Shown here in pieces: positions 1 through 64,000 of a DNA stretch of 64,000 nucleotides; the first letter of the stretch is position 1, and every line of letters starts with the position of its first letter. The notes under the pieces are model-generated. The model saw nothing but the letters and a program-made list of their open reading frames with translations. It did no database searches and was not told where the DNA came from. The translations under genes were made by a program, and so were the position numbers. Origin of the DNA: Planctomycetia bacterium (GTDB lineage: Bacteria > Planctomycetota > Planctomycetia > Pirellulales > PNKZ01). Location: the NCBI GenBank assembly GCA_021413845.1, contig JAIOPP010000069.1, positions 1-64,000 of the forward strand, written 5' to 3'.

Positions 1-2
1 TG

Positions 3-125
3 ATCCGCAGCGCGGCGGAGCGAACCGTCGCAGGCTTGTGGCGCCGCTGCGGCGAACTCGTCACCCGCTTCCAAGAATCCGAATGCCGAAACTACTTCCG
101 AAACTCAGGATACCGCTACAATTAA
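3..125 (+). CDS. C-terminal end of an IS630-type transposase (partial, cut by window start)
   Basis: An open frame enters from the left edge and stops at TAA 123-125. Its 40 visible residues contain SAAERTVAGLW and finish with CRNYFRNSGYRYN. This matches the usual end of IS630-family DDE transposases, where a short helix with an AERT-like motif is followed by a C-x-NYFR-x-x-GY tail. The catalytic DDE residues would lie upstream, outside the window, so I cannot tell whether the element is intact. No inverted repeat is obvious in the bases after the stop. The family call rests on a short stretch and could be confirmed only with the preceding sequence. Confidence 0.65.
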   Translation: MRSAAERTVAGLWRRCGELVTRFQESECRNYFRNSGYRYN

Positions 126-173
126 TTGCAATGCGCTCTAAGCGATTCGCCGACGTCTGACACACGGCTTGAA

Positions 174-1244
174 TCAGAATGCCGCGGCATCGCCGAAGCG
201 ACGGCGTAAGGCCTTTCCCCAGCGCAGCGCCCGCGAGGCCACTCCGCTTGGTCGTTTCGATTGCGCTCGATAGATCGTACGCGATGCATTGCTCCAGGCC
301 CTCAACCACGGGCGCGGCTTCACACCGAGATCGAGCTTTTGATCGCCTCGCCGCATGGAGTCGCACATCATCGCGGCGGCCAGCGCTTCGCCGGGTTGAT
401 CGACGATATACCGAGCATCGAAACCGGCATCGACGACCGTAACGCTCCCGCCGCACACGTAGCCGTAAACGAAGGCCGCCGGAGCGTCGTCGACGTAGAG
501 CAGATTGACGTCGAGCGTGCCGTTGCGCGCGGCCTCGACATGCAACTCGCGCATCATCGCGTGGCCGTGTAAGAGCGAATCGGCATGGCCGTCGCCGGCG
601 CGAGCGATCGCGAGGCAATCGTCGAAAAGTTCTAGGCGCGGTTCCGCATCGCCGTGCATAACTCCTTCCGGCCGATAGCGCACATACTCGACACGAGGGT
701 CTTGAAGTCGAACCGACGGCATCCGCGCAGGCATTCGAGCGACGTCTTCGGGCATGGCGAGTGAGATCGTCGAACGAGTTTGCCAAGCCGCGACTTCGGC
801 TGGGATACGGGCGACGTGAAGCGCCGTCTTCGTGCGGCCGTGGTCGACCGCTTCGACATCGATTCCTTCGAGATCCAGAATGTCCCATTCCGTGGGATGT
901 CGCATGAGATATTGCATAGCTTCCAGCAAGACGAAGGTCGGTTGGCTTCCAATCGGCCCGCAGCATCCCAGGCCCGCGAGAACGGGATAGCGCAGCGTGC
1001 GAAACGGTCCGAACCGCGAGCTCTCCGTGAGCAAAACCAGCGGCACGATGCCGAGAATTTCATCGTCGTCGCAAATGAACAAAGCCCGCAACGCCACCCG
1101 ATCGCTTTGCAAACGCACGAACGCAGCCAGCCAATCAAGCGATTGCGTAAACCACGGTTGGCTGCCGGCGCGCCAAAGCGCGGTCCACGCCAAGCGATAC
1201 GACTCTAATTGTTCGACGTCGCGGATTTCGAAAGTTCGTAGCAC
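174..1244 (-). CDS. CelD/BcsL-like GNAT-fold acetyltransferase
   Basis: A 356-residue protein with the layout of the CelD (cellulose biosynthesis) group of GNAT-fold proteins. The N-terminal part has the typical W-x-x-L...P-W-F-x-S-x-x-W-L start (residues about 20-40), then ALFICDDDEILGIVPLVL. The C-terminal half has the acyl-CoA-fold strand run LDVNLLYVDDAPAAFVYGYV and DLGVKPRPWLRAW. Such proteins are usually cytosolic and transfer acyl groups in polysaccharide or capsule modification; the substrate here is unknown. The frame opens with GTG at 1242-1244, with no strong Shine-Dalgarno sequence. It is a single gene, divergent from ygiQ, and no polysaccharide cluster is next to it. Confidence 0.75.
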   Translation of the reverse strand: MLRTFEIRDVEQLESYRLAWTALWRAGSQPWFTQSLDWLAAFVRLQSDRVALRALFICDDDEILGIVPLVLLTESSRFGPFRTLRYPVLAGLGCCGPIGSQPTFVLLEAMQYLMRHPTEWDILDLEGIDVEAVDHGRTKTALHVARIPAEVAAWQTRSTISLAMPEDVARMPARMPSVRLQDPRVEYVRYRPEGVMHGDAEPRLELFDDCLAIARAGDGHADSLLHGHAMMRELHVEAARNGTLDVNLLYVDDAPAAFVYGYVCGGSVTVVDAGFDARYIVDQPGEALAAAMMCDSMRRGDQKLDLGVKPRPWLRAWSNASRTIYRAQSKRPSGVASRALRWGKALRRRFGDAAAF

Positions 1245-1481
1245 GTTCGGCCGTCCGGAGTTTTGCGCGTGAGGACGGAAGCGGAACGAAGCAACGCGCG
1301 TGCCTGAGAGCTGGATCAGCCGACGCAGGACACTTCCAGATAGGCGGAATGCCTTTGTTTCGCGGCGATAAGTTTTTACGAGTGGAACCTAAAGAAACGG
1401 GTCATTCACTGACGAACGTGGCGTTTAGGCAACATCTGCGGCCTGTCGGCAACACAGGCGTCTGACTAGAATGAAGGTCTT

Positions 1482-3542
1482 ATGGCTACCGCGTTCAGCA
1501 ACACCTCGCTTCTGCCGATCATCGACGTCCCCGTCGTGGGGCGCAGCTCCGGCAATCTCAAGCGAGCGACTCCTCCGCTGCCGATGACGCGCGCCGAGAT
1601 GCAAGCCCGCGGTTGGGACGAAGTCGATATCGTGTTCGTCACCGGCGATGCCTACGTCGACCACCCGAGTTTTGCGATGGCGCTCTTGGGGCGGCTGCTC
1701 GAAGACGCCGGGTATCGGGTCGCGATCTTAAGCCAGCCCGATTGGCTGACGGTAAATCCGTGGCGCGAGTTCGGTCGTCCTCGTCTGTTTTTCGCGATCA
1801 GCGCGGGAAACATGGACTCGATGATCAATCACTACACGGCGAATCGCAAAGTACGGAACGACGACGCCTATAGCCCAAGCGGTCAGATCGGCCGCCGGCC
1901 CGATCGCGCTACGCTGGCCTATTGCCAACGCTCGCGCGAAGCATATCCGGGCGTTCCCGTGATCGCCGGCGGAGTGGAAGCGAGCTTACGTCGGCTGGCG
2001 CACTACGACTATTGGAGCGACAAGGTTCGCCGTTCGATCATTCTCGACTCCAAGGCCGACTTGCTCGTCTACGGCATGGGAGAGCGCGGCATTATCGAAG
2101 TCGCCGATCGACTGGCGGCCGGGCAAACGGTGCGCGATTTGCGCGACATGCGCGGTGTCGTCTATCGGCTCGGCGCCGCAGAGAAACCGCCGGAAGATGA
2201 ACATACGGCGCTGTTGCCGTCGTATGAAGAAGCTTCGACCGACGTGAAAGCGTTCGCCGTGATGACGCGCATCGCGCACCATGAGACGAATCCTTACAAC
2301 GCCAAACGGCTCGTGCAGTTTCATGGCCGCGAAGCGATCGTAGCGAACCCGCCGCAGCTTCCCCTCGCGCAGCCCGAGATGGACCGCGTGTATGGGATCA
2401 CGTTCACGCGCAAGCCGCATCCGAGCTACGGCGGCCAAACGATTCCCGCCTACGAAGTCGTGAAAGACTCCGTGCAGATTATGCGCGGCTGCTTCGGCGG
2501 CTGCACGTTCTGCTCGATCACGGCGCACGAAGGCCGGATCATTCAAAGCCGGAGTGCCGACAACGTGATGGCCGAGGTCCGGCAAATGGCGGCCGACCCG
2601 AAGTTCTCCGGCGTCGTAAGCGACATCGGCGGGCCGACGGCGAACATGTATGAGATGCGCTGCACGAAGCCCGAGGTCGAAGCGGTTTGCCGTCGCTTGT
2701 CGTGCGTGCATCCGACGATCTGCAAACTGCTCGGCACCGACCACGCGCCGCTTATCGATTTGATGCAGCAAGTGCGCGAAGCGCCGGGCGTGAAGAAGGT
2801 GTTCGTCGCCTCGGGCATTCGGATGGATCTCGCACGCCGCAGCCCGGAATACATGCAAGAGTTGGCTTCGCACCATGTCGGCGGATTGCTCAAGGTAGCG
2901 CCGGAGCATACCGATCCGCATGTGCTGGAAATGATGAAAAAGCCGGACTCCGACGACTTTTTGAAGTTCGACGAAGAGTTTAAGAAGGCTTCGACGAAGG
3001 CCGGCAAGAAGCAATATCTCGTACCGTACTACATCGCCAGCCATCCCGGCAGCGACCTGAATGCGATGATCGATCTCGCGCTGTTTCTGAAGCGCAATCA
3101 TTACAAGCCGGATCAGGTTCAAGACTTTATTCCGAGCCCGTTCGATATCGCCGCCTGCATGTACCACACAGGCCTCGACCCATTCACGATGAAGCCGGTC
3201 TACACGGCGAAGCATCTGCGCGATCGTAAGTTGCAGCGCGCGTTGTTGCAGTTCTTCAAGCCGGACAACTACTTCGAAGTGCGACAAGCGCTCGAGCAAG
3301 CCGGGCGGCAAGACCTTATCGGCGAAGGGTGCGATTGCCTGATCGGTTCTCGTCCTCCCAAGCAAGCGCTCGATAAACGTCGCAAGAAAGCGAACGAATC
3401 GTTGCGCGAGCAGCGACAAGGGGATCACATTCGCGACAAGCCGAAGCCGCAAGACGGCGCCGGCTCCGCCGAGAACAAGAACAAGAGCACCGGCTATCGA
3501 CCGCATCGCAAAACGCAAACGCGGCGCGACGGCAAGCGGTAA
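1482..3542 (+). CDS. ygiQ: YgiQ-family radical SAM protein (UPF0313)
   Basis: A 686-residue cytosolic radical S-adenosylmethionine protein. The family N-terminus is clear ([17 protein letters not shown] at about residues 49-65), including the YgiQ-specific GGVEASLRR and [13 protein letters not shown]. The iron-sulfur cluster motif C-x3-C-x2-C is CFGGCTFC, with C337, C341 and C344. The basic, low-complexity tail (about residues 620-686: [22 protein letters not shown]) is a family habit. The biochemical reaction of YgiQ is not established. The start ATG has GAAGG eight bases upstream. The gene is followed after 87 bases by the TrmH-type methyltransferase on the same strand. Confidence 0.93.
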
Positions 3543-3560
3543 CGCCGCGGCATGGAGTGT

Positions 3561-3577
3561 TCGCGAAATCGCAAGCG
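3561..3577 (+). repeat. 17-base word repeated at 7775-7791
   Basis: TCGCGAAATCGCAAGCG lies 18 bases after the ygiQ stop. An identical copy lies 18 bases after the smpB stop. The core GCGA-AA-TCGC is a short hairpin. It may be a small dispersed element or a weak 3' structure; two copies in a GC-rich window could also be chance. Confidence 0.35.
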
Positions 3578-3629
3578 TCGTTGCGGTCATATTTGGTTAC
3601 GGTTCATTTTCTTCGTTGATTGACTTGCT

Positions 3630-4445
3630 ATGGTTTCCCCGTTGATTACCAGTTTGCAGAACCAACGGGTCAAAGATGCGGCGAAGCTCCGCGACGGCCG
3701 GCAGCGCGCGAAGCAGAAGCGGTTCCTCATCGACGGCGTCCGCGAACTCAACCGCGCGCTCGATGCCGGGCTCGCAATCTCCGAGGTGTTCACCTGCCCG
3801 GAGCTGTGCAAGAGCGATGTGGCGAGGCAGCTTCTTTCGCGGCTCGATCATGAACTGCCTGAAAGCGTGCAGCGAGTCACGCCCGAGGTGTTCGAGAAGC
3901 TCGCGTTCGGCGAACGGATCGAAGGGATCATCGCCGCCGCTCCGACGCCGACCCGCACGCTCGACGACCTCCAACTTCCGGACGACGCTCTGATCTGCGT
4001 CTTGGAAAGCATCGAGAAGCCGGGGAACGTCGGCGCGATTCTGCGCAGCGCCGATGCGGCGGGAGTCGCCGCCGTCGTGACGGCCGATGAACGGACCGAT
4101 CTCTACAACCCCAACGCCGTGCGAGCGTCGATGGGAACGATCTTCACCATGCCGACCGTAGCCACCGATGTCGAGACGATGCTCGCTTGGTTGCGCCGCC
4201 GCGGCTTCGCCATGTGGGCCGCGCGCGTCGGTGCGGGACCGGTCTATAGCGACGTCGCCTACCGCGGCCCGACGGCGATCATTCTCGGCAGCGAAGCCGA
4301 TGGCCTGTCGGCTCGCTTTTGGGCCGAAGATATTCGCCCGATGCACCTCCCGATGCTCGGACGCTCGGACAGCCTGAACGTCTCGGTCACCGCTGCGATC
4401 GTCTTCTACGAAGCGTTGCGACAACGCGGCACCGGTCGCGCCTGA
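3630..4445 (+). CDS. TrmH/SpoU-family RNA 2'-O-methyltransferase
   Basis: A 271-residue SPOUT methyltransferase. The N-terminal substrate-binding part resembles the L30e-like domain of 23S rRNA methyltransferases (LITSLQNQRVKDAAKLRDGR, then RFLIDGVRELNRALDAG). The three SpoU motifs are intact: N-x-G-A-I-x-R-x-A-x-A-x-G (NVGAILRSADAAG, about residues 132-144), the GSEADGLS loop (about 218-225), and PMLGRSDSLNVSVTAAIVFYE near the C-terminus. These form the SAM-binding knot and 2'-O-ribose methylation site. The target is probably rRNA (RlmB or TsnR-like), but RNA specificity cannot be read from the sequence. It starts with ATG and stands alone between ygiQ and a 308-base gap. Confidence 0.9.
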   Translation: MVSPLITSLQNQRVKDAAKLRDGRQRAKQKRFLIDGVRELNRALDAGLAISEVFTCPELCKSDVARQLLSRLDHELPESVQRVTPEVFEKLAFGERIEGIIAAAPTPTRTLDDLQLPDDALICVLESIEKPGNVGAILRSADAAGVAAVVTADERTDLYNPNAVRASMGTIFTMPTVATDVETMLAWLRRRGFAMWAARVGAGPVYSDVAYRGPTAIILGSEADGLSARFWAEDIRPMHLPMLGRSDSLNVSVTAAIVFYEALRQRGTGRA

Positions 4446-4753
4446 TTGCTCGAGAGAGTCGAGAGCGGCACGAAACGGGGACTTTTCCCGATTCCCGCTC
4501 GTTTTTTTGCCTCCTCTCCGTTTCCAAGCTATGGTTTCTATTACCAGGCAACCGGCATCATGGCGACGACTTTTCTCGTCCTCCTGAAGCCGGCTCCGCC
4601 GCACTTCCGTCCGGCTCATTTCAAGCTGTTTCTGCGTTGGATTCGATCGCTCCGTCGGTAGTCGAGCTATCACGCTCGACCCCGGCTGCGGCGATCGGTA
4701 GCACCTCTCCGAACGTTTCATTTTCGACCCGCACCACTGAGGAGTGTCGACTT
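4446..4753. other. Intergenic stretch of 308 bases
   Basis: No convincing gene, RNA or strong hairpin is visible. A 71-codon frame at 4446-4661 has no ribosome-binding site and no recognisable family features. The only clear signal is GAGGAGT at 4739-4745, which serves the small frame that follows. Confidence 0.5.
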
Positions 4754-4852
4754 ATGCGCATTCGTCGTCTCGCGTTGCAATCTCTAGCCTTTGTCGGAAT
4801 GGTTTACTTCTTCGGTTCCGTCGTGCCGTCCTTCGCCGGTTACATCGGCTAG
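4754..4852 (+). CDS. 32-residue hydrophobic small protein
   Basis: ATG at 4754 is preceded by a good Shine-Dalgarno sequence (GAGGAG, about 9 bases upstream) and opens a 32-codon frame. The peptide has a basic start (MRIRR), a hydrophobic stretch (LALQSLAFVGMVYFFGSVV) and ends SFAGYIG. It resembles a signal peptide or a single membrane helix with almost nothing after it. It could be a tiny membrane peptide, a leader, or the relic of a longer secreted protein. No family is recognised. Support is the start site and the composition, so existence is moderately likely and function unknown. Confidence 0.45.
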   Translation: MRIRRLALQSLAFVGMVYFFGSVVPSFAGYIG

Positions 4853-4910
4853 CCCGCGGTTCAGCGTTCGTTGATTTCGCCACTCTTCTCTTACGACGAT
4901 GCGGTAATCG

Positions 4911-5354
4911 ATGCTGACAGCGGAACCGAACGATCGGCGGAGTCTTCTTATTCAAGCGCGCATCTTGCTCGTCGACGACGGGCCCGATAGTCGCCGCATC
5001 CTTTCCTTCTTGCTCGCAAAGGCGGGAGCCGAAGTCGTCGTCGCCGACGATGGGCGACGCGCACTCAACATCTTCGACGCGCAGCGCGACGAAGGTCTCG
5101 CCTTCGATCTCGTCCTCACCGACATGGAGATGCCCGACATAGACGGCTACGAGCTGACGCGCATGCTGCGCCTTCGCGGCGAGACGCTGCCGATCGTGGC
5201 TTGCACGGCCTACACGGAGCACGCCGATATCGATGCGTGCTACGAAGCCGGCTGCTCGGCATATGTGGCGAAACCGATCGTGGCCGCGGACCTGTTGCGC
5301 ATCGTCGCCGACGCGCTCGACACGGCGGACGAGCCGGTCTTCTGTGCTTGCTGA
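4911..5354 (+). CDS. Stand-alone receiver-domain response regulator
   Basis: A 147-residue single-domain receiver. The acidic pair D22-D23 (ILLVDDG), phosphoacceptor D71 (LVLTDMEMPD), T99 (ACTA) and K121 (VAKP) are all in place, so phosphorylation and conformational switching should work. There is no DNA-binding or enzymatic output domain; the protein ends in a short tail with EPVFCAC. Single receivers act as phosphorelay shuttles, in chemotaxis-like signalling, or as titrating partners of histidine kinases. No kinase gene is nearby, so the partner is encoded elsewhere. The next gene, lipA, converges on it with 8 bases between the stops. Confidence 0.88.
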   Translation: MLTAEPNDRRSLLIQARILLVDDGPDSRRILSFLLAKAGAEVVVADDGRRALNIFDAQRDEGLAFDLVLTDMEMPDIDGYELTRMLRLRGETLPIVACTAYTEHADIDACYEAGCSAYVAKPIVAADLLRIVADALDTADEPVFCAC

Positions 5355-5362
5355 GGCAGGAA

Positions 5363-6415
5363 CTACGCTTCCGCCATCTCGCGCGCATGGTAGCTCGAGC
5401 GCACGAACGGCCCGCTCGCCACGCTGGTAAAACCGAGTTGCTTCGCGGTTGCGCCATATTCGTCGAATTCGGCCGGCGGCACGTAGCGAATCACCGGTAA
5501 ATGCTCGGGCGACGGCTGAAGATATTGGCCGAGCGTCAGCATATCGCAACCGGCATCGCGCAAGTCGGCGAGTACGTCGAATAGCTCCTCGCGCGTTTCG
5601 CCGAGGCCGAGCATCAGGCCGCTCTTCGTAAGAATCTTCGGATTGAGCCGCTTCACCGTGCGCAGCAGCTCCAACGTCCAACGATACTCGCTCTTCCGGC
5701 CGCGAACTTCGCGATAGAGCCGGGGCACGGTTTCCGTATTGTGATTGAACACTTCCGGCGCAGCCTCGACGATCCGCTCGACCGCTCCCGGCTTGCCGAG
5801 AAAGTCGGGCGTAAGGACTTCGACCGCGGCTCCGGTTCGTTCGCGCACCGCCAAGACACAACGATAGAAATGCTCGGCGCCGCCGTCTGCCAAGTCGTCG
5901 CGCGTCACGCTCGTGATCACGACATGCTTCAAGCCCATCCGGGCCGACGCCTCGGCGACGCGCTCCGGTTCATCATCTTCGAGCGGTTGCGTCTTCCCTT
6001 TCGCCACCGAACAAAATCCGCACGGCCGGGTGCAGACGTTGCCGAGGATCATGAAGGTCGCCGTCTTTTGCGAATAACACTCCATCCGGTTCGGGCACTT
6101 GGCGTTGTCGCAAACCGTTTCCAGCCGCAACTCGCTCAGCAGTTTCTCAGTGAAGTGGTTCGAGTTGCCGAGCGGGATGTTCTTCTTCAGCCAACGCGGC
6201 AACCGACGATCGACGGCACTTTGTGCGAGGCTCGAAGCACCGGAGCTTGTGCCGCCGATCTCGAACACTTGCGGCTCGGCCTCGAACGCGCCGATCGTCC
6301 CGCCGCCGCAAGATCCTCCGCCGCTGCCGCAGGAGCCGCCCGACGTTGCGGGTCCGCTTAGCACGTTCAACGAGATGATCGGCAATTCACGAAAGCTATC
6401 CGGCACGGGCAGCAT
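5363..6415 (-). CDS. lipA: Lipoyl synthase
   Basis: LipA inserts two sulfur atoms into a protein-bound octanoyl chain to make lipoyl cofactor. The 350-residue protein has the auxiliary cluster motif C102-x4-C107-x5-C113 (CDNAKCPNRMEC), the radical SAM motif C128-x3-C132-x2-C135 (CTRPCGFC) and the C-terminal RSSYHA serine that ligates the auxiliary cluster. The catalytic equipment is therefore complete. About 70 residues precede the conserved RLPRWLK, longer than usual, and they include a Gly/Ser/Cys stretch with C29 and C36. The start ATG lies inside the end of lipB (20-base overlap), implying a two-gene operon with coupled translation. Confidence 0.95.
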   Translation of the reverse strand: MLPVPDSFRELPIISLNVLSGPATSGGSCGSGGGSCGGGTIGAFEAEPQVFEIGGTSSGASSLAQSAVDRRLPRWLKKNIPLGNSNHFTEKLLSELRLETVCDNAKCPNRMECYSQKTATFMILGNVCTRPCGFCSVAKGKTQPLEDDEPERVAEASARMGLKHVVITSVTRDDLADGGAEHFYRCVLAVRERTGAAVEVLTPDFLGKPGAVERIVEAAPEVFNHNTETVPRLYREVRGRKSEYRWTLELLRTVKRLNPKILTKSGLMLGLGETREELFDVLADLRDAGCDMLTLGQYLQPSPEHLPVIRYVPPAEFDEYGATAKQLGFTSVASGPFVRSSYHAREMAEA

Positions 6416-7115
6416 CCTTCGGCGAGATCATGGTGCGAGCCAATAAGGGATGGCCCGTAAATAAATGATACCGCTCACACCCTAGCGCCGTCGACAGGGT
6501 GGAAACGATGCTTTGCCGAACGCTCGGCATTCGGACCTGTCGGCGCATCGCTCGAGCCAGCGAAATCGGCTCGGTCCCCTCCGTAGGATCGGTTGCGACG
6601 GCATGCAGCAGCCGATCGTCGAGGTCGACGTTCAAATACGCCCCGAAATAGCTAACGGAGCTCTTCACGGCCGCGGCGACGAACACAGCCTGCCCCGCGC
6701 GACTCCAAACACCCCGCCGACCGGCGCGCGGCACGCCGACGAAATGCAACTCCTCGCAGGCCATTTCGAGCCCGCGCTGCAAGCGCCGCACATATTCGCC
6801 GACGCTGTATCCGAAAGCCTTGAGGGGCAGAACGACGTAGACGGCCAGCTGCCCCGGCGCGTGCAGCAATGCTCCGCCGCCCCGATTCAACCAGCGCACT
6901 TCGATCTCGTCGCGTGCTAAGGTCGCATCGCTGAGGCGCACGTCGCTGCGCGAGCCGTGGCGGCCGATCGTGATGATCGGCGGATGTTCGCAAAGCAAGA
7001 TCGTCGCCGAGCGCTCGTTGTGCCCCGAGGCTTCATAGACGAGCCGTTGTTGCAGGGCGAGCACGTCGTCGAGCGGGAGCGTGCCGAGGAGATGGCAGCG
7101 CGCCGAGCCCTCCAT
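6396..7115 (-). CDS. lipB: LipB-like octanoyltransferase homologue lacking the catalytic Lys/Cys
   Basis: Family match: GRHG (52-55), RGGGALLHAPGQ (78-89), LQRGLE and LNVDLD fit the LipB fold, which carries octanoyl from acyl carrier protein to lipoyl domains. In active LipB enzymes the catalytic pair is Lys in a K-I-x-S/A-x-G motif and Cys in N-P-C-G. Here the first region reads AGQAVFVAAA (140-149) and the second AVATDPTEG (172-180), so both residues appear to be missing, and SFHG has become SYFG. The frame could open upstream (7157 or 7247). ATG 7113-7115 is preferred for its GGGAG site 10 bases upstream and because the family N-terminus begins there. It lies upstream of lipA in the same operon. 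Enzymatic activity is doubtful. Confidence 0.8.
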   Translation of the reverse strand: MEGSARCHLLGTLPLDDVLALQQRLVYEASGHNERSATILLCEHPPIITIGRHGSRSDVRLSDATLARDEIEVRWLNRGGGALLHAPGQLAVYVVLPLKAFGYSVGEYVRRLQRGLEMACEELHFVGVPRAGRRGVWSRAGQAVFVAAAVKSSVSYFGAYLNVDLDDRLLHAVATDPTEGTEPISLARAMRRQVRMPSVRQSIVSTLSTALGCERYHLFTGHPLLARTMISPKDAARAG

Positions 7116-7267
7116 CGCAGACTCGCTCCCGGCGTGATTCGACGCAGCTTCAGGCATGATGTCGGGTAGTTTGCGGGCCGGTTTCTTAGTAGTATGACGT
7201 CGAGCACCGAGCAACACTTCTCGGCGACTCCCAGCGCACTTTATCACGCGGCCGGAACGGAGAACAG

Positions 7268-7756
7268 GTGAACGCGAAGCAGAACGACAAGAGCGATCGC
7301 CGCGACGACAACGAACGGGTCGTTGCGCAGAACCGACGCGCGCGGCATGAATACGAAGTGCTCGATACGATCGAGTGCGGCATCGTGCTCGTCGGCAGCG
7401 AAGTGAAGACGCTGCGCAACGGCCGCGTAACGCTCGACGACGCTTACGGCAGCGTCAACAAAGGGGAAGTCTGGTTGATCGGCTGCGACATTCCCGAATA
7501 CACCGAAGCTAACCGCTTCAATCACGACCCGAAGCGGAAGCGTAAGTTGCTGCTGCATCATCGCGAGATCGAAAAGTTTGCGAGCAAGGCGTTTGAGAAA
7601 GGCCTGACGCTCGTTCCGCTCCGCTTATACTTCAAGCGCGGAAAAGCGAAGATCCTGCTCGGCATCTGCAAAGGCCGCCAACTCCACGACAAGCGCGAGA
7701 AGATGAAGAAAGAGACGATGAACCGCGACATTCAACGAGCGATGCGCCGGAACTGA
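7268..7756 (+). CDS. smpB: SsrA-binding protein SmpB
   Basis: SmpB binds tmRNA and brings it to stalled ribosomes for trans-translation. The 162-residue protein begins at GTG with GGAG about 7 bases upstream. Core motifs are complete: NRRARHEYEVLDTIECGIVLVGSEVKTLRNGRV region, the loop around DDAYGSV, and PKRKRKLLLHHREIEKF. The basic C-terminal tail (KGRQLHDKREKMKKE), which enters the mRNA channel, is also present. The N-terminal 20 residues are charged and variable. No ssrA gene is seen near it. It diverges from the lipoate operon. Confidence 0.96.
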   Translation: MNAKQNDKSDRRDDNERVVAQNRRARHEYEVLDTIECGIVLVGSEVKTLRNGRVTLDDAYGSVNKGEVWLIGCDIPEYTEANRFNHDPKRKRKLLLHHREIEKFASKAFEKGLTLVPLRLYFKRGKAKILLGICKGRQLHDKREKMKKETMNRDIQRAMRRN

Positions 7757-7774
7757 CGACGCGATCTAGCGCTC

Positions 7775-7791
7775 TCGCGAAATCGCAAGCG
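7775..7791 (+). repeat. Second copy of the 17-base word at 3561-3577
   Basis: Identical to TCGCGAAATCGCAAGCG found after ygiQ, again 18 bases past a stop codon (smpB). It is followed by about 60 bases rich in pyrimidines before the purine nucleoside phosphorylase start. Confidence 0.35.
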
Positions 7792-7881
7792 ACGAACGGT
7801 CTCTATCGTCAACGCATTGTTCACTTTTCTTTTCTTGGCTCTTTTCTGGTTTCTAGTTTCTGCCTTCTGATTTTTATCTCC

Positions 7882-8712
7882 ATGCTCGACCTTGCCCTCC
7901 AGATCTCAGCCGCCGCCGACTACATTCGGAGTCGTTGGAAGCGTAAGCCGCAGGTCGGCATCGTCCTCGGGACCGGCTTGGGCGACTTCGCCGCCGAGGT
8001 CGAAGCGGAAGTAGTCATCCCCTATGGCGACATCCCCCACTTTCCGGCTCCGACCGCCTTAGGCCACAAGGGCCGACTGGTTTGCGGAACCTGTCGCGGG
8101 GTCCCCGTCGTCACCATGGACGGACGCTACCATTGCTACGAGGGATACTCGCTCAAGCAGATCACCCTGCCGGTGCGGGTGCTCAAGGAGCTCGGCATCG
8201 AGTTGCTGGTTCTCTCGAATGCCTCGGGCGGGATGAATCCTCGGTTTCAAGTCGGCGACGTCATGATCATCGTCGACCATATCAACCTGATGGGGGACAA
8301 CCCGCTCATCGGGCCGAACGACGATGCGCTCGGCCCTCGCTTCCCCCACATGTGCGATGTATACGATAGCTCGTTGGTCGATCGGGCCATGGAGATCGCC
8401 CGGCAAGCCGACTTCACGGCCCATCGCGGGGTGTATGTCGGGCTCAAGGGGCCGAACTTCGAGACCCGAGCCGAGTACCGCTTTCTCCGGACGATCGGAG
8501 CCGACGCGGTCGGGATGTCGACGGTGCCCGAGGTGATCGTGGCGGCCCACATGCGGCTGCCGGTCTTGGCGATCTCGGCCGTGACGAACGTCTGCGACCC
8601 AGACGCTCTGGAGAAAGCCACGGGCGAAGACGTGATCGATGCCGCGAAGATCGCCGAGCCGAAAATGCGCAGGATCGTGCTGGAGATTCTCGCCGAGCGG
8701 GCCTCGCGATAG
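7882..8712 (+). CDS. punA: Purine nucleoside phosphorylase (trimeric type)
   Basis: Catalyses phosphorolysis of purine nucleosides to the free base and (deoxy)ribose 1-phosphate in purine salvage. At 276 residues it fits the low-molecular-mass, trimeric class. Visible motifs are the phosphate-binding GIVLGTGLGDF loop, GHKGRLVCGT, RYHCYEGYS, the LSNASGGMNP stretch, and KGPNFETRAEYR with the base-contacting Glu. AVTNVCD supplies the Asn found in enzymes specific for guanosine and inosine, so 6-oxopurines are the probable substrates. It appears to be a single-gene transcript, 125 bases after smpB and followed by a 463-base gap. Confidence 0.94.
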   Translation: MLDLALQISAAADYIRSRWKRKPQVGIVLGTGLGDFAAEVEAEVVIPYGDIPHFPAPTALGHKGRLVCGTCRGVPVVTMDGRYHCYEGYSLKQITLPVRVLKELGIELLVLSNASGGMNPRFQVGDVMIIVDHINLMGDNPLIGPNDDALGPRFPHMCDVYDSSLVDRAMEIARQADFTAHRGVYVGLKGPNFETRAEYRFLRTIGADAVGMSTVPEVIVAAHMRLPVLAISAVTNVCDPDALEKATGEDVIDAAKIAEPKMRRIVLEILAERASR

Positions 8713-9175
8713 TTCCTCGGTCGCAAGTTTTCCTATCGCATGACACCGAACGATGTCAAATCGCGCGAAGTCCCTTGACTATCGACGGTTTTGATCGCTT
8801 CTTGAACAGCTGCCCATAGTAGCTGCTCACAACTTAGGCGAGCCGAGGAACTGCCCTTGGGCTATTTGGTGGAAAATCGTATCGTTTCGCCGTTGTTCCT
8901 TATCGCGCGCATCTTCACGGCACGATATTAGCAAATAGCTAACTCGGGAAGCGCGGCTGCAATCGTTGTCGCCGCATCGACCCATCGGAACCGTCTCCAG
9001 TATTGACCATGCATCGCTAGATTATGCATCGATATTGATAGCGTACCGATGGGCGCATGGATTCGCGCCCTTGTGACTGCGATCTCCTTGCGACCGATGA
9101 ATGCTTCCCGAGGTTTCGGTTTTTAATCGAGCCGACATGATGTCGGGCGGTTAGGGTCACCGAGGGGAGGCGGTT
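8713..9175. other. 463-base gap with several small repeats
   Basis: No gene is supported. CCCATCGG (8981-8988) and CCGATGGG (9046-9053) form an inverted pair. Inside them ATGCATCG occurs twice, at 9009-9016 and 9024-9031, exactly 15 bases apart. Nearer the next gene there is the palindrome at 9132-9146. The density suggests a regulatory region for the gene at 9176, but no regulator can be named. Confidence 0.4.
9132..9146. promoter_or_regulatory. CCGACAT-G-ATGTCGG palindrome upstream of the gene at 9176
   Basis: Two 7-base arms around a single central base, 30 bases before the ATG and just before the Shine-Dalgarno sequence (GAGGGGAGG). The one-base centre favours a protein operator over an RNA hairpin. 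Function is inferred only from symmetry and position. Confidence 0.35.
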
Positions 9176-10249
9176 ATGGCTTCGGTCTCACTGCTACATT
9201 CCACGTCGCCGCGAACTCTTCGCCGACGTTCTTACTGGACGACGTTCTCTAGGTCGTCGCATCCCTGGCTCCGAACGTTCGGCATTCTGCTGAGCGTCGG
9301 ATTATTGCTGGAGATCGGCGTGCGCGTGCTGGAATACGCGACCGACCTTCCGCTTGACGATGCCCGCAGCGCAGCGAAATGCAAACTCGCTCCGGGTGCC
9401 TTGCTCGGCGGCCGCACGATCAACAGCAGCGGCTATTGGGATAGCGATTTCACCGACGCTTCCGCTTCCGGCGAGCATCGCCGCGTGGCCGTGCTCGGCG
9501 GGCTTTCCACGCTGGCCGGTGATGCCGACACCAACTTCACGACCCAACTCGAACGGCTCGTGCCCGATCTCGAAGTCGACCATTTCGGGCTCCCCGACGC
9601 CGGGCCGCGCGAATACGCCGCGCAAGTCGTTCACGATATCTTGCGCCGACGGCCCAAACGCGTGATGATTTGCTTAGACGCCACGACCGACTTCATGCCG
9701 CACGATTCGCAAGCTCACCGGCTCGATTGCCGTGCGCTGCAACTCGCCGAATCGTTGCTGGCTCCGGCCACGGCGACGGCCGTCGACTCGCTGAGCCCTC
9801 TTCGCTTGACGGAAACGCTCGGCTATGACGAATACGTTCGCCGCCGCGCCGCGACCGTGGCCGCCTCGCGCAAGAGCGCAAATGCCGAACAAGACCAACG
9901 CCGGCGCGACGCTCAGAACGCTTTCGAGCGTCTGGTGCGAGTTTGCCGGAAGCGAAACATTCCCGTGACGCTCGTCTTGCTGCCGGGTGAATTCCAGCTC
10001 AGCTCGCAACTCACCGCGGCGTTTTGTCGTCGGATGCAGTACGATCCCGCAGAGCTCGACTTGGAATTGCCGCAACGTCGCTGGAGCGCATTGGCCGAGC
10101 ATTTACAAGTCGCGACGATCGATCTCCTGCCCGCCTTGCGCGAAAAGGGAGAGATCGTCTATCAGCCGAACTCCTCCGACTGGAACGACCGCGGACAGAC
10201 GATCGTCGCGGAGACGATCGCTCGCGACTTGAACAATCGCGGCATCTAA
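9176..10249 (+). CDS. Membrane-anchored SGNH-like protein of unknown function
   Basis: A 357-residue protein with one hydrophobic segment at about residues 33-52 (RTFGILLSVGLLLEIGVRVLE), so most of it should lie outside the cytoplasm. The remainder looks like an AlgX/SGNH-type fold: RRVAVLGGLSTLAGDADTNF occupies the place of the GDS loop, VMICLDATTD the central strand, IPVTLVLLPGEFQ a later strand, and SSDWNDRGQTIVAETI the usual D-x-x-H block. The nucleophile Ser and the terminal His are not in canonical form. It may be a catalytically altered member. Such proteins often work in O-acetylation of exopolysaccharide. The start has a strong GGGGAGG site. Confidence 0.55.
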   Translation: MASVSLLHSTSPRTLRRRSYWTTFSRSSHPWLRTFGILLSVGLLLEIGVRVLEYATDLPLDDARSAAKCKLAPGALLGGRTINSSGYWDSDFTDASASGEHRRVAVLGGLSTLAGDADTNFTTQLERLVPDLEVDHFGLPDAGPREYAAQVVHDILRRRPKRVMICLDATTDFMPHDSQAHRLDCRALQLAESLLAPATATAVDSLSPLRLTETLGYDEYVRRRAATVAASRKSANAEQDQRRRDAQNAFERLVRVCRKRNIPVTLVLLPGEFQLSSQLTAAFCRRMQYDPAELDLELPQRRWSALAEHLQVATIDLLPALREKGEIVYQPNSSDWNDRGQTIVAETIARDLNNRGI

Positions 10250-10254
10250 ACCAT

Positions 10255-13200
10255 CTATTTCGCCGAGAGGGTCTTCGACGGAGCGCGGCTCATCAGGTAA
10301 GCGAAGAAGTCTCGCAGTTCTTGATCCTTCAAGTCGTTCAACTGATTCTCGGGCATCAGCGAGATCGGTAGAGCTTGCAGCTCTTCGATATCGTCTCGAT
10401 TCAATAAGACCGGCCGATTATCCGCTCCGCGCAGCGTGACGGTCCGCGTGTTTTGTTCCGTGATCAAACCGGTCAGCGTCCGACCGTCGCTCGTAGTCAC
10501 TGCAAAGCTCGTAAACTCTTCGCGAATCGCCGCGCTCGGGTCGACGACCGCCGTCAGCAGAAAATCGAGGTTCGAGCGCTCGTAACCGGTCAAGTCGGGC
10601 CCGGTCTTACCTCCTTCGCCGAACAACGTATGACAGACCGCGCATTTCTTCGTGAAGATCGCATGCCCGAGCGTCGGGTTGCCGCCGCCGGACTTGATGA
10701 GCGCCGTTAATCGCTTCGCTTGATTTTGCTTCTCGGCCGGAGTCGCACGAATCTTTCCCCAGTGTTTCGTCATCAACTTCTTCACTTCGGGGTCGGCATG
10801 CATCGACATCGTTTGTACCACGTCTTGCGGCAACGCGCTTTTGGGAATCAAGCCGTCGTCGACTTGCTTCAACATCAACAGCGCCGAACTCGGCCGCGAG
10901 CCCAACAGCTTTTGCGCCGTGGACCGCACCCCTTGTTCATCGGGTAGCGCGCTGTGATACAGCCGCACGACGGTCTCGCCGATCTTCGGATCGTCGAAGT
11001 TCATCAGCGCGTCCAAGCTCGCGCGCTTGAGCGAGTGCGACGGCGTCGTCGACAATAGCTTCAGCAAGACATCGACCGCTTTCGGCTGTCGAATCTCCCC
11101 GAGAATCTCGACGTAGGCGAGCCGCGTCGGCTTGTCGGCCTGCTCGTCGCCGACGAGCGCGAGTGCCGTGCCGATGGCCTCGGCCTTACCGAGTCGCATC
11201 CCCAGAGCGAGATCGCTCTTGCCGAGGTTCGCTTGGTAGGCGTCGAGTTCCAGGGCGAGCGCTTGCGGCAGGCCCTCGATCTTGCGACCCCGAAACGCTT
11301 CGAGCAGGCCGGCCATCAGCCGATTCTTGCGGGCCGCATCCGGAGCAAGCGTCAGCAGCTTCGCACACGTTTGCAAATCGGCCGGCTCGCCCGTCATGGA
11401 GTAGCGCTGCATCACCCGCTCGATGACGAACTTGTCGACGATCGGCAGCGACCAGAATTGCTTTTCGGCGAAGAGCGCCAAGACGGCGTCGCGATCGGAT
11501 TCGGCCTTCGCTTCGACGGCCCACCAGATCAAGAGGGGCAAATGCAGATCGGCGATGTCTTCGCTGCGCGCGGCCAGCGCGCGGACGATCGGCAAACCAA
11601 CCTCGGCCGGCAAGCGCTTCGCCGACGACGCCAACTGCGAGCGCACCTGCACGTTCGGCTCCGCTGCGGCCAGCTTCGCCATTGCGACGGCTACCGCCGG
11701 CGGCGCACGTCGATCGTCGCCGAGCAAACGCACCGTCCAGCGACGAACATCGGCATTCCCGTGCCGCAAGCCTGCCAGCGCCAAGCTTTCGTCGAGCCCG
11801 TCGAGACGATGCGAAACCCACAAGGCCTCCAAAGCGCGAGGGTCTTCGGTGTCGATCAGTGCGCGCATTTTCGGCAGCAACGCCTTCTCTTTCCGTTCGC
11901 TCAACACGCGCACCGCTTGTTGTCGAAACCATTTATTCGCGTGGCCCAACAAGGCAACGAGTTCGTCGGTCGATTGTTTCGCAAGATCGAACGGCTTGAG
12001 CGGCGCGCTACCTTTCACCTGCATCCGATAAATGCGGCCGCTTCCCTTATGCCAGTTGTCGCGCGGATCGACGTGCGTTAGCCGACTGTCGTACCAGTCG
12101 GCGATGTAGACCGCCCCATCCGGCCCGACTTCGACGTCGACCGGCCGAAACCAATGGTCGGCCGTGAGACAAAGCATCGGCATGTCGATCGTCCGATAAG
12201 TCGAAGTGTCGGGCAGAAGCTCGCTGGCCCAAACGCGATTGTGCAGCGCGTTGCCCGCGACGATCTGGTGCTCGAATCGCTTTGGAAACTGCCCCCCTTC
12301 GTAAATCAAAAACGTTTGCGGGAACCGATCGGCATCTCCTTCGTGCCGCATGTGCTCGAAGTATCCGAACGCGAAGGGATTGGTCAGCGGCCCATGTTTG
12401 CTCCACCCCTTGATCCCATAGGAGCCCTGCGGATAGTACATGCCGCGCGTCCGTCCGCCGTTGGTGCCGGAGAAGACTCGGCCGGCTTTGTCGATTTCGA
12501 GGCTGAACGTGTTGCCCCCACCCTCTGCGTAAATCTCGAACACGCGCTTGTCGGGATGGTAGCGCCAAATCATCTGCCCTTGAAACGCGACGTTCTTCGT
12601 CACATCGCTGCTCACCACGCCCGTCGTCGTGCTCCCGTTGGCTCCGTACAACCAACCATCGGGCCCCAGCTTGATGCTGTTCGCGACGGAGTGCGTGTCT
12701 TCCAGTCCGAAGCCGCTCAGGCGCACTTCGGGATCGGCATCGGGGACGTCGTCGCCATCGGCATCGGGATAGAACAACAGATACGGCGGGTTCATCACCC
12801 AGATTCCGCCGTGTCCGACGGCAACCGAAGTGGCGATGTTCAAGCCCGTGATGACATCTTTCGACTTGTCGAACTTGCCGTCGCCGTCGACGTCTTCGAA
12901 GACCGTGATCTTATCGAGCCCCTTCTCGCCTTGCGGCGGGGGAGCGGGAACTTTGTCGAACACGGCGCGTAAATATTGGTCGTACTTCACGACCTTCAGC
13001 CCCGCCGGAAAGGGATACTGGCGATACTGCACGACCCACAGCCGACCGCGCGCGTCCCACGACATATAAAGGGGTTGGGTCACGGTCGGCTCGTGCGCCA
13101 GCACTTGCATCTCGAAGCCCTCTTGAAGTTGAAACATCTTCACCGCGGCCTCGGGCGGCGTCGGCAGCGAGTCGTCGCCGACTTCTCCTTTGCCCTGAAA

Positions 13201-14142
13201 ACTCTGCATCACGCGGGCCACATCGTCGTTGCCGGCGAGATCTTTCTTCATGACGTCGCGCGAAGCACCGGCCTCGGCTCGGCCGTCGTCCCATACGGGC
13301 GGCTTACGGTCGGCGGCCCAGTAGATTGCGTTCGTCAAGATCCGTTTGAAGGCCGGTGTGGCGAAGTCTTTTTCGTGACCGAGCGAGGTATAAACGATGC
13401 GCGACTTGCCGAACGTGTTCGTCCAGAGCACCGGATGCGTCACCGGCTTTCCGGCATCGAGCGCGATGCCGTTCAAGAGGGTTTGCGTCCCCTTTTTCGT
13501 CGTGCATTTATAGAGCGAACCGCCGGAATGGAACGAACCTTGGCGCACGCCGCTGAGGATCGGATGGCCTTGCGCGTGCGAAGCGATCGAGACGTCGGTC
13601 CCCTCTTCGTTACGATAGTGGCCGTCGTACTTGCCGCCGAGCACTTCCTCATCGAAGGCCGGCCATTGATCGAGTTCGGCGGCGGTTTTCACTCCCGCTC
13701 GGGACGCGAAGGCGTGGCTCGTCGTGCGGATGCCGACGAGAGGCTTGCCCGCCTTTAAGAAGTTGCGCACATGATCCAACTCGGTCTTCGGCAACGGACG
13801 CCGCCGCACGGAAACGAACAGGAGATCCGCTTGCTCGATCGCCTCGATGCCGGGAAAGTGGTTCAAGTTTTTCGGATCGGCATGGATGACGATCGATTTG
13901 ATGCCGAGCGGATCGAGATCGCTTTTGATAAACGCCGGGACCGTCTCCCACGTTTTGTATTCGTCTTCGCCGATCAGAAACGCCACGGTCAGCGGTTTTT
14001 CCGTCGCGACTTTCTCTGGGGCGACCTTTTCTACGGCGCCTTTCTCTGCAGGGGGCTGATCGGCGGCAGATGCCGACACACCTGCGGCACAAGCAACCGC
14101 GAGGCACGCGAAGCGAACCGAAAACATCGGAAATCGAAGCAT
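10255..14142 (-). CDS. PVC-type haem-binding CxxCH protein with ThuA domain
   Basis: A 1295-residue exported protein. ATG 14140-14142 is chosen because it gives a clean signal peptide (SVRFACLAVACAAGVSASA). Order of parts: a Glu/Lys-rich linker; a ThuA (trehalose-utilisation type) domain at about 45-260 (IRTTSHAFA, HYRNEEGTDV); a membrane-bound-dehydrogenase-like beta-propeller at about 320-700 (MSWDARGRLWVVQYRQYP, DGWLYGANG); HEAT-like helices; and a class I cytochrome c with C1167-x2-C1170-H1171 (CAVCH) plus distal Met in SLMPENQ. These proteins are abundant in Planctomycetes and thought to act in periplasmic sugar oxidation or degradation. Substrate unknown. It converges with the 9176 gene (5 bases apart). 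Confidence 0.9.
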   Translation of the reverse strand: MLRFPMFSVRFACLAVACAAGVSASAADQPPAEKGAVEKVAPEKVATEKPLTVAFLIGEDEYKTWETVPAFIKSDLDPLGIKSIVIHADPKNLNHFPGIEAIEQADLLFVSVRRRPLPKTELDHVRNFLKAGKPLVGIRTTSHAFASRAGVKTAAELDQWPAFDEEVLGGKYDGHYRNEEGTDVSIASHAQGHPILSGVRQGSFHSGGSLYKCTTKKGTQTLLNGIALDAGKPVTHPVLWTNTFGKSRIVYTSLGHEKDFATPAFKRILTNAIYWAADRKPPVWDDGRAEAGASRDVMKKDLAGNDDVARVMQSFQGKGEVGDDSLPTPPEAAVKMFQLQEGFEMQVLAHEPTVTQPLYMSWDARGRLWVVQYRQYPFPAGLKVVKYDQYLRAVFDKVPAPPPQGEKGLDKITVFEDVDGDGKFDKSKDVITGLNIATSVAVGHGGIWVMNPPYLLFYPDADGDDVPDADPEVRLSGFGLEDTHSVANSIKLGPDGWLYGANGSTTTGVVSSDVTKNVAFQGQMIWRYHPDKRVFEIYAEGGGNTFSLEIDKAGRVFSGTNGGRTRGMYYPQGSYGIKGWSKHGPLTNPFAFGYFEHMRHEGDADRFPQTFLIYEGGQFPKRFEHQIVAGNALHNRVWASELLPDTSTYRTIDMPMLCLTADHWFRPVDVEVGPDGAVYIADWYDSRLTHVDPRDNWHKGSGRIYRMQVKGSAPLKPFDLAKQSTDELVALLGHANKWFRQQAVRVLSERKEKALLPKMRALIDTEDPRALEALWVSHRLDGLDESLALAGLRHGNADVRRWTVRLLGDDRRAPPAVAVAMAKLAAAEPNVQVRSQLASSAKRLPAEVGLPIVRALAARSEDIADLHLPLLIWWAVEAKAESDRDAVLALFAEKQFWSLPIVDKFVIERVMQRYSMTGEPADLQTCAKLLTLAPDAARKNRLMAGLLEAFRGRKIEGLPQALALELDAYQANLGKSDLALGMRLGKAEAIGTALALVGDEQADKPTRLAYVEILGEIRQPKAVDVLLKLLSTTPSHSLKRASLDALMNFDDPKIGETVVRLYHSALPDEQGVRSTAQKLLGSRPSSALLMLKQVDDGLIPKSALPQDVVQTMSMHADPEVKKLMTKHWGKIRATPAEKQNQAKRLTALIKSGGGNPTLGHAIFTKKCAVCHTLFGEGGKTGPDLTGYERSNLDFLLTAVVDPSAAIREEFTSFAVTTSDGRTLTGLITEQNTRTVTLRGADNRPVLLNRDDIEELQALPISLMPENQLNDLKDQELRDFFAYLMSRAPSKTLSAK

Positions 14143-14319
14143 TGCGAATGTCCCTCGGCCACGGCATTTCCGCCGCGAGTCGTAGTTGCAGGCTAACTCA
14201 AAGTGAACTCGGATCATACGCTGCCCAGTGAGCGGGTCGCAACCGGCTTTCCCGTGTGGTAAGTTGCCGCTCTCGCGCGAACGACTCACCATTACCCGCT
14301 GAAAAGTACCGTTTTTGCG

Positions 14320-15045
14320 ATGAAGATCCTGCCGGTCATCGACTTACTTGCCGGAGTCGTCGTGCAAGGAATCGCGGGGCGGCGGAGCGAATATCGCCCC
14401 ATCGTAAGTCGGCTCTGCGCCGATCCCTCGCCGGCAAGCGTCGCTCGAGGATTTCGCGACACGTTCGGCTTCGACACCTGCTACCTTGCCGATCTCGATG
14501 CGATCGCGGGAGCGGAACCGAGTTGGCGACTTTACGACGAGGTCGTCGCCGCCGGCTTGCAACCGTGGATCGACGCGGGCACAGGCGACGTCGCGCAAGC
14601 GCGTGCGTTGAATCGCTATCTCGACCAGCACGCGCCGCAAGGTCGCGTCGTCATCGGTTTGGAATCGTTGCTCGACGCCGATTCGCTCTCCGAGATCATC
14701 GCCGCGCTCTCGCCGCAGCGCGCGGTCTTCAGCCTCGACCTTCGCGACGGCCGGCCGTTGACGAGCGCGCCGGCGTTCGACTCGCTTGATCCGATGCATA
14801 TCGCCGAGTTCGCCGTCGCTGCGGGAATCGAAGCGTTGATCGTGCTCGATCTCAGTGCCGTGGGCATGAACGCCGGCGTGCCGACACTCGTTCTCTGCCG
14901 CACGCTCCGCGCGCGCTATCCGAAGCTCGAGCTCATCAGCGGCGGCGGAGTTCGCAATCAAGCCGACCTAAGATCGCTTGCCGCAGCAGGCTGCAACCAA
15001 ACCTTGCTCTCGTCCGCTTTGCATAAGGGGGACATTCTACTTTAA
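14320..15045 (+). CDS. HisA/HisF-related TIM-barrel protein (COG1411 type)
   Basis: A 241-residue barrel protein related to HisA. The first strand has LPVIDLLAGVVVQGIAGRR, with an Asp equivalent to the HisA catalytic Asp, then FDTCYLADLDAI, VFSLDLRDGRPL, VLDLSAVGMNAG and ELISGGGVRNQADL for phosphate binding. The pattern fits the HisA-like group found in methanogens, methylotrophs and planctomycetes, which has been linked to tetrahydromethanopterin-dependent C1 metabolism, rather than HisA of histidine synthesis. That link is from memory of the family, and no other C1 gene is in the window. The last five residues (GDILL) are encoded by the palindrome at 15023-15069, so the C-terminus may be altered. 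Confidence 0.75.
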   Translation: MKILPVIDLLAGVVVQGIAGRRSEYRPIVSRLCADPSPASVARGFRDTFGFDTCYLADLDAIAGAEPSWRLYDEVVAAGLQPWIDAGTGDVAQARALNRYLDQHAPQGRVVIGLESLLDADSLSEIIAALSPQRAVFSLDLRDGRPLTSAPAFDSLDPMHIAEFAVAAGIEALIVLDLSAVGMNAGVPTLVLCRTLRARYPKLELISGGGVRNQADLRSLAAAGCNQTLLSSALHKGDILL

Positions 15046-15069
15046 TTAAAAAGTAGAATGTCCCCTTAT
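15023..15069. repeat. REP-like palindrome forming the ends of two convergent genes
   Basis: Left arm 15023-15043 (ATAAGGGGGACATTCTACTTT) and right arm 15050-15069 pair perfectly apart from one bulged G, with a six-base AT loop. The stop of the HisA-like gene (15043-15045) and of rsmH (15046-15048) both lie in the loop region. It can act as a bidirectional terminator. The long arms carrying GACATTCTACTTT look like a dispersed REP-type element rather than an ordinary terminator. Confidence 0.7.
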
Positions 15070-16128
15070 TGCGTGGCGGAGCTTTGCCGACGATGACCTT
15101 GGGTTGGCTCGTTGTTCTTCCGGCGTTGCGCGCGTGATTTCTTCCGCGATCTCGCCGTAGTCGCCCGCTTGAAGGCCCCGCTTGAAGGCCGCTTTCACTC
15201 GTCGATCTTCGCCCGAATGGAAGGAGAGCACGGCGACGCGCCCGCCCGGCTTGAGCATCGACGGCAGTTGCTTGAGAAACGTGTCGAGCGCGCCGAACTC
15301 GTCGTTCACGGCGATCCGTAACGCTTGAAACACGCGGCGTACGGAATCGTCGGGCGAGGCCTCGCCGCGGCGCAGCAAGCTTACGGCGGCTTCACGCACC
15401 ACCTCGGCCAGCGCACGCGTCGTCGTCAGCGGTCGCCGATCTTGCTCGCGCACGATCGCTTCGGCGAGTTCGCGGGCCAGAGGTTCGTCGGCGTTGTCGG
15501 TCAGCAGCTTAGCGAGTTCCTCGCTTTCCAACTTCGCGAGCAAGCCGGCCGCCGAGAGTCCGCGATTCGGGTTCATGCGCATATCGAGTGGGCCATCGGC
15601 CTTGAACGTGAAGCCGCGCGCCGGGTCGTCGATCTGCATCGACGACAGCCCTAGATCGGCGAGCACCATGTCGACCCCATCGGGTGCTTCCGCGGCAACG
15701 AACTGTGCTACGCCCGCATAGTTCATCCGTTTTACGACGAGCGACTCTGCGGGAAAGCCGAGTGCGCGAAGCCGCGATTCGGTTTTCGGAAGTTCCAAGG
15801 GATCGGCATCGACGGCGAGCAGTCGGCCTCCCGGCTGCACGGCCGTAAGCAGTTCGCGCGCATGGCCGCCGTAGCCGAGCGTGCAATCGACGACCGTTTC
15901 TCCCGGCCGTGGTGCGAGAACTTCGAGAATCTCTCGGACCATGATCGGGCGGTGCGTACCCGCCGGCGTCTTGCCTCCTTCGAGCACCTTCGCCACGTCG
16001 TCCGGGTAAAGCTCCGGGGCGTGCTCTTTATACTTCTCATGAAACTGACGAGGGTTTCGTCCGCTATAGCGCGGCCGACGACGATGGGGTTCCGATTGCG
16101 GATCAGGGCCGGGCTCGGCTTCGGACAT
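15046..16128 (-). CDS. rsmH: 16S rRNA (cytosine1402-N4)-methyltransferase
   Basis: RsmH (MraW) methylates N4 of C1402 in the ribosomal P site. The 360-residue protein starts at ATG 16126-16128 (GCGAGCGAG upstream). Motifs are H-R/K-P-I-M-V-R-E (HRPIMVREILE), the SAM loop DCTLGYGGHARELL, VLADLGLSSMQIDDPARGF, DMRMNP, FQALRIAVNDE and VLSFHSGEDR. The N-terminal 55 residues are basic and longer than in Escherichia coli. The usual terminus N-P-R-S-x-S-A-K-L-R is present, then RHAIRGHSTF, whose last residues come from the palindrome. No cell-wall (dcw) genes follow, unlike in many bacteria where rsmH opens the mra/dcw cluster. Confidence 0.94.
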   Translation of the reverse strand: MSEAEPGPDPQSEPHRRRPRYSGRNPRQFHEKYKEHAPELYPDDVAKVLEGGKTPAGTHRPIMVREILEVLAPRPGETVVDCTLGYGGHARELLTAVQPGGRLLAVDADPLELPKTESRLRALGFPAESLVVKRMNYAGVAQFVAAEAPDGVDMVLADLGLSSMQIDDPARGFTFKADGPLDMRMNPNRGLSAAGLLAKLESEELAKLLTDNADEPLARELAEAIVREQDRRPLTTTRALAEVVREAAVSLLRRGEASPDDSVRRVFQALRIAVNDEFGALDTFLKQLPSMLKPGGRVAVLSFHSGEDRRVKAAFKRGLQAGDYGEIAEEITRATPEEQRANPRSSSAKLRHAIRGHSTF

Positions 16129-16233
16129 ACTCGCTCGCAATGCTCAAGACAAAGGCTGCGACAGGGCAACATCGCAGTTTAGCATAGCGAACGCCGACGC
16201 AAGAGCGCGACCGAAACGCCCGATCGAAGGATC

Positions 16234-16251
16234 GGCTAAATGCCCGAGCCG
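16234..16251. repeat. 18-base identity shared with the end of the encapsulin gene (21390-21407)
   Basis: GGCTAAATGCCCGAGCCG covers the last codons and stop of the serine acetyltransferase gene on the minus strand. The identical 18 bases end the encapsulin gene. Both proteins therefore finish in Gly-Ser-Gly-Ile preceded by Gly or Asp. Confidence 0.6.
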
Positions 16252-17189
16252 CCGTCGAACTCGCTATTGCGAGCCTCGGCCTGGGCGACCGTCGTGTCGG
16301 GCGGCACGCTTGCCGTGAGCCAGAGATTTCCGCCGATGACGGAACGGCTGCCGATCGTGACATGGCCGAGAATCGTTGCGCCGGCGTAAATCACGACGTC
16401 GTCTTCCACGACCGGATGCCGCGGCTCGGTCGACAACGGCAAGTCGTCGCCGCGCCGTAGGCTCTTCGCGCCGAGCGTCACGCCGTGATAGATACGAACC
16501 CGCCGGCCGATTACGGTCGTCTCGCCGACGACGACGCCGGTGCCGTGATCGATGAAGAAGCTTTCGCCGATCCGGGCGCCGGGATGAATGTCGATGCCCG
16601 TCAGAGAATGCGCGATTTCCGAAATCATCCGGGCAACGAGCGGCGCACCTAAGAGGAACAATTCATGTGCGATCCGGTGATGCGTCACGGCGGTGATGCC
16701 GGGATAGCAAGCCAAGACTTCGTCGACGCTGCGGGCCGCAGGGTCGCCGACGAAGACCGCTTCGATATCGGTTTCCAAGAGCTTGCGAATGCCGGGCAGA
16801 CTTCCGGCGAATTTGCGGACGATCGCCACGGCTTCCTCGCGCCGGCTGTCGGGGCTTTCGGTCTCGCGCGTGGGGTCGAGTTGCAATTCGCGGCGCAACT
16901 GCTCTACGAGCTCGCGCAGCGCGATGTCGAGCATCCGGCCCACGAAGAAATCGACGCTGGAATCGGAAAGCTCGCGCGAACCGAGCCGATTGGGAAACAA
17001 TGCCGCGCTCAGACCATCGACGATGCCGGCGAGTGCTTTCCGCGAAGGGAGCTTGACGGGCTGCGCCGCGCGTTGCCGAGCCGCCAACGAAGCATCGCGC
17101 AGAGCTCGCAGATCGGCGACGACGCGGTCGACATCCCAATCCAAACTGCCGGGCGAACCGGTCGGAGTCTGCAAGCTACCTGTCGTCAT
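16236..17189 (-). CDS. epsC: Serine O-acetyltransferase, EpsC/CysE family
   Basis: Makes O-acetylserine from serine and acetyl-CoA, the carbon skeleton for cysteine. The 317-residue protein has an N-terminal helical region (to about 165), ACYPGITAVTHHRIAHELF with the catalytic-region His, the left-handed beta-helix beginning DIHPGARIGESFFIDHGTGVVVGETTVIG, the GVTLGAKS loop, and RHPVVEDDVVIYAGATILG. EpsC-type enzymes have this long helical N-terminus. It ends in FDGGSGI, a tail also seen on the encapsulin. It lies at the edge of the cysteine desulfurase/encapsulin locus; acetyltransferases and rhodaneses are recurrent neighbours of such loci, so it probably supplies cysteine precursor to that system. 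Confidence 0.92.
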   Translation of the reverse strand: MTTGSLQTPTGSPGSLDWDVDRVVADLRALRDASLAARQRAAQPVKLPSRKALAGIVDGLSAALFPNRLGSRELSDSSVDFFVGRMLDIALRELVEQLRRELQLDPTRETESPDSRREEAVAIVRKFAGSLPGIRKLLETDIEAVFVGDPAARSVDEVLACYPGITAVTHHRIAHELFLLGAPLVARMISEIAHSLTGIDIHPGARIGESFFIDHGTGVVVGETTVIGRRVRIYHGVTLGAKSLRRGDDLPLSTEPRHPVVEDDVVIYAGATILGHVTIGSRSVIGGNLWLTASVPPDTTVAQAEARNSEFDGGSGI

Positions 17190-17249
17190 CGGGGAATCTC
17201 GGAGATCTAAGCCTGAGGGAAACCGCCGCCCAAGAACGATACGCAGGTC

Positions 17250-17732
17250 TTACAGACCCATGCCGACGAAGCCGCCGCATTGTTCCCATTGCGTCTCCGC
17301 GAAGGCGAGCCGCTCCTTCGTGCGGTTCAGATCGCCGGCGGCGATGTAGCGCTCGAACTCCAGCATGACGGCGCGAGCGACGTTCTCTTGGAACCACGCC
17401 ACGACCGGTTGCGTGAGGCCGACGCACGTTTCGAGCTTCAGGTCGATCTGCAGATCCGACGAGACCGATTTCTCGTCCCATTCGTCCGTCGAAATCATCC
17501 CTTCGAAGACGAAGTACAAGAGCCCTTTGCCGGGATGATTGGACAGCTGGAACCGGCAAACGCCGTCGTGCAGATAATAGGTATTGAGCGAACCGTGCTT
17601 CGCTAAGGAAGCTTTGATCCGTTCGCACTTAGCGCGAAAGCGGGGCGAAGCATCGAGCGGAATATCCATCCGCCCGATCGACCGAAACGGCAGGCACTCG
17701 AAGCGAATATCGACTTGGCGTTCGGCGATCAT
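17250..17732 (-). CDS. Conserved-looking protein of unknown function in the encapsulin locus
   Basis: A 160-residue soluble protein; no known family is recognised. ATG 17730-17732 is chosen with GAGAG upstream; a longer frame would need TTG at 17771. It has no signal peptide or membrane helix. Features are FECLPFRSIGRMDIPLDASPR at the N-terminus, a central beta-rich part (TYYLHDGVCRFQLSNHPGKG), an acidic stretch (TDEWDEKSVSSDLQIDLKLE), two later helices, and a tail ending CGGFVGMGL. It lies 60 bases upstream of the serine acetyltransferase gene on the same strand, so the two may be cotranscribed. Role unknown; a part in the sulfur compartment is only a guess from position. Confidence 0.65.
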   Translation of the reverse strand: MIAERQVDIRFECLPFRSIGRMDIPLDASPRFRAKCERIKASLAKHGSLNTYYLHDGVCRFQLSNHPGKGLLYFVFEGMISTDEWDEKSVSSDLQIDLKLETCVGLTQPVVAWFQENVARAVMLEFERYIAAGDLNRTKERLAFAETQWEQCGGFVGMGL

Positions 17733-18119
17733 ACGACGCTCTCGACTAAGGTTTATGTAGGGCGAACCCAAAGTTCACGCGATTCGCGTACCACAGGCGA
17801 CGATTTCGCGCGAAGGGGGAGCCGGGATGCAAAAACGCCGATCCCCGGCGGCCCGGCGTCGATGGCATTGGGCGAGGCCTCAAATAGCCGTGCCATGCGA
17901 CGGCTCAGCTAGCACAAGCAACGGATTTTCCTGCGTATCCGATCGACCGTTCCATGCCCTTCGGCAGGCGGCTTCTTCTTGCGGCGATCGTCGGCATCGC
18001 TCGGCGAGGAAACGCGATGCGCGTAACTCCATGCGCCGCACGGCACTCGAATTGCTCCCTATGCCCCTTGCCGATAAAATACGCGTAGACCGAAGCCAGC
18101 TCGAACTAAGGATAGCCCT
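17733..18119. other. Intergenic stretch of 387 bases
   Basis: Lies between divergent genes (17250 minus, 18120 plus). I see no gene, strong hairpin or clear promoter boxes. It should contain both promoters, but none can be placed with confidence. Confidence 0.45.
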
Positions 18120-18677
18120 ATGAGTGCCGCGACCATTTCCCCTGCCCAACTTGCCGAGTTGCACAAGAGCGGCAAGAAAGTCGAACTGATCGACGTGCGA
18201 ACTCCGGTCGAATTTCGCGAGGTGCATGTCGACTTCGCCCGTAATGTTCCGCTGGATCAACTCGATCCCGGCGCGGTTATCAAGGCTCGCAACGGCTCGG
18301 CAAGCGAGCCGTTGTATGTCGTTTGCAAGTCGGGCGGGCGAGGGCAACAGGCCTGCGACAAGTTCGCGAAAGCCGGCTTCACGAACGTCGTGAACGTCGA
18401 GGGGGGAACCACCGCCTGCGTCGCCGCCGGGCTCCCGGTCGTGCGCGGGAAGAAGGCGATCTCGCTGGAGCGCCAAGTGCGCATCGCGGCCGGATCGCTG
18501 GTGTTGCTCGGCATAGCGTTGGGCTACTACGTCGACCCGCGACTCATCGGCATTTCTGCGTTCGTAGGGGCGGGCCTAGTGTTCGCCGGCGTGACCGACA
18601 CCTGCGGCATGGGAATGATGCTGGCGCGAATGCCGTGGAATCAAGTGAAGGACGGAGCGGCGTGCGCGACGCGGTAG
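18120..18677 (+). CDS. Membrane rhodanese with DUF2892 tail (YgaP-like)
   Basis: A 185-residue sulfurtransferase of the inner membrane. Rhodanese domain at about residues 5-110, with VELIDVRTPVEFREVHV, and the active-site loop VCKSGGRGQQA with C69, which would carry a persulfide. Two membrane helices follow (about 118-134 and 140-158), then DTCGMGMMLARMPWN, as in YgaP-type proteins with a DUF2892 module. The rhodanese part should face the cytoplasm. It sits between the serine acetyltransferase and cysteine desulfurase genes but on the opposite strand. Sulfur transfer to or from the compartment is a reasonable inference. The start ATG is preceded by AAGGAT. Confidence 0.9.
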   Translation: MSAATISPAQLAELHKSGKKVELIDVRTPVEFREVHVDFARNVPLDQLDPGAVIKARNGSASEPLYVVCKSGGRGQQACDKFAKAGFTNVVNVEGGTTACVAAGLPVVRGKKAISLERQVRIAAGSLVLLGIALGYYVDPRLIGISAFVGAGLVFAGVTDTCGMGMMLARMPWNQVKDGAACATR

Positions 18678-18726
18678 CGCTTCCGAGGCGAGCTTGCTTT
18701 TCGCTCCCACGATGCGCGTGGCGGAC

Positions 18727-18743
18727 GGCACGTGGAACGTGCC
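18727..18743. terminator. GGCACGT-GGA-ACGTGCC hairpin between convergent genes
   Basis: Seven-base perfect arms with a three-base loop, placed between the stops of the rhodanese gene (18677) and the cysteine desulfurase gene (18751). On the minus strand it lies after the desulfurase stop; on the plus strand it is followed by TGCTACTTT. It may serve as a bidirectional terminator or be a small REP-type repeat. Confidence 0.5.
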
Positions 18744-18750
18744 TGCTACT

Positions 18751-21315
18751 TTAGGAGCGCGTCAGCCGTTTGAGTGCTTCGTACATGCGGTCGATTTCTT
18801 CCTTCGTGTTGTAAAACGCGAAGCTCGGGCGCACCGTGGTTTCCAACCCGAAGCGGCGCAGCGACGGTTGCGAGCAGTGATGCCCGGCTCGCACGGCGAT
18901 CCCTTCTTGGTCGAGATACTTGCCGACCTCTTCCGTCCGATGATCTTTCAACACGAACGACAGCACGCTGACTTTGTTTCGTGCCGTACCGACGATCCGC
19001 AATCCGTTGATGTGCGAAAGCCGTTCGGTGCCGTGCTCTAAGAGTTCGTGCTCGTAGCGTCCGATGTTGGGCAGGCCGAGGCGCGTGACGTAGTCGAGTG
19101 CCGCGCCGAGCCCGACGGCATCGGCGATATTCGGCGTGCCGGCCTCGAATTTCGTCGGCGGATCGTTATAGGTCGACTCTTCGAACGTCACGTTCTTGAT
19201 CATCGCGCCGCCTCCTTGCCACGGCGGCATGATCTCCATCACTTCTTGCTTCGCGAACACGGCGCCGATGCCGGTCGGCCCGAAGATCTTATGGCCGGAG
19301 AAGACGAAGAAGTCGCAGCCGAGCTGCTGCACGTTGGTCGGAATGTGCGCGACCGATTGTGCGCCGTCGATCAGCACCCGGGCATTGTAGCGCTTCGCCA
19401 GCTGCGTCATTTCGGCGACGGGCAGAATCGTGCCGAGGCTGTTCGAGGCATAGGTGAGCGACACGAATTTCGTGCGCGGACCGAGCAGCGCTTGATAATC
19501 TTCGAGCATGATCTCGCCCCGGTCGTTCACCGGAACGACCCGGATCACGGCACCGGTTTGCTTGGCGACCATCTGCCAAGGGACGATGTTGGCGTGGTGC
19601 TCGAGCGTCGACAGCACGATCTCGTCGCCGGGCTGGAAATACTTCGCGCCGTACGTCTTCGCGACGAGGTTGATCCCTTCCGTGGTGCCGCGGACGAAGA
19701 TGATTTCCTTCGACGAAGCAGCTCCGAGAAAGCCTTGCACTTTCTGGCGCGCAAGTTCGTAAGCGTCGGTCGAGCGCGCCGCGAGGGTGTGCGCGGCGCG
19801 ATGGATATTCGAATTGTCGTGAGCGTAGAAGCGCGAGATCGAGTCGATCACGGCTTGCGGCTTCTGCGTGGTCGCGGCGTTGTCGAACCACGCGAGCGAC
19901 TTGCCGTGGATTCGTTGATGCAAGATCGGGAAGTCGGCCCGAATCGCCGCGACGTCGAACGGTCGCGAGCCGCCGTTGGGAACGGAGTTCTGCGAGAAGA
20001 TGCGGCGCAGAATGTCTTGGTTAGGATCGACGACCGACTCGCCCCCCGGACCGGGTTCTTGCGGGATGTGCGGATTGCGAATTCGCTTCACGAACGCGGC
20101 CAGTCCGTCGTAGTTGTTACTCGACGTCGGCGCTTGGTGCGAAGGGCTCGGCGATGTCGATTCCGCAGGAATACCGGTACGGATCGGTTGTTGCGTGCCC
20201 GAAGGCTCGCGACCGGAGCCGGCGTGCGGATGGTGTAGGTGCGTGAACGAAGGGTTCGCCGTCGTTGGGTACTGCGTCGTCGGATGTGGTGCCGAAGGGA
20301 GCGAGTTCGCTTGCGGCGGCGTATACATCGTCGGCCCGGAGTGCGACGACGGCGAAACTTCCGACGGGGAGTGCTGCGGCGCGCTCGGATTCACAAGCGG
20401 CACGATCGTGTGCGGCGGACCCGACGACGGCTGCACGGGAGCGGACTCGGAAGGAACGCCTCCCCGAATCGCTTCTTGAGTGCCGGGATACTCGCGGCTC
20501 GAACCGACGTGCGGATGATGCAAATGCGTGAACGAAGGGTTCGTCGTCGACGGATACGGCGACGAGGGGAGCGAGTTCGTCTGCGGCGGCGTATAAACCG
20601 TCGGGCTCGAATGCGACGACGGCGACAGTTCGGTCGGCGAATGCTGCGGTGAGGCCGGCTTTGCGGCGACCGATTCAACTCCGGACGCCGACGGCTGCGG
20701 CACTTGCGGATTGCGAATCCGACTCACGAACGCCGCCAGGCCGTCGTAGTTGTTCGGGGAGGCCGGCGCCGATTGAGTAGCAGCGACGGGCTTGGAAGGA
20801 ACGCTCCCTCGAATCGGTTCTTGAGACCCGGAATACTCGTGGCTGGAGCCGGCTTGAGGATGATGCAGATGCGTATACGACGGGTTCGTCGTCGTCGGAT
20901 ACTGCGACGAGGGGAGCGAGTTCGTCTGCGGCGTTGTGTAAGCCGTCGGGGCGGAGTGCGACGATCCCGAGTGCGACTGAGGCGATGCTTCCGACGGCGA
21001 ATGCTGCGGTGAATTCGGATTCACCAGTGGCCCCATCGAGTGCGACGGCCCCGATGAAGGCAGGCTGGGTTGCGTGTGGACATTCGGCAAGTGCGCTTGA
21101 GGATTCGATTGCAATGCGTTCGTCGGCACCGCACTTGCCTGGGCCGAACTTGCCTGCCAAGGACTTGTCGGGATCGGCGGCGCTCCGCTCGGCGCATGCG
21201 CTTGCGGAAAGTTGCCGGCATCCGCTTCCGTTTTCGGCGGAATGTGGGAGCCCGGCACTTCGTTGTAAAGCCGCGAAGCGATCTCGGCGATCAGGCTCGG
21301 CGTAATTTCGTGCAT
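18751..21315 (-). CDS. Cysteine desulfurase (SufS type) with long repetitive disordered N-terminus, probable encapsulin cargo
   Basis: An 854-residue, two-part protein from ATG 21313-21315 (GAGAGAG upstream). Residues about 453-850 form a class II cysteine desulfurase: DNAATTQKP, TLEHHANIVPW, DGAQSVAH, PLP lysine K676 in FSGHKIFGPTG, and catalytic C814 in RAGHHCSQP. It would take sulfur from cysteine as a persulfide. Residues 1-450 are Pro/Ser/His/Thr-rich and disordered, with an opening helix (ITPSLIAEIASRLYNEV), three related units (about 82-175, 221-290, 292-385) and the motif NYDGLAAFV-x-RIRNP twice (189-203, 401-415). Family 2 encapsulins load cysteine desulfurases through such extensions. 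The shell gene lies 76 bases upstream on the same strand. Confidence 0.92.
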   Translation of the reverse strand: MHEITPSLIAEIASRLYNEVPGSHIPPKTEADAGNFPQAHAPSGAPPIPTSPWQASSAQASAVPTNALQSNPQAHLPNVHTQPSLPSSGPSHSMGPLVNPNSPQHSPSEASPQSHSGSSHSAPTAYTTPQTNSLPSSQYPTTTNPSYTHLHHPQAGSSHEYSGSQEPIRGSVPSKPVAATQSAPASPNNYDGLAAFVSRIRNPQVPQPSASGVESVAAKPASPQHSPTELSPSSHSSPTVYTPPQTNSLPSSPYPSTTNPSFTHLHHPHVGSSREYPGTQEAIRGGVPSESAPVQPSSGPPHTIVPLVNPSAPQHSPSEVSPSSHSGPTMYTPPQANSLPSAPHPTTQYPTTANPSFTHLHHPHAGSGREPSGTQQPIRTGIPAESTSPSPSHQAPTSSNNYDGLAAFVKRIRNPHIPQEPGPGGESVVDPNQDILRRIFSQNSVPNGGSRPFDVAAIRADFPILHQRIHGKSLAWFDNAATTQKPQAVIDSISRFYAHDNSNIHRAAHTLAARSTDAYELARQKVQGFLGAASSKEIIFVRGTTEGINLVAKTYGAKYFQPGDEIVLSTLEHHANIVPWQMVAKQTGAVIRVVPVNDRGEIMLEDYQALLGPRTKFVSLTYASNSLGTILPVAEMTQLAKRYNARVLIDGAQSVAHIPTNVQQLGCDFFVFSGHKIFGPTGIGAVFAKQEVMEIMPPWQGGGAMIKNVTFEESTYNDPPTKFEAGTPNIADAVGLGAALDYVTRLGLPNIGRYEHELLEHGTERLSHINGLRIVGTARNKVSVLSFVLKDHRTEEVGKYLDQEGIAVRAGHHCSQPSLRRFGLETTVRPSFAFYNTKEEIDRMYEALKRLTRS
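20161..21072 (-). repeat. Three tandem units within the cargo N-terminal domain
   Basis: Units at about 20791-21072, 20446-20655 and 20161-20442 encode related peptides with shared words PQHSPSE/T, YTPPQ-x-NSLPS, TTxNPSF/YTHLHHP and GxQxxIRxxxPxE. The first and third units also share LPSSGP/QPSSGP and PLVNP. The 24 bases for SFTHLHHP with flanks are nearly unchanged between copies. Expansion by in-frame tandem duplication explains the unusual length. Confidence 0.85.
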
Positions 21316-21391
21316 CGTACGTCTCTCTCGCTTCCGCTGCGACTTCGCAAGCAACTTCCGTTACCGGCCCGACCTTCGCTGCGGCTGCGGG

Positions 21392-22849
21392 CTAAATGCC
21401 CGAGCCGTCTTGAAAGCCGGAGCGCACGCCGTGTTCGTAGTCGTGGTAGTAGCCGACTTCGACGTTCTCCAGCACGGCCAACGCATCGTCGGTGAGCACG
21501 GCGCACGAGAAGTAGAGGGTGAGCAAGTAGCTGGCGACGCCGAGGCTATCGAGCCCCATGAGCCGTGCGGAGAGGCTCGGCATGATCTCGCCGGGAATGC
21601 CCGCTTGATGCAAACCGACGACCCCTTGATCGGCCTCGCCGGTGCGAAGCAGCAAGATGCTCGTCGTCCCGAACCATTGGTTGCCGGAGTACCGGCTCTT
21701 CATTTCCAGCTTGTCGCACGGCACGATCGGCACGCCGCGCCATAAGATCACCGGGGTGCCGAACAAGTTCATCGTCACCGGCGGCACGCCGCGCCAGGTG
21801 CATTCGCGCTCGAAGGCCGCGATAGCTTTCGGATGGGCCAAGAAGAAGGCCGGCTTCTTCCAAACCAAGGCCAGCAATTCATCGAGATCGTCCGGCGTCG
21901 GGGCGCCGTAACGGGTGCTGATGCGCATCGACGGGTCGACCGAGTTGATGAGCCCGAACTTCTTCGAGTTGATCAGGTCCCACTCTTGGCGCTCTTTGAT
22001 CCCTTCGATCGTGAGCCGCATCTGTTCTTGCAGTTGATCATACGGGCCGTTGTAAAGATCGGAGACACGCGTATGCACACGCACCACGGTCTGCACGGCC
22101 GAAAGCGAATACTCGCGCGGGTGCGACGAATAATCGACGAACGTTTCCGGGATTTCGACGTTTTCCGCGAAGCCCGAGACGAGGTCGATATTGCGCTCGC
22201 CGTAGCGATTGACGGTCGAGGCGAGTTCTTGATGTTCGGCGATGGCGCGACGGAAGTCCTCGATCAGGTTCGGATTCTCGGCGAGCGTCGTGTCGAGGTC
22301 TTTGCGCGACAAGGTGAGCAGCACGCAAGGAGTGATCGTGCGAATCGTGACTTCCGACGGCTTATCGGAAACCAGATCGGACTCGCCGAAGAATTCTCCT
22401 TCGCTCAAGAGCGCGAGCCGGAGATCGGAGCCGTGAACCCCTTTGCTCAAGACTTCGACTTGCCCGAGCGCGATGACGAAGAACTTGTTGCCGTCTTCCC
22501 CTTCGCCGATGAGTTTATTGCCGAGCGAGACTTCTTCGGTCTTGAAGCGGCTCGTCATCCGGCCGATGATCGAGTCGGAAAGCTTCGAGAACAACGGCAC
22601 GCTCCGGAGCGATTCCGGCGCGAACGAGCCGATGCCGTCGGAGACGTCGACGCCGATCCGGTCGGCTTTCGAGAGCTCGACCTTCGTCCGGTTCACGCGA
22701 TAGGTGCCGCCGTCGACTTGCACCCAAGGAAGCATGCTCAACACCCAGCGGGGTGTGATCGACATCATCTTCGGGGTCGTCTTGGTCGTGTTCGCCAGAT
22801 TGCGAGCCACGGATGTCGTCACGCTACGTTGCAACAAGTTGTCGGACAT
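21392..22849 (-). CDS. Family 2 encapsulin shell protein with inserted cNMP-binding-like domain
   Basis: A 485-residue shell protein, likely to be mislabelled as a Crp-type regulator. The N-terminus has the family 2 signature TPRWVLSMLPWVQVDGGTYRVNR (33-54). Residues about 82-200 are a cyclic-nucleotide-binding-type domain (VPLFSKL, NKFFVIALGQVEVL, GEFFGESDLVSDKPSE). Residues about 205-470 carry the HK97-type encapsulin fold: TVVRVHTRVSDLYNGPYDQ, REQ/RQEWDLINS, GAPTPDDLDELLALVWKKPAFFLAHPKAIAAF, RGVPIVPCDK, LRTGEADQGVVGLHQAGIP. No helix-turn-helix is present. The tail is FQDGSGI. Shells of this family self-assemble in the cytoplasm and enclose the neighbouring enzyme. AAGGA sits 7 bases before the ATG. 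It is the first gene of a two-gene operon with the desulfurase. Confidence 0.92.
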   Translation of the reverse strand: MSDNLLQRSVTTSVARNLANTTKTTPKMMSITPRWVLSMLPWVQVDGGTYRVNRTKVELSKADRIGVDVSDGIGSFAPESLRSVPLFSKLSDSIIGRMTSRFKTEEVSLGNKLIGEGEDGNKFFVIALGQVEVLSKGVHGSDLRLALLSEGEFFGESDLVSDKPSEVTIRTITPCVLLTLSRKDLDTTLAENPNLIEDFRRAIAEHQELASTVNRYGERNIDLVSGFAENVEIPETFVDYSSHPREYSLSAVQTVVRVHTRVSDLYNGPYDQLQEQMRLTIEGIKERQEWDLINSKKFGLINSVDPSMRISTRYGAPTPDDLDELLALVWKKPAFFLAHPKAIAAFERECTWRGVPPVTMNLFGTPVILWRGVPIVPCDKLEMKSRYSGNQWFGTTSILLLRTGEADQGVVGLHQAGIPGEIMPSLSARLMGLDSLGVASYLLTLYFSCAVLTDDALAVLENVEVGYYHDYEHGVRSGFQDGSGI

Positions 22850-23137
22850 AATGCATCCTTAAAGACTGTCGAAGCTTGGATCGCCCAACATCGGCGCGCA
22901 CCGCCGATGGAAATCGAACATTGTGGGGGCCGCTAGCTCCCGGTGGACCGGTAAGCAAAGCTCACGAATCGAAAATGCCTCGTCTGCCGTGACTGGCTCG
23001 ACCTGAATGAAGGCTAGGCCCCCCGCAAGGGCGACGCAGCTTAACTAGATGGTGTAGGCTACCCGCTTGCTTATGAAAGTCAAGTTATGCCGCCGCGATC
23101 GACATCCGATCCAGCGAAAACTAACATCAGACTCATA
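22850..23137. promoter_or_regulatory. Region driving the encapsulin operon and the divergent glycosylase gene
   Basis: No gene is supported in this 288-base interval. On the minus strand TTGACT (23081-23086) with 16 bases to TAGCCT (23059-23064) is a possible promoter that would leave a leader of about 210 bases before the encapsulin start. The match is weak; no operator is recognised. Confidence 0.25.
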
Positions 23138-23701
23138 ATGACCCGCGCATCCCACCTCGACTTCTCCGCCCCAAGTCCTATCGTCGCAAGACGTTTGATC
23201 GGCTGGAAGCTGCTTGTCGACGGCGCCGGGGGCCCGATCGTCGAGACCGAGGCCTACGATCACGAAGACCCGGCCTCGCATAGCTTCGGCGGACCGACGA
23301 AGCGCAACGCCTCGCTGTTCGGCCCGCCCGGCCGCATTTACGTCTATCGCTCCTACGGCATCCACTGGTGCCTGAACTTCGTTTGCTGCGAAGCAGGGCA
23401 CGGTGCCGGAGTGCTGATCCGAGCCTTAGAGCCGACGACACGGCTCGACCTGATGCGCAGCCGGCGCGGTGTCGACGACGAACGCCGACTTTGCTCCGGT
23501 CCCGGCAACGTTTGCCAAGCGCTAGGGATTACACACGCCCACGATGGTCTGTCGCTCGACTCCGCGCCGTTTCAATTGCTGCCGCCGCAGAAGCGAGCCC
23601 CGGTCGTCGTAGGTCCTCGCATCGGCATCACGAAGGCGATCGAACTGCCGTGGCGCTTCGGACTGCGCGATTCGAAGTTCGTGAGCCGACCGTTTCGATG
23701 A
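23138..23701 (+). CDS. 3-methyladenine DNA glycosylase (AAG/Mpg family)
   Basis: Base-excision repair enzyme that removes alkylated purines and hypoxanthine. The protein is 187 residues from ATG 23138; an in-frame ATG at 23087 would add 17 residues. Family signatures are ARRLIGWKLL, the catalytic Glu in IVETEAYDHEDPASHSF, GGPTKRNASLFGPPGRIYVYRSYGIHWCLNFVC, GAGVLIRALEP and LCSGPGNVCQALGI. The usual C-terminal RIGI block is present (GPRIGITKAIELPWRF). It has its own start without a clear Shine-Dalgarno sequence and converges with the AhpD-like gene 22 bases downstream. Confidence 0.92.
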   Translation: MTRASHLDFSAPSPIVARRLIGWKLLVDGAGGPIVETEAYDHEDPASHSFGGPTKRNASLFGPPGRIYVYRSYGIHWCLNFVCCEAGHGAGVLIRALEPTTRLDLMRSRRGVDDERRLCSGPGNVCQALGITHAHDGLSLDSAPFQLLPPQKRAPVVVGPRIGITKAIELPWRFGLRDSKFVSRPFR

Positions 23702-23723
23702 GCACACGGAAACGAACGGACGC

Positions 23724-24026
23724 CTAGCTCAAGCAATGCGTGCCGTGCGTGATCGCGCCGCCGGCGCGAAGTGCGGCAGCCACGAATACGGCCTCGGCGA
23801 TTTCGGCTTCGGTGCAACCGGCGGCCTTGGCCTGCTTGTTGTGAATCTCGATGCAATACGCGCATTGCGTCGTCATGGCGACGGCGATCGCGATCAGTTC
23901 CTTCGTCTTCGCCGGAATCGCGCCGTCGGCCATCGCCGCATTATTGAACGCCAGAAACGACTTCCATGTTTCCGGAGTGAGCTGATCGTACTTGCCGAGT
24001 TTCTTCAGATTGTTCGAGTCGTACAT
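23724..24026 (-). CDS. Carboxymuconolactone decarboxylase/AhpD-like protein
   Basis: A 100-residue all-helical protein of the CMD superfamily. It carries the redox motif C-x2-C in TTQCAYCIEIHNKQAKAAG, with the downstream His, as in AhpD-type alkylhydroperoxidases, which regenerate peroxiredoxins. The remaining helices (TPETWKSFLAFNNAAM, AEAVFVAAALRAGG) fit. ATG 24024-24026 is preferred; an upstream GTG at 24050 would add eight residues. The C-terminus THCLS adds a third Cys. No peroxiredoxin is adjacent, so the partner and substrate are unknown. Confidence 0.88.
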   Translation of the reverse strand: MYDSNNLKKLGKYDQLTPETWKSFLAFNNAAMADGAIPAKTKELIAIAVAMTTQCAYCIEIHNKQAKAAGCTEAEIAEAVFVAAALRAGGAITHGTHCLS

Positions 24027-24104
24027 TGCATATCGCCTGGGATTAAACACTCATCGCTGGAGAAACATCTACGAACTCATCGAGCCGATCTGCGCCGGCA
24101 GCTT

Positions 24105-25448
24105 CTACTGCGCGGGCACCACCTCGAACTTCAACTTCGCCGGCCGAGCGGCGGCGCGAATCTTCTCGTCGGCTTCGAGCGTCTGCTTCGCTAGGTCCGC
24201 GATCGTGGCTTGGTGTTCGGCACTGCCGGTATCTTGGGCCGCTTTGGAAAGCGTTCGCCACCTTCCTACCAAGCCCGCCTTAGAGCCGATTGCTTGATAG
24301 ATGGCCCGAGTTTGCGCGAGGAGTGCGTTCGGCTTTTCGCCTGCGGAAGCGACGTTATGAATCGGAGCCGTCAAGTTGACCCCTTGTTCCAAAGCTTCCT
24401 GCGTAAACGATCCGCCGAGCGGCACGCCGTTGATCTTGATCGTATAGCTGCCGGCCTTCAATCCTTTCACCTGCAACAGATATCGGCTCATCGCTTCGAT
24501 CGTCGGATTGAGCGCAAGCACATCGACTGTGCCGTCGGGAATCGGAAACGGCAGACTTTCATCGAGCCGCTCGAAGTTAAGCTTGCCGTCTTCCAGCTTA
24601 AGGTTGTCGACCTGACAACCTTTCGCCTCGACGAGCTTGCCCCCGGCGTCGACGACCACGCTGCTGACGAAGCCTTCGGCCCCGAGAGCTTGCAGCAATT
24701 CGGCGGCCATCATCAGTTGTCCGTTAGGGCCTGGGTGAACCGGATCTCCCTGCATCGAAATCGGTTGTCGCGATCTTTTCGCTTGGGCGTCTATGAAACT
24801 TCGGAGATGTTCCACGCCGTCGGTCTTCCCTTCCGCGACGATCGCCGCCAGGAACGGCTTCGTGTTCGCCAGCACCTCATCCGGCTTGTTCTTCGCCCAC
24901 AGACCGACCAAGGGATGGAACTGATCGGCATACGGAACCTTCTGCTCCGCCGCGAGCTCTTTCAAAGCGAGTGCGTATTCATCTAATCGCTTGTTCTGGG
25001 TCTTCGTCGTCGGCGGAGCCGTGCCGTCGTTCACAGGGCTGGCCGACAACAGGACCGGCCGCGCTTGAATCGAACGAATTCGCTCGAGCATCGTTTTCAT
25101 GTTGGTGATGAACTTATCGGTCGGAGTCCCCCCTTGATCGTTCATTCCCAGCTCGACCGAAACGACCGTCGGCTTCCAGCCCGCGATGTCGTAGTCGAAG
25201 CGAGCAAGCGTCGTGGGGATCGTGTGCCCGCCGACGCCCGAATTGCGAAAACCGAACTCCAAGTTCGGATAGCGAGCAAAGCAAAACGCTTCGAAATAGT
25301 TCGAGTGCTGATGCTGGGCCGTAATGCTGTCGCCCGCCATGACCCAAAGATCGCCGTCTTTCAACGGAAACTCGGCACTCGCCGGAGCCGCACCAAACAA
25401 AAACGATAAACCGATCAAAACCGAAGCAAGGCAATTACGGCGCGGCAT
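24105..25448 (-). CDS. Secreted SGNH/GDSL-family esterase
   Basis: A 447-residue exported protein. ATG 25446-25448 gives a signal peptide (ASVLIGLSFLFGAAPASA). The SGNH blocks are visible: GDS in WVMAGDSITAQHQ, block II Gly in NSGVGGHTIPTTL, GMND in VELGMNDQGG, and block V D-x-x-H in QGDPVHPGPNGQ. It should hydrolyse an ester bond outside the cytoplasm; carbohydrate acetyl groups are common targets. A C-terminal beta-rich part of about 170 residues follows (DGTVDVLALNPTIEAMSRYLLQVKGLKAGSYT), then helices to the end. It is divergent from the 25637 gene. Confidence 0.87.
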   Translation of the reverse strand: MPRRNCLASVLIGLSFLFGAAPASAEFPLKDGDLWVMAGDSITAQHQHSNYFEAFCFARYPNLEFGFRNSGVGGHTIPTTLARFDYDIAGWKPTVVSVELGMNDQGGTPTDKFITNMKTMLERIRSIQARPVLLSASPVNDGTAPPTTKTQNKRLDEYALALKELAAEQKVPYADQFHPLVGLWAKNKPDEVLANTKPFLAAIVAEGKTDGVEHLRSFIDAQAKRSRQPISMQGDPVHPGPNGQLMMAAELLQALGAEGFVSSVVVDAGGKLVEAKGCQVDNLKLEDGKLNFERLDESLPFPIPDGTVDVLALNPTIEAMSRYLLQVKGLKAGSYTIKINGVPLGGSFTQEALEQGVNLTAPIHNVASAGEKPNALLAQTRAIYQAIGSKAGLVGRWRTLSKAAQDTGSAEHQATIADLAKQTLEADEKIRAAARPAKLKFEVVPAQ

Positions 25449-25636
25449 GGCTGAAACTCCGAGAACACGATCACCACGGCTCGGATTCTCGTCTCCCTCG
25501 CTGCCGATTGCAAGTTCGCAGCCGACGACCAAAAGACTCCGATCTCGCGTTGCCGCCGCGGAATAAAAGATTTTGTTTCGTCAAGAAAGTCGTGTAGAAC
25601 AACGGCGAGCCACACTTCTTCCTACACGAGGGCGCT

Positions 25637-26182
25637 ATGAAAATCGGAAATGCGATCATCGGTTTAGCGGTCGTTTGCATGTTTCAGGCTTCGCTCTTAA
25701 TGGCCGACATTGCCCCTTCGCCGACCGATATCCCGGACGGCAAGAGCACGGCTTCCTTAGAAGTGAAAATCGACAAGACGAAGGACGTCTCCTTCCTCCG
25801 CATCTCGCGCTCCGCTCTCCGCGACGCAGGGCTCGACATTCCCGAGACGGGCACGAAAAAGACCGGTGCTTGGACGCCGAGCACGCAACGCAGCATCGTC
25901 GCCGCGCTCGCCATGTCGTTGGGCATCGCCGGTGTTTTTTTGGTGCGCAAGAAGCGCGGCGCGGCGATCGCGGTCGCTCTCGTTGCCGGCGCCGTCGTGG
26001 GAACGTTGGGCGTGCAGGCTTGGGCCGCTCCGCAACACGATCCGAACACCGTCAGCCCGACGCACAATCACAACGGCACCGTCGTGATCGAGTTTACGGA
26101 CGGCGACGAGGGGGGCGTAAGCTTAACGATCGGCACGAAACCTTTGCCGAAGTATCGACGAGTCCTGCCGCCGAACCAGTAA
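25637..26182 (+). CDS. Small membrane protein of unknown function
   Basis: A 181-residue protein with a signal peptide (IGNAIIGLAVVCMFQASLLMA), a short polar domain (about 25-85), then two hydrophobic helices separated by RKKRG (about 88-105 and 111-130: IVAALAMSLGIAGVFLV and AIAVALVAGAVVGTLGV). A C-terminal soluble part ends with VVIEFTDGDEGGVSLTIG. No family is recognised. It has an upstream GAGGGCGCT that serves as a modest ribosome-binding site. It precedes the 26239 membrane gene by 56 bases on the same strand, so the two may form an operon. Confidence 0.7.
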   Translation: MKIGNAIIGLAVVCMFQASLLMADIAPSPTDIPDGKSTASLEVKIDKTKDVSFLRISRSALRDAGLDIPETGTKKTGAWTPSTQRSIVAALAMSLGIAGVFLVRKKRGAAIAVALVAGAVVGTLGVQAWAAPQHDPNTVSPTHNHNGTVVIEFTDGDEGGVSLTIGTKPLPKYRRVLPPNQ

Positions 26183-26238
26183 CTCGCCTCCGCAAGGCGT
26201 GTCGTAATCGCAGCCCGCTGGTTTAAGCTTCGCTTCCT

Positions 26239-27273
26239 TTGAGCGTACCGCCGATGAGCACATCGCCGATCAGCGCTATTCCAAGCTCCGCCACGACCGA
26301 CTTCGTCGGTCGTTCGGCGGCGCTGGCGATGTTGCTCGTCGCCATGGGCTTCGCGCTTCTGGCGGGCTACGCTCCGCTCGGCGTTTCGATCGTCACCGTG
26401 TTCCTCTTCGCCGGCCCGCACAACTGGTTCGAGGCGCGCTATTTCCTCACGCGCATGCCGCCGCGCTGGGGTGCGCTACGAGGCTACTTCATCACCGGCA
26501 TCGCCGGCGTCGTGGCGCTAACCTTGGGCTTCGCTTCGCTGCCGTGGCTCGCGCGGATGAACCATTGGGACCGCGAGGCGTGGAACGTTGCGATCGCCGT
26601 TTGGAACACGGCGCTCGTGCTGTGGATCGTCGCCCTGGCGACCATGCGTGCCCGCACGAATCCGCGCCGCGATTGGAGCGGGCTGCTGCCGCTGGCCGGC
26701 GGCCTGATCGCGTTGGCATGGCTCTGGCCGTTCGCTTGGGATCTCGGTTTGGTCTATCTGCATCCGCTCGTCGCGCTTTGGTTTCTCGATCGCGAGCTCG
26801 GTCGGCAACGCTCCGAGTGGCAACGCGCGTACCGTCGCATGCTGACGATCGTGCCGATCTGCCTCGGGCTCTTATGGTGGCGCCTCGCCGACACGGCCGA
26901 TCTGCCCGGCATCGATGCCCTCTCGGCACGGATCACGCATCACGCCGGCGCGGGAATTCTATCGGGCGTGTCGAGCCGATTGCTGGTGGCGATGCATGTC
27001 TTTCTCGAGTCGCTGCATTACGCCGTCTGGTTGTTGGCGATTCCGCTGGTGACGGCACTGGCGGCTCCGTGGCGCATCGACCGGATTCCGCTGGCACACC
27101 GAGGCCGATTCTTTCGCAACCTCGTCGCGGGGATCCTCCTCGCCGGCGCTGCGATCGTCGTCGTGTTTTGGGCGGGCTTCCTGACCGATTACCCACTTAC
27201 GCGCGATATCTATTTCACCGTCGCCATGCTGCATGTGTTGGCTGAGGTTCCCTTTTTGCTACGGCTGCTTTGA
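26239..27273 (+). CDS. Polytopic membrane protein of unknown function
   Basis: A 344-residue protein with about eight hydrophobic segments, starting at about residues 25-60 (AALAMLLVAMGFALLAGYAPLGVSIVTVFLFA). Recognisable polar points are GPHNWFEARYFLTRMPPRWG between helices 2 and 3 and HVFLESLHYAVW in a late helix. Histidines placed in membrane segments could bind metal or haem, but no family is recognised. The start ATG is at 26239 or at an internal Met at residue 6. Its 3' end overlaps the frame of the next membrane protein, so they were probably translated as a pair. Confidence 0.75.
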   Translation: MSVPPMSTSPISAIPSSATTDFVGRSAALAMLLVAMGFALLAGYAPLGVSIVTVFLFAGPHNWFEARYFLTRMPPRWGALRGYFITGIAGVVALTLGFASLPWLARMNHWDREAWNVAIAVWNTALVLWIVALATMRARTNPRRDWSGLLPLAGGLIALAWLWPFAWDLGLVYLHPLVALWFLDRELGRQRSEWQRAYRRMLTIVPICLGLLWWRLADTADLPGIDALSARITHHAGAGILSGVSSRLLVAMHVFLESLHYAVWLLAIPLVTALAAPWRIDRIPLAHRGRFFRNLVAGILLAGAAIVVVFWAGFLTDYPLTRDIYFTVAMLHVLAEVPFLLRLL

Positions 27274-27304
27274 GCGCCAGTTCGACTTTCCGGGAGACGG
27301 TCGA

Positions 27305-27700
27305 TTGCCGGACGCATCGCGATTGTGGCTGTTTCTCCCGCTCGGCTATTTGCTCACCGTGGCGATCGAGTTGCCGGTGCTACGGCTGCTGCTTTCGCGT
27401 CGGCATACGACTCAGCTGTGCGTCGTCGCCGGATTTTGGCTCACCGCCGTCACGTATCCGATCGTGGTCGTCGCGCTGCCGCTGGCGCTGGGGCCGTACG
27501 TCTCGCGAGGCATCTACCTCGCCATCGCAGAGACGTTTGTGCCGCTGGCGGAGTGTGTGCTATTTTACTTCGCCTATGTAAAGCCCCTGCCTCGCAACGC
27601 CGCCGCGACCCGGCGCGACTGCGCTGCGATCGTCTTGGCGAACTTAGCATCGTTCGGCTGCGGCGAACTGTTCTGGTATCTGCGGAGCACGGCTCACTAG
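27305..27700 (+). CDS. Small polytopic membrane protein, partner of the gene at 26239
   Basis: A 131-residue protein from TTG 27305, chosen because GGGAGA lies 8 bases upstream and because translation then begins just before the first helix. An ATG at 27233 would overlap the previous gene by 41 bases and add a poor Cys/Phe-rich leader. Four hydrophobic segments are visible: LWLFLPLGYLLTVAIELPVLRLLL, CVVAGFWLTAVTYPIVVVALPLAL, FVPLAECVLFYFAYV, and IVLANLASFGCGELFWYL. No family is recognised. Position suggests that it works with the preceding membrane protein. It converges with the reductase gene (4 bases apart). Confidence 0.65.
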   Translation: MPDASRLWLFLPLGYLLTVAIELPVLRLLLSRRHTTQLCVVAGFWLTAVTYPIVVVALPLALGPYVSRGIYLAIAETFVPLAECVLFYFAYVKPLPRNAAATRRDCAAIVLANLASFGCGELFWYLRSTAH

Positions 27701-27704
27701 CTCG

Positions 27705-28838
27705 TTAGGCACTCTCACGATTCGCCGGAGCGACTTCTTCGTAGAACGGGTAATCGGTGTAGCCCCGTCGTCCTCCGTCGTAGAACGTCGTGCGATCGTA
27801 GGCATTGAGCGGCAGACCGTGCTGAATCCGCTTCGGCAAGTCGGGATTGGCGATGAAGTGCCGCCCGAAGACGACGAGATCGGCATCCCCTTGTTCGACG
27901 ATCGCCTCAGCCCCTTCCGGTTCGAAACCGCCGGCAGCGAGGATCGTGCCGTGGAAGATTTTCCGCAGCTGCGCCGCAGCGACCGGCGCGAGCCCTTCCT
28001 CGGTGACTTCCGAACCGACGATGCGCGGCTCGACGAGATGAAGATATGCGAGGCCGAACCGATTCAACTGCGCGGTGACATAGCCGAACGTCGCAAGCGG
28101 GTCGCTATCCGACATGCCGGCCCAACGGCCGCTCGGCGCGAGCCGCACGCCGACCCGATCGCCTCCCCAGACCGACGCCAATGCCGCAGTGACTTCAAGC
28201 AGGAAGCGAGCCCGATTTTCGACGGACCCGCCGTAGGCATCGGTTCGCTTGTTGGTGCCGTCTTGCAGGAATTGATCGACGAGATAACCGTTGGCTCCAT
28301 GCAGCTCGACGCCGTCGAAGCCGGCCGCTTTCGCACGCTCGGCACCACGACGATAGTCTTCGATGATGCCGGCGATTTCTTCGAGCTCGAGGGCCCGCGG
28401 CGGCGAAACCGGAACCCAACCTGCGGAAGTTTTGGCGACACCTTCGTAAGGAACCGCCGAAGGAGCCATCGGCGGAACACCGCCCGTCATGTCGACATGC
28501 GACTGCCGCCCGACATGCCATAGCTGTAGAAAGATGCGACCTCCCCGGGCATGCACTGCGCTCGTCACTTTCTTCCAGCCGGCGATTTGCTCGTCGGCGT
28601 AGATACCCGGCGCACCGTAATAGCCTCGACCGGTGATCGAGATGGGGGTCGCTTCGGCGATGAGCAACCCGCCGGCCGATGCCCGCTGTCCGTAGTATTC
28701 GGCCATGAGATCGTTCGGGAGATCGCCCGGCTGATCGGATCGCAAACGGGTAAGAGGCGCCATCACCACCCGATGGGCTAGCTTGTAAGGGCCTACTTGG
28801 ACCGGCATGAATAGGCTGGATTCCGTTTGCGTCGACAT
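27705..28838 (-). CDS. Old yellow enzyme-type alkene reductase (NemA-like)
   Basis: FMN- and NAD(P)H-dependent reductase of activated C=C bonds or nitro compounds. The 377-residue protein starts at ATG 28836-28838. TIM-barrel motifs: VVMAPLTRLRSD, EYYGQRASAGGLLIAEATPIS, FLQLWHVGRQSH, GVELHGANGYLVDQFLQDGTNKR with the paired H-x-x-N that binds substrate, YGGSVENRARFLLEV, and VVFGRHFIANPDLP for FMN phosphate. Length and motifs match bacterial NemA and xenobiotic reductases. It is divergent from an RND efflux pump across a region with inverted and tandem repeats, which suggests shared control by a stress or xenobiotic-sensing regulator. Confidence 0.93.
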   Translation of the reverse strand: MSTQTESSLFMPVQVGPYKLAHRVVMAPLTRLRSDQPGDLPNDLMAEYYGQRASAGGLLIAEATPISITGRGYYGAPGIYADEQIAGWKKVTSAVHARGGRIFLQLWHVGRQSHVDMTGGVPPMAPSAVPYEGVAKTSAGWVPVSPPRALELEEIAGIIEDYRRGAERAKAAGFDGVELHGANGYLVDQFLQDGTNKRTDAYGGSVENRARFLLEVTAALASVWGGDRVGVRLAPSGRWAGMSDSDPLATFGYVTAQLNRFGLAYLHLVEPRIVGSEVTEEGLAPVAAAQLRKIFHGTILAAGGFEPEGAEAIVEQGDADLVVFGRHFIANPDLPKRIQHGLPLNAYDRTTFYDGGRRGYTDYPFYEEVAPANRESA

Positions 28839-28941
28839 GACGAACCTCCCTGCGAAAACGATGTGTGCGGTTGTTTGTGTGCCGGTAATAACACCGGCCT
28901 CGAAAGGGAATACCGGGCTCGCACGACGATCTAACACGCTT

Positions 28942-28958
28942 CGCGAAATTTTTTCGCG
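28942..28958. promoter_or_regulatory. CGCGAAA/TTTCGCG inverted repeat upstream of the reductase gene
   Basis: Seven-base arms with a three-base T spacer, about 104 bases upstream of the reductase start and inside the divergent region with the RND pump. A regulator operator is the simplest reading. No regulator gene is adjacent. Confidence 0.35.
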
Positions 28959-28993
28959 TGAAGAATGTTGAAGCGACGTAAACGCCCCGATTC

Positions 28994-29013
28994 AGTGAAT
29001 TCGAGTGAATTCG
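28994..29013. repeat. Perfect tandem AGTGAATTCG doublet in the divergent region
   Basis: AGTGAATTCG occurs twice head to tail, at 28994-29003 and 29004-29013. One-turn spacing (10 bases) is typical of paired operator half-sites. It lies about 110 bases before the RND pump start and 155 bases before the reductase start. Confidence 0.55.
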
Positions 29014-29124
29014 GCGGAGTTTTTCTTTTTTGTTCCCCGGTTTTCGTAAGGTTTCGCTAACCGGCCGGTATTTCTCGTTGGGAACCGTCTCTTCTCAACG
29101 CAGTGCGATATCGGAGCTCCGGCC

Positions 29125-32100
29125 ATGTGGATCGTCAAACTTGCCTTACGGCGTCCTTATACCTTCGTCGTCATGGCGATGTTGATCGTCGTGCTCGGGG
29201 CGACGTCGATCAACCAGATGCGAACCGATATCTTTCCGGAAATCGACATTCCGGTCGTGAACGTCATTTGGACGTTCAAGGGAATGGAGACGAACGAGCT
29301 CGAACGCCGGATCACGACCTACAGCGAATACGCGTTCACCTCGAACGTGACCGACATCAAGCGGATCGAGTCGCAAACGCTCAACGGCGTCGCGGTGATC
29401 AAGATCTTCTTTCACCCGAGCGTCGATATCGCCACGGCCCTCTCGCAAGTCACTTCGGCGAGTCAAGCGATTCGCGCTTTGATGCCGCCGGGCGTGCAGC
29501 CGCCGATCATCATTCGCTTCAATGCTTCGAGCGTGCCGATTCTGCAGATCAGCTTGAGCAGCGAAACGATGTCGGAGGAAGAGGTCTACGACTACGGGCT
29601 CTACGTGCTCCGCACGCAGCTTTCGACCGTGCAAGGGCTCACGATGCCGACCCCCTACGGCGGCCGCGAGCGGCAGGTGATGGTCGACATCGACCCGCAA
29701 ATGCTCCAAGCCAAAGGGATCTCGCCGAAAGAGGTCGCCGACGCGATCAGCGCCTACAACTTGGCCTCGCCGACCGGCGTCGCGCGGATCGATACGCATG
29801 AATATCCCGTCACTCTCAACAACACCCCGCTGACGCCGGCGAGCTTCAACGACATTCCGATCAAAGTCGTCGGCGGGGCGACGATCTATATGCGCGACGT
29901 CGCACAAGTGCGCGACGGGAGCCAAGCGCAGAGCACGATCGTGCGCCGCAACGGCGTTCGCGGCGCGCTCGTTACGCTGCTCAAGAACGGCAACGCTTCC
30001 ACGCTCGAGATCGTGAACCGAGTGAAAGAGATGCTGCCGGAGATTCGTGCGGCCGCGCCGGCGAACCTTAAGATCGATCTGCTGTTCGATCAATCGTTGT
30101 TCGTCACCGCGGCGATTCACGGCGTGATCGTCGAAAGCATCATCGCCGGTTTGCTCACCGCCGCGATGATTCTCCTGTTTCTCGGCAGCTGGCGAAGCAC
30201 GCTCATCGTCGCGGTTTCGATTCCGCTGGCGATCCTATCTTCGATCACGATGCTGTACCTGCTCGGGCATTCGCTCAACGTGATGACCCTCGGCGGCTTG
30301 GCGCTCGCGGTCGGCATCTTGGTCGACGATGCGACGGTCGAGATCGAAAACATCCATCGCAACGTCGGCCTCGGCAAACCGCTGCGCCAAGCGATTCTCG
30401 ACGGGGCCATGCAGATCGCCGGGCCGACGTTCGTTTCCACGCTGACGATCAGCATCGTCTTCGTCTCCGTGTTGTTTCTCGACGGCGCGCCGAAGTACTT
30501 ATTCACGCCGCTGGCGTTGGCCGTGGCCTTCGCGATGCTCGCGTCGTATCTGCTTTCGCGGACGATCGTGCCGACGATGGTCGACTACTTGCTTCCCGCC
30601 GAGCTCGCGCATCATCACGATGCTGCCGCACAGCAAGGTCGCTTCGCACGCTTGCATGCCGCGTTCGAGCGGAGCTTCGAGCGGTTTCGCGAACGGTACG
30701 TGGCGCTGCTCGAATGGAACTTGAATCATCGCCGAACCGTATTCCTCGTGTTCGGCGCGATGGTCGCGACCGGCTTGCTCGTCCTCCCTTGGGTCGGGCG
30801 GGATTTCTTCCCGACCGTCGATACGGGCCAATTCCGCCTGCATGTTCGGGCACCAGCCGGAACGCGCGTCGAGCAGACGGAGCGCCACTTCGGCGACGTC
30901 GAAAAGGTCATTCGCGAGCTCATTCCCAAAGACGAAGTGGAGCTCGTGCTCGACAACATCGGCTTGCCGAATCGAACCTATGCGATGGCGTTCGGCGACA
31001 GCGCGACGACGGGCATGGCCGACGGTGAGATTCTGGTCGCGCTCGCGCATCACCGCACCCGTTCGACGCCCGAGTATATCGCGAAGCTGCGCGAAGAACT
31101 GCCGAAGCGCTTCCCGCAATTGACGTTCTTCTTTCAGCCGGCCGATATCGTGAGCCAGATCCTCAACTTCGGCTTGCCGGCTCCGATCGACATTCAGATC
31201 GCCGGGCTGAACAAGAAGGAAAACTATGCGATGGCGACCGAGATCGCCGAGCGAATTAAGACGATCCGCGGCGTCGAAGACGTGCATCTGCATCAAGTGA
31301 TGAACGTGCCGAAGCTTCACATCGACGTCGACCAAACTCGGGCCGGCGAGCTCGGACTAACGCAACAAGACGTCGCCAACAGCGTGCTCGTTTCTCTTTC
31401 CGGCAGCGGTCAGGTGCAGCCCAATTATTGGGTCGACCCGAATATGGGAATCTCGTATCTCGTCGAAACGCGCACGCCGATCCACCGGCTCGATAGCGTC
31501 GACGCCCTCGGCGGCCTGCCGCTGACGTCGCGCAAGAATCCCGGTTTGCAACTCCTCTCCAACGTGGCGAACATCTCACGCGGCGTTACGGCGGAAGTCG
31601 CGAACCACACGAACGTCCAACCGACCTACGATGTCTATGCCAACGTGCAGGGGCGCGACCTCGGCAGCGTCGCGGGCGAGATCCATCGCGTGCTCGAGGA
31701 GTATCGCGCCAAGCTTGCTCCGGGAAACACGATCGCGCTGCGCGGCCAAGTCGAAAGCATGGAGTCGGCGTTTATCCGACTCGGCTTAGGGATCGTGTTC
31801 GCGGCGCTCTTGGTTTATCTCTTGATGGTGGTCAATTTCCAGAGCTGGCTCGATCCGTTCATCATCATCACGGCTCTGCCGGGTGCGTTGGTGGGAATCG
31901 TCTGGTCGCTCTATCTCTGGCACACGACGTTCAGCGTGCCGGCGATGATGGGGGCGATCATGTCGATCGGCGTCGCCACGGCCAACAGTATCTTGCTCGT
32001 CACGTTTGCCAACGAAGTACGCGGCGAAGGGAAATCGGCCTTCGACGCCGCTCTGGAAGCGGGGAAGACTCGTATGCGTCCGGTGTTGATGACAGCTGCG

Positions 32101-32286
32101 GCGATGATTATCGGCATGCTGCCGATGTCGCTCGGCCTCGGCGAAGGGGGAGAGCAAAACGCCCCACTCGGACGGGCGGTGATCGGCGGACTGTTGCTCG
32201 CCACGTTCACCACACTGCTGTTCGTACCGGTCGTTTACAGCATCTTACGCCGCAAAGAACGGGCCCCTGAAATGGTGATCGAGTAG
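29125..32286 (+). CDS. RND-family efflux pump, inner-membrane transporter
   Basis: A 1053-residue proton-driven exporter of the AcrB/HAE1 type. It opens with the first membrane helix (PYTFVVMAMLIVVLGA), then the porter loop with FPEIDIPVV. The proton-relay Asp pair D401-D402 lies in VGILVDDATVEIENIH. A second large periplasmic loop begins around WVGRDFFPTVDTGQF, and a last helix bundle carries IVFAALLVYLLMVVNFQSW and SIGVATANSILLVTFANE. Full length matches the family. The GGAG at 29113-29116 supports this start. The adaptor gene follows 126 bases later; no outer-membrane factor is encoded here. Substrate range cannot be read from sequence. Confidence 0.95.
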   Translation: MWIVKLALRRPYTFVVMAMLIVVLGATSINQMRTDIFPEIDIPVVNVIWTFKGMETNELERRITTYSEYAFTSNVTDIKRIESQTLNGVAVIKIFFHPSVDIATALSQVTSASQAIRALMPPGVQPPIIIRFNASSVPILQISLSSETMSEEEVYDYGLYVLRTQLSTVQGLTMPTPYGGRERQVMVDIDPQMLQAKGISPKEVADAISAYNLASPTGVARIDTHEYPVTLNNTPLTPASFNDIPIKVVGGATIYMRDVAQVRDGSQAQSTIVRRNGVRGALVTLLKNGNASTLEIVNRVKEMLPEIRAAAPANLKIDLLFDQSLFVTAAIHGVIVESIIAGLLTAAMILLFLGSWRSTLIVAVSIPLAILSSITMLYLLGHSLNVMTLGGLALAVGILVDDATVEIENIHRNVGLGKPLRQAILDGAMQIAGPTFVSTLTISIVFVSVLFLDGAPKYLFTPLALAVAFAMLASYLLSRTIVPTMVDYLLPAELAHHHDAAAQQGRFARLHAAFERSFERFRERYVALLEWNLNHRRTVFLVFGAMVATGLLVLPWVGRDFFPTVDTGQFRLHVRAPAGTRVEQTERHFGDVEKVIRELIPKDEVELVLDNIGLPNRTYAMAFGDSATTGMADGEILVALAHHRTRSTPEYIAKLREELPKRFPQLTFFFQPADIVSQILNFGLPAPIDIQIAGLNKKENYAMATEIAERIKTIRGVEDVHLHQVMNVPKLHIDVDQTRAGELGLTQQDVANSVLVSLSGSGQVQPNYWVDPNMGISYLVETRTPIHRLDSVDALGGLPLTSRKNPGLQLLSNVANISRGVTAEVANHTNVQPTYDVYANVQGRDLGSVAGEIHRVLEEYRAKLAPGNTIALRGQVESMESAFIRLGLGIVFAALLVYLLMVVNFQSWLDPFIIITALPGALVGIVWSLYLWHTTFSVPAMMGAIMSIGVATANSILLVTFANEVRGEGKSAFDAALEAGKTRMRPVLMTAAAMIIGMLPMSLGLGEGGEQNAPLGRAVIGGLLLATFTTLLFVPVVYSILRRKERAPEMVIE

Positions 32287-32412
32287 GACGGTTCGAGTAG
32301 GGGAGTTATCCAGTGAATCGTCCGCTGTTTCGATTTTGATGTAAGACTCGTCGCCGCGGCCGGTATTCCCAGTAGAGTCCGATGAATTTGCAGCCGTAAG
32401 GAGATTTCAGCC

Positions 32413-33885
32413 ATGTCTGCCGCGACCCTCACCTCGCACCACGACGCGTTCCGTGAAGCTTCCGATCTGAAGCAGACCGTGCGAGACGCACTGGCCTTCG
32501 CCGATCAAATGAACGATCGATCGGAGCAGGTCGATCGGCTCACACCGCCGGGCTCGAACAAACCGGCAGGATCCTTCGGCTGGAAGACCTTGGCCGGCGT
32601 CTTGGTCGTCGCGGTCGTCGTCTTGCTGCAACCTTGGAAGCTGCTGCATTCCGAAACCATCGCGGCAACGGGTACGGAAGCCGCCGCGGTCAAGACCGTG
32701 AAGATCGATCGACCTTCTCCCGCGGCGACTTCCGAAGTCGTGTTGCCCGCCACGCTCCGTCCTTGGCAAACCACGACGCTCCATGCTCGCGTGAGCGGCT
32801 ACCTCACCGCTTGGCATAAGGATCTCGGCGCGAAGGTGAAGGCCGGCGAAGTCCTTGCCGAAATCGAAACGCCGGAGCTCGACCAAGAGCTCGCCGAAGG
32901 AGAAGCGACGGCGATGGAATCGCTCTCGGCGGTCGTGCAAGCGAAGGCCGAGCGACAGGAAGCCGAAGCCGAGCTGAACGTCGCCGAAGCGCAACTGAAT
33001 CGGGCCCGTGCCGATGCCGAGCTCGCGATCAGCCAGCTTGGTCGCCGCGAACGGCTGCTCGTCTCCAGCGCAATCTCGCAAGAAGAATACGATACGTTCC
33101 AAAAACAAGTCGAGGCCCGCAACGCCGATGTCGCCGCGGCGCAAGCCGACGTCGCACGTCGTCGCACCGGTCTGTCGACGAAAGCCGCGATCATCGAAGC
33201 TCGCGAAGCCGCGGCCAAGAGCCGGCAAGCGAACGTCGAACGATTGAAGGAGACGCTGCGATTCAAGAAGATCGTCGCCCCGTTCGACGGCATCGTCACG
33301 GGCCGCTCGGCCGAAGTCGGCATGCTGGTGACGGCCGGCAAGGAAGCGTTGTTCGTCGTCGAAGACATGACCCGCATTCGCGTGCAGGTGAACGTGCCGC
33401 AAGCGTATGCCGTGCAAACCGGCCGAGGCACCTCGGCCCTGGTCCGTATTCCTGAAGCTGCGCTTTCGACGACCGGCACCGTGACTCGAACTTCCGAATC
33501 GGTCGATGCCGCGAACCGCACGATGCTCGCCGAGATCGAGCTCGACAACACGACGCTTCGCTTCCAGCCCGGCAGCTACGTGCAAGTCACCTTCACCGCA
33601 AAGCAAAGCGGCACCGCCTGGACGATTCCCGCGAACACCTTGCAGATGCGGGTCGAAGGTCCGCATGTGGCCGTCGTGAACGCGAAGAACGAAGTTGAGA
33701 TCAAGCGGGTCGAGCTCGGCCGCGACCTCGGTCGGCGGATCGTCATTAATGCCGGCGTGCGAGGGGATGAACGCTTGATCGTCAATCCCGACGAAGAGCT
33801 GCGTAACGGGCTCGTCGTACAGGTAGCGCCATCGGCACCGGTCGGCGACGAAATCGCGCAACGGACGAATCAATCCGGTGAGTAA
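32413..33885 (+). CDS. RND efflux periplasmic adaptor (membrane fusion protein)
   Basis: A 490-residue HlyD/AcrA-type adaptor that links the RND pump to an outer-membrane channel. A cytoplasmic leader of about 55 residues precedes one membrane anchor (57-75, TLAGVLVVAVVVLL). Then come a lipoyl-like half-motif (LHARVSGYLTAWHKDLGAKVKAGEVLAEIETPELDQ region), a long Ala/Glu-rich coiled coil at about 155-275, the second lipoyl half (FKKIVAPFDGIVTGRSAEVG), a beta-barrel and a membrane-proximal domain. The long cytoplasmic leader is unusual, since most adaptors begin with a signal peptide. AAGGAG lies 10 bases before the ATG. Confidence 0.93.
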   Translation: MSAATLTSHHDAFREASDLKQTVRDALAFADQMNDRSEQVDRLTPPGSNKPAGSFGWKTLAGVLVVAVVVLLQPWKLLHSETIAATGTEAAAVKTVKIDRPSPAATSEVVLPATLRPWQTTTLHARVSGYLTAWHKDLGAKVKAGEVLAEIETPELDQELAEGEATAMESLSAVVQAKAERQEAEAELNVAEAQLNRARADAELAISQLGRRERLLVSSAISQEEYDTFQKQVEARNADVAAAQADVARRRTGLSTKAAIIEAREAAAKSRQANVERLKETLRFKKIVAPFDGIVTGRSAEVGMLVTAGKEALFVVEDMTRIRVQVNVPQAYAVQTGRGTSALVRIPEAALSTTGTVTRTSESVDAANRTMLAEIELDNTTLRFQPGSYVQVTFTAKQSGTAWTIPANTLQMRVEGPHVAVVNAKNEVEIKRVELGRDLGRRIVINAGVRGDERLIVNPDEELRNGLVVQVAPSAPVGDEIAQRTNQSGE

Positions 33886-34109
33886 GCCTCGAAAACCATC
33901 ACGTCGGCTGGCATGTCGACACTCGGAAAACCAAGCGTCGGGTAAAAAAATGAAACTTCTCGGCGACAGCACACACGCCCCAAATCTTCGTTCGCCCGCG
34001 GCAGGCCATCGTCCGCACGACGCCGAACGCGTATCATGGGTAACGACGCAGCCGAGCACGACCGCGGCCACGGGGCCCGGCGCGGCGAACGGACTTTTGG
34101 GTTCCCACG

Positions 34110-34718
34110 ATGCCCGTAGACGACTCACCCCTGACGCGAGCCAGCCTCTTGGTTCAGTTGCGCGACGCAACGAATCACGAAGCGTGGCACGAGTTCGTTC
34201 GGCTCTACAGTCCGATCGTGTACGGCTTCGCGCGCAAGCGGGGTCTGCAAGACGCCGACGCGGCCGATCTGATGCAAGACGTGATGCGCTCGGTATCGAC
34301 TGCGATCGGTCGGCTCGACTACGATCGTCGACAAGGAATGTTCCGCGGCTGGCTCTTCACGATCACGCGCAACAAGATCTTCAATCTACTTTCGTCGCGC
34401 CGTACGCATCCGCAAGCATCCGGCGACGCGGTGACGAATCGCTTGCTCGAATCGCATCCGGAAGCGAGCGACGGGGCCGACGATTGGGAAATGGAATACC
34501 AGCGGCGCCTCGCGTCCTTGGCGATGGAGCGAATCAAAAGTGAGTTTCAAGAAAACACCTGGCAGGCCTTCCGACTAACCGCGGTCGAAGGCATCGCGGC
34601 GGCCGAGGCGGCGAAGCAAGTCGGCATGTCGGCCGGCGCCATCTACGTCGCGAAGAGCCGCGTGCTCGCGCGACTCAAAGAAGAAGTCGACGTGCTGCGA
34701 CGACAGGAGGAAAGCTAA
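34110..34718 (+). CDS. ECF-type RNA polymerase sigma factor
   Basis: A 202-residue extracytoplasmic-function sigma factor. Region 2 is seen as WHEFVRLYSPIVYGFARKRGLQDADAADLMQDVMRSV and FRGWLFTITRNKI. Region 4 is ENTWQAFRLTAVEGIAAAEAAKQVGMSAGAIYVAKSRVLARLKEEV, a helix-turn-helix that reads the -35 element. The combination and the neighbour place it with planctomycete sigma factors encoded next to Ser/Thr kinases. Its stop (34716-34718) is one base from the kinase start, so the two are translationally coupled and very probably functional partners. Confidence 0.93.
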   Translation: MPVDDSPLTRASLLVQLRDATNHEAWHEFVRLYSPIVYGFARKRGLQDADAADLMQDVMRSVSTAIGRLDYDRRQGMFRGWLFTITRNKIFNLLSSRRTHPQASGDAVTNRLLESHPEASDGADDWEMEYQRRLASLAMERIKSEFQENTWQAFRLTAVEGIAAAEAAKQVGMSAGAIYVAKSRVLARLKEEVDVLRRQEES

Positions 34719-34719
34719 G

Positions 34720-36942
34720 ATGAAAGCCGACACGAAATGCCCGCAAACCGACGAACTTCAGCGATTGCTGAACGATTCGCTTCCCGGCGAGCGCCGCGAT
34801 GAATGCATCCAACACATGGACGACTGCGGCTGCTGCCAAGAAAAGTTGGAGCAAATCGCCGTTGAAGGAACGAACCTTTCGCAGCTCGTCGAGCATCTGA
34901 ACACGGCCGAACCGATGGCGACGTCGGCCTACTGGCCCGCCCTGAAATCGCTCGACACGGAGTTGCCGCCGGTCACGCCGAAAGACACTCCGACCCGGAC
35001 GCGCGAGCTCTCGCTCAGCTTCCTCCAGCCGGCAAGCGACAGCGCCTATCTCGGCCGGCTCGCGCAGTTCGATGTGATGCGGGTCATCGGGCGCGGCGGC
35101 ATGGGGCTCGTGCTCGAAGCCTTCGACTCGCGCTTGCAGCGGCACGTTGCGCTCAAGGTGCTCGATCCGGAACTCGCGTCCGACGACATTGCGCGGCAAC
35201 GCTTTTGCCGCGAGTCGCGCGCGGCCGCTTCGATCTCGCATGAGAACGTCGTCGCCGTGCATCAAGTCGAAAAGTCGGGCGAGCACGGACTGCCGTATAT
35301 CGTGATGCAGCTCATCTCCGGCGAATCGCTCGAGCAGCGGCTGGCCCGCGATAAGAAACTTCCGCTCCGCGAGATCGTGCGAATCGGCATGCAAGCCGCA
35401 CACGGCCTCGCCGCCGCGCACGCACAAGGCTTGATCCATCGCGATATCAAGCCGGGCAACATCCTCTTGGAGCCGCCGCACGATCGGGTCAAGCTCACCG
35501 ACTTCGGCCTGGCCCGCGTGGAAGAAGACGTGAAGCTCACGCGCACCGGCTTCGTCAGCGGCACGCCGTTGTACATGGCACCCGAGCAAGCGCTCGGCGA
35601 AGACGCCGATCCGCGCTCGGACCTTTTCAGCCTCGGGGCGATCCTTTACGAAATGTGCGCCGGCCGGCCCCCTTTCACCGGCAACTCGGCGCTGATGATC
35701 TTAAAGCAGATCACGGATACGAAGCATGTGCCGCTCCGCGAGCTCAATCCGCAAATTCCGGATTGGTTCGCCGCGACCATCGATCACCTGCTCGAGAAGA
35801 AGCCGGCGAACCGGATCCAAACGGCCACCCAGCTCGCCGAGTTGCTCGACTTCCAATGGGCCCTGCTGAAGACGACGTCGGACGATGTGCCGACGGTCTG
35901 CCAGATCGAACAGCGCAAGCTCGTCGTGCGCAATCGCTGGATCGCCGGTGGCATCGGTGCGACGTTCCTCGCGTTCGGCATCCTCGGCGGCATGTGGTTC
36001 AACCACCGCGGAGATCGCGCGCCGGTTCCGGTTTCCTCGGCCGAGCCGGTCGCCGTGCTCAGTGCGAACGCCGGCGCAGTCTGGTCCGTCGCGTTCGACG
36101 CCGCCGGCAAGACCGCGGCGATGGCCGTGGAAGACGGCTCGGTTCGCTTGTGGGACGTCCCGACGCAGAGCGTGAAGGCTTCTTGGAGCGCGCATCGTGG
36201 ATTCGTCTGGGGAGTCCACTTCCTGCCCGACGACGAAACGCTCGTCACCGCCGGCGACGAAGGGCTCATCAAGCTCTGGAAGCGCGCGGAACCCGAGCCC
36301 TACCGGACGTTCGAGCACTCGAACGCCGTCCGCAGCATTGCGTTCTCGCGCGATCGACGGATGTTCGCCGGCGACCGCGGCGGAGGCCTTCGCGCTTGGT
36401 CGCTCGAAGCGCCTGCGACCGGCAGCGGAGCAGCCGGCGCGACCAAGCCCTTGGCCGAAGCCAAGCAAGCCGGCGCGTTGTTCGCCGTGGCGATCTCGCC
36501 CGACGACAAGACGATCGCCACCGGCGGCAGCGATAAGGTCGTTCGCTTGTGGAACGCGCAGGACCTCACGCCGAAACTCACGCTCGAAGGTCATGCCGGC
36601 CCGATCTACGGCCTGGCGTTTCATCCCGACGGTCGGCGGCTCGTCTCCGTCGGATGGGACAAAGCGGTGCATGTGTGGGACGCCGCCGCAGGCATGGCCG
36701 TGAAGAGTTGGGAAGGGCACACGATGGATATCTGGTCCGTCGCCTATTCGCCCGACGGCTCGAAGCTGGCGACCGGCGGAGCCGACGGCGCCGTGAAACT
36801 TTGGGACGCCGAAACCGGAAAACTTCTCGCAACCTATCTCGGTCACGGCAACTCGGTACATACCGTCGCGTTCAACAACGCCGGCACGCAACTCGCCTCA
36901 GGCGGCCGCGATGGGGCGGTGCGCGTTTGGAAGATCGAATAG
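34720..36942 (+). CDS. Ser/Thr protein kinase with anti-sigma-like zinc motif and WD40 propeller
   Basis: A 740-residue membrane protein. Residues 1-60 resemble a zinc-binding anti-sigma domain: H32-x3-C36-x2-C39 in CIQHMDDCGCCQEKLEQ. The Hanks-type kinase spans about 115-385: GRGGMGLVLEAFD, VALK (K146), HRDIKPGN (240-247), DFG (261-263), APE (287-289), all catalytic residues intact. One membrane helix follows at 407-427, then seven WD40 blades (446-740), each ending in a W-D/K/S/N motif such as VRLWD, IKLWK, VHVWD, VKLWD, VRVWK. The kinase would face the cytoplasm and the propeller the other side. A sensor that frees the upstream sigma factor by phosphorylation is inferred. Confidence 0.93.
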   Translation: MKADTKCPQTDELQRLLNDSLPGERRDECIQHMDDCGCCQEKLEQIAVEGTNLSQLVEHLNTAEPMATSAYWPALKSLDTELPPVTPKDTPTRTRELSLSFLQPASDSAYLGRLAQFDVMRVIGRGGMGLVLEAFDSRLQRHVALKVLDPELASDDIARQRFCRESRAAASISHENVVAVHQVEKSGEHGLPYIVMQLISGESLEQRLARDKKLPLREIVRIGMQAAHGLAAAHAQGLIHRDIKPGNILLEPPHDRVKLTDFGLARVEEDVKLTRTGFVSGTPLYMAPEQALGEDADPRSDLFSLGAILYEMCAGRPPFTGNSALMILKQITDTKHVPLRELNPQIPDWFAATIDHLLEKKPANRIQTATQLAELLDFQWALLKTTSDDVPTVCQIEQRKLVVRNRWIAGGIGATFLAFGILGGMWFNHRGDRAPVPVSSAEPVAVLSANAGAVWSVAFDAAGKTAAMAVEDGSVRLWDVPTQSVKASWSAHRGFVWGVHFLPDDETLVTAGDEGLIKLWKRAEPEPYRTFEHSNAVRSIAFSRDRRMFAGDRGGGLRAWSLEAPATGSGAAGATKPLAEAKQAGALFAVAISPDDKTIATGGSDKVVRLWNAQDLTPKLTLEGHAGPIYGLAFHPDGRRLVSVGWDKAVHVWDAAAGMAVKSWEGHTMDIWSVAYSPDGSKLATGGADGAVKLWDAETGKLLATYLGHGNSVHTVAFNNAGTQLASGGRDGAVRVWKIE

Positions 36943-36987
36943 CTTAGCCGGTCAGCAAGCTTAACCGGTCAGCTGCTTAGCTGGTCA
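36942..36987. repeat. Three copies of GCTTARCYGGTCA at a convergent gene junction
   Basis: Copies at 36942-36954, 36959-36971 and 36975-36987, with spacing of 17 and 16 bases. The first touches the kinase stop; the third encodes the last codons and stop of the ceramidase-like gene. Read on the minus strand each copy contains TAA. Confidence 0.6.
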
Positions 36988-38440
36988 ATTGCGCGATCTT
37001 GTCGCCGACTTGTTGAATCACCGTCTCGAGGCTGCCCGGCGCCACGACCGCGATCTGCTCTTGATAGATGCCCCGGCCGTAGGTCGGGCGATCGGGGAAG
37101 TAGCCCGGCTGCCAATCGTTGGAGATCGTGGCGACGATGAGGGTGAACTTCGGGAAGCGCTTGCGCAATTCGATCTGGAGCATCTGGTAAAGCTCGCCCG
37201 GCGCCACGACCCAGAGCAAGCCGCCGGTGCGCGCGATCGATACCGTGTAAGGAAACGTTTTGCCCGTCGGCAGCGACGACAGCTTATTGAGCTGTCGCGT
37301 CATCCGCTCGGCGCGGGCCCGAGCCTCGCGCAAGGCCGCGTCGTCTTTCGCCGCGCGGGCCTTCTCTTCCGCGGCCTTCCAATTCGCCAAGTCGCGCTTC
37401 GTGTCCTCGATCGTCGGCAAGTCGGGCCGGTAGTCGATCGGAATCAGCACGTCTTGAAATTTCCATCGTTCGTTCGCCGTCGCAGCGGCCGGATCCAGCG
37501 GCGTATCTTTCCAAACACCGAGCGTCGCGCCGGAAACGACCGGGCCCGTGTAGACGAACTTCGTCCCCGCCGGCGGCATCGCTTCGAGAATGGCGAGGGT
37601 CGCATAACCGAGCTGCCGGCCGTTGCGATCGGCCGTCGCCACGTCGCCGACGAACCCTTCGCGCGGTCCCAAGTCGCCCGAGGCCCCTTGGATGAAGAAA
37701 CACGGCGCAGCGCCGGTCGCCCCTTCGACCGTTTCTCGCAGCGCACCGATATAGTCGGGACTCACGAGCGTGTTCTGCCAGGCGAGGGTCGTCGGATGGC
37801 ACGCGTAGTTGACGAGCGTACCGATCGTGCGCCCGGGTTTCCCCTCGTTGTCGACCAACGTCAGGCGACCGACGACCAACGTGTCGTCGGCAAGCCCTGC
37901 GGCATGAAAACCGCAGACGAATTGCTTGCTGCCGGCGTCGAACCCGTCGCGATGCGCGGCCAAGCTCGAACGACCTGCCGTGCAGACCAACGTCGCCGGC
38001 TTCGCCGCGGTGAGCGCCTGCTCGGCGCAGCGCGCCGTGCGCATCGTCATCTCATCCAAATACGGGCCGATCATGTCTCCGCCGGGAAGATCGGCGCGCG
38101 AGCGGGCCATGAAGCCTGCGCCGTGCGTATGCGACAGGCAGACATGCACCTGGGCCGAAGGAATTCCGGTCGCGTGGCCGGCCGCCTCGCGCAGTGCGTC
38201 CATCGCGGCTCGTTCGAGAATGCAATGATCGAGCGCGAGCATCAGCAGGGCATCGCCCGCGGTGCCGCAACCGCGCGGCTGCAGCCAGAGGGCCGTCGCC
38301 GTGATCGGGCGATGGATGCCGGTCGAGCGATCGTGAATCGCCGCGCCCCACATGCGATGATACATCCCGACCGGCGGGGTAATGTCGACGCGGGCGACTC
38401 CCGCGATCAGCCGCGCTTGCGATGCGATGTAAGGTTCCAT
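36977..38440 (-). CDS. Neutral/alkaline ceramidase N-terminal-domain-like hydrolase
   Basis: A 487-residue protein with the fold of neutral ceramidases: GVARVDITPPVGMYHRMWG, MLALDHCILE, VHVCLSHTHGAGF (metal-binding His pair), GTLVNYACHPTT (another His ligand) and CFFIQGASGDLGPREGF. The family contains amidases acting on ceramide and many bacterial members of unknown substrate. There is no signal peptide, which is unusual, so it may be cytosolic here. It is the last gene of a minus-strand set with a DHDPS-family enzyme (TGA and ATG adjacent with one base between) and a sugar-acid dehydratase-like protein, suggesting a catabolic role rather than sphingolipid turnover. Confidence 0.82.
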   Translation of the reverse strand: MEPYIASQARLIAGVARVDITPPVGMYHRMWGAAIHDRSTGIHRPITATALWLQPRGCGTAGDALLMLALDHCILERAAMDALREAAGHATGIPSAQVHVCLSHTHGAGFMARSRADLPGGDMIGPYLDEMTMRTARCAEQALTAAKPATLVCTAGRSSLAAHRDGFDAGSKQFVCGFHAAGLADDTLVVGRLTLVDNEGKPGRTIGTLVNYACHPTTLAWQNTLVSPDYIGALRETVEGATGAAPCFFIQGASGDLGPREGFVGDVATADRNGRQLGYATLAILEAMPPAGTKFVYTGPVVSGATLGVWKDTPLDPAAATANERWKFQDVLIPIDYRPDLPTIEDTKRDLANWKAAEEKARAAKDDAALREARARAERMTRQLNKLSSLPTGKTFPYTVSIARTGGLLWVVAPGELYQMLQIELRKRFPKFTLIVATISNDWQPGYFPDRPTYGRGIYQEQIAVVAPGSLETVIQQVGDKIAQLTS

Positions 38441-38441
38441 G

Positions 38442-39368
38442 TCAGGCCCCGATCCGTTCCGCCGGCAAGGCGGCTTGAAGAAGTTGAAACAAGCGATCGA
38501 CCTCGGCAGCCGTTTCGGAGTCGAGTTCCCAGGCGTGCGGTGTGCGACGACGAGCGTCGGCGAAAAGGCCGCGCTTCACGAGCAAGTATTTTTCGATCGC
38601 CAGAAAGCCGTCGAGCCCGGCTTGCAATTGCAACGCGACGATCGCGCAGATCGGAAAATAGAGGCGATACGTTGCGGCTTCGTCGCCCCGCTCGAGCGCG
38701 CGCCAGAGTGCGACGATCCCGTCGAGCAGATCGACGCCGGGCATCGTACCGGCGATGCCGCGCCGATAGCTGTCGACCAGATGAATCCCCCCGGAGCCTT
38801 CGAAGATGCGCGCCCGGCCGCCCGTCGCATCGCGGAGCGCCGAAAGATTCGGGCCGATCGGCGAAGCCTCGGGCTTGAAGAGAATCTTCTCCTCGCCGTA
38901 GCGCGCGAGCAGCAACTCGTACACCGCGAGCGGAATCGCTTGGCCGACATAGCCGGAAGCGTCTTGCACGATGATCGGCAATGAGATCGCGTCGGCCAGC
39001 GCGCAATAGTAGGCGGCAAGCGCATCTTTGCCGAGCCGCGTCGCCAGCGGAGGAACCGCCATCACGGCATCGCAGCCCGACCGCTCGGCATGTGCGGCGA
39101 AGAGCACGGCCTGCTTCGTGCTCTCGGCACCGACGCTGACGAACACCGCCACGCGCTTCGCCGCGAGCTCGACGAGCAACTCCGTATAACGCAGCCGCTC
39201 GTCGGCCGTAAGCCGCAAGAGCTCGGAGACCATGCCGGTGCCGTAGCCTTGCGAACCGGCGGCGATAATGAACTCGATCTCACGCGCTAGCGCCGCGCGG
39301 TCGATTTCATCGGCGGCGGTAAACGGAGTATGCACGATCGGCAACACCCCGGTAAGTCTCTGCGCCAT
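38442..39368 (-). CDS. Dihydrodipicolinate synthase/N-acetylneuraminate lyase family aldolase
   Basis: A 308-residue class I aldolase of the DapA family from ATG 39366-39368 (GAAGG upstream; GTG at 39380 is also possible). Motifs: [10 protein letters not shown] at the start, [21 protein letters not shown] where the usual T-T-G-E sits, the Tyr loop [10 protein letters not shown], and the Schiff-base Lys in [12 protein letters not shown]. The family condenses or splits pyruvate or 2-keto-3-deoxy acids. The substrate cannot be read, but its neighbours point to sugar-acid or keto-deoxy acid cleavage rather than lysine synthesis. It is cotranscribed with the ceramidase-like gene. Confidence 0.87.
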
Positions 39369-39449
39369 CGGCTTCAGCACCTTCGTTGATTTCTATCGTT
39401 CGGCTTCGGGCATCTCAACTGATCACCGACCACCGACCACTGCCCGCTC

Positions 39450-40628
39450 CTACCAATCCCCAATGCTCCCGTCCGTATACGTCACCGGTTGCAAGATTTC
39501 CTGCTCGAATGGATGCTTCTTCAGCTCCGCTTCGTTGATCGAGATGCCTAGGCCCGGCCTGGTGTTGGGGCGGACGATGCGGCCGGCTCGTTCGACCTTG
39601 AAGCCTTCTTCGACGACATCTTGCCGCCACGGCACGTCGCCATGCACGGTTTCGCAGATGATGTAGCTCGGCTGCGAGAAGCCGAACTCCAGCGATGCCG
39701 CGGTGCTCACAGGGCCCTGCGGATTATGCGGCGCGAGCGCCACGCGATACGCTTCGCACAGCGCCGCGATGCGCCGCGCTTCGCTCAGGCCGCCGCAATG
39801 GGTGATGTCGAGTTGGCAAACGTCGAGCGCCTTGGCCGCCAACAGATCGCGGAAGGCGGCCAGATGCGTGACGCGCTCGCCGGTCGCGATCGGCGTCGAC
39901 ACGGCGGCGTTGATCCGCGCGAGTCCGTCGACGCTTTCCGGCCAGCAAGGTTCTTCCAAGAAATAAAGTCCGTAAGGCTCGAGCGCCGTGGCGAACTGCA
40001 GGCCCATCGTCGGGGAAGGTCGGGCATGGCAGTCGACCATAATGTCGACCGCTTCCCCGACCGCTTCGCGCATCGCGGCCACGCAGCGTTCGGCCGCGCG
40101 GATCGGCTTCAACCCTTCGAGCGGCATCGTCGGCGGCACGGCCATGCTCTTGAACGCGGTGAACCCCTCGGCGACCGCTTCCCGCGCCAGGTCGGCGAAG
40201 CGGCGCGCGTCGTCGGCCGAGGTTTCGTAGAAGTCTTCCATCCGGCCTCCGCCGAGATGGCAATAGGTGCGCACATGGTCGCGCACCGGACCTCCCCAGA
40301 GCTTCGAGCACGGCACCCCCAGCGACTTGCCGAGGATGTCCCACAAGGCGAGGTCGATGCCGGCGATCGCCGTCGCGCGGACGATGCCGTGGCCGTGCCA
40401 GAAGTGGCGGCGATACATCATCTGCCACAGATGCTCGACCCGCGTCGGGTCTTGGCCGATCAGAAGTTGCGACAGGTCTTCGATCGCCCCGACGACGCCG
40501 CGCGTGTGCCACTCCAAAGTCGCCTCGCCCCAACCGAAGAGCCCGGCCTGATCGGTGACGACCTTGACGAACACCCAATTGCGCATCCGAGCGTGACATA
40601 CATGCGTTTCGATCGCGACGATTTTCAT
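39450..40628 (-). CDS. Enolase-superfamily sugar-acid dehydratase (galactonate dehydratase-like)
   Basis: A 392-residue mandelate racemase/muconate lactonising enzyme from ATG 40626-40628. It has the N-terminal capping domain ([52 protein letters not shown]) and the barrel with metal ligands in [19 protein letters not shown] and ATGERVTHL. The general base His is in [20 protein letters not shown]. Those features are those of acid-sugar dehydratases (galactonate/gluconate group), which give 2-keto-3-deoxy acids. The downstream DHDPS-family aldolase could cleave such a product, so the two are plausibly consecutive steps. Confidence 0.88.
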
Positions 40629-40711
40629 GACGGCTGGGCTTTCGGGCAGGGGGCCGTAGAGATTCATCTGCGGCTATTGCAGGAGCATGCTTTCAAATTA
40701 CTTCGTCGCGG

Positions 40712-43700
40712 TTACTTCGTCGTCGGCAGAATGATCTGCGCTTTCGTTAGGGCCTCGCGGATCGGGGCGAGGTCGCTTTTGGTCGGGTCGGTCCAGACGG
40801 TTAGGTTGCCGGTCTTTTGGTCGACCGCGGCTTGCTGCACCCCTTCGACCTTGGCAGCCGTGTTGTAGACGAAGATTCGGCAGGCCTTGCAATCGGAGAT
40901 CGTGACCGCGATCTCTTGACGTTTGAGCTTGTCGCGCGGCTCGGTGAGCAGCGGCGACACCGAGAACGAACCGTTCGACGCACGGCGAATGACGTTGTTG
41001 ATTTGCTCGAGCAGCTGCGGGGCGGTCGGCTTATGCGTCGCCGACGAGCCCGGGTAGAGCCGGGCGAAATCGTAGGCCAGCGTGATCTCTTGCAGGTCGG
41101 CATGGAGATCCTTCATCTGCAGCTCGGGAGCCGCTTCCAAGGCGACGCGCAAATCGTCGAGCCGCTCGGACGACGACAGCCCGACGAGCCGACAGCGAAC
41201 CGGCTCGCGCAAGACCGGAACGACCGGAGTCGCCGACGGTTTTACCGGAGCGACCGGGGGGACGACCGGCACGATCGTCGGGCCGGTGCGAACCGTCGAG
41301 CCGAGCGGCGCGGAGCGCGTGAGGGTCGGCTTCAACGCGACGACCGGCGCAGGAGGGCCCTTCATCGGACCGCTGGAGAAGAACAGCTTGCTGGCTACGA
41401 GTTCGTGGATGAGGGTCCGGACGCCGCCCCCCTGCTTCTGCGTCTTATCGACGATCGCCGCGATCTCGGTGCGGTCGCCGAAGCCGATCGGCCGGCCGGT
41501 CGCGTACACACACAGTTGCTCGGCCAAGTTCTTCAACAACTTTTGTTGGTCCGAAGCCAAGAGAGTTTGGAAATCGGTGATCCCTTTGAAGGTGCGGCCG
41601 TCGGTGAGAATGCCCGACGAATCGACCTTTGGCCCGAGCTTGAAACTGATGCCGATGAACGGATCGATATTGCCGCGCTTCGCAGTTTCCCCTTCGCCGA
41701 TCGAACGATAACGGTCGCGCAGCCCGCCGATCACGTCGAACGATTCCAGCGCGAAGCCGGGAGGATCCATCTTCGCATGACATCCGGCGCAGGCCGGCGA
41801 AGCGCGGTGCTTGTCGAGCTGTTCGCGAATCGTCGTGGTCCCTTGCACGTCGGGCTCGACGGCCGTGATGTTCGGCGGCGGCGGTTCCGGCGGTTGCCCG
41901 AGGAGGCGGGCCATGACGAATGCGCCGCGCGGCACCGGCGAGGTGGTCGTGCCGTTGGCCGTGACCTTCAAGATCGCGGCCTGAGTGAGAAACGAACCGC
42001 GCGGGCAATCGGCCGGGAGCGCTACGCGACGGATCTGCGAACCGCTCACGCCGGGCACGCCGTAGAGATTCGCGAGCTTTTCGTTCAGCATCGCGAAATC
42101 GGAACGAACGAGGTAGCTCGCGTTGAGGTCTTTATCGAGCAACTCGCGGAAGTAAGCCTTCGTTTCCGCGATCATCGAGTCTTGCAAATACGGGCTGAAT
42201 TCCGGGTAGAGCTTGCGGTCGGGATCGTTCGCCGCGATCTTGCGGAGGTTCAACCATTGGCCGAGGAAATCTTCGATGAAGCGTTCCGATTTCGGATCGT
42301 TGAGCATGCGCTCGACTTCGACCTTGAGCGCGTTCGGCGAACGCATCTGGCCCCTATCGGCGAGTTGGATCAGCGTGTCGTCGGGGAGCGAGTTCCAAAG
42401 AAAATACGACAGGCGCGAGGCCATCGCGTAGTCGTCGAACAGCTCGGGCTGCTCGGCGTGATAGAGAAAGTCGGGCGAGGTAAGCGCCGCGCGATAGGCG
42501 TAGCGCAGCGCCGTCTCGAAGCAATCGCCGGCGGCGAGCCGCTTCTCGAAGAGGGCGAGATATTCCTTGCGCACTTCCTCCGGCACCGGCCGGCGAAACG
42601 CGCGCGGCAAGAACGAAGCCAGCAGGCGGTCGGCATCGCGCGTGGGCCACATGCTGGCGACGGTCCAGTTGCCCGACGGAGGGTCGGGCGGGTTCGGAGC
42701 TTGGGTCTCGCGGCGCGGAAGCTTCCGCTTCGGCGGGATGATTTCCGGCTGGTCGCGCACGTCGAACGCTACGATCGGCAGATCGCCGAACAACCGGCGA
42801 TGCCCTTCCGGCGGCCAAACGTCATGGATCGGCCCTTCGATCTCGATGTAGTCGCAAGCGATGCCGGGGCCCGTGAAGGCCATGGCGCGGCCCGGACGAT
42901 TGTAATTCACCACCGGCGCGAGCGACGCCGTATTGAAGCCGATCGTGTCTTTGAAGTTCAACCAGTGCGTGACTTCATGCACCTTCGGCTTATTCGGCGG
43001 GGCGTCGTAGTAGCCGAGAATGTAGCTCGGGTGACCTCCGCCGCGACCGTCGTCTTGGAGTTGCACGATCGACAACCGCGCGGCTTCGACGCCGCGTCCC
43101 GGAAGCACCTTCCCTTTGTCCCAATGGAAGCTCCAGAACGAAGTCTGGATGCGATACTTGCCGGGATAGAGAGCGGCGAAGTCGTAGAAGTAGGGCTTGA
43201 ATGATTCATCTTCGTGACGAAACACGCCGGGGCTCGAGTTGCGCTTCTCGCAATCGCGTAGCACGTTGATGTGTTCGTGCGCCCCGAGATGCGCATGCAC
43301 GCCGCTCGGAGTAAAGAACGGATCGGGCTTGTCGCCGTCCTTAATCATCACGGTATCGCCGTTCATGATGATGTGATACATGTGCCGCGCGATCGAGAAG
43401 CGGTGCGTTTGCCGCAGCGGCGGCGTCGGCTGCACGGCGATCGCCATGTCGAGCGCTTGGTCGGCCGCTTCGACGTACTTCGACAAGTTCACGTGCGAGA
43501 TATCGAGCGCATCGGAGTTCTTGTCGAAGCCGTGCGCCGAGCCGTCTTCCGGCAGGCTCGCTTGCAGCGGGATGCCGTCGAGCGCGAGGAGATCGCGCAC
43601 CGTGTTCTCGTACTCGATGCGGGTCATGCGGCGCACCGGGGTGCGTCCTTCGATCGCGAAGCGCGCCTTCTCCGCGGCGACGAGCTCCCGTTGCACGACC

Positions 43701-43996
43701 GTCACGGCGTTCGTGCGCTCGCCGGCGGGAGGCTGCTTACTATCTTTCGGCGGCATCTCGCCGGCAGCCACGCGGTCGTGGATCTTGACCCAACGGGCGA
43801 AGGTTTCGCGTTTATTCAAGTCGCCGGACAGGGTCGTGAGATCGAGCGCGCCTTCGGCCTTCGGGCCGGTGTGGCATTCGTAGCAATGCGTTTTAAGAAA
43901 CGCAACCGGCAACTCCGCGGCCTTCGTTTCCGCGGCCCCCGTTACCGCAGCAACGAGCGAGAGAACCATCCATCCGAATAAGCGGCGCAGCGACAT
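40712..43996 (-). CDS. DUF1592-type planctomycete cytochrome protein with HMA-like C-terminus
   Basis: A 1094-residue exported protein. The signal peptide (LFGWMVLSLVAAVTGAA) precedes the cytochrome motif C38-x2-C41-H42 (CYECHTGPKAEG). The DUF1587/DUF1592/DUF1588/DUF1585 series follows, with RMTRIEYENTVRDLLAL, ADRLLASFLPRAFRRPVPEEV, FLYHAEQPELFDDYAMASRLSYFLW, and CAGCHAKMDPPGFALESFD. A Pro/Val linker (about 890-933) leads to 160 extra residues resembling two heavy-metal-associated modules, the second with C1036-x2-C1039. The typical family protein ends before this. It probably takes part in periplasmic redox chemistry on polysaccharides. A DUF1552 gene precedes it, as is usual in Planctomycetes. 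Confidence 0.9.
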   Translation of the reverse strand: MSLRRLFGWMVLSLVAAVTGAAETKAAELPVAFLKTHCYECHTGPKAEGALDLTTLSGDLNKRETFARWVKIHDRVAAGEMPPKDSKQPPAGERTNAVTVVQRELVAAEKARFAIEGRTPVRRMTRIEYENTVRDLLALDGIPLQASLPEDGSAHGFDKNSDALDISHVNLSKYVEAADQALDMAIAVQPTPPLRQTHRFSIARHMYHIIMNGDTVMIKDGDKPDPFFTPSGVHAHLGAHEHINVLRDCEKRNSSPGVFRHEDESFKPYFYDFAALYPGKYRIQTSFWSFHWDKGKVLPGRGVEAARLSIVQLQDDGRGGGHPSYILGYYDAPPNKPKVHEVTHWLNFKDTIGFNTASLAPVVNYNRPGRAMAFTGPGIACDYIEIEGPIHDVWPPEGHRRLFGDLPIVAFDVRDQPEIIPPKRKLPRRETQAPNPPDPPSGNWTVASMWPTRDADRLLASFLPRAFRRPVPEEVRKEYLALFEKRLAAGDCFETALRYAYRAALTSPDFLYHAEQPELFDDYAMASRLSYFLWNSLPDDTLIQLADRGQMRSPNALKVEVERMLNDPKSERFIEDFLGQWLNLRKIAANDPDRKLYPEFSPYLQDSMIAETKAYFRELLDKDLNASYLVRSDFAMLNEKLANLYGVPGVSGSQIRRVALPADCPRGSFLTQAAILKVTANGTTTSPVPRGAFVMARLLGQPPEPPPPNITAVEPDVQGTTTIREQLDKHRASPACAGCHAKMDPPGFALESFDVIGGLRDRYRSIGEGETAKRGNIDPFIGISFKLGPKVDSSGILTDGRTFKGITDFQTLLASDQQKLLKNLAEQLCVYATGRPIGFGDRTEIAAIVDKTQKQGGGVRTLIHELVASKLFFSSGPMKGPPAPVVALKPTLTRSAPLGSTVRTGPTIVPVVPPVAPVKPSATPVVPVLREPVRCRLVGLSSSERLDDLRVALEAAPELQMKDLHADLQEITLAYDFARLYPGSSATHKPTAPQLLEQINNVIRRASNGSFSVSPLLTEPRDKLKRQEIAVTISDCKACRIFVYNTAAKVEGVQQAAVDQKTGNLTVWTDPTKSDLAPIREALTKAQIILPTTK

Positions 43997-44118
43997 GGCG
44001 TGTGTGAACCGAGAAGAATAGTTACGAAAGTAGGCAGGCGATCGAAGCGCTCAGGCGCGCGATCTCAAGCGTGTGCAAAAATCAGAGTCGCACGGGCCAC
44101 GGCCGGCTTGCCGCTACC

Positions 44119-45375
44119 TTAAGCGAACTCCAAACCGGTCATCGTCCCCTTCGATGTCGAGAACGAATCGGTCTCGATGTTCATCCGGTGGAGCATCGAG
44201 AGATACAGGTTCGACAGCGGGTAGTTGTTCGTCTTATCGAAGGAAAGATGCTTGCCGTGCTTGAATCCGCCGCCGGCGAGCAGCACCGGCAGGTTGACGT
44301 TCGAGTGGGAGTTGGCGCTCCCCATGCAGGTGCCGTAGAGCACCATCGACCGATCGAGCAGCGATTGCCCCTCTTCCTTCGTTTCCGCCAGAGATGTGAG
44401 GAACTTATTCAACGCGGCGAACTGCCCCTCTTCGTGTCCGCGCAACTCGGCCAGCACGTCGGGCCGGTTGCCGTGGTGCGTGATGTTGTGGATCACGACG
44501 GTGTCGACGAACAGCGATACGAGCCGAGTCGAATCGGTTTGCAGCGAGAGCTTGATGAGGTCGTACATCAACTCCGAGCGGCGCACGAACTCCTTGCCGT
44601 CGGTAATGTCTTCCGGAGCCTTCACGGCAACGGTCGGCTTCTCCTTATGTTCCCAATCTTCGGAGCTATGCAGCCGTTGCTCGAGTTCCCGAACCGACGT
44701 GTAATACTGATCCATCCGAACGCGGTCGGCCGCCGACAGCGCGCGACCAAAGCGCGTGCGCTGCTCGCCGACGAAGTCGAGCATGCTCCGGCCTTGACGC
44801 AGGGCCTCGACGTTGGCCGCGACCTCTTCGGCCTTATTCGGCACGAACAACTTCTGGAACAACTTCTTCGGGCTCTTCTCCGCCGGAATCGGCGCGCCGC
44901 TGCGCGTGTAGCTCATCGTCTGTCCCTCGTTGGAGACAGCCATGCAGAGCGAAGGGTAGCGGGTCCGGTTGCCGATGTGCTCGGCGGCGAATTGATCGAG
45001 CGAGACCCCGTTGCGGAATCCGCCCCGCTCCGGATGCGGAGTGCCGGTGAGGAAGCAACGCTCGGCGGCATGCGCGCCGGTGACGCCCGGCAGGCTGACG
45101 CCGCTGAACACCGTGAGGTTGTTGCGATGGGCAGCGAGCTTTTCGAGATAAGGAGTCGACTCGAAATCCTTGCCCGTCTTCTCCGGAAAGAAATACTGGG
45201 GCAAGATTCCCATGTTCGTCTGAATCGCCACCATGCGCCGCGGCACTTCCGGCGCGCTCGCACCGAAGGCCGGCTGCATCGCATCGAGCCACGGCAAGGC
45301 GAGCGCCACGCCGGTGCCGCGCAAGAAGGTCCGACGAGAAAGGGGCGTGCGAGTCGAAATCTGACGCGGCGTCAT
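44119..45375 (-). CDS. DUF1552 Tat-exported protein
   Basis: A 418-residue member of DUF1552, an alkaline-phosphatase-like fold without known substrate. The N-terminus has a twin-arginine motif (LSRRTFLRGTGVALALPW). Family blocks are MVAIQTNMGILPQYFFPEKTGKDFESTPYL, FSGVSLPGVTGAHAAERCFLTG, SLDQFAAEHIGN, and YGTCMGSANSHSNVNLPVLLAGGGFKHGKHL. It is encoded 122 bases upstream of the DUF1592 gene on the same strand; this pair recurs across Planctomycetes and they presumably act together in the periplasm. Confidence 0.92.
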   Translation of the reverse strand: MTPRQISTRTPLSRRTFLRGTGVALALPWLDAMQPAFGASAPEVPRRMVAIQTNMGILPQYFFPEKTGKDFESTPYLEKLAAHRNNLTVFSGVSLPGVTGAHAAERCFLTGTPHPERGGFRNGVSLDQFAAEHIGNRTRYPSLCMAVSNEGQTMSYTRSGAPIPAEKSPKKLFQKLFVPNKAEEVAANVEALRQGRSMLDFVGEQRTRFGRALSAADRVRMDQYYTSVRELEQRLHSSEDWEHKEKPTVAVKAPEDITDGKEFVRRSELMYDLIKLSLQTDSTRLVSLFVDTVVIHNITHHGNRPDVLAELRGHEEGQFAALNKFLTSLAETKEEGQSLLDRSMVLYGTCMGSANSHSNVNLPVLLAGGGFKHGKHLSFDKTNNYPLSNLYLSMLHRMNIETDSFSTSKGTMTGLEFA

Positions 45376-45659
45376 GCCGGAACTCCTAGAGATTCGAGAA
45401 CGGGAAACGGGCAGCAGGGAGGAGACGCTTCGAGCGGGCGGGACGAGTTTCGGGGAACATTGATTCTAATCGGCGCAGGCGACGGAGTCGAGTTTGAGAT
45501 TCCTAACGCTGCCGAGTGCCGTATTACGCCGATTAGCCGGTGGGGCCGATCCGGCCTCTCCCGGCGAAATTGCCTGCTAGTTCAGCGCTTTCCCGCCGAT
45601 TACAATCGTCGCTCCCGCTGGAATTCGATTCCCACCTTCGCTTGTCTGGAGTTCTCGCC

Positions 45660-47219
45660 ATGAGTTTCGTTTCCCTCCGTAAATACCTCCCGACGCTTGG
45701 GCTCGGATGGGCGTGCTGCCTTTCGCTCGTCGCTCCCGCGCGGGCCGACGTCTCGCTGCCCGAGATCATCGGTAGCAACATGGTGCTCCAGAGCGGTGTC
45801 CCCGTCACGGTTTGGGGTTGGGCCGATCCGGAAGAAGAAGTCGCCGTCTCGGTGGGCGATAACAGCGCGAAGACCAAGGCCGACGCCGGCGGCGAATGGC
45901 GCGTGCAACTCAAGCCGATCGCCTCGGCCGACGCCGTCGAGATGACGGTTCAAGGCAAGAACACGCTCAAGCTCACCAACATCTTGGTCGGCGAAGTGTG
46001 GGTCGGCTCCGGTCAGTCGAACATGCAATGGTCGGTCAAGTCGTCGCAAGATCCCGACAAAGAGATCGCCGACGCGAAGTTCCCCAAGATCCGTTTGTTC
46101 CTCGTGCCGCTCGTTCCTTCCGGCACCCCGGCCCAACACGTCAACGCGCAATGGGTCGAGTGCTCGCCGGAAACGGTTTCCAGTTTCTCGGCCGTGTTGT
46201 ACTACTTCGGCCGTCACTTGCATCGCGAGCTGAACGTGCCGGTCGGGCTGATCGCCACGAGCTGGGGCGGCACGCGCATCGAGCCGTGGATTCCGCCGGT
46301 CGGCTTCGAATCGGAACCCGAGCTCACCTCGCAGCTCGAACAAATCAAGGCGACGAACGCCGTCTACAACAAGCAGATGCTCTCGCAAGTGAAGCTGCTC
46401 AAGCAGTGGCTCGCCGCCGCCGAGACGGCCGGTGCCGGGGGCAAAACCATGCCGAGCTTTCCGAGCGTGCCGAATCATCCTCTCAACAGCAACGGCGCAG
46501 CGACCGGCCTCTACAACGGCATGATCCACCCGATCGTGCCGTTCGCCGCGCGCGGGGCCATTTGGTATCAGGGGGAAAGCAACAACGGCATGGGGATGAA
46601 ATACCATACGCTCATGAAAGGGCTCATCGCCGGTTGGCGCAGCGTTTGGAACAACCCGGACCTCGCGTTCTACTTCGTGCAGTTGGCTCCGTATAACTAC
46701 GGCAAGAACAACGAAACGAACTTGGCAGGCATCTGGGAAGCGCAGACCGCCACGCTTGCCGTGCCGCATACCGGCATGGCCGTGACGACCGACATCGGCA
46801 ACGTCGCCGACATCCATCCGAAGAACAAACAAGAGGTCGGCCGCCGCTTGGCGCTGTGGGCCTTGGCCCAAGACTACGGCAAGAAAGACCTCGTTTATTC
46901 CGGCCCGTTGTACGACAGCCACACGATCGACATCGATCAGGTGAAGATCAAGTTCAAGCACACCGGCACAGGCCTGAAGAGCCTCGACGGCAAGTCGCTC
47001 ACGTGGTTCACGATCGCCGGAGCTGATAAGAAGTTCGTCCCCGCCACCGCGAAGATCGAGGGAGATTCCGTCCTCGTCAGTTCCTCGAAGGTGTTCACTC
47101 CGGTTGCGGTTCGTTTCGGATTCAATCAACTTGCCGAACCGAACCTCGGCAACAAAGAGGGCCTGCCGGCCTCGCCGTTCCGCACCGACACCTGGGACAT
47201 CGAGCCGAAGGGCCCGTAA
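45660..47219 (+). CDS. Sialate O-acetylesterase-like secreted SGNH protein
   Basis: A 519-residue exported protein. ATG 45660 gives a signal peptide (PTLGLGWACCLSLVAPARA). An N-terminal beta domain (LPEIIGSNMVLQSGVPVTVWGWADPEEEV) precedes the SGNH catalytic domain: VGSGQSNMQWSV (nucleophile Ser), YYFGRHLHRELNVPVGLIATSWGGTRIEPW, GAIWYQGESNNGMG, and VTTDIGNVADIHPKNKQEVG with Asp-His. This is the SASA/DUF303 family that removes acetyl esters from sialic acid or from plant and algal polysaccharides. It is followed by a strong terminator-like hairpin and by an enolase-superfamily gene. Confidence 0.93.
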   Translation: MSFVSLRKYLPTLGLGWACCLSLVAPARADVSLPEIIGSNMVLQSGVPVTVWGWADPEEEVAVSVGDNSAKTKADAGGEWRVQLKPIASADAVEMTVQGKNTLKLTNILVGEVWVGSGQSNMQWSVKSSQDPDKEIADAKFPKIRLFLVPLVPSGTPAQHVNAQWVECSPETVSSFSAVLYYFGRHLHRELNVPVGLIATSWGGTRIEPWIPPVGFESEPELTSQLEQIKATNAVYNKQMLSQVKLLKQWLAAAETAGAGGKTMPSFPSVPNHPLNSNGAATGLYNGMIHPIVPFAARGAIWYQGESNNGMGMKYHTLMKGLIAGWRSVWNNPDLAFYFVQLAPYNYGKNNETNLAGIWEAQTATLAVPHTGMAVTTDIGNVADIHPKNKQEVGRRLALWALAQDYGKKDLVYSGPLYDSHTIDIDQVKIKFKHTGTGLKSLDGKSLTWFTIAGADKKFVPATAKIEGDSVLVSSSKVFTPVAVRFGFNQLAEPNLGNKEGLPASPFRTDTWDIEPKGP

Positions 47220-47234
47220 GGCTGACACCGCGGC

Positions 47235-47269
47235 ATCGGATGCGCGCTCGCCGCGGGCGCGCATCCGAT
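47235..47269 (+). terminator. 13-base-pair GC-rich hairpin after the acetylesterase gene
   Basis: Arms ATCGGATGCGCGC (47235-47247) and GCGCGCATCCGAT (47257-47269) pair perfectly around a nine-base loop, 15 bases past the stop codon. The T tract after it is weak (CTCGGTTCATATT), so Rho-independent termination is likely but not certain. Confidence 0.7.
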
Positions 47270-47367
47270 CTCGGTTCATATTCAATTCGGCAGATGTTTT
47301 CGCATTCGTTGCGCTCCTGGATTATCATGCAGCCCGGCATGATCGATCCTTCTGAGGAGCAACAACA

Positions 47368-48567
47368 ATGTCATTCACACGTCGCGATTGCTTGACGACG
47401 CTCGCTGCCGTCGCAGCCGGTCAGGCGCTGATCGAAGAAGTCGTCGGCGAGGAAGCGAATCCGGCGACGCAAGTCGGCGATCGAACCACGACGATCAAGA
47501 TCACGGCCCTCAAGGCCACTTGGGTCGGATCGCATGTCTTCATCAAGATCGAGACCAATCACGGCGTCGTCGGCTGGGGAGACTTGAAGGGAGTCGATCC
47601 GCGCGTCTCGAAGCCGCTCGCCGAGGCCCTGTTTCAATATCTCGACGGCGAGAACCCGACCCGCATCGAGCATCTTTGGCAGAAGATCTATCGCGGCCAT
47701 CGCGACATTCGGGGCGGGCCGTTTCTCATCCACACCCTCGCCGCGATCGACATGGCGTTGTGGGACATCACGGGCAAGCTCTGGGGCGTCCCTGTGTATC
47801 GCCTGCTCGGCGGCCCGACGCGCGACAAGATCCGCGTCTATCACACGAAGCAGGCCAAGAAGGTGCCGCCGCACGGACCTTACGAACATAGCGCCGTGCC
47901 GACCGATATCGAACGGATGGTCTCCAACGTGCGCGGCGCGCGCGAAGCGGTCGGCCCCAGCGGAGCGGTCATGTTCGACGCCCACTGCGCCGTCCCTCCG
48001 GCCACGCTCATCCAAGCCGCGAAAGCGATGGAACCGTACAACCTGCTCTTCATCGAAGAGCCGGCCGTGCCGGGCAACATCGCCGTCTTCGAGCGGTTGA
48101 AGGAACACATCTCGATTCCGCTCGCGACCGGCGAGCGCGATCGGACGATCTACGAGATGCTCCCGTATCTGGAGAAGCGCTGCATCGACATCCTCCAGCC
48201 CGACTGCTGCCACACCGGCGGCATCACCTCGATGAAGAAGATCGCGGTACTGGCGGAAGCATACTTCGTTCCGCTCGCGCCTCACTGCACGGCCAACTAC
48301 CTCGGCACCGCGGCGAGCCTGCATGTCGTCTCGTCGATTCCGTTCTTCCTGATCCACGAGTTCTATCCCGACAATCCCGGTTTCCAAAGCGGACAGATAC
48401 TCCGCATGAATTTCAAACTCGACGACGACGGCTACATCGGCCTGCCCGAAGGGCCCGGCCTCGGCGTCGAAGTCGACGAGAAATTCTTAGAAGCCGAAGC
48501 GAAGAAGCCGCAGTCGTATAAATGGCCCGGCTCGAAGCTCAAAGACGGCTCCGTCGCCGATTACTAA
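47368..48567 (+). CDS. Enolase-superfamily protein with Tat-like leader
   Basis: A 399-residue mandelate racemase/muconate lactonising enzyme. The capping domain begins around residue 45 (KITALKATWVGSHVFIKIETNHGVVGWGDLKG). The barrel has metal ligands in MFDAHCAVPP, FIEEPAVPG and LATGERDRTI, and His in PLAPHCTANYLGTAASLHV, as in galactonate-dehydratase-like members. The first 30 residues carry FTRRDCLTTLAAVAAGQAL, a twin-arginine-like pattern with a weak hydrophobic core, so it may be exported, which is unusual for this superfamily. It starts with ATG after GAGGAGCAAC and is followed 3 bases later by the beta-lactamase-fold gene. Confidence 0.85.
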   Translation: MSFTRRDCLTTLAAVAAGQALIEEVVGEEANPATQVGDRTTTIKITALKATWVGSHVFIKIETNHGVVGWGDLKGVDPRVSKPLAEALFQYLDGENPTRIEHLWQKIYRGHRDIRGGPFLIHTLAAIDMALWDITGKLWGVPVYRLLGGPTRDKIRVYHTKQAKKVPPHGPYEHSAVPTDIERMVSNVRGAREAVGPSGAVMFDAHCAVPPATLIQAAKAMEPYNLLFIEEPAVPGNIAVFERLKEHISIPLATGERDRTIYEMLPYLEKRCIDILQPDCCHTGGITSMKKIAVLAEAYFVPLAPHCTANYLGTAASLHVVSSIPFFLIHEFYPDNPGFQSGQILRMNFKLDDDGYIGLPEGPGLGVEVDEKFLEAEAKKPQSYKWPGSKLKDGSVADY

Positions 48568-48570
48568 CGT

Positions 48571-50508
48571 GTGCGGGCAATCGTGATCAACCTCGCCGGT
48601 ACGCTTACCGCGCTAGTCGCTCTCCTAGGCGCCGAGACGCACGCCGCATGGCGTGAACTCGCGCCGGGAGTGTGGCATCAGGACTCGCAACCGGCGGCGT
48701 ACCTGCTCGTCGACGGCGCGGAGGCGCTCGTCGTCGGAGCCCCTGCCGACTTGGATCTCGCGGCGCTCGAAGCCCGCTTGCGGTGCCGCGCGGATACGAT
48801 CCTCCTCACGCACGCTCATCGCGACACGACGGCGTCCGCCGCCCGGCTCGTCGGCGAACGGCGCCTCGTTCGGGCAGCGAAACTCTCGGAGCCGTGGCTT
48901 TCGCCGGCCGGCGTCGCGCGGCATTGGAGCGCCTCGCTCCCGGAGCCGATCCCCGCGCCGCCGCTCACGCATCGCCGCTGGGGCAAGTGGCAGTACTTCG
49001 TGCCCGGGATCGGAGTCGAAGGGGTCCGCTTCGATCTCGCCGACGGCGATGTCGTCCGCTGCGGCAAGTGGAGCGTTACGGTCGTCGCCACGCCCGGCCA
49101 CGCTCCGGATCACACGTCTTATCTCGCCGTGCATGACGATCGGCCGGGCCGGATCGTCTTCTGCGGCGATGCGTTCTCGCGCGAGGGAAAACTCTGGACT
49201 CCGTTCACGACCGATTGGCATCATCAAAACGCCGACGGCCTGAACGCCGCGGCCGAATCGCTGCGCCGCATCGCCGCGCTCGGCCCGACGTTGCTCTGCC
49301 CCGAACATGGGGAACCGGTCAGCGAACGAATCGACGCGCAACTAGCGACCACGGCCCAAGCTGTCCGCCGCGCCGCGATCGCGAAGGGCTACGATACGTT
49401 TCTCCGCGAGCAAGGGCGCGCAGTCCCGTTGCCGAAGTTTCTCGCCCCCGAACAAGTCGGCTCGGCCAATGCCGACGGCAACACGAAACCTTGGACGAAG
49501 CTCTCGCCGAGCCTGTTTCTCACAGGCAACACTTACGCGATCGCTTCCCGCGACGGACCGACGCTGCTCGTCGATCCCTATCATCGCGAGCTACAGCATC
49601 GGATCGTCGAACTCCGGCGCGACCACAACCTCCACCCGGTCGAAGCGCTGTTGATCTCGCATGCCCACAACGACCACTACACCGGCGTCTTCTACTTCGC
49701 TCCCGGGACGCTGCCCGCCGTTTGGACGCTCGATCGGATCGCCGACGTCATCGAACGGCCCGACACGTATCGGGCACCGTACGTCGACCCGCGACCGGTA
49801 AGCATCGCGCGCCGCTTGAAGGACGGCGAGACGATCGCGTGGCATGAGCATCGCCTGCGCATCCATCATCAGCCGGGCCAAACCGACTTCGCGATGGGGA
49901 TCGAAGCCGAGATCGACGGCCGCAAAGTTCTCTTCACCGGCGACAACTTCTATCGCGCCGATCAATATTCCGGCAGCGGCGGTTGGTCGGGCCACAATCG
50001 AGGACTGCCGGCCGGCTATGTGTACACGCTCGAACGAATCATCGCCTTGAAGCCCGATTGGATCTTGGCCGAACACGGCGGCGCGCTGGAATATTCGCCG
50101 GTCGATTTCGCGGCCCGACTGGATTGGGCTCGCGAAGCCGCGGCCTCGGCCGATGCGTTGTCGCCGAGCGGCGACCACCGGCGCGATTGGAATCCGCACG
50201 CGATACGATTCGAGCCCGCGATCGTCGGCACAAGGCCTTATGAAGGCTCCGACGACATCACGCTCGTCGCCGAAGGATCGCTCGCCGATGCAAAAGAGCT
50301 TTGGATCCGCGTCGCTGTGAACGGGGTTCTCACGGCCCCTCGAGAAACGCAACTCGTTCCCATGCGCGCGGGCCGAGGATCGATTCGTCTTAAGATTCGT
50401 AGCGACGTGATGCCTCCCCGCTTCGAGTTCGTCGCGATCGAAGTCGGACGGGTCGGCGAGCCGGCGTTGGCGATCGATTGCGTCTTGCCGGTCTTCGCAG
50501 GCCGTTAA
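48571..50508 (+). CDS. Protein with two metallo-beta-lactamase domains
   Basis: A 645-residue protein from GTG 48571, 3 bases after the previous stop. The first metallo-beta-lactamase domain (about 25-265) has THAHRDTT, with the His after Asp replaced by Thr, then GHAPDHTSYL, FCGDAFS and CPEHGEP. The second (about 300-540) has the intact SHAHNDHYTGVFYF, HHQPGQTDFAMGI, FTGDNFYRAD and AEHGGALEYSP. A beta-rich tail of about 100 residues follows. A hydrophobic start (VINLAGTLTALVALLGAETHA) may be a signal peptide. The enzyme may hydrolyse an ester, lactone or phosphoester in the same catabolic set; the substrate is unknown. Confidence 0.85.
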   Translation: MRAIVINLAGTLTALVALLGAETHAAWRELAPGVWHQDSQPAAYLLVDGAEALVVGAPADLDLAALEARLRCRADTILLTHAHRDTTASAARLVGERRLVRAAKLSEPWLSPAGVARHWSASLPEPIPAPPLTHRRWGKWQYFVPGIGVEGVRFDLADGDVVRCGKWSVTVVATPGHAPDHTSYLAVHDDRPGRIVFCGDAFSREGKLWTPFTTDWHHQNADGLNAAAESLRRIAALGPTLLCPEHGEPVSERIDAQLATTAQAVRRAAIAKGYDTFLREQGRAVPLPKFLAPEQVGSANADGNTKPWTKLSPSLFLTGNTYAIASRDGPTLLVDPYHRELQHRIVELRRDHNLHPVEALLISHAHNDHYTGVFYFAPGTLPAVWTLDRIADVIERPDTYRAPYVDPRPVSIARRLKDGETIAWHEHRLRIHHQPGQTDFAMGIEAEIDGRKVLFTGDNFYRADQYSGSGGWSGHNRGLPAGYVYTLERIIALKPDWILAEHGGALEYSPVDFAARLDWAREAAASADALSPSGDHRRDWNPHAIRFEPAIVGTRPYEGSDDITLVAEGSLADAKELWIRVAVNGVLTAPRETQLVPMRAGRGSIRLKIRSDVMPPRFEFVAIEVGRVGEPALAIDCVLPVFAGR

Positions 50509-50516
50509 GCGGCGTT

Positions 50517-51152
50517 CTACTTCGCCTTCTCTTCCAGCTTCAGCGCTTCGCCCGGCGTGAGCGCTCGCGGGGCTTCACCGGTTGCCGTCGGTTTCGGCTC
50601 GGCGGGGCTTTTGGCCGGAGCGGGTGGCGCTTCCGCGATCGCCTTCATCTGCGCCAACCCTTTCTCGAACTGCGCGCCGAGCATGGCGTCCATGTTCATC
50701 ACCATGCACATCGCGCGACCGAGAAAATTGTTCTTGCCGCTCATCACCCACGCTACTTCCGTGCCCGCCCCTTGCGGTCGGAAGAAGAACTCCGTGTCGT
50801 TGGTTGCTTCGAACGGCTTGAGAAAGTCGAGCTTGATCCGGAGATACTCGTTCGGCTTGCTCTCGGTGATGGTCATGCTCCCCTGGCCGACTTCGTCGTT
50901 GCCGTCCCAACGGAAGATCGCGCCGGTTCCGGCGGCCGGCCCTTCGAACGTCGTCTTCGAGTTCGGATCGAGCTTCGCCCACGGCGACCACGCTTGCCAA
51001 CTGTGAAAGTCGTTCACTTGCGCAAACACGACCTCTCCCGGCGCATTCACCACCGCCTTGCGCTCGATCCGAAAATCCTCGGGCTGCAACGCGACGACGA
51101 TGGCAAACACGGCGATGACCGCGACGAACGCAATGAGAATCTTTTTAAACAT
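50517..51152 (-). CDS. SRPBCC-fold lipid/hydrophobe-binding protein
   Basis: A 211-residue protein with an N-terminal membrane or signal helix (ILIAFVAVIAVFAIVVAL) and a START-like/polyketide cyclase domain at about 25-175: IERKAVVNAPGEVVFAQVNDFHSWQAWSPWAKLDP, TFEGPAAGTGAIFRWDG, GQGSMTITESKPNEYLRIKLDF, and PQGAGTEVAWVMSG. The tail is Pro/Ala/Lys-rich. Such proteins are usually involved in binding small hydrophobic ligands; the role is unknown. It converges with the beta-lactamase-fold gene 8 bases away. Confidence 0.87.
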   Translation of the reverse strand: MFKKILIAFVAVIAVFAIVVALQPEDFRIERKAVVNAPGEVVFAQVNDFHSWQAWSPWAKLDPNSKTTFEGPAAGTGAIFRWDGNDEVGQGSMTITESKPNEYLRIKLDFLKPFEATNDTEFFFRPQGAGTEVAWVMSGKNNFLGRAMCMVMNMDAMLGAQFEKGLAQMKAIAEAPPAPAKSPAEPKPTATGEAPRALTPGEALKLEEKAK

Positions 51153-51533
51153 GCAACGCTTTCTTCGGTGGTGTGAATGAGCATCCGGACGCTGATCGGA
51201 AGAAAGGTACCTTCCGCCGGCATCGGCCTCAACGGCAACTTGCTCCCGGCCGTCGCAAAACCGCTCGCGGGCCCGTTTCGATCCTGGTGATGAGCCGTTC
51301 GGGTTGGTGGACTTTAGACCATCGCACGGCTCGGCAAAAGTTCTCCAGACGCCCGTTATTTACGGAGTTTTCGTTCATTTCGCCCGTAAAAACGAAACGC
51401 GTAGCACAAGCGATGCGGAAACGACCATCCCGCTTGGTTTCAGCCGAAAAACGAAACCGTGGTCCGCGATTTGCAAATTCATTGCCCTGCCGGCGTCGTA
51501 GGTCTTCCGCAACATTCCGAATCGTTGATCGCT
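51153..51533. other. Intergenic stretch of 381 bases
   Basis: Divergent region between the SRPBCC and glycosyltransferase genes. AAAAACGAAAC occurs twice, at 51388-51398 and 51447-51457, but nothing else is clear. No small gene has a convincing start. Confidence 0.4.
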
Positions 51534-52850
51534 ATGGATACGTTCTTCTTCACGACTTTGGTTTTCTGGCTCGTGGCCGCGGTCGGCACGATCGCTTTGT
51601 TCGAGTTGTTTCGGCGCCATGTCGAGCGCTCGACAAGCCTCGATGCGCCGAAGGGTTTCGCCGCAGATCAGTGGCCCGAGGCCTTAGTCGTGATGAGTCT
51701 GCGCGGCGGAGATGAATCGTTGCGGGAAACGCTCGACGGCCTCGCGCAGCAAGACTACCCGCGCTACCGGATTCGAATCGTCGTCGACCATCCGGGCGAC
51801 GAAGTGAACCGCATCGTCCGTTCTTGGCAACGGACGCATGCCGATGCGCCTCTCCGCGTCGAATACTTGCGCGCGCCGTTGCCGTCGTGTACGTTGAAGT
51901 GCAGTTCGGTCCATCAGGTGCTACGCGATGTCGGGCCCGAGGTCGGCGTGGTCGTGATGGTCGATGGAGATTCCGATCCTTATCCTCGTTGGCTGCGCGA
52001 TGTCGTCGCTCCGTTTGCCGATCCGGAAGTCGGCGGCGTTACCGGCAACCGCTGGTACTTTCCGCGCGAAGGGGGCATCGCCGCTTGGTGCCGCTTCGTC
52101 TTTACCGCGTTTTCGCTCCCGACGATGTGGCTGCAAAGCTTCTCCTGGGGCGGCACGTTAGCGCTTCGTCGCGACATCGCCTGCTCCGATCGCTTTCTCT
52201 CTGCCTTCGCGCAGACCCCGACGGAAGAACAAACTTGCTTCGAGGTCTTGCCGAGCTTTGGAAAGAAAATGTACTTTTCGTCGCAACTCATCCAGTGGAA
52301 CCCTGAGTCGATCGACTTCGAAGGAGCCGAGCAGCACCTCTTTCGGCAACTCGCTTGGTCGCGGTTATTCTATCCGTGCTGGACTTCGATCGTGTTCGGA
52401 GCGCTCGCGCTCTGCGGTGCGGCAGTCGCTTCGCTCGTCTTCGCCGGATTCGCCTTCTTCGATTCCCGGCTCTTATGGTTGCTCCCGCTCGCCATGGCCG
52501 GCATGTTCTGCGCCGCCGTCGTGAGTTCGCTCGCGCGTTTGCATCAGACCATGCAACGTCATGTTCTCACGCACCAAGGGCGCATGGCACCTCCGCTGAG
52601 CGGGCCACGGCTCGCCGAGCTATTCGTATCTCTGCCGGTTTCTCTAGCGGTCTACTTGTTCGCGTTGGCGCGGAGCCATTTCGCCACCGAGATCCACTGG
52701 CGCGGGATTCTCTATCGGATATTTTCCGACGATACGATCAGCAGGAGTGGCTATTCCCCTTGGAAGGCCGACGCTCCGGCACGCAGCAAAACGGAAGCGA
52801 GCCCGGCACCGGCGATGCAGGTCGATCGGCAACACGCGATCGGCTCTTGA
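51534..52850 (+). CDS. Membrane glycosyltransferase, family 2 (ceramide glucosyltransferase-like)
   Basis: A 438-residue membrane protein from ATG 51534, where the first helix begins (TFFFTTLVFWLVAAVGTIALF). The GT2 catalytic part is seen in MSLRGGDESLRETLDGLAQQDYPRYRIRIVVD, the D-x-D in VVMVDGDSDPYPRWL, GGVTGNRWYF, and TPTEEQTCFEV. RQLAWSRLFYP matches the Q/R-x-x-R/W motif. Three C-terminal membrane segments lie at about 285-405. This resembles the GT21 group that glycosylates ceramide or other lipids. Acceptor and donor cannot be read. It is a single gene, convergent with the lactonase-like gene. Confidence 0.87.
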   Translation: MDTFFFTTLVFWLVAAVGTIALFELFRRHVERSTSLDAPKGFAADQWPEALVVMSLRGGDESLRETLDGLAQQDYPRYRIRIVVDHPGDEVNRIVRSWQRTHADAPLRVEYLRAPLPSCTLKCSSVHQVLRDVGPEVGVVVMVDGDSDPYPRWLRDVVAPFADPEVGGVTGNRWYFPREGGIAAWCRFVFTAFSLPTMWLQSFSWGGTLALRRDIACSDRFLSAFAQTPTEEQTCFEVLPSFGKKMYFSSQLIQWNPESIDFEGAEQHLFRQLAWSRLFYPCWTSIVFGALALCGAAVASLVFAGFAFFDSRLLWLLPLAMAGMFCAAVVSSLARLHQTMQRHVLTHQGRMAPPLSGPRLAELFVSLPVSLAVYLFALARSHFATEIHWRGILYRIFSDDTISRSGYSPWKADAPARSKTEASPAPAMQVDRQHAIGS

Positions 52851-52880
52851 GCAATCGGCTTTTTAGAAACCGGCTTGAGC

Positions 52881-53906
52881 TTACCGCTCGGGACGATACA
52901 TGCTCTTCCCGGCGATCTGCGTCCGCAGGCTCAGCAATTGCTTGCCGCAAGTGATGTACAGCGTCTTCAGGTCGGGCGAGCCGAAGCGGCAGTTCGTGAG
53001 CGTGTCTTCCGGTGTCTCGACGAAATCGAGCAACTCGCCCGTCGGCGAGACGACGTGAATCCCCGGCTTGGTCGCGAGAGTTTCGCTCGTCTTGCGGGTC
53101 TTATGCAGCCCGGCGGCGATGTAGAGATTTCCCTCACGATCGATCGCCATCCCATCGCCGCTCCGACCGGGATAGAAATCGATGAGCTTCCTCGGTTTCG
53201 ACGTCGTCCCGTCGGCCGCGAGATCGTATGCCAGAATGCAGCGATTGCGATCCTCGGCCGAGTGCGACTCGACCAAGTACAACGTCTTATCGTCCGGCGA
53301 CAGGACGATGCCGTTCGGCATGTGAATGTCGGGCAAGGACAACACCCGATGCACGCTGCCATCCGTGTCGATCCGATAGACGGAGTTGACGTTGCCCGTC
53401 GCGGCGTCGGCGTTCGGCAAGCGCGACGTGAAGTAGATCCGACCGGCCGCGTCGAACGTGAGATCGTTCGGCATGCCGAGCGCGTGGCCGTTGAAATGGT
53501 CGACGAGCACTTCGACCTTGCCGGTTTCCATGTCGGTTCGCGTCACGCGGCCGGCGATCCCTTCGCAGGAAACAAGTCGTCCCGCCCGATCGAACAGCAA
53601 ACCGTTCGCGCCGGACTTATCTTCGCGAAAGAGACTGAGCTTGCTGCCGTCCCACTTCCAGATCTGCGAGGGCTCGGCGTTCGTGAAGAAAACGTTTCCC
53701 GCCCGATCGCAGCACGGCCCTTCGGTAAAGATCTTCGGGCCGGTGAGCGCGGCCAGGCTTTTCCATTCGCCCAGATACTTGCCGCGCTTCAAGCCTGCAT
53801 AGCGATCCGCAGGCTCGGCCGCCGCAACGACGCATGCCGGCGGAGCAACGACAGGGAGCAGCGTCGCAGCGGTCAGGGCCTGTAGGAATCGTCGTCGCTG
53901 CATCAT
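52881..53906 (-). CDS. SMP-30/gluconolactonase-like exported protein
   Basis: A 341-residue six-bladed propeller. ATG 53904-53906 gives a twin-arginine leader (MMQRRRFLQALTAATLLP). Family features are FTEGPCCDRAGNVFFTNAEPSQIWKWD, SGANGLLFDRAGRLVSCEG, NGHALGMPNDLTFDAAGRIYFTSR, MPNGIVLSPDDKTLYLVES, SGDGMAIDREGNLYIA, and CRFGSPDLKTLYITCG. The calcium-binding Glu, Asn and Asp positions are visible (TEGP, MPND, GDGM). It should hydrolyse a sugar lactone in the periplasm, in keeping with the sugar-acid enzymes in this region. It is 99 bases after the DUF1254 gene on the same strand. Confidence 0.91.
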   Translation of the reverse strand: MMQRRRFLQALTAATLLPVVAPPACVVAAAEPADRYAGLKRGKYLGEWKSLAALTGPKIFTEGPCCDRAGNVFFTNAEPSQIWKWDGSKLSLFREDKSGANGLLFDRAGRLVSCEGIAGRVTRTDMETGKVEVLVDHFNGHALGMPNDLTFDAAGRIYFTSRLPNADAATGNVNSVYRIDTDGSVHRVLSLPDIHMPNGIVLSPDDKTLYLVESHSAEDRNRCILAYDLAADGTTSKPRKLIDFYPGRSGDGMAIDREGNLYIAAGLHKTRKTSETLATKPGIHVVSPTGELLDFVETPEDTLTNCRFGSPDLKTLYITCGKQLLSLRTQIAGKSMYRPER

Positions 53907-54005
53907 GGTCGAGCCTTGAAAGAGGAGTGCAGGGTCGGGCAATGCTCCTCCAAGGTAAAGCGACGGGGCACGGAAATCCAGCACAGCTTCAAGCGCGTCG
54001 AGCGA

Positions 54006-55535
54006 TCAATCTCCCACCGCCAGCCGATCGTCGTTCGGCACGACGGCCGGCGGTGTCCAGCTGCCGTCGAGCATCGCTTGGCCCGGCCAGTAGGCACGCA
54101 AGTACAATGAGAACGCCCCTTCGGGTGCCGGAATCCAGTTTGCTTGCCGATCCGCGGCCGGCGCCCAACTTTGGATATAGAGCGTCAGCGAGCCGTCGGC
54201 GTTGTAGCGCAACCGCTCGTTCTTCGTGCCGAGCGAATGACGATCGAGATCGTTCGGATGAAAGTTGTGGTTCGCGTCGTAAAGCGTCAGCGACCAGAAG
54301 CCCTTCGTCGCCGGCAGCCGATCGGCCGGAAACGTCACGCTGTAGCCCTGGCTGCCGTTCAGCCGGCTGCCGTCGGCGCCGAGGTCCTGATAGTAATACT
54401 TCGTTTCGTTGTTCCGATTGACGAACACGTTCGACTTCGCCACGGCGGCGCGCGTCAGATAATCGCGGCCGAAGGCCGCGCCGTTGGAGATCGTCGTCCA
54501 GTGGCTCGGCAGCTTCGTGCCGAAATTGCGAAACTCGAATAAGTTCGAGAGCTGCTCGCGCTCCGCGGCGACGGCCGATTCGCGCAACAGCTGCTTCACG
54601 CTCGCATCGCGTTCGCTCAACTCCAGCACCCGGCGCAACTCGGCGTAGCGTGCCTCTTCGCCGGCAAGGGGGGGCACGTCGTTCAAGACTTCGCCGAGCA
54701 CGTCGAAGAAAGTCTCCGGCACGACCCGTCGGCTTCCCTTCGCCGCACCCGCCCCGATCTTCGGCAGCCAGCGGACGCGGGTCCAGTCATACGTCTTCGC
54801 TTGTCCGCCGAACAAACTCAGCGGATACATCATGATGCCGTCGACGAGCGGCAAGATCGCGCGGCGATCTTCAGCCGTGTCGTCGAGAAACACGCGCGGC
54901 AACACATAGCCGTAGCGCGTCGGGCAACGAAACACCTGCACGATGCCGGCCGGCACTTCCCCTTGCCAGTTCGGGCCGACGATCAAGTACAGGCCCGGCT
55001 TCGTGTCGTACATCTTGCCGACTTCGGCAAAGCCGTCGGTGCGCTGGTCGCCGAGTTGATAGACCCAATACCGATCGCCGAAGTCGGGCACCTGCAACAC
55101 GACCGGCTCCGCGGCGAGGTCGAGCGCGCCGTAGCCATACACCACGTCTTGGTTCGGGCACGGCACAAGCGCCTGCGTCGGCGCGATGTAGTCGGTGAGC
55201 ATGCAGAGCTGATTCACCGGCGCCACCGGCATGCCGCCGCTCCGGCCGGGACTCGGCACCTTGGCGATCGCCGTGCGGCAGTTGTGGACGTAGACGAGCG
55301 GCCAGCCCCAGACATAGGCATCGCGGCCGATGCGGCGAACGTCGTCGGCTGTAAGCGGCGCCTCGGTTTTCGGAACGAAGATCTCCGGCTTGCCGATCGC
55401 GAGCCGGAGGACGGCCGCAGCGGCTTGTGCGTCGCTCACGGTCGAAGAGACGAGCAACTCGGAACGCCCGACGTTAGCCGGAAGCGCACCCAGGCCGAGA
55501 AGCACGAAGAGAGAAATCGAAATGCGGTAGATCAC
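54006..55535 (-). CDS. DUF1254/DUF1214 secreted protein
   Basis: A 509-residue exported protein with signal peptide (ISLFVLLGLGALPANVG). The DUF1254 half starts around residue 60 (DAYVWGWPLVYVHNCR, ALVPCPNQDVVYGYGALDLAAEPVVLQVPDFGDRYWVYQLGDQRTDGF). DUF1214 follows near the C-terminus (GYSVTFPADRLPATKGFWSLTLYDANHNF, GSLTLYIQSWAP, FSLYLRAYWPG). Length fits the family. The function of these paired domains is not established. It is encoded upstream of the SMP-30-like gene, likely in the same transcript. Confidence 0.93.
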   Translation of the reverse strand: MIYRISISLFVLLGLGALPANVGRSELLVSSTVSDAQAAAAVLRLAIGKPEIFVPKTEAPLTADDVRRIGRDAYVWGWPLVYVHNCRTAIAKVPSPGRSGGMPVAPVNQLCMLTDYIAPTQALVPCPNQDVVYGYGALDLAAEPVVLQVPDFGDRYWVYQLGDQRTDGFAEVGKMYDTKPGLYLIVGPNWQGEVPAGIVQVFRCPTRYGYVLPRVFLDDTAEDRRAILPLVDGIMMYPLSLFGGQAKTYDWTRVRWLPKIGAGAAKGSRRVVPETFFDVLGEVLNDVPPLAGEEARYAELRRVLELSERDASVKQLLRESAVAAEREQLSNLFEFRNFGTKLPSHWTTISNGAAFGRDYLTRAAVAKSNVFVNRNNETKYYYQDLGADGSRLNGSQGYSVTFPADRLPATKGFWSLTLYDANHNFHPNDLDRHSLGTKNERLRYNADGSLTLYIQSWAPAADRQANWIPAPEGAFSLYLRAYWPGQAMLDGSWTPPAVVPNDDRLAVGD

Positions 55536-55888
55536 GGAAGTTGCCTATTAAGAAATCGCGGGAATGGTGCCGACGTGCGTGAGTGCTCGTACAGCAGCAA
55601 CAGCGAAATCGCATGGCAAATGCAACGTGAAATAGATCGCAGAGAGTTCCAACGATGGTCGAAGCGACGGCGTTGAACTCTTCCGGTGCAACTCTATGTC
55701 GAACGAACCCAATAGTAAAATCAAATTCGTGCGGAGGACTGAGGATTGGCGCGATGGTGCTGATCGTGGCGCATCACGATCGGCGTGAAGCTAACGAAAT
55801 GCTCATCCGAAGCGCCGTCGGGCCGCGAATGTTACACGGAATAAAAATAATCTTCCGGCCCGTGCGGCGGTCGATTCACCGGAATCGC
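55536..55888. other. Intergenic stretch of 353 bases
   Basis: Lies between two minus-strand genes (DUF488 ends at 55889, DUF1254 starts at 55535). I see no gene, hairpin with T tract or repeat that stands out. The 94-codon frame on the plus strand at 55655 has no ribosome-binding site or family features. Confidence 0.45.
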
Positions 55889-56443
55889 TTAGAAGAGCAA
55901 CCGTGGTTCGTCGGGCCCCGGGGCGAGGTAGCGTAGTCGCCCGTTGCGGACCCTCGCTCCGGTGGTGAGCACATGCGGTCGCAGATCGCCGGCCGGCATG
56001 ATGTTTTGCACCGTTTCGCCGAGCATCGAGAAATAGTCGCTCACGAGCCGGCGATGACACTGCCAAAAGAGTCCTTCGGCGCACATGTAGGCGGTCGGCT
56101 TGCGCTCTGCGATCGAGAGTAGTTGTTGCGCGCCGGCCTGAAACTCCGCGGTCTCCATATAGTCGGCATAGTTGCGAAAGCTTTCGTTGCGCAAGCCGAC
56201 GTTTTCCGACGGCCCGCCGATCGGCTTGCGCCGGCGTCCGCCGAGCACCTCGAACCAGCGATACTCGATGCCGGCCTGAGCCAGCGCGTCGGGCAGATTC
56301 TCTTGATTGAATTGCGGATACTTGCGCGAGCCGGGAAAGCGGCGGATATCGGCCAAGACTTCGATGCCGTGCTCGGTGAGCAGCGCGAGGAAGCGCTCGA
56401 TCGGATGCGTCGAATGGCCGATCGTATAAAGTTGCGCCGACAT
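55889..56443 (-). CDS. DUF488 family protein
   Basis: A 184-residue cytosolic protein of the DUF488 family. The start is LYTIGHSTHPIERFLALLTEHGIEVLADIRRFPGSRKYPQFNQENL, the highly conserved N-terminal block. Then come AGIEYRWFEVLGGRR, NYADYMETAEFQAGAQQLL, and the Cys/His-containing YMCAEGLFWQCHRRLVSDYF block, which is the family signature. Function is unknown. The gene appears single. Confidence 0.94.
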   Translation of the reverse strand: MSAQLYTIGHSTHPIERFLALLTEHGIEVLADIRRFPGSRKYPQFNQENLPDALAQAGIEYRWFEVLGGRRRKPIGGPSENVGLRNESFRNYADYMETAEFQAGAQQLLSIAERKPTAYMCAEGLFWQCHRRLVSDYFSMLGETVQNIMPAGDLRPHVLTTGARVRNGRLRYLAPGPDEPRLLF

Positions 56444-56792
56444 GGAATTCCGGACCCGTTTCGCTGGCTCGCCGCTTCCTCAGTTTAGCGAGTCGGCCGG
56501 AGTTCGCACGGGATGCTTGTCGAGATCGAGAGCTTGGAAGAAACGGCCGGTTCACACCGGCCGCTCGCCCCGGAAGGAATTCGCATTGCGAGCGGGGATG
56601 AATAATCGTCGTCAACGACGTCGAAAACGCCGTTCACACCCGCTGGGCTCCCTCGTTCAAGGCCCCTAGTTCGCCGGCGAACCGGCGATTACACTCGAAT
56701 AGATCGACCGATTTATCAGCGGCACCTTCGACGACTGGATTCCGCATCCGCGCGTCTGCCGCAACTTGCCGACAGCTGGAAAGCCGACCGCC
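56444..56792. other. Intergenic stretch of 349 bases
   Basis: Divergent region between the DUF488 and DAHP synthase genes. No gene or strong structure is visible; an in-frame ATG at 56766 could extend the DAHP synthase by nine residues. Confidence 0.45.
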
Positions 56793-57878
56793 ATGCAGCG
56801 CACGTCCGACGTCCATATTCGCAGCCTCGTTCCGCTCATCCCGCCGCAGACGCTCATCGACGAGTATCCGCTGACGGATCGGGCCGTCGAAACCGTGATC
56901 GCGGGGCGCGAGGCCGTGCGCAAGATTCTCACCGGGGAAGATCGCCGGCTGCTGCTGGTCGTGGGACCCTGCTCGATTCACGATGAAAAAGCGGCGTTGG
57001 TTTACGCCGAACGGATCCGCGCCGTCTCGGATCGGCTGCGCGACCGGCTCTGCATCGTGATGCGGGTCTATTTCGAGAAGCCGCGCACGACGGTCGGCTG
57101 GAAGGGGCTTATCAACGACCCGCATCTCGACGGCACGTTCGACATTCCCACCGGTCTGCGTCGTGCCCGTAAGCTGCTGCTCGAGATCAACGAGATGGGG
57201 CTGCCCGCCGCGACGGAAATGCTCGATCCGATCACGCCGCAATACACGGCCGATCTCGTCGCTTGGGCCTCGATCGGCGCGCGGACGACGGAATCGCAAA
57301 CACATCGTCAGATGGCGAGCGGCTTGTCGATGCCCGTCGGCTTTAAGAACGCGACCGACGGCAACCTGCAGATCGCGATCGACGCGATGTATTCGGCCCG
57401 CGCGCAACACAGCTTCCTGGGGATCGACGCCGCCGGCCGGCTCTGCATCGTCAACACGTCGGGCAACCCGCTGGGGCATCTGATCCTCCGCGGCGGCCGC
57501 TCCGGCACGAACTACGACGCTCAAACCATGGCCGACGCCCTCACCGGACTGACGAAGGCCGGCCTCGCGCCGAATATCATGGTCGATTGCAGCCACGCCA
57601 ACAGCGACAAAGACCATCGCAAGCAAGAGACCGTGTGGCATAACGTGCTCGAGCAACGAGCCGCGGGCAACACGAACATCATCGGCATGATGCTCGAAAG
57701 CAATCTCTTCGAGGGGCAACAAAAGCTCGGCGCGAACCTGCATGAATTGAAGTACGGCGTCTCGATCACCGACGCCTGCCTCGGCTGGGAAAAAACCGAA
57801 GAGCTGCTCGAAGCGGCCTACGCGGCGATGGCCGGCGCAGCGGTCGCCGAAGGGGCGAAGCAAGCCGTCGCGACGTAA
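56793..57878 (+). CDS. aroG: 3-deoxy-7-phosphoheptulonate synthase (class I, AroF/G/H type)
   Basis: First committed step of the shikimate pathway: phosphoenolpyruvate plus erythrose 4-phosphate. A 361-residue AroG-type enzyme with [122 protein letters not shown] and [10 protein letters not shown]. Metal and substrate residues (C in GPCS, H in SHAN, E in ESNL, D in [10 protein letters not shown]) are present. The N-terminus is close to Escherichia coli AroG, so feedback control by an aromatic amino acid is likely, although which one cannot be said. The symbol is used for the type, not isozyme identity. Confidence 0.94.
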
Positions 57879-57923
57879 CGCCCGCTCGCTTCGGAAGCGG
57901 CCGCCTTGTAAGCGACCCTGCGG

Positions 57924-60221
57924 TTACTTCGCGGCTTCTCCCACCACGCTCACTCGGAGCGGCGCCCCGCAGTAGCTCATCTTCATCACGAAGTTGATCG
58001 ACGCTTGCGCCATCACCGGCACGAGCTGCTTCTCGACCGGCGGTGCATCCTTCGCGGCCGTAAGCGTGATGTAGCCCTTCGTGTCTTTCGCGGTGAGCAG
58101 CATCTTGCTTTGCTTCTCGTCGATGGTCACTCCCTTCGGCAAGCTATCGCCGAAGGGGGACGCGAGATGGCGATAGATCAAGTCGAGCGTGAGGTTCTTA
58201 TCGAATCCGGCGCCGCGCTCGATCGCGATTTCGAGCTTCTTCGACTCTCCCGGCTTGAGCACCACTTCGGTCGGCTCGACCGTCACCTTCACGACATCGA
58301 GCGGGTTGCACACTGAGACGAACAACGTATCGACCGGGTAGTGGCCTCGCCCGCCCCCCGGCATATACGTCTCTTGCCAAGGGCTCGCCACGGCCGTGAG
58401 CGCCGGCCCATTGGCGGCAACCGGTTCTCCTTTCACGGGGAGCGGTACATGCTTGCCCGTGCCGAGGATGCGCAGCGGTGCGGCCTTCGGCTTCGTGCCG
58501 GGCTCGGCGTAAAACAAGATCGAGCCATCGAGGCCCGAGGCGAGAATCTTGCCGCACTCGGCGCGAACTCCCGCGGGCAGGCCTTCGACCTTGAGCTCGA
58601 TCTCGCCGAGGAAGCCGTTCTTCCGCACGACGCGCACGAACATCTGCGCCCCGACGCCGCCGGCGATCAGCACCTTGTCCATATCGGTATGGAGCGTGAA
58701 GTAGGGCTCGGCCCGCGAGACGTTCAGCCCGTAGGTAAACGCTTCGCCTCCTCGCAAGTGCAAGTCGCGAACTTCGACGATGAACTTGCCGTCGGCCGGC
58801 GCGATCCAATTTTCGAGAATCGAATCGGAGTACGACATCTTGTGGATCTGTCCGTCGTCGCTCTCCGTGAGTCGAGTTCCTTTTTCGTCGTAGATCGCGA
58901 TGATCGAGTCTAAGCTCGACTGCGCTCGGCGCGCCGTCACTTCGAACGTGAACGCTTGCCCCTTCTTCGCGGCGAACGCGAAGTTGTCGATCTCTCCTTG
59001 CTTCGCGATGCGCCCGGCGATCATGGCCGGCACCGCGATGTCTTGCGCTTCGGCGAACGTCGGCTTCTCATAGTTGTTTTCGAGCGTCGGCGCGAGCGCG
59101 GTCGCTATGACTTGGACGGGATCGAGCGCTACGCCGGCGAGCTTAGGCCGCACCCATTGCGGCCCGTCTGCCGCTCCGGCCGGGAGTTCGAGTTCTCCTT
59201 TTGCGCCGCTCGGAAGCTGCACTCCGATCAACTCGACCGACTGCTTCGTGCCCGCTTTCAACACGGCTGGAACCGTCGTCACGACCAGCGGCCGATCGTG
59301 AATCTCGACGGAGTATTGCCAGTATTCGTTCCCTTGAAACCGCACGTCGCGGACTTCGAGATAGTAATCGCCGGCGTTCTTAAACGTGTATTGCAACAGC
59401 GGATCGCCGGCGAAGAAGTTGTCGTTCGCCGCCAACACGACACCGGCTTCGTTCTTCAGCGCGATCAACGGATCGACGTGGATTTGCAGATCGTGAATCT
59501 TGTCTTCATAGCGGGCCGAGCGCACATGAAACACATACGACTTTCCGGCGTCGACGTGGAACTTGAACATATCGACGTCTTCGGCCGCTTCGATCGCGCC
59601 GCAGACGGTGGCTGGGAGCACGACGGGATTCGCCGTCGCTTGCGTGTTGTTCGTGCCCGACTCGACGACGACCGGATCGCGCACGACGATCAGTTGCCCG
59701 ACCGTCGACAGCCCTTGCGGCGTGACTAGGCGAAACTCGCGGACGCCGGGCAGCGCACCGGCCGCGGCCGTGAAGCGGATCTTGTGCTTCGTCTGTTCTT
59801 TCTTCTTGGCGGGCTCCGGCTTCGCGGCTTCGGGCTTCTTCTCCGCCGCGGCGGCCGACTTCGCATCGACGACCGCTTTCACTTCGGCAGGCTTTCCCTC
59901 CGCCGGCTTCGGGTCTTTCGCAAGCATTTTGGGATCGACGACCGGCTTTGTCTCGACCGGTTTCGTCTCAACGAGTGCAGGCTCGGGCACCGCTTCGCCC
60001 GTCACCCCTTCGCCGTTCACGAACACCTGGAACGTGCCGAACAGATCGTATCGCGCGCTGACGACATGCTCCGCCGTCTTGCCGGCTTGCACCGCCAACG
60101 GCCGCACGTCCATCAGCATCGGATACGAAGCCTGCGCGAGCACTTGCGACGCCGATGCCACGACCGACACGGCGACCGACATGATGACCAACAGCGGCAC
60201 GATCGAGATAAAACGCTTCAT
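57924..60221 (-). CDS. Secreted PPC-domain (pre-peptidase C-terminal) protein
   Basis: A 765-residue exported protein. Signal peptide SIVPLLVIMSVAVSVVASASQVLA is followed by an Ig-like region, then a Lys/Pro/Ala/Glu linker at about 100-145 (AAAEKKPEAAKPEPAKKKEQ). At least two PPC-like beta-sandwiches follow: AAEDVDMFKFHVDAGKSYVFHVRS with AGDYYLEVRDVRFQGNEYWQYSVEI, and QGEIDNFAFAAKKGQAFTFEVTARR with ADGKFIVEVRDLHLRGGEAFTYGL. These are typical of planctomycete surface proteins. Role is unknown. It lies just downstream of the DUF1549 gene on the same strand (36 bases). Confidence 0.87.
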   Translation of the reverse strand: MKRFISIVPLLVIMSVAVSVVASASQVLAQASYPMLMDVRPLAVQAGKTAEHVVSARYDLFGTFQVFVNGEGVTGEAVPEPALVETKPVETKPVVDPKMLAKDPKPAEGKPAEVKAVVDAKSAAAAEKKPEAAKPEPAKKKEQTKHKIRFTAAAGALPGVREFRLVTPQGLSTVGQLIVVRDPVVVESGTNNTQATANPVVLPATVCGAIEAAEDVDMFKFHVDAGKSYVFHVRSARYEDKIHDLQIHVDPLIALKNEAGVVLAANDNFFAGDPLLQYTFKNAGDYYLEVRDVRFQGNEYWQYSVEIHDRPLVVTTVPAVLKAGTKQSVELIGVQLPSGAKGELELPAGAADGPQWVRPKLAGVALDPVQVIATALAPTLENNYEKPTFAEAQDIAVPAMIAGRIAKQGEIDNFAFAAKKGQAFTFEVTARRAQSSLDSIIAIYDEKGTRLTESDDGQIHKMSYSDSILENWIAPADGKFIVEVRDLHLRGGEAFTYGLNVSRAEPYFTLHTDMDKVLIAGGVGAQMFVRVVRKNGFLGEIELKVEGLPAGVRAECGKILASGLDGSILFYAEPGTKPKAAPLRILGTGKHVPLPVKGEPVAANGPALTAVASPWQETYMPGGGRGHYPVDTLFVSVCNPLDVVKVTVEPTEVVLKPGESKKLEIAIERGAGFDKNLTLDLIYRHLASPFGDSLPKGVTIDEKQSKMLLTAKDTKGYITLTAAKDAPPVEKQLVPVMAQASINFVMKMSYCGAPLRVSVVGEAAK

Positions 60222-60257
60222 TCCGGAATCTCGCTCCAGGTAGAGTGCCGCGACGGC

Positions 60258-62765
60258 TTAATGCACGAACAGAAATTGCTTCGAATTGCATAGCGACCAA
60301 ACCACGTCTTCGTAGAACATGGTCGGATCCTTCGACTCTTTCAGCAGCTTTTCGAGTGTTGAAAGTTCTTTCTCGGTCGGCTTGCGCGCGAGTGCGGCTA
60401 GGTAGAGATTTTCCATGATCTCGGCATACGGCTTCTTCGCCTTGAGCATGTTCGCGAGGCGTCCTTTTTGGTCGCTGATCTTCGTCGCCAGGATGTCGCC
60501 GTTGAGCGTGTGTAGGGCTTGCGCCAGGTTCTCGTCGGCCACGCGTTCGCATTCGCACACGCTCACGCGCCGCGGCTTGCCGAACGTCGCCAGGAAGTAG
60601 TCCGGATAGTTCGAGTCGGGCAGCTCGATCGCTTTCGTGCCGAGCGGCATGTTCTTAAATTTCGTCTGCGAGCCGGTCACGTAGTCGATCGAATCGAGCA
60701 GCGACTCCGCTCCGATCCGTTTCACTTCGTAGTGGCTGTAAAAGCGATCGTCGGCGGCGTTGGCCGGCGTCGGCTGCGAATCGAGTTGATAGAGCCGCGA
60801 GTTCATCACGGTGCGCATCAGCTGCTTGATGTCGAAGCCGGAAGAGATGAAGTTTTGCGCGAGCGCGTCGAGCAACGGGCGATTCGTCGAGGGGTTCGTG
60901 GCGCGCATATCGTCGATCGGTTCGACGAGCCCGCGCCCCATCAGATAACCCATGTAGCGATTCACGAGATTGCGCGCGAAGTATTCGTTCTTCGGCGAGA
61001 CGAGCCAATCGGCCAGCGGCTGCCGCCGGTCGAGCGCTTCCGCAACCGGCTCCCCTTCGAGCGGCGTCGGCTTCATTACCTTGCCGGTCTTCGGATGGCT
61101 CACCTCACCGGTGTTCTTCACCATCACGACTTGCTCGCGCCCGAAGAGCCCGAACTCCGAGCTGTTCTTCGTGCCGACTCGGGCAAAGAACGCCGCGAAG
61201 CTGTAGTAGTCTTCTTGGGCATACTTCTCCATCGGATGATGATGGCACTTCGCGCAGAGCAGCCGGACGCCGAGGAAGAGTTGCGCCGTCGTCTCGGCCA
61301 TGTCGGGCGGATTGGCCGCGATGCGGTAGAAGTTCGACGGCCCATCCATGTAGATCGAGCCTTTCGCCAGCACGAGCTCGCGCACGAACCGGTCGTACGG
61401 CTTGTTCTGCCGAAACGAATCTTGGATCCAGTTGTGCAACGACCACATCCCTTGCTCGCCGACGTTCGCGCTCGACGAGCGAATGAGATCGGCCCACTTC
61501 AAGCTCCAATACGCGGCATACGCGTTGTTATGCACGTCTTTCGTCGGATCGCCGGTCAGGCCGAGCAAGGCGTCGATCAGCTCGGCCCGCTTGTTCGCAG
61601 ACTTCTCGGCGAGAAAGGCTTGCGTTTGTTCAACGGTCGGGAGCGAGCCGATCGCGTCGAGATAGGCGCGGCGCACGAACGTGGCGTCGTCGCACAGGCC
61701 CGACGGTTCGATGCCGACTTCGCGAAACTTCGTCGCAGCGAGTTCGTCGATGAAGTTGTTGTTCTTCCAGCCCTTGAGCTCCGTCTTGTCGCCGTACGGC
61801 ACCGTGACGACGACTGCTTGTGCTTGCCCCTCGAAGCGAACGACGATCGGCGCTTGCCCCTTGCCGAACACCTTCGCCAAGCCGGTCGGGCCGACGCTCG
61901 CGGTCCCTTCGTCCATGCTGTCGTATTTGGCCAGGGCCGTGACGTCGCGCGTCGCGCCGTCGGAGTAGGTCGCTTCGACTCGGAACTGCTGCGTGAACCC
62001 CAGCGCCCCGACGCGCGCTACCGGCGTCACTGCGATGCCCGTCACTTTCGCTTCTTTCGAGTTCGGCGCCGGCGCGCCTCCCGAGAGCCAAGCGGCGAGG
62101 GTTTGGTATTCGATCGAGCTTTTGTCGAGCCGCTTGTTCCCGCCGTGCGGCACTTGCAACAGCGGCTTCATGAAGATCAAGCTCTTTTCCGGTTCGACTA
62201 AGTCGACGCGGCGCCCTTGCCAATCGCGCACCATCGCGCGGTAGTCTTCATCCGGAGCGTAGCCGAACACGGAGAGCTTGAAGCCCCCTTTGCCGTGTTG
62301 GCTGGCGTGGCACGACGCGGAGTTGCAGCCGGTCTTACTTAAGATCGGCGTCACTTCGCGCGTGAAGCTGATCGCCGGCTTCTCCAACACCCCGACGACT
62401 TCCACCTCGACCTGCTCGGTGCGCGGGCCGACGGTTACCGAGATCTTCGCCTTGCCGTTCGACTTGGCGAGCAATTGCCCGCTGCTGCTGATCGAAACGA
62501 CGGCCCCGTTCTCCGACTTATAGATCGCCGCTTGCGTCAGGTCGGCCGAATGTTCGCCGACGTTCCCCTTCGGGCCGAGCTCCGTAACGAGCAACTGCCC
62601 CCGATCGAAATTGCCGCGCAGCGTGATCGACGCCGGGCGAACTTGGAACGCCGATTCGGCACGTGCCGCCGACGAAAGCCGATCCCCCAAGCAGAGCGCA
62701 GCGATGCCGCAGAGCATCGCCGGCGCGAATCGCGATAGGGCCCGAAGCAAATCGTGGGGACGCAT
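60258..62765 (-). CDS. DUF1549/DUF1553 cytochrome-type protein with Ig-like domain
   Basis: An 835-residue exported protein. ATG 62763-62765 is followed by a signal peptide region (APAMLCGIAALCLGDRLSSAARA). A bacterial Ig-like domain comes first (GNFDRGQLLVTELGPKGNVG, GAVVSISSSGQLLAKSNGKAKISVTVG). Then a cytochrome-like motif SKTGCNSASCHASQHGKGGFKLS (C-x3-C-H), a second Ig-like part, DUF1549 (FIDELAATKFREVGIEPS, DATFVRRAYLDAIGSLPT, LLCAKCHHHPMEKYAQEDYYSF) and DUF1553 (PKNEYFARNLVNRYMGYLMGRGLVEPIDD, LDSIDYVTGSQTKFKNMP). Presumed to act with the divergently encoded DUF1501 protein; substrate unknown. Confidence 0.92.
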   Translation of the reverse strand: MRPHDLLRALSRFAPAMLCGIAALCLGDRLSSAARAESAFQVRPASITLRGNFDRGQLLVTELGPKGNVGEHSADLTQAAIYKSENGAVVSISSSGQLLAKSNGKAKISVTVGPRTEQVEVEVVGVLEKPAISFTREVTPILSKTGCNSASCHASQHGKGGFKLSVFGYAPDEDYRAMVRDWQGRRVDLVEPEKSLIFMKPLLQVPHGGNKRLDKSSIEYQTLAAWLSGGAPAPNSKEAKVTGIAVTPVARVGALGFTQQFRVEATYSDGATRDVTALAKYDSMDEGTASVGPTGLAKVFGKGQAPIVVRFEGQAQAVVVTVPYGDKTELKGWKNNNFIDELAATKFREVGIEPSGLCDDATFVRRAYLDAIGSLPTVEQTQAFLAEKSANKRAELIDALLGLTGDPTKDVHNNAYAAYWSLKWADLIRSSSANVGEQGMWSLHNWIQDSFRQNKPYDRFVRELVLAKGSIYMDGPSNFYRIAANPPDMAETTAQLFLGVRLLCAKCHHHPMEKYAQEDYYSFAAFFARVGTKNSSEFGLFGREQVVMVKNTGEVSHPKTGKVMKPTPLEGEPVAEALDRRQPLADWLVSPKNEYFARNLVNRYMGYLMGRGLVEPIDDMRATNPSTNRPLLDALAQNFISSGFDIKQLMRTVMNSRLYQLDSQPTPANAADDRFYSHYEVKRIGAESLLDSIDYVTGSQTKFKNMPLGTKAIELPDSNYPDYFLATFGKPRRVSVCECERVADENLAQALHTLNGDILATKISDQKGRLANMLKAKKPYAEIMENLYLAALARKPTEKELSTLEKLLKESKDPTMFYEDVVWSLCNSKQFLFVH

Positions 62766-63296
62766 GGCGAGCATGGCATCGGCCTCCAAGGCGGGAAGAG
62801 CGGCGGGCGGGATGGCTGCGGCAGGCAAGCGAGAACCCGAAGCAGCACGAGGCGGGGCGGCCGGGCAACCGCTTGGAAAAAGCGATTACATCAGCCGGGC
62901 CTTATTATGGTCGAGCGCCGCCGCGATTCACAAGAGATTTAATTGGATAAAGCGGTTGAATCGTGGGCCGTGTCGCTTTGCGCAAGTAACGGTCGGCAAG
63001 AAAGTTAGGACTGCCGGCAAGATTAGGCTGCTCGCTCCCGGCCGGTCGAGCCGATAGAAATGGATGCAGCAAGCATCAAATTACCTTGATGCTCGCTTAC
63101 GGCAGGCTTAGAATGCCGCTTGAGCATGCCGGTGTGCCGAACAAGCGTTCGTCCCGCATTGGTGTGTTGTTCGTGCTGCGCGTATACTGCTGCGTCCCGC
63201 CTCGTTCGAGTTTGCTCCCGCCCCAAGTTTGATCCTGCCTTGCCGATGGCGAATCATCCCGATTCGCGATCTCTCGCCGACTTAAGGAGTGCTTCC
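62766..63296. promoter_or_regulatory. 531-base divergent control region
   Basis: Lies between the DUF1549 and DUF1501 genes. An inverted repeat AGCATCAA (63072-63079)/TTGATGCT (63086-63093) sits centrally. A possible promoter for the DUF1501 gene is TTGGTG (63159-63164) with 18 bases to TATACT (63183-63188). No gene is supported in it. Confidence 0.35.
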
Positions 63297-64000
63297 ATGC
63301 TGAATATCCCTACGGGCATTTCGCGCGACTGTAGCCAAGTGAACCGTCGCACGTTTCTGGAAGTCGGTTCGATCGCAGGACTCGGCCTTTCTTTGCCCGG
63401 GCTTCTCGCCGCCCGCCAAGCCATGGCGAAGTCGACGGGCAAGAGCGCAAAAGACTGCAACGTCATCCTCGTCTGGTCGCGCGGGGGTGTGAGCCATCAC
63501 GACACGTTCGACCCCAAGCCGACGGCCGCAGCCAACGTGCGCGGCGAGTTCGGCGTGATCGACACGGCGCTCCCCGGCGTGAAGTTCACCGAGATCGTTC
63601 CTCGCATGGCGAAGGAAGCCAAGCGCTTCGGCTTGCTGCGGGGCTGGAACCCGCGCAACGGCTCGCACGGCACCGCCGATCAATATGTGATGACGGGCCA
63701 GAAGTTCAACCCGGCCGTCGCGTACCCGACCTACGGTTCGGTCGTGAGCAGCGTCAAAGGTTTTAAGACGGCGATGCCTCCGTTCGTGCAACTCGGCACG
63801 GAAGTCGATCGTCGCTTCGGCGGCGGCTTGCCCGGCTTCCTCGGCTTGGAGCATGGTGCGTTCGAGATGCCGGCCGATCCGAGCGTGAAGACGTTTACCG
63901 TGCGCGATATCACTCCGCCGGCCGGTGTCGATATGCCGCGCATCTCGCGCCGCCGCTCGATGCTCGGCACGATCGACTCGTTGCAACGCCAAGTCGAGCT
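63297..64000 (+). CDS. DUF1501 Tat-exported protein (cut by window end)
   Basis: The first 234 residues of a DUF1501 protein, an alkaline-phosphatase-like family common in Planctomycetes and normally about 420-480 residues. ATG 63297 has AAGGAG 8 bases upstream. A twin-arginine leader is clear (VNRRTFLEVGSIAGLGLSLPGLLAA). Then follow the family blocks CNVILVWSRGGVSHHDTFDPKP, AAANVRGEFGVIDTALPGVKFTEIVPRMA, and LRGWNPRNGSHGTADQYVMTG. It diverges from the DUF1549 gene, a recurring partner. The 3' part lies outside the window. Confidence 0.93.
   Translation, partial: MLNIPTGISRDCSQVNRRTFLEVGSIAGLGLSLPGLLAARQAMAKSTGKSAKDCNVILVWSRGGVSHHDTFDPKPTAAANVRGEFGVIDTALPGVKFTEIVPRMAKEAKRFGLLRGWNPRNGSHGTADQYVMTGQKFNPAVAYPTYGSVVSSVKGFKTAMPPFVQLGTEVDRRFGGGLPGFLGLEHGAFEMPADPSVKTFTVRDITPPAGVDMPRISRRRSMLGTIDSLQRQVE

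Follow-up and report, generated by a model that had tools for sequence, protein, structure and literature searches.

Family 2B encapsulins are defined by a cyclic nucleotide-binding (CNB)-like domain on the shell surface, and the shell gene described here raises the question of what such a domain does when the Arg that should hold the phosphate is missing. The gene lies in a 64,000-nucleotide stretch of a Planctomycetia bacterium contig (JAIOPP010000069.1; here, the window), and the residue pattern that its relatives share in the cassette offers a concrete and cheap test of the role of the domain.

The gene (21392-22849, reverse strand) encodes a protein of 485 amino acids that scores 586 bits with the NCBIfam family 2B model encap_f2b (NF041163; cut-off, 400) and 380 bits with PF19307 over residues 208 to 466; its top match among solved structures is 9bje (E = 3e-119). 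Between the N-arm and the PF19307 region, in the E-loop region, lies the CNB insertion that marks family 2B (residues 82 to 200; 22250-22606, reverse strand), recognized by PF00027 with 54 bits (gathering cut-off, 27.5) at residues 109 to 191. AlphaFold predicted a CNB fold for residues 78 to 212 (mean pLDDT, 85; pTM, 0.76), and this model aligned best with CNB-B of PKG I (4ku8; Z = 18.4; rmsd, 2.1; 135 residues aligned), so both sequence and fold place the domain among CNB domains. Its Foldseek matches include the trypanosome PKAR structures 6h4g, 6flo, and 6hyi. A full-length model of the shell, with a mean pLDDT of 51, was set aside.

Downstream of the shell gene and on the same strand, a gene at 18751-21315 encodes the putative cargo, a cysteine desulfurase of the SufS type whose N-terminal region is long and of low complexity and for which we propose the Met of MHEITPS as the start; it scores 543 bits with the sufS model TIGR01979 and 792 bits with NF041166, just below the cut-off of 800. 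Nearby are genes for a rhodanese with a YgaP-like membrane part (18120-18677, forward strand; PF00581 and PF11127) and for a serine O-acetyltransferase of the EpsC/CysE type (16236-17189, reverse strand; NF041874, 166 bits against a cut-off of 150). Published work on family 2 encapsulins of the desulfurase type describes this sulfur operon (PMC8346489). The family 2A desulfurase encapsulin SrpI (6x8m) shares the HK97 shell domain with the window protein (E = 4e-108), as well as the kind of cargo and operon, but has no CNB domain. The window genome encodes a single family 2 shell, whereas three congeners (G369, G789, and G790) apparently have two, in tandem or split by contig ends, which suggests that a second component was lost or gained. 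The window genome also encodes four class III cyclase domains.

In canonical CNB cassettes, an Arg neutralizes the cyclic phosphate, an Ala adjoins the phosphate, and a Glu binds the ribose 2'-OH. The window cassette (GEFFGESDLVSDKPSEVTIRTI, residues 151 to 172; 22334-22399, reverse strand) keeps only the last of these. Glu156 (22382-22384) occupies the position of RIalpha Glu200, Asp158 (22376-22378) stands where RIalpha has Ala202 and a small residue (Ala, Ser, or Gly) is usual, and Ser165 (22355-22357) stands at the position of the phosphate-binding Arg, RIalpha Arg209. The placement of Ser165 comes from ungapped alignments with canonical sister shells (GEIALIKQGPRTANV and GEIALLQDCPRKADV) and with PKG domains (geralLydePRsATI), and an alignment slip was therefore rejected. 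The first-pass annotation had suggested that the key Arg is missing, which these alignments bear out, and had named an alignment of Arg170 with the phosphate contact as one observation that would overturn it. Arg170 instead falls on an ordinary beta-strand Arg/Lys, and canonical domains carry both residues (PRNATVRA), so we rejected it as a phosphate contact. The same annotation had passed over the Ala-to-Asp158 change, which is the more telling partner of the Arg loss, as well as the retained Glu156 and the existence of a canonical sister lineage.

Scanning bacterial genomes with an alignment of the N-arm and CNB domain gave 76 loci, and with further loci added, about 100 shells (101 rows) grouped with the window shell. 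These clade members come from Planctomycetota, from bins labeled Geobacter, Geobacteraceae, or Desulfuromonadales, and from Bacteroidia (Dysgonomonas, Tannerellaceae, and others), and thus span at least three phyla; a search of viral contigs found no relative. A desulfurase gene was present at 71 of 90 loci checked, a few of which fall outside the clade, and many of the other loci were short or ended near the shell. Residues were counted over 59 non-redundant domains, or 60 with one more shell for the two alphaC residues below. Glu156 is Glu in 57 and Asp in 2; position 158 is Asp in 49, Glu in 9, and Asn in 1, and one of these three residues stands there in all 101 clade shells; position 165 is Ser in 58 and Ala in 1, tandem shells having Ser in both copies and only one shell of the entire clade departing from it. 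Two residues of helix alphaC are conserved as well, Phe199 (22253-22255, reverse strand; 60/60) and His206 (22232-22234, reverse strand; 58/60); both may face the pocket and are candidate counterparts of the aromatic capping residue that stacks on the base in trypanosome PKAR.

Five codons are in use for Ser165 over the 101 rows (TCG, 39; TCC, 34; TCT, 16; TCA, 9; AGC, 2), and it is therefore the residue, not the DNA, that is conserved. Given this recurrence among non-redundant relatives with varied codons, we rejected chance or sequencing error as the source of Ser165, and conservation of the site in no fewer than three phyla, despite synonymous turnover of its codons, likewise led us to reject a recent pseudogene-like decay. 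Mean entropy within the cassette is 0.35 bits for the three side chains that touch ribose or phosphate in canonical domains and 1.47 bits for the other loop positions; the canonical Pro164 drifts in the clade while Ser165 stays, and residue 166, Glu in the window shell, is mostly Asp, Ser, or Glu. Judged by these patterns, the clade cassette is not decayed. Conservation within the domain peaks elsewhere, in a beta-hairpin (GQVEVLSKGxHGSxLRxALL, residues 129 to 152; 22394-22465) that is probably an interface. The hairpin loop preceding the cassette is usually variable in CNB domains.

Loss of the Arg had been taken to be peculiar to this one shell, which does not hold: beyond the clade, it is the norm across family 2B, as was already known. 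All seven actinobacterial and Methylobacterium shells that we compared lack the Arg, and most also lack the Glu. Family 2B shells of Streptomyces and other genera (9bje, 9bhu, and 9bix; Sl-Enc1 and Sl-Enc2) share the two-domain architecture with a CNB insertion in the E-loop, and the actinobacterial homologs share the absence of Arg, but their cassettes are variable (Ala, Leu, Asp, Gly, or Glu in the Glu156 column; Met, Val, Phe, Trp, or Pro in the Arg column), whereas the window clade is fixed for Glu-Asp-Ser. The structurally studied 2B systems are of the terpenoid or xylulose-kinase types, in contrast to the desulfurase type of the window. The structural report on 2B shells places the CNB domains of solved shells over the two-fold pores, reports that a 2B domain does not bind cyclic nucleotides, and suggests ligands as yet unknown (PMC12407261).

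Two planctomycete 2B shells of another class (L001 and L002, from genomes G223 and G189) have the domain order and cargo type of the window shell, with a desulfurase gene downstream, or its start at the contig end, but a complete canonical Glu-Ala-Arg cassette (GEIAL...PR(T/K)A); PF00027 scores higher on L001, at 76 bits. It is plausible from these cassettes that their domains bind cyclic nucleotides, and the absence of such binding stated for 2B domains at large may not extend to them. Among 47 other CNB matches in planctomycetes, the Ala column holds Ala (29), Ser (11), Gly (4), or Thr (1), so that none of the 45 domains with a residue there is acidic, and 32 of 43 with a residue at the Arg column have Arg; a pair of the Asp158/Ser165 type occurs in none of these approximately 45 domains, a set made up of better-scoring matches in which divergent domains may be understated.

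In a tree of the shell domain, the window clade (UFBoot, 94) and the canonical L001 and L002 are sister groups (UFBoot, 100), and the next lineage out is a shell from the search of the desulfobacterial phylum that has Glu and Ala together with either His or a shifted Arg. A tree of the CNB domain alone conflicts with this, in that the window clade groups with a Methylobacterium shell (UFBoot, 99), which also has Asp at position 158, and not with the canonical sister. A simple loss of Arg on the clade branch, which the first tree supports, was thus not accepted as the sole account, and domain replacement is possible; on the two trees together, both cassette changes arose on or near the clade stem, by substitution or by domain exchange. 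The Methylobacterium shell itself (L114, from a Methylobacterium bullatum plasmid) groups by its shell domain with the actinobacterial shells, and is a possible case of domain exchange.

The three-residue signature of the clade corresponds to one whose class of ligand is known in another part of the CNB superfamily, and the canonical sister provides a natural control. The "ribose-binding cassette" of trypanosomatid PKAR binds nucleosides, not cAMP; relative to RIalpha, Ala202 is replaced by Glu311 and Arg209 by Thr318 in site A (Glu435 and Asn442 in site B), and Ala210 by Val319 (PMC10959531). In crystal structures, the new Glu holds the ribose 3' and 5' OH groups and clashes with cAMP, and reverting both residues together with a third brought back a response to cyclic nucleotides (PMC10959531). 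The clade resembles PKAR (6flo and 6hyi) in its CNB fold, the retained ribose Glu, the acidic residue in place of Ala (Asp158 in the window, Glu in trypanosomes), and a small polar residue in place of Arg (Ser165). It differs in its unrelated protein context, in having mostly Asp at position 158, and in having mostly Asp, Ser, or Glu (Glu166 in the window shell) where PKAR has Val at Ala210, and PKAR also has an alphaD lid helix; moreover, nanomolar nucleoside binding has been measured for PKAR, whereas for the clade such binding is a proposal. Since the same two positions have changed in the same chemical direction and the Glu is kept, the most specific hypothesis is a ligand that has a ribosyl group but lacks a cyclic phosphate. 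The literature that could be searched, which excludes most subscription journals, yielded no account of the Glu-Asp-Ser cassette of the clade, its match to the ribose-binding cassette, or the canonical sister.

We therefore tentatively favor, at somewhat short of an even chance, a reading in which the surface domain of this desulfurase-type 2B shell would not use cAMP or cGMP. Its phosphate site would have been rebuilt, Ser165 replacing the Arg and the acidic Asp158 repelling phosphate, and with Glu156 kept the pocket would bind a nucleoside-like ribosyl ligand without a cyclic phosphate, possibly a nucleoside of sulfur metabolism. Occupancy of the pocket might then displace helix alphaC along with the conserved linker, and this shift might reposition the domain over the two-fold pore and so tune traffic to the desulfurase. 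Clade sequences and the reported 2B negative both point away from cyclic-nucleotide binding in the clade; the nucleoside-type ligand is suggested by the PKAR analogy, and gating is suggested by the reported position of the domains above the two-fold pores (PMC12407261). Extension of this reading to the desulfurase-type 2B shells of Planctomycetota, of the Desulfuromonadales type, and of Bacteroidia, as a PKAR-convergent ribose-binding cassette whose pore responds to nucleosides or ribosyl metabolites, is a doubtful generalization that we regard as rather unlikely. If true, encapsulins would possess a gate under ligand control, and CNB-based nucleoside sensing would extend from trypanosomes to bacteria; the trypanosome authors anticipated such sensing beyond their group (PMC10959531).

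The first-pass annotation had listed a different ligand, no nucleotide, or a purely structural role, a range of readings that stands. A CNB domain that forms an interface or rigidly caps the two-fold pore, with Ser and Asp kept for folding or helix capping and no ligand at all, is a serious possibility, if on balance a doubtful one. That conservation peaks in the hairpin and not in the cassette points to a strong non-ligand interface and counts against the ribosyl proposal, as do the predominance of Asp over the Glu of PKAR, the absence of the Ala210-to-Val change (Glu, Asp, or Ser at 166), and the fact that helix capping alone can preserve an acidic residue close to where a helix begins. The wide variation of cassette positions in other 2B shells and the negative binding result reported for a 2B domain (PMC12407261) also fit a structural role. 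Such a role accounts poorly for the conservation of precisely the ligand-contact positions while their neighbors in the cassette loop drift, and Glu156, retained in nearly every domain, would be needless in a free-standing cap.

Alternatively, the pocket might take some small molecule other than a nucleoside (a sulfur metabolite, for instance, an amine, or another metabolite), with Asp158 meeting a positive or polar group. A pocket that is conserved and yet non-canonical, the CysE and rhodanese genes of the sulfur operon, and the suggestion of unknown ligands by the authors of the 2B structures (PMC12407261) are all consistent with this; the kept Glu156, however, is the ribose 2'-OH ligand of canonical domains and is best explained by a ribose, and we consider a non-nucleoside ligand improbable. 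Continued binding of cAMP or cGMP through some other basic residue would suit the intact CNB fold (Z = 18) and the four cyclase domains, which make it probable that cyclic nucleotides are present in the cell. No basic residue stands at or beside the Arg position, however, Arg170 being a generic beta-strand residue found in canonical domains alongside their phosphate-binding Arg, and Asp158 would face the phosphate, so that this reading is very improbable.

The N-terminal region of the desulfurase, to which the ribosyl-ligand reading would have the shell regulate access, contains the peptide NNYDGLAAFV(K/S)RIRNP twice (20060-20133 and 20696-20769, reverse strand), with imperfect 178-nucleotide repeats close by. 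A single related copy (YAGLADFVRSIRANHATP) occurs in a congener, and the peptide is a candidate cargo-loading motif.
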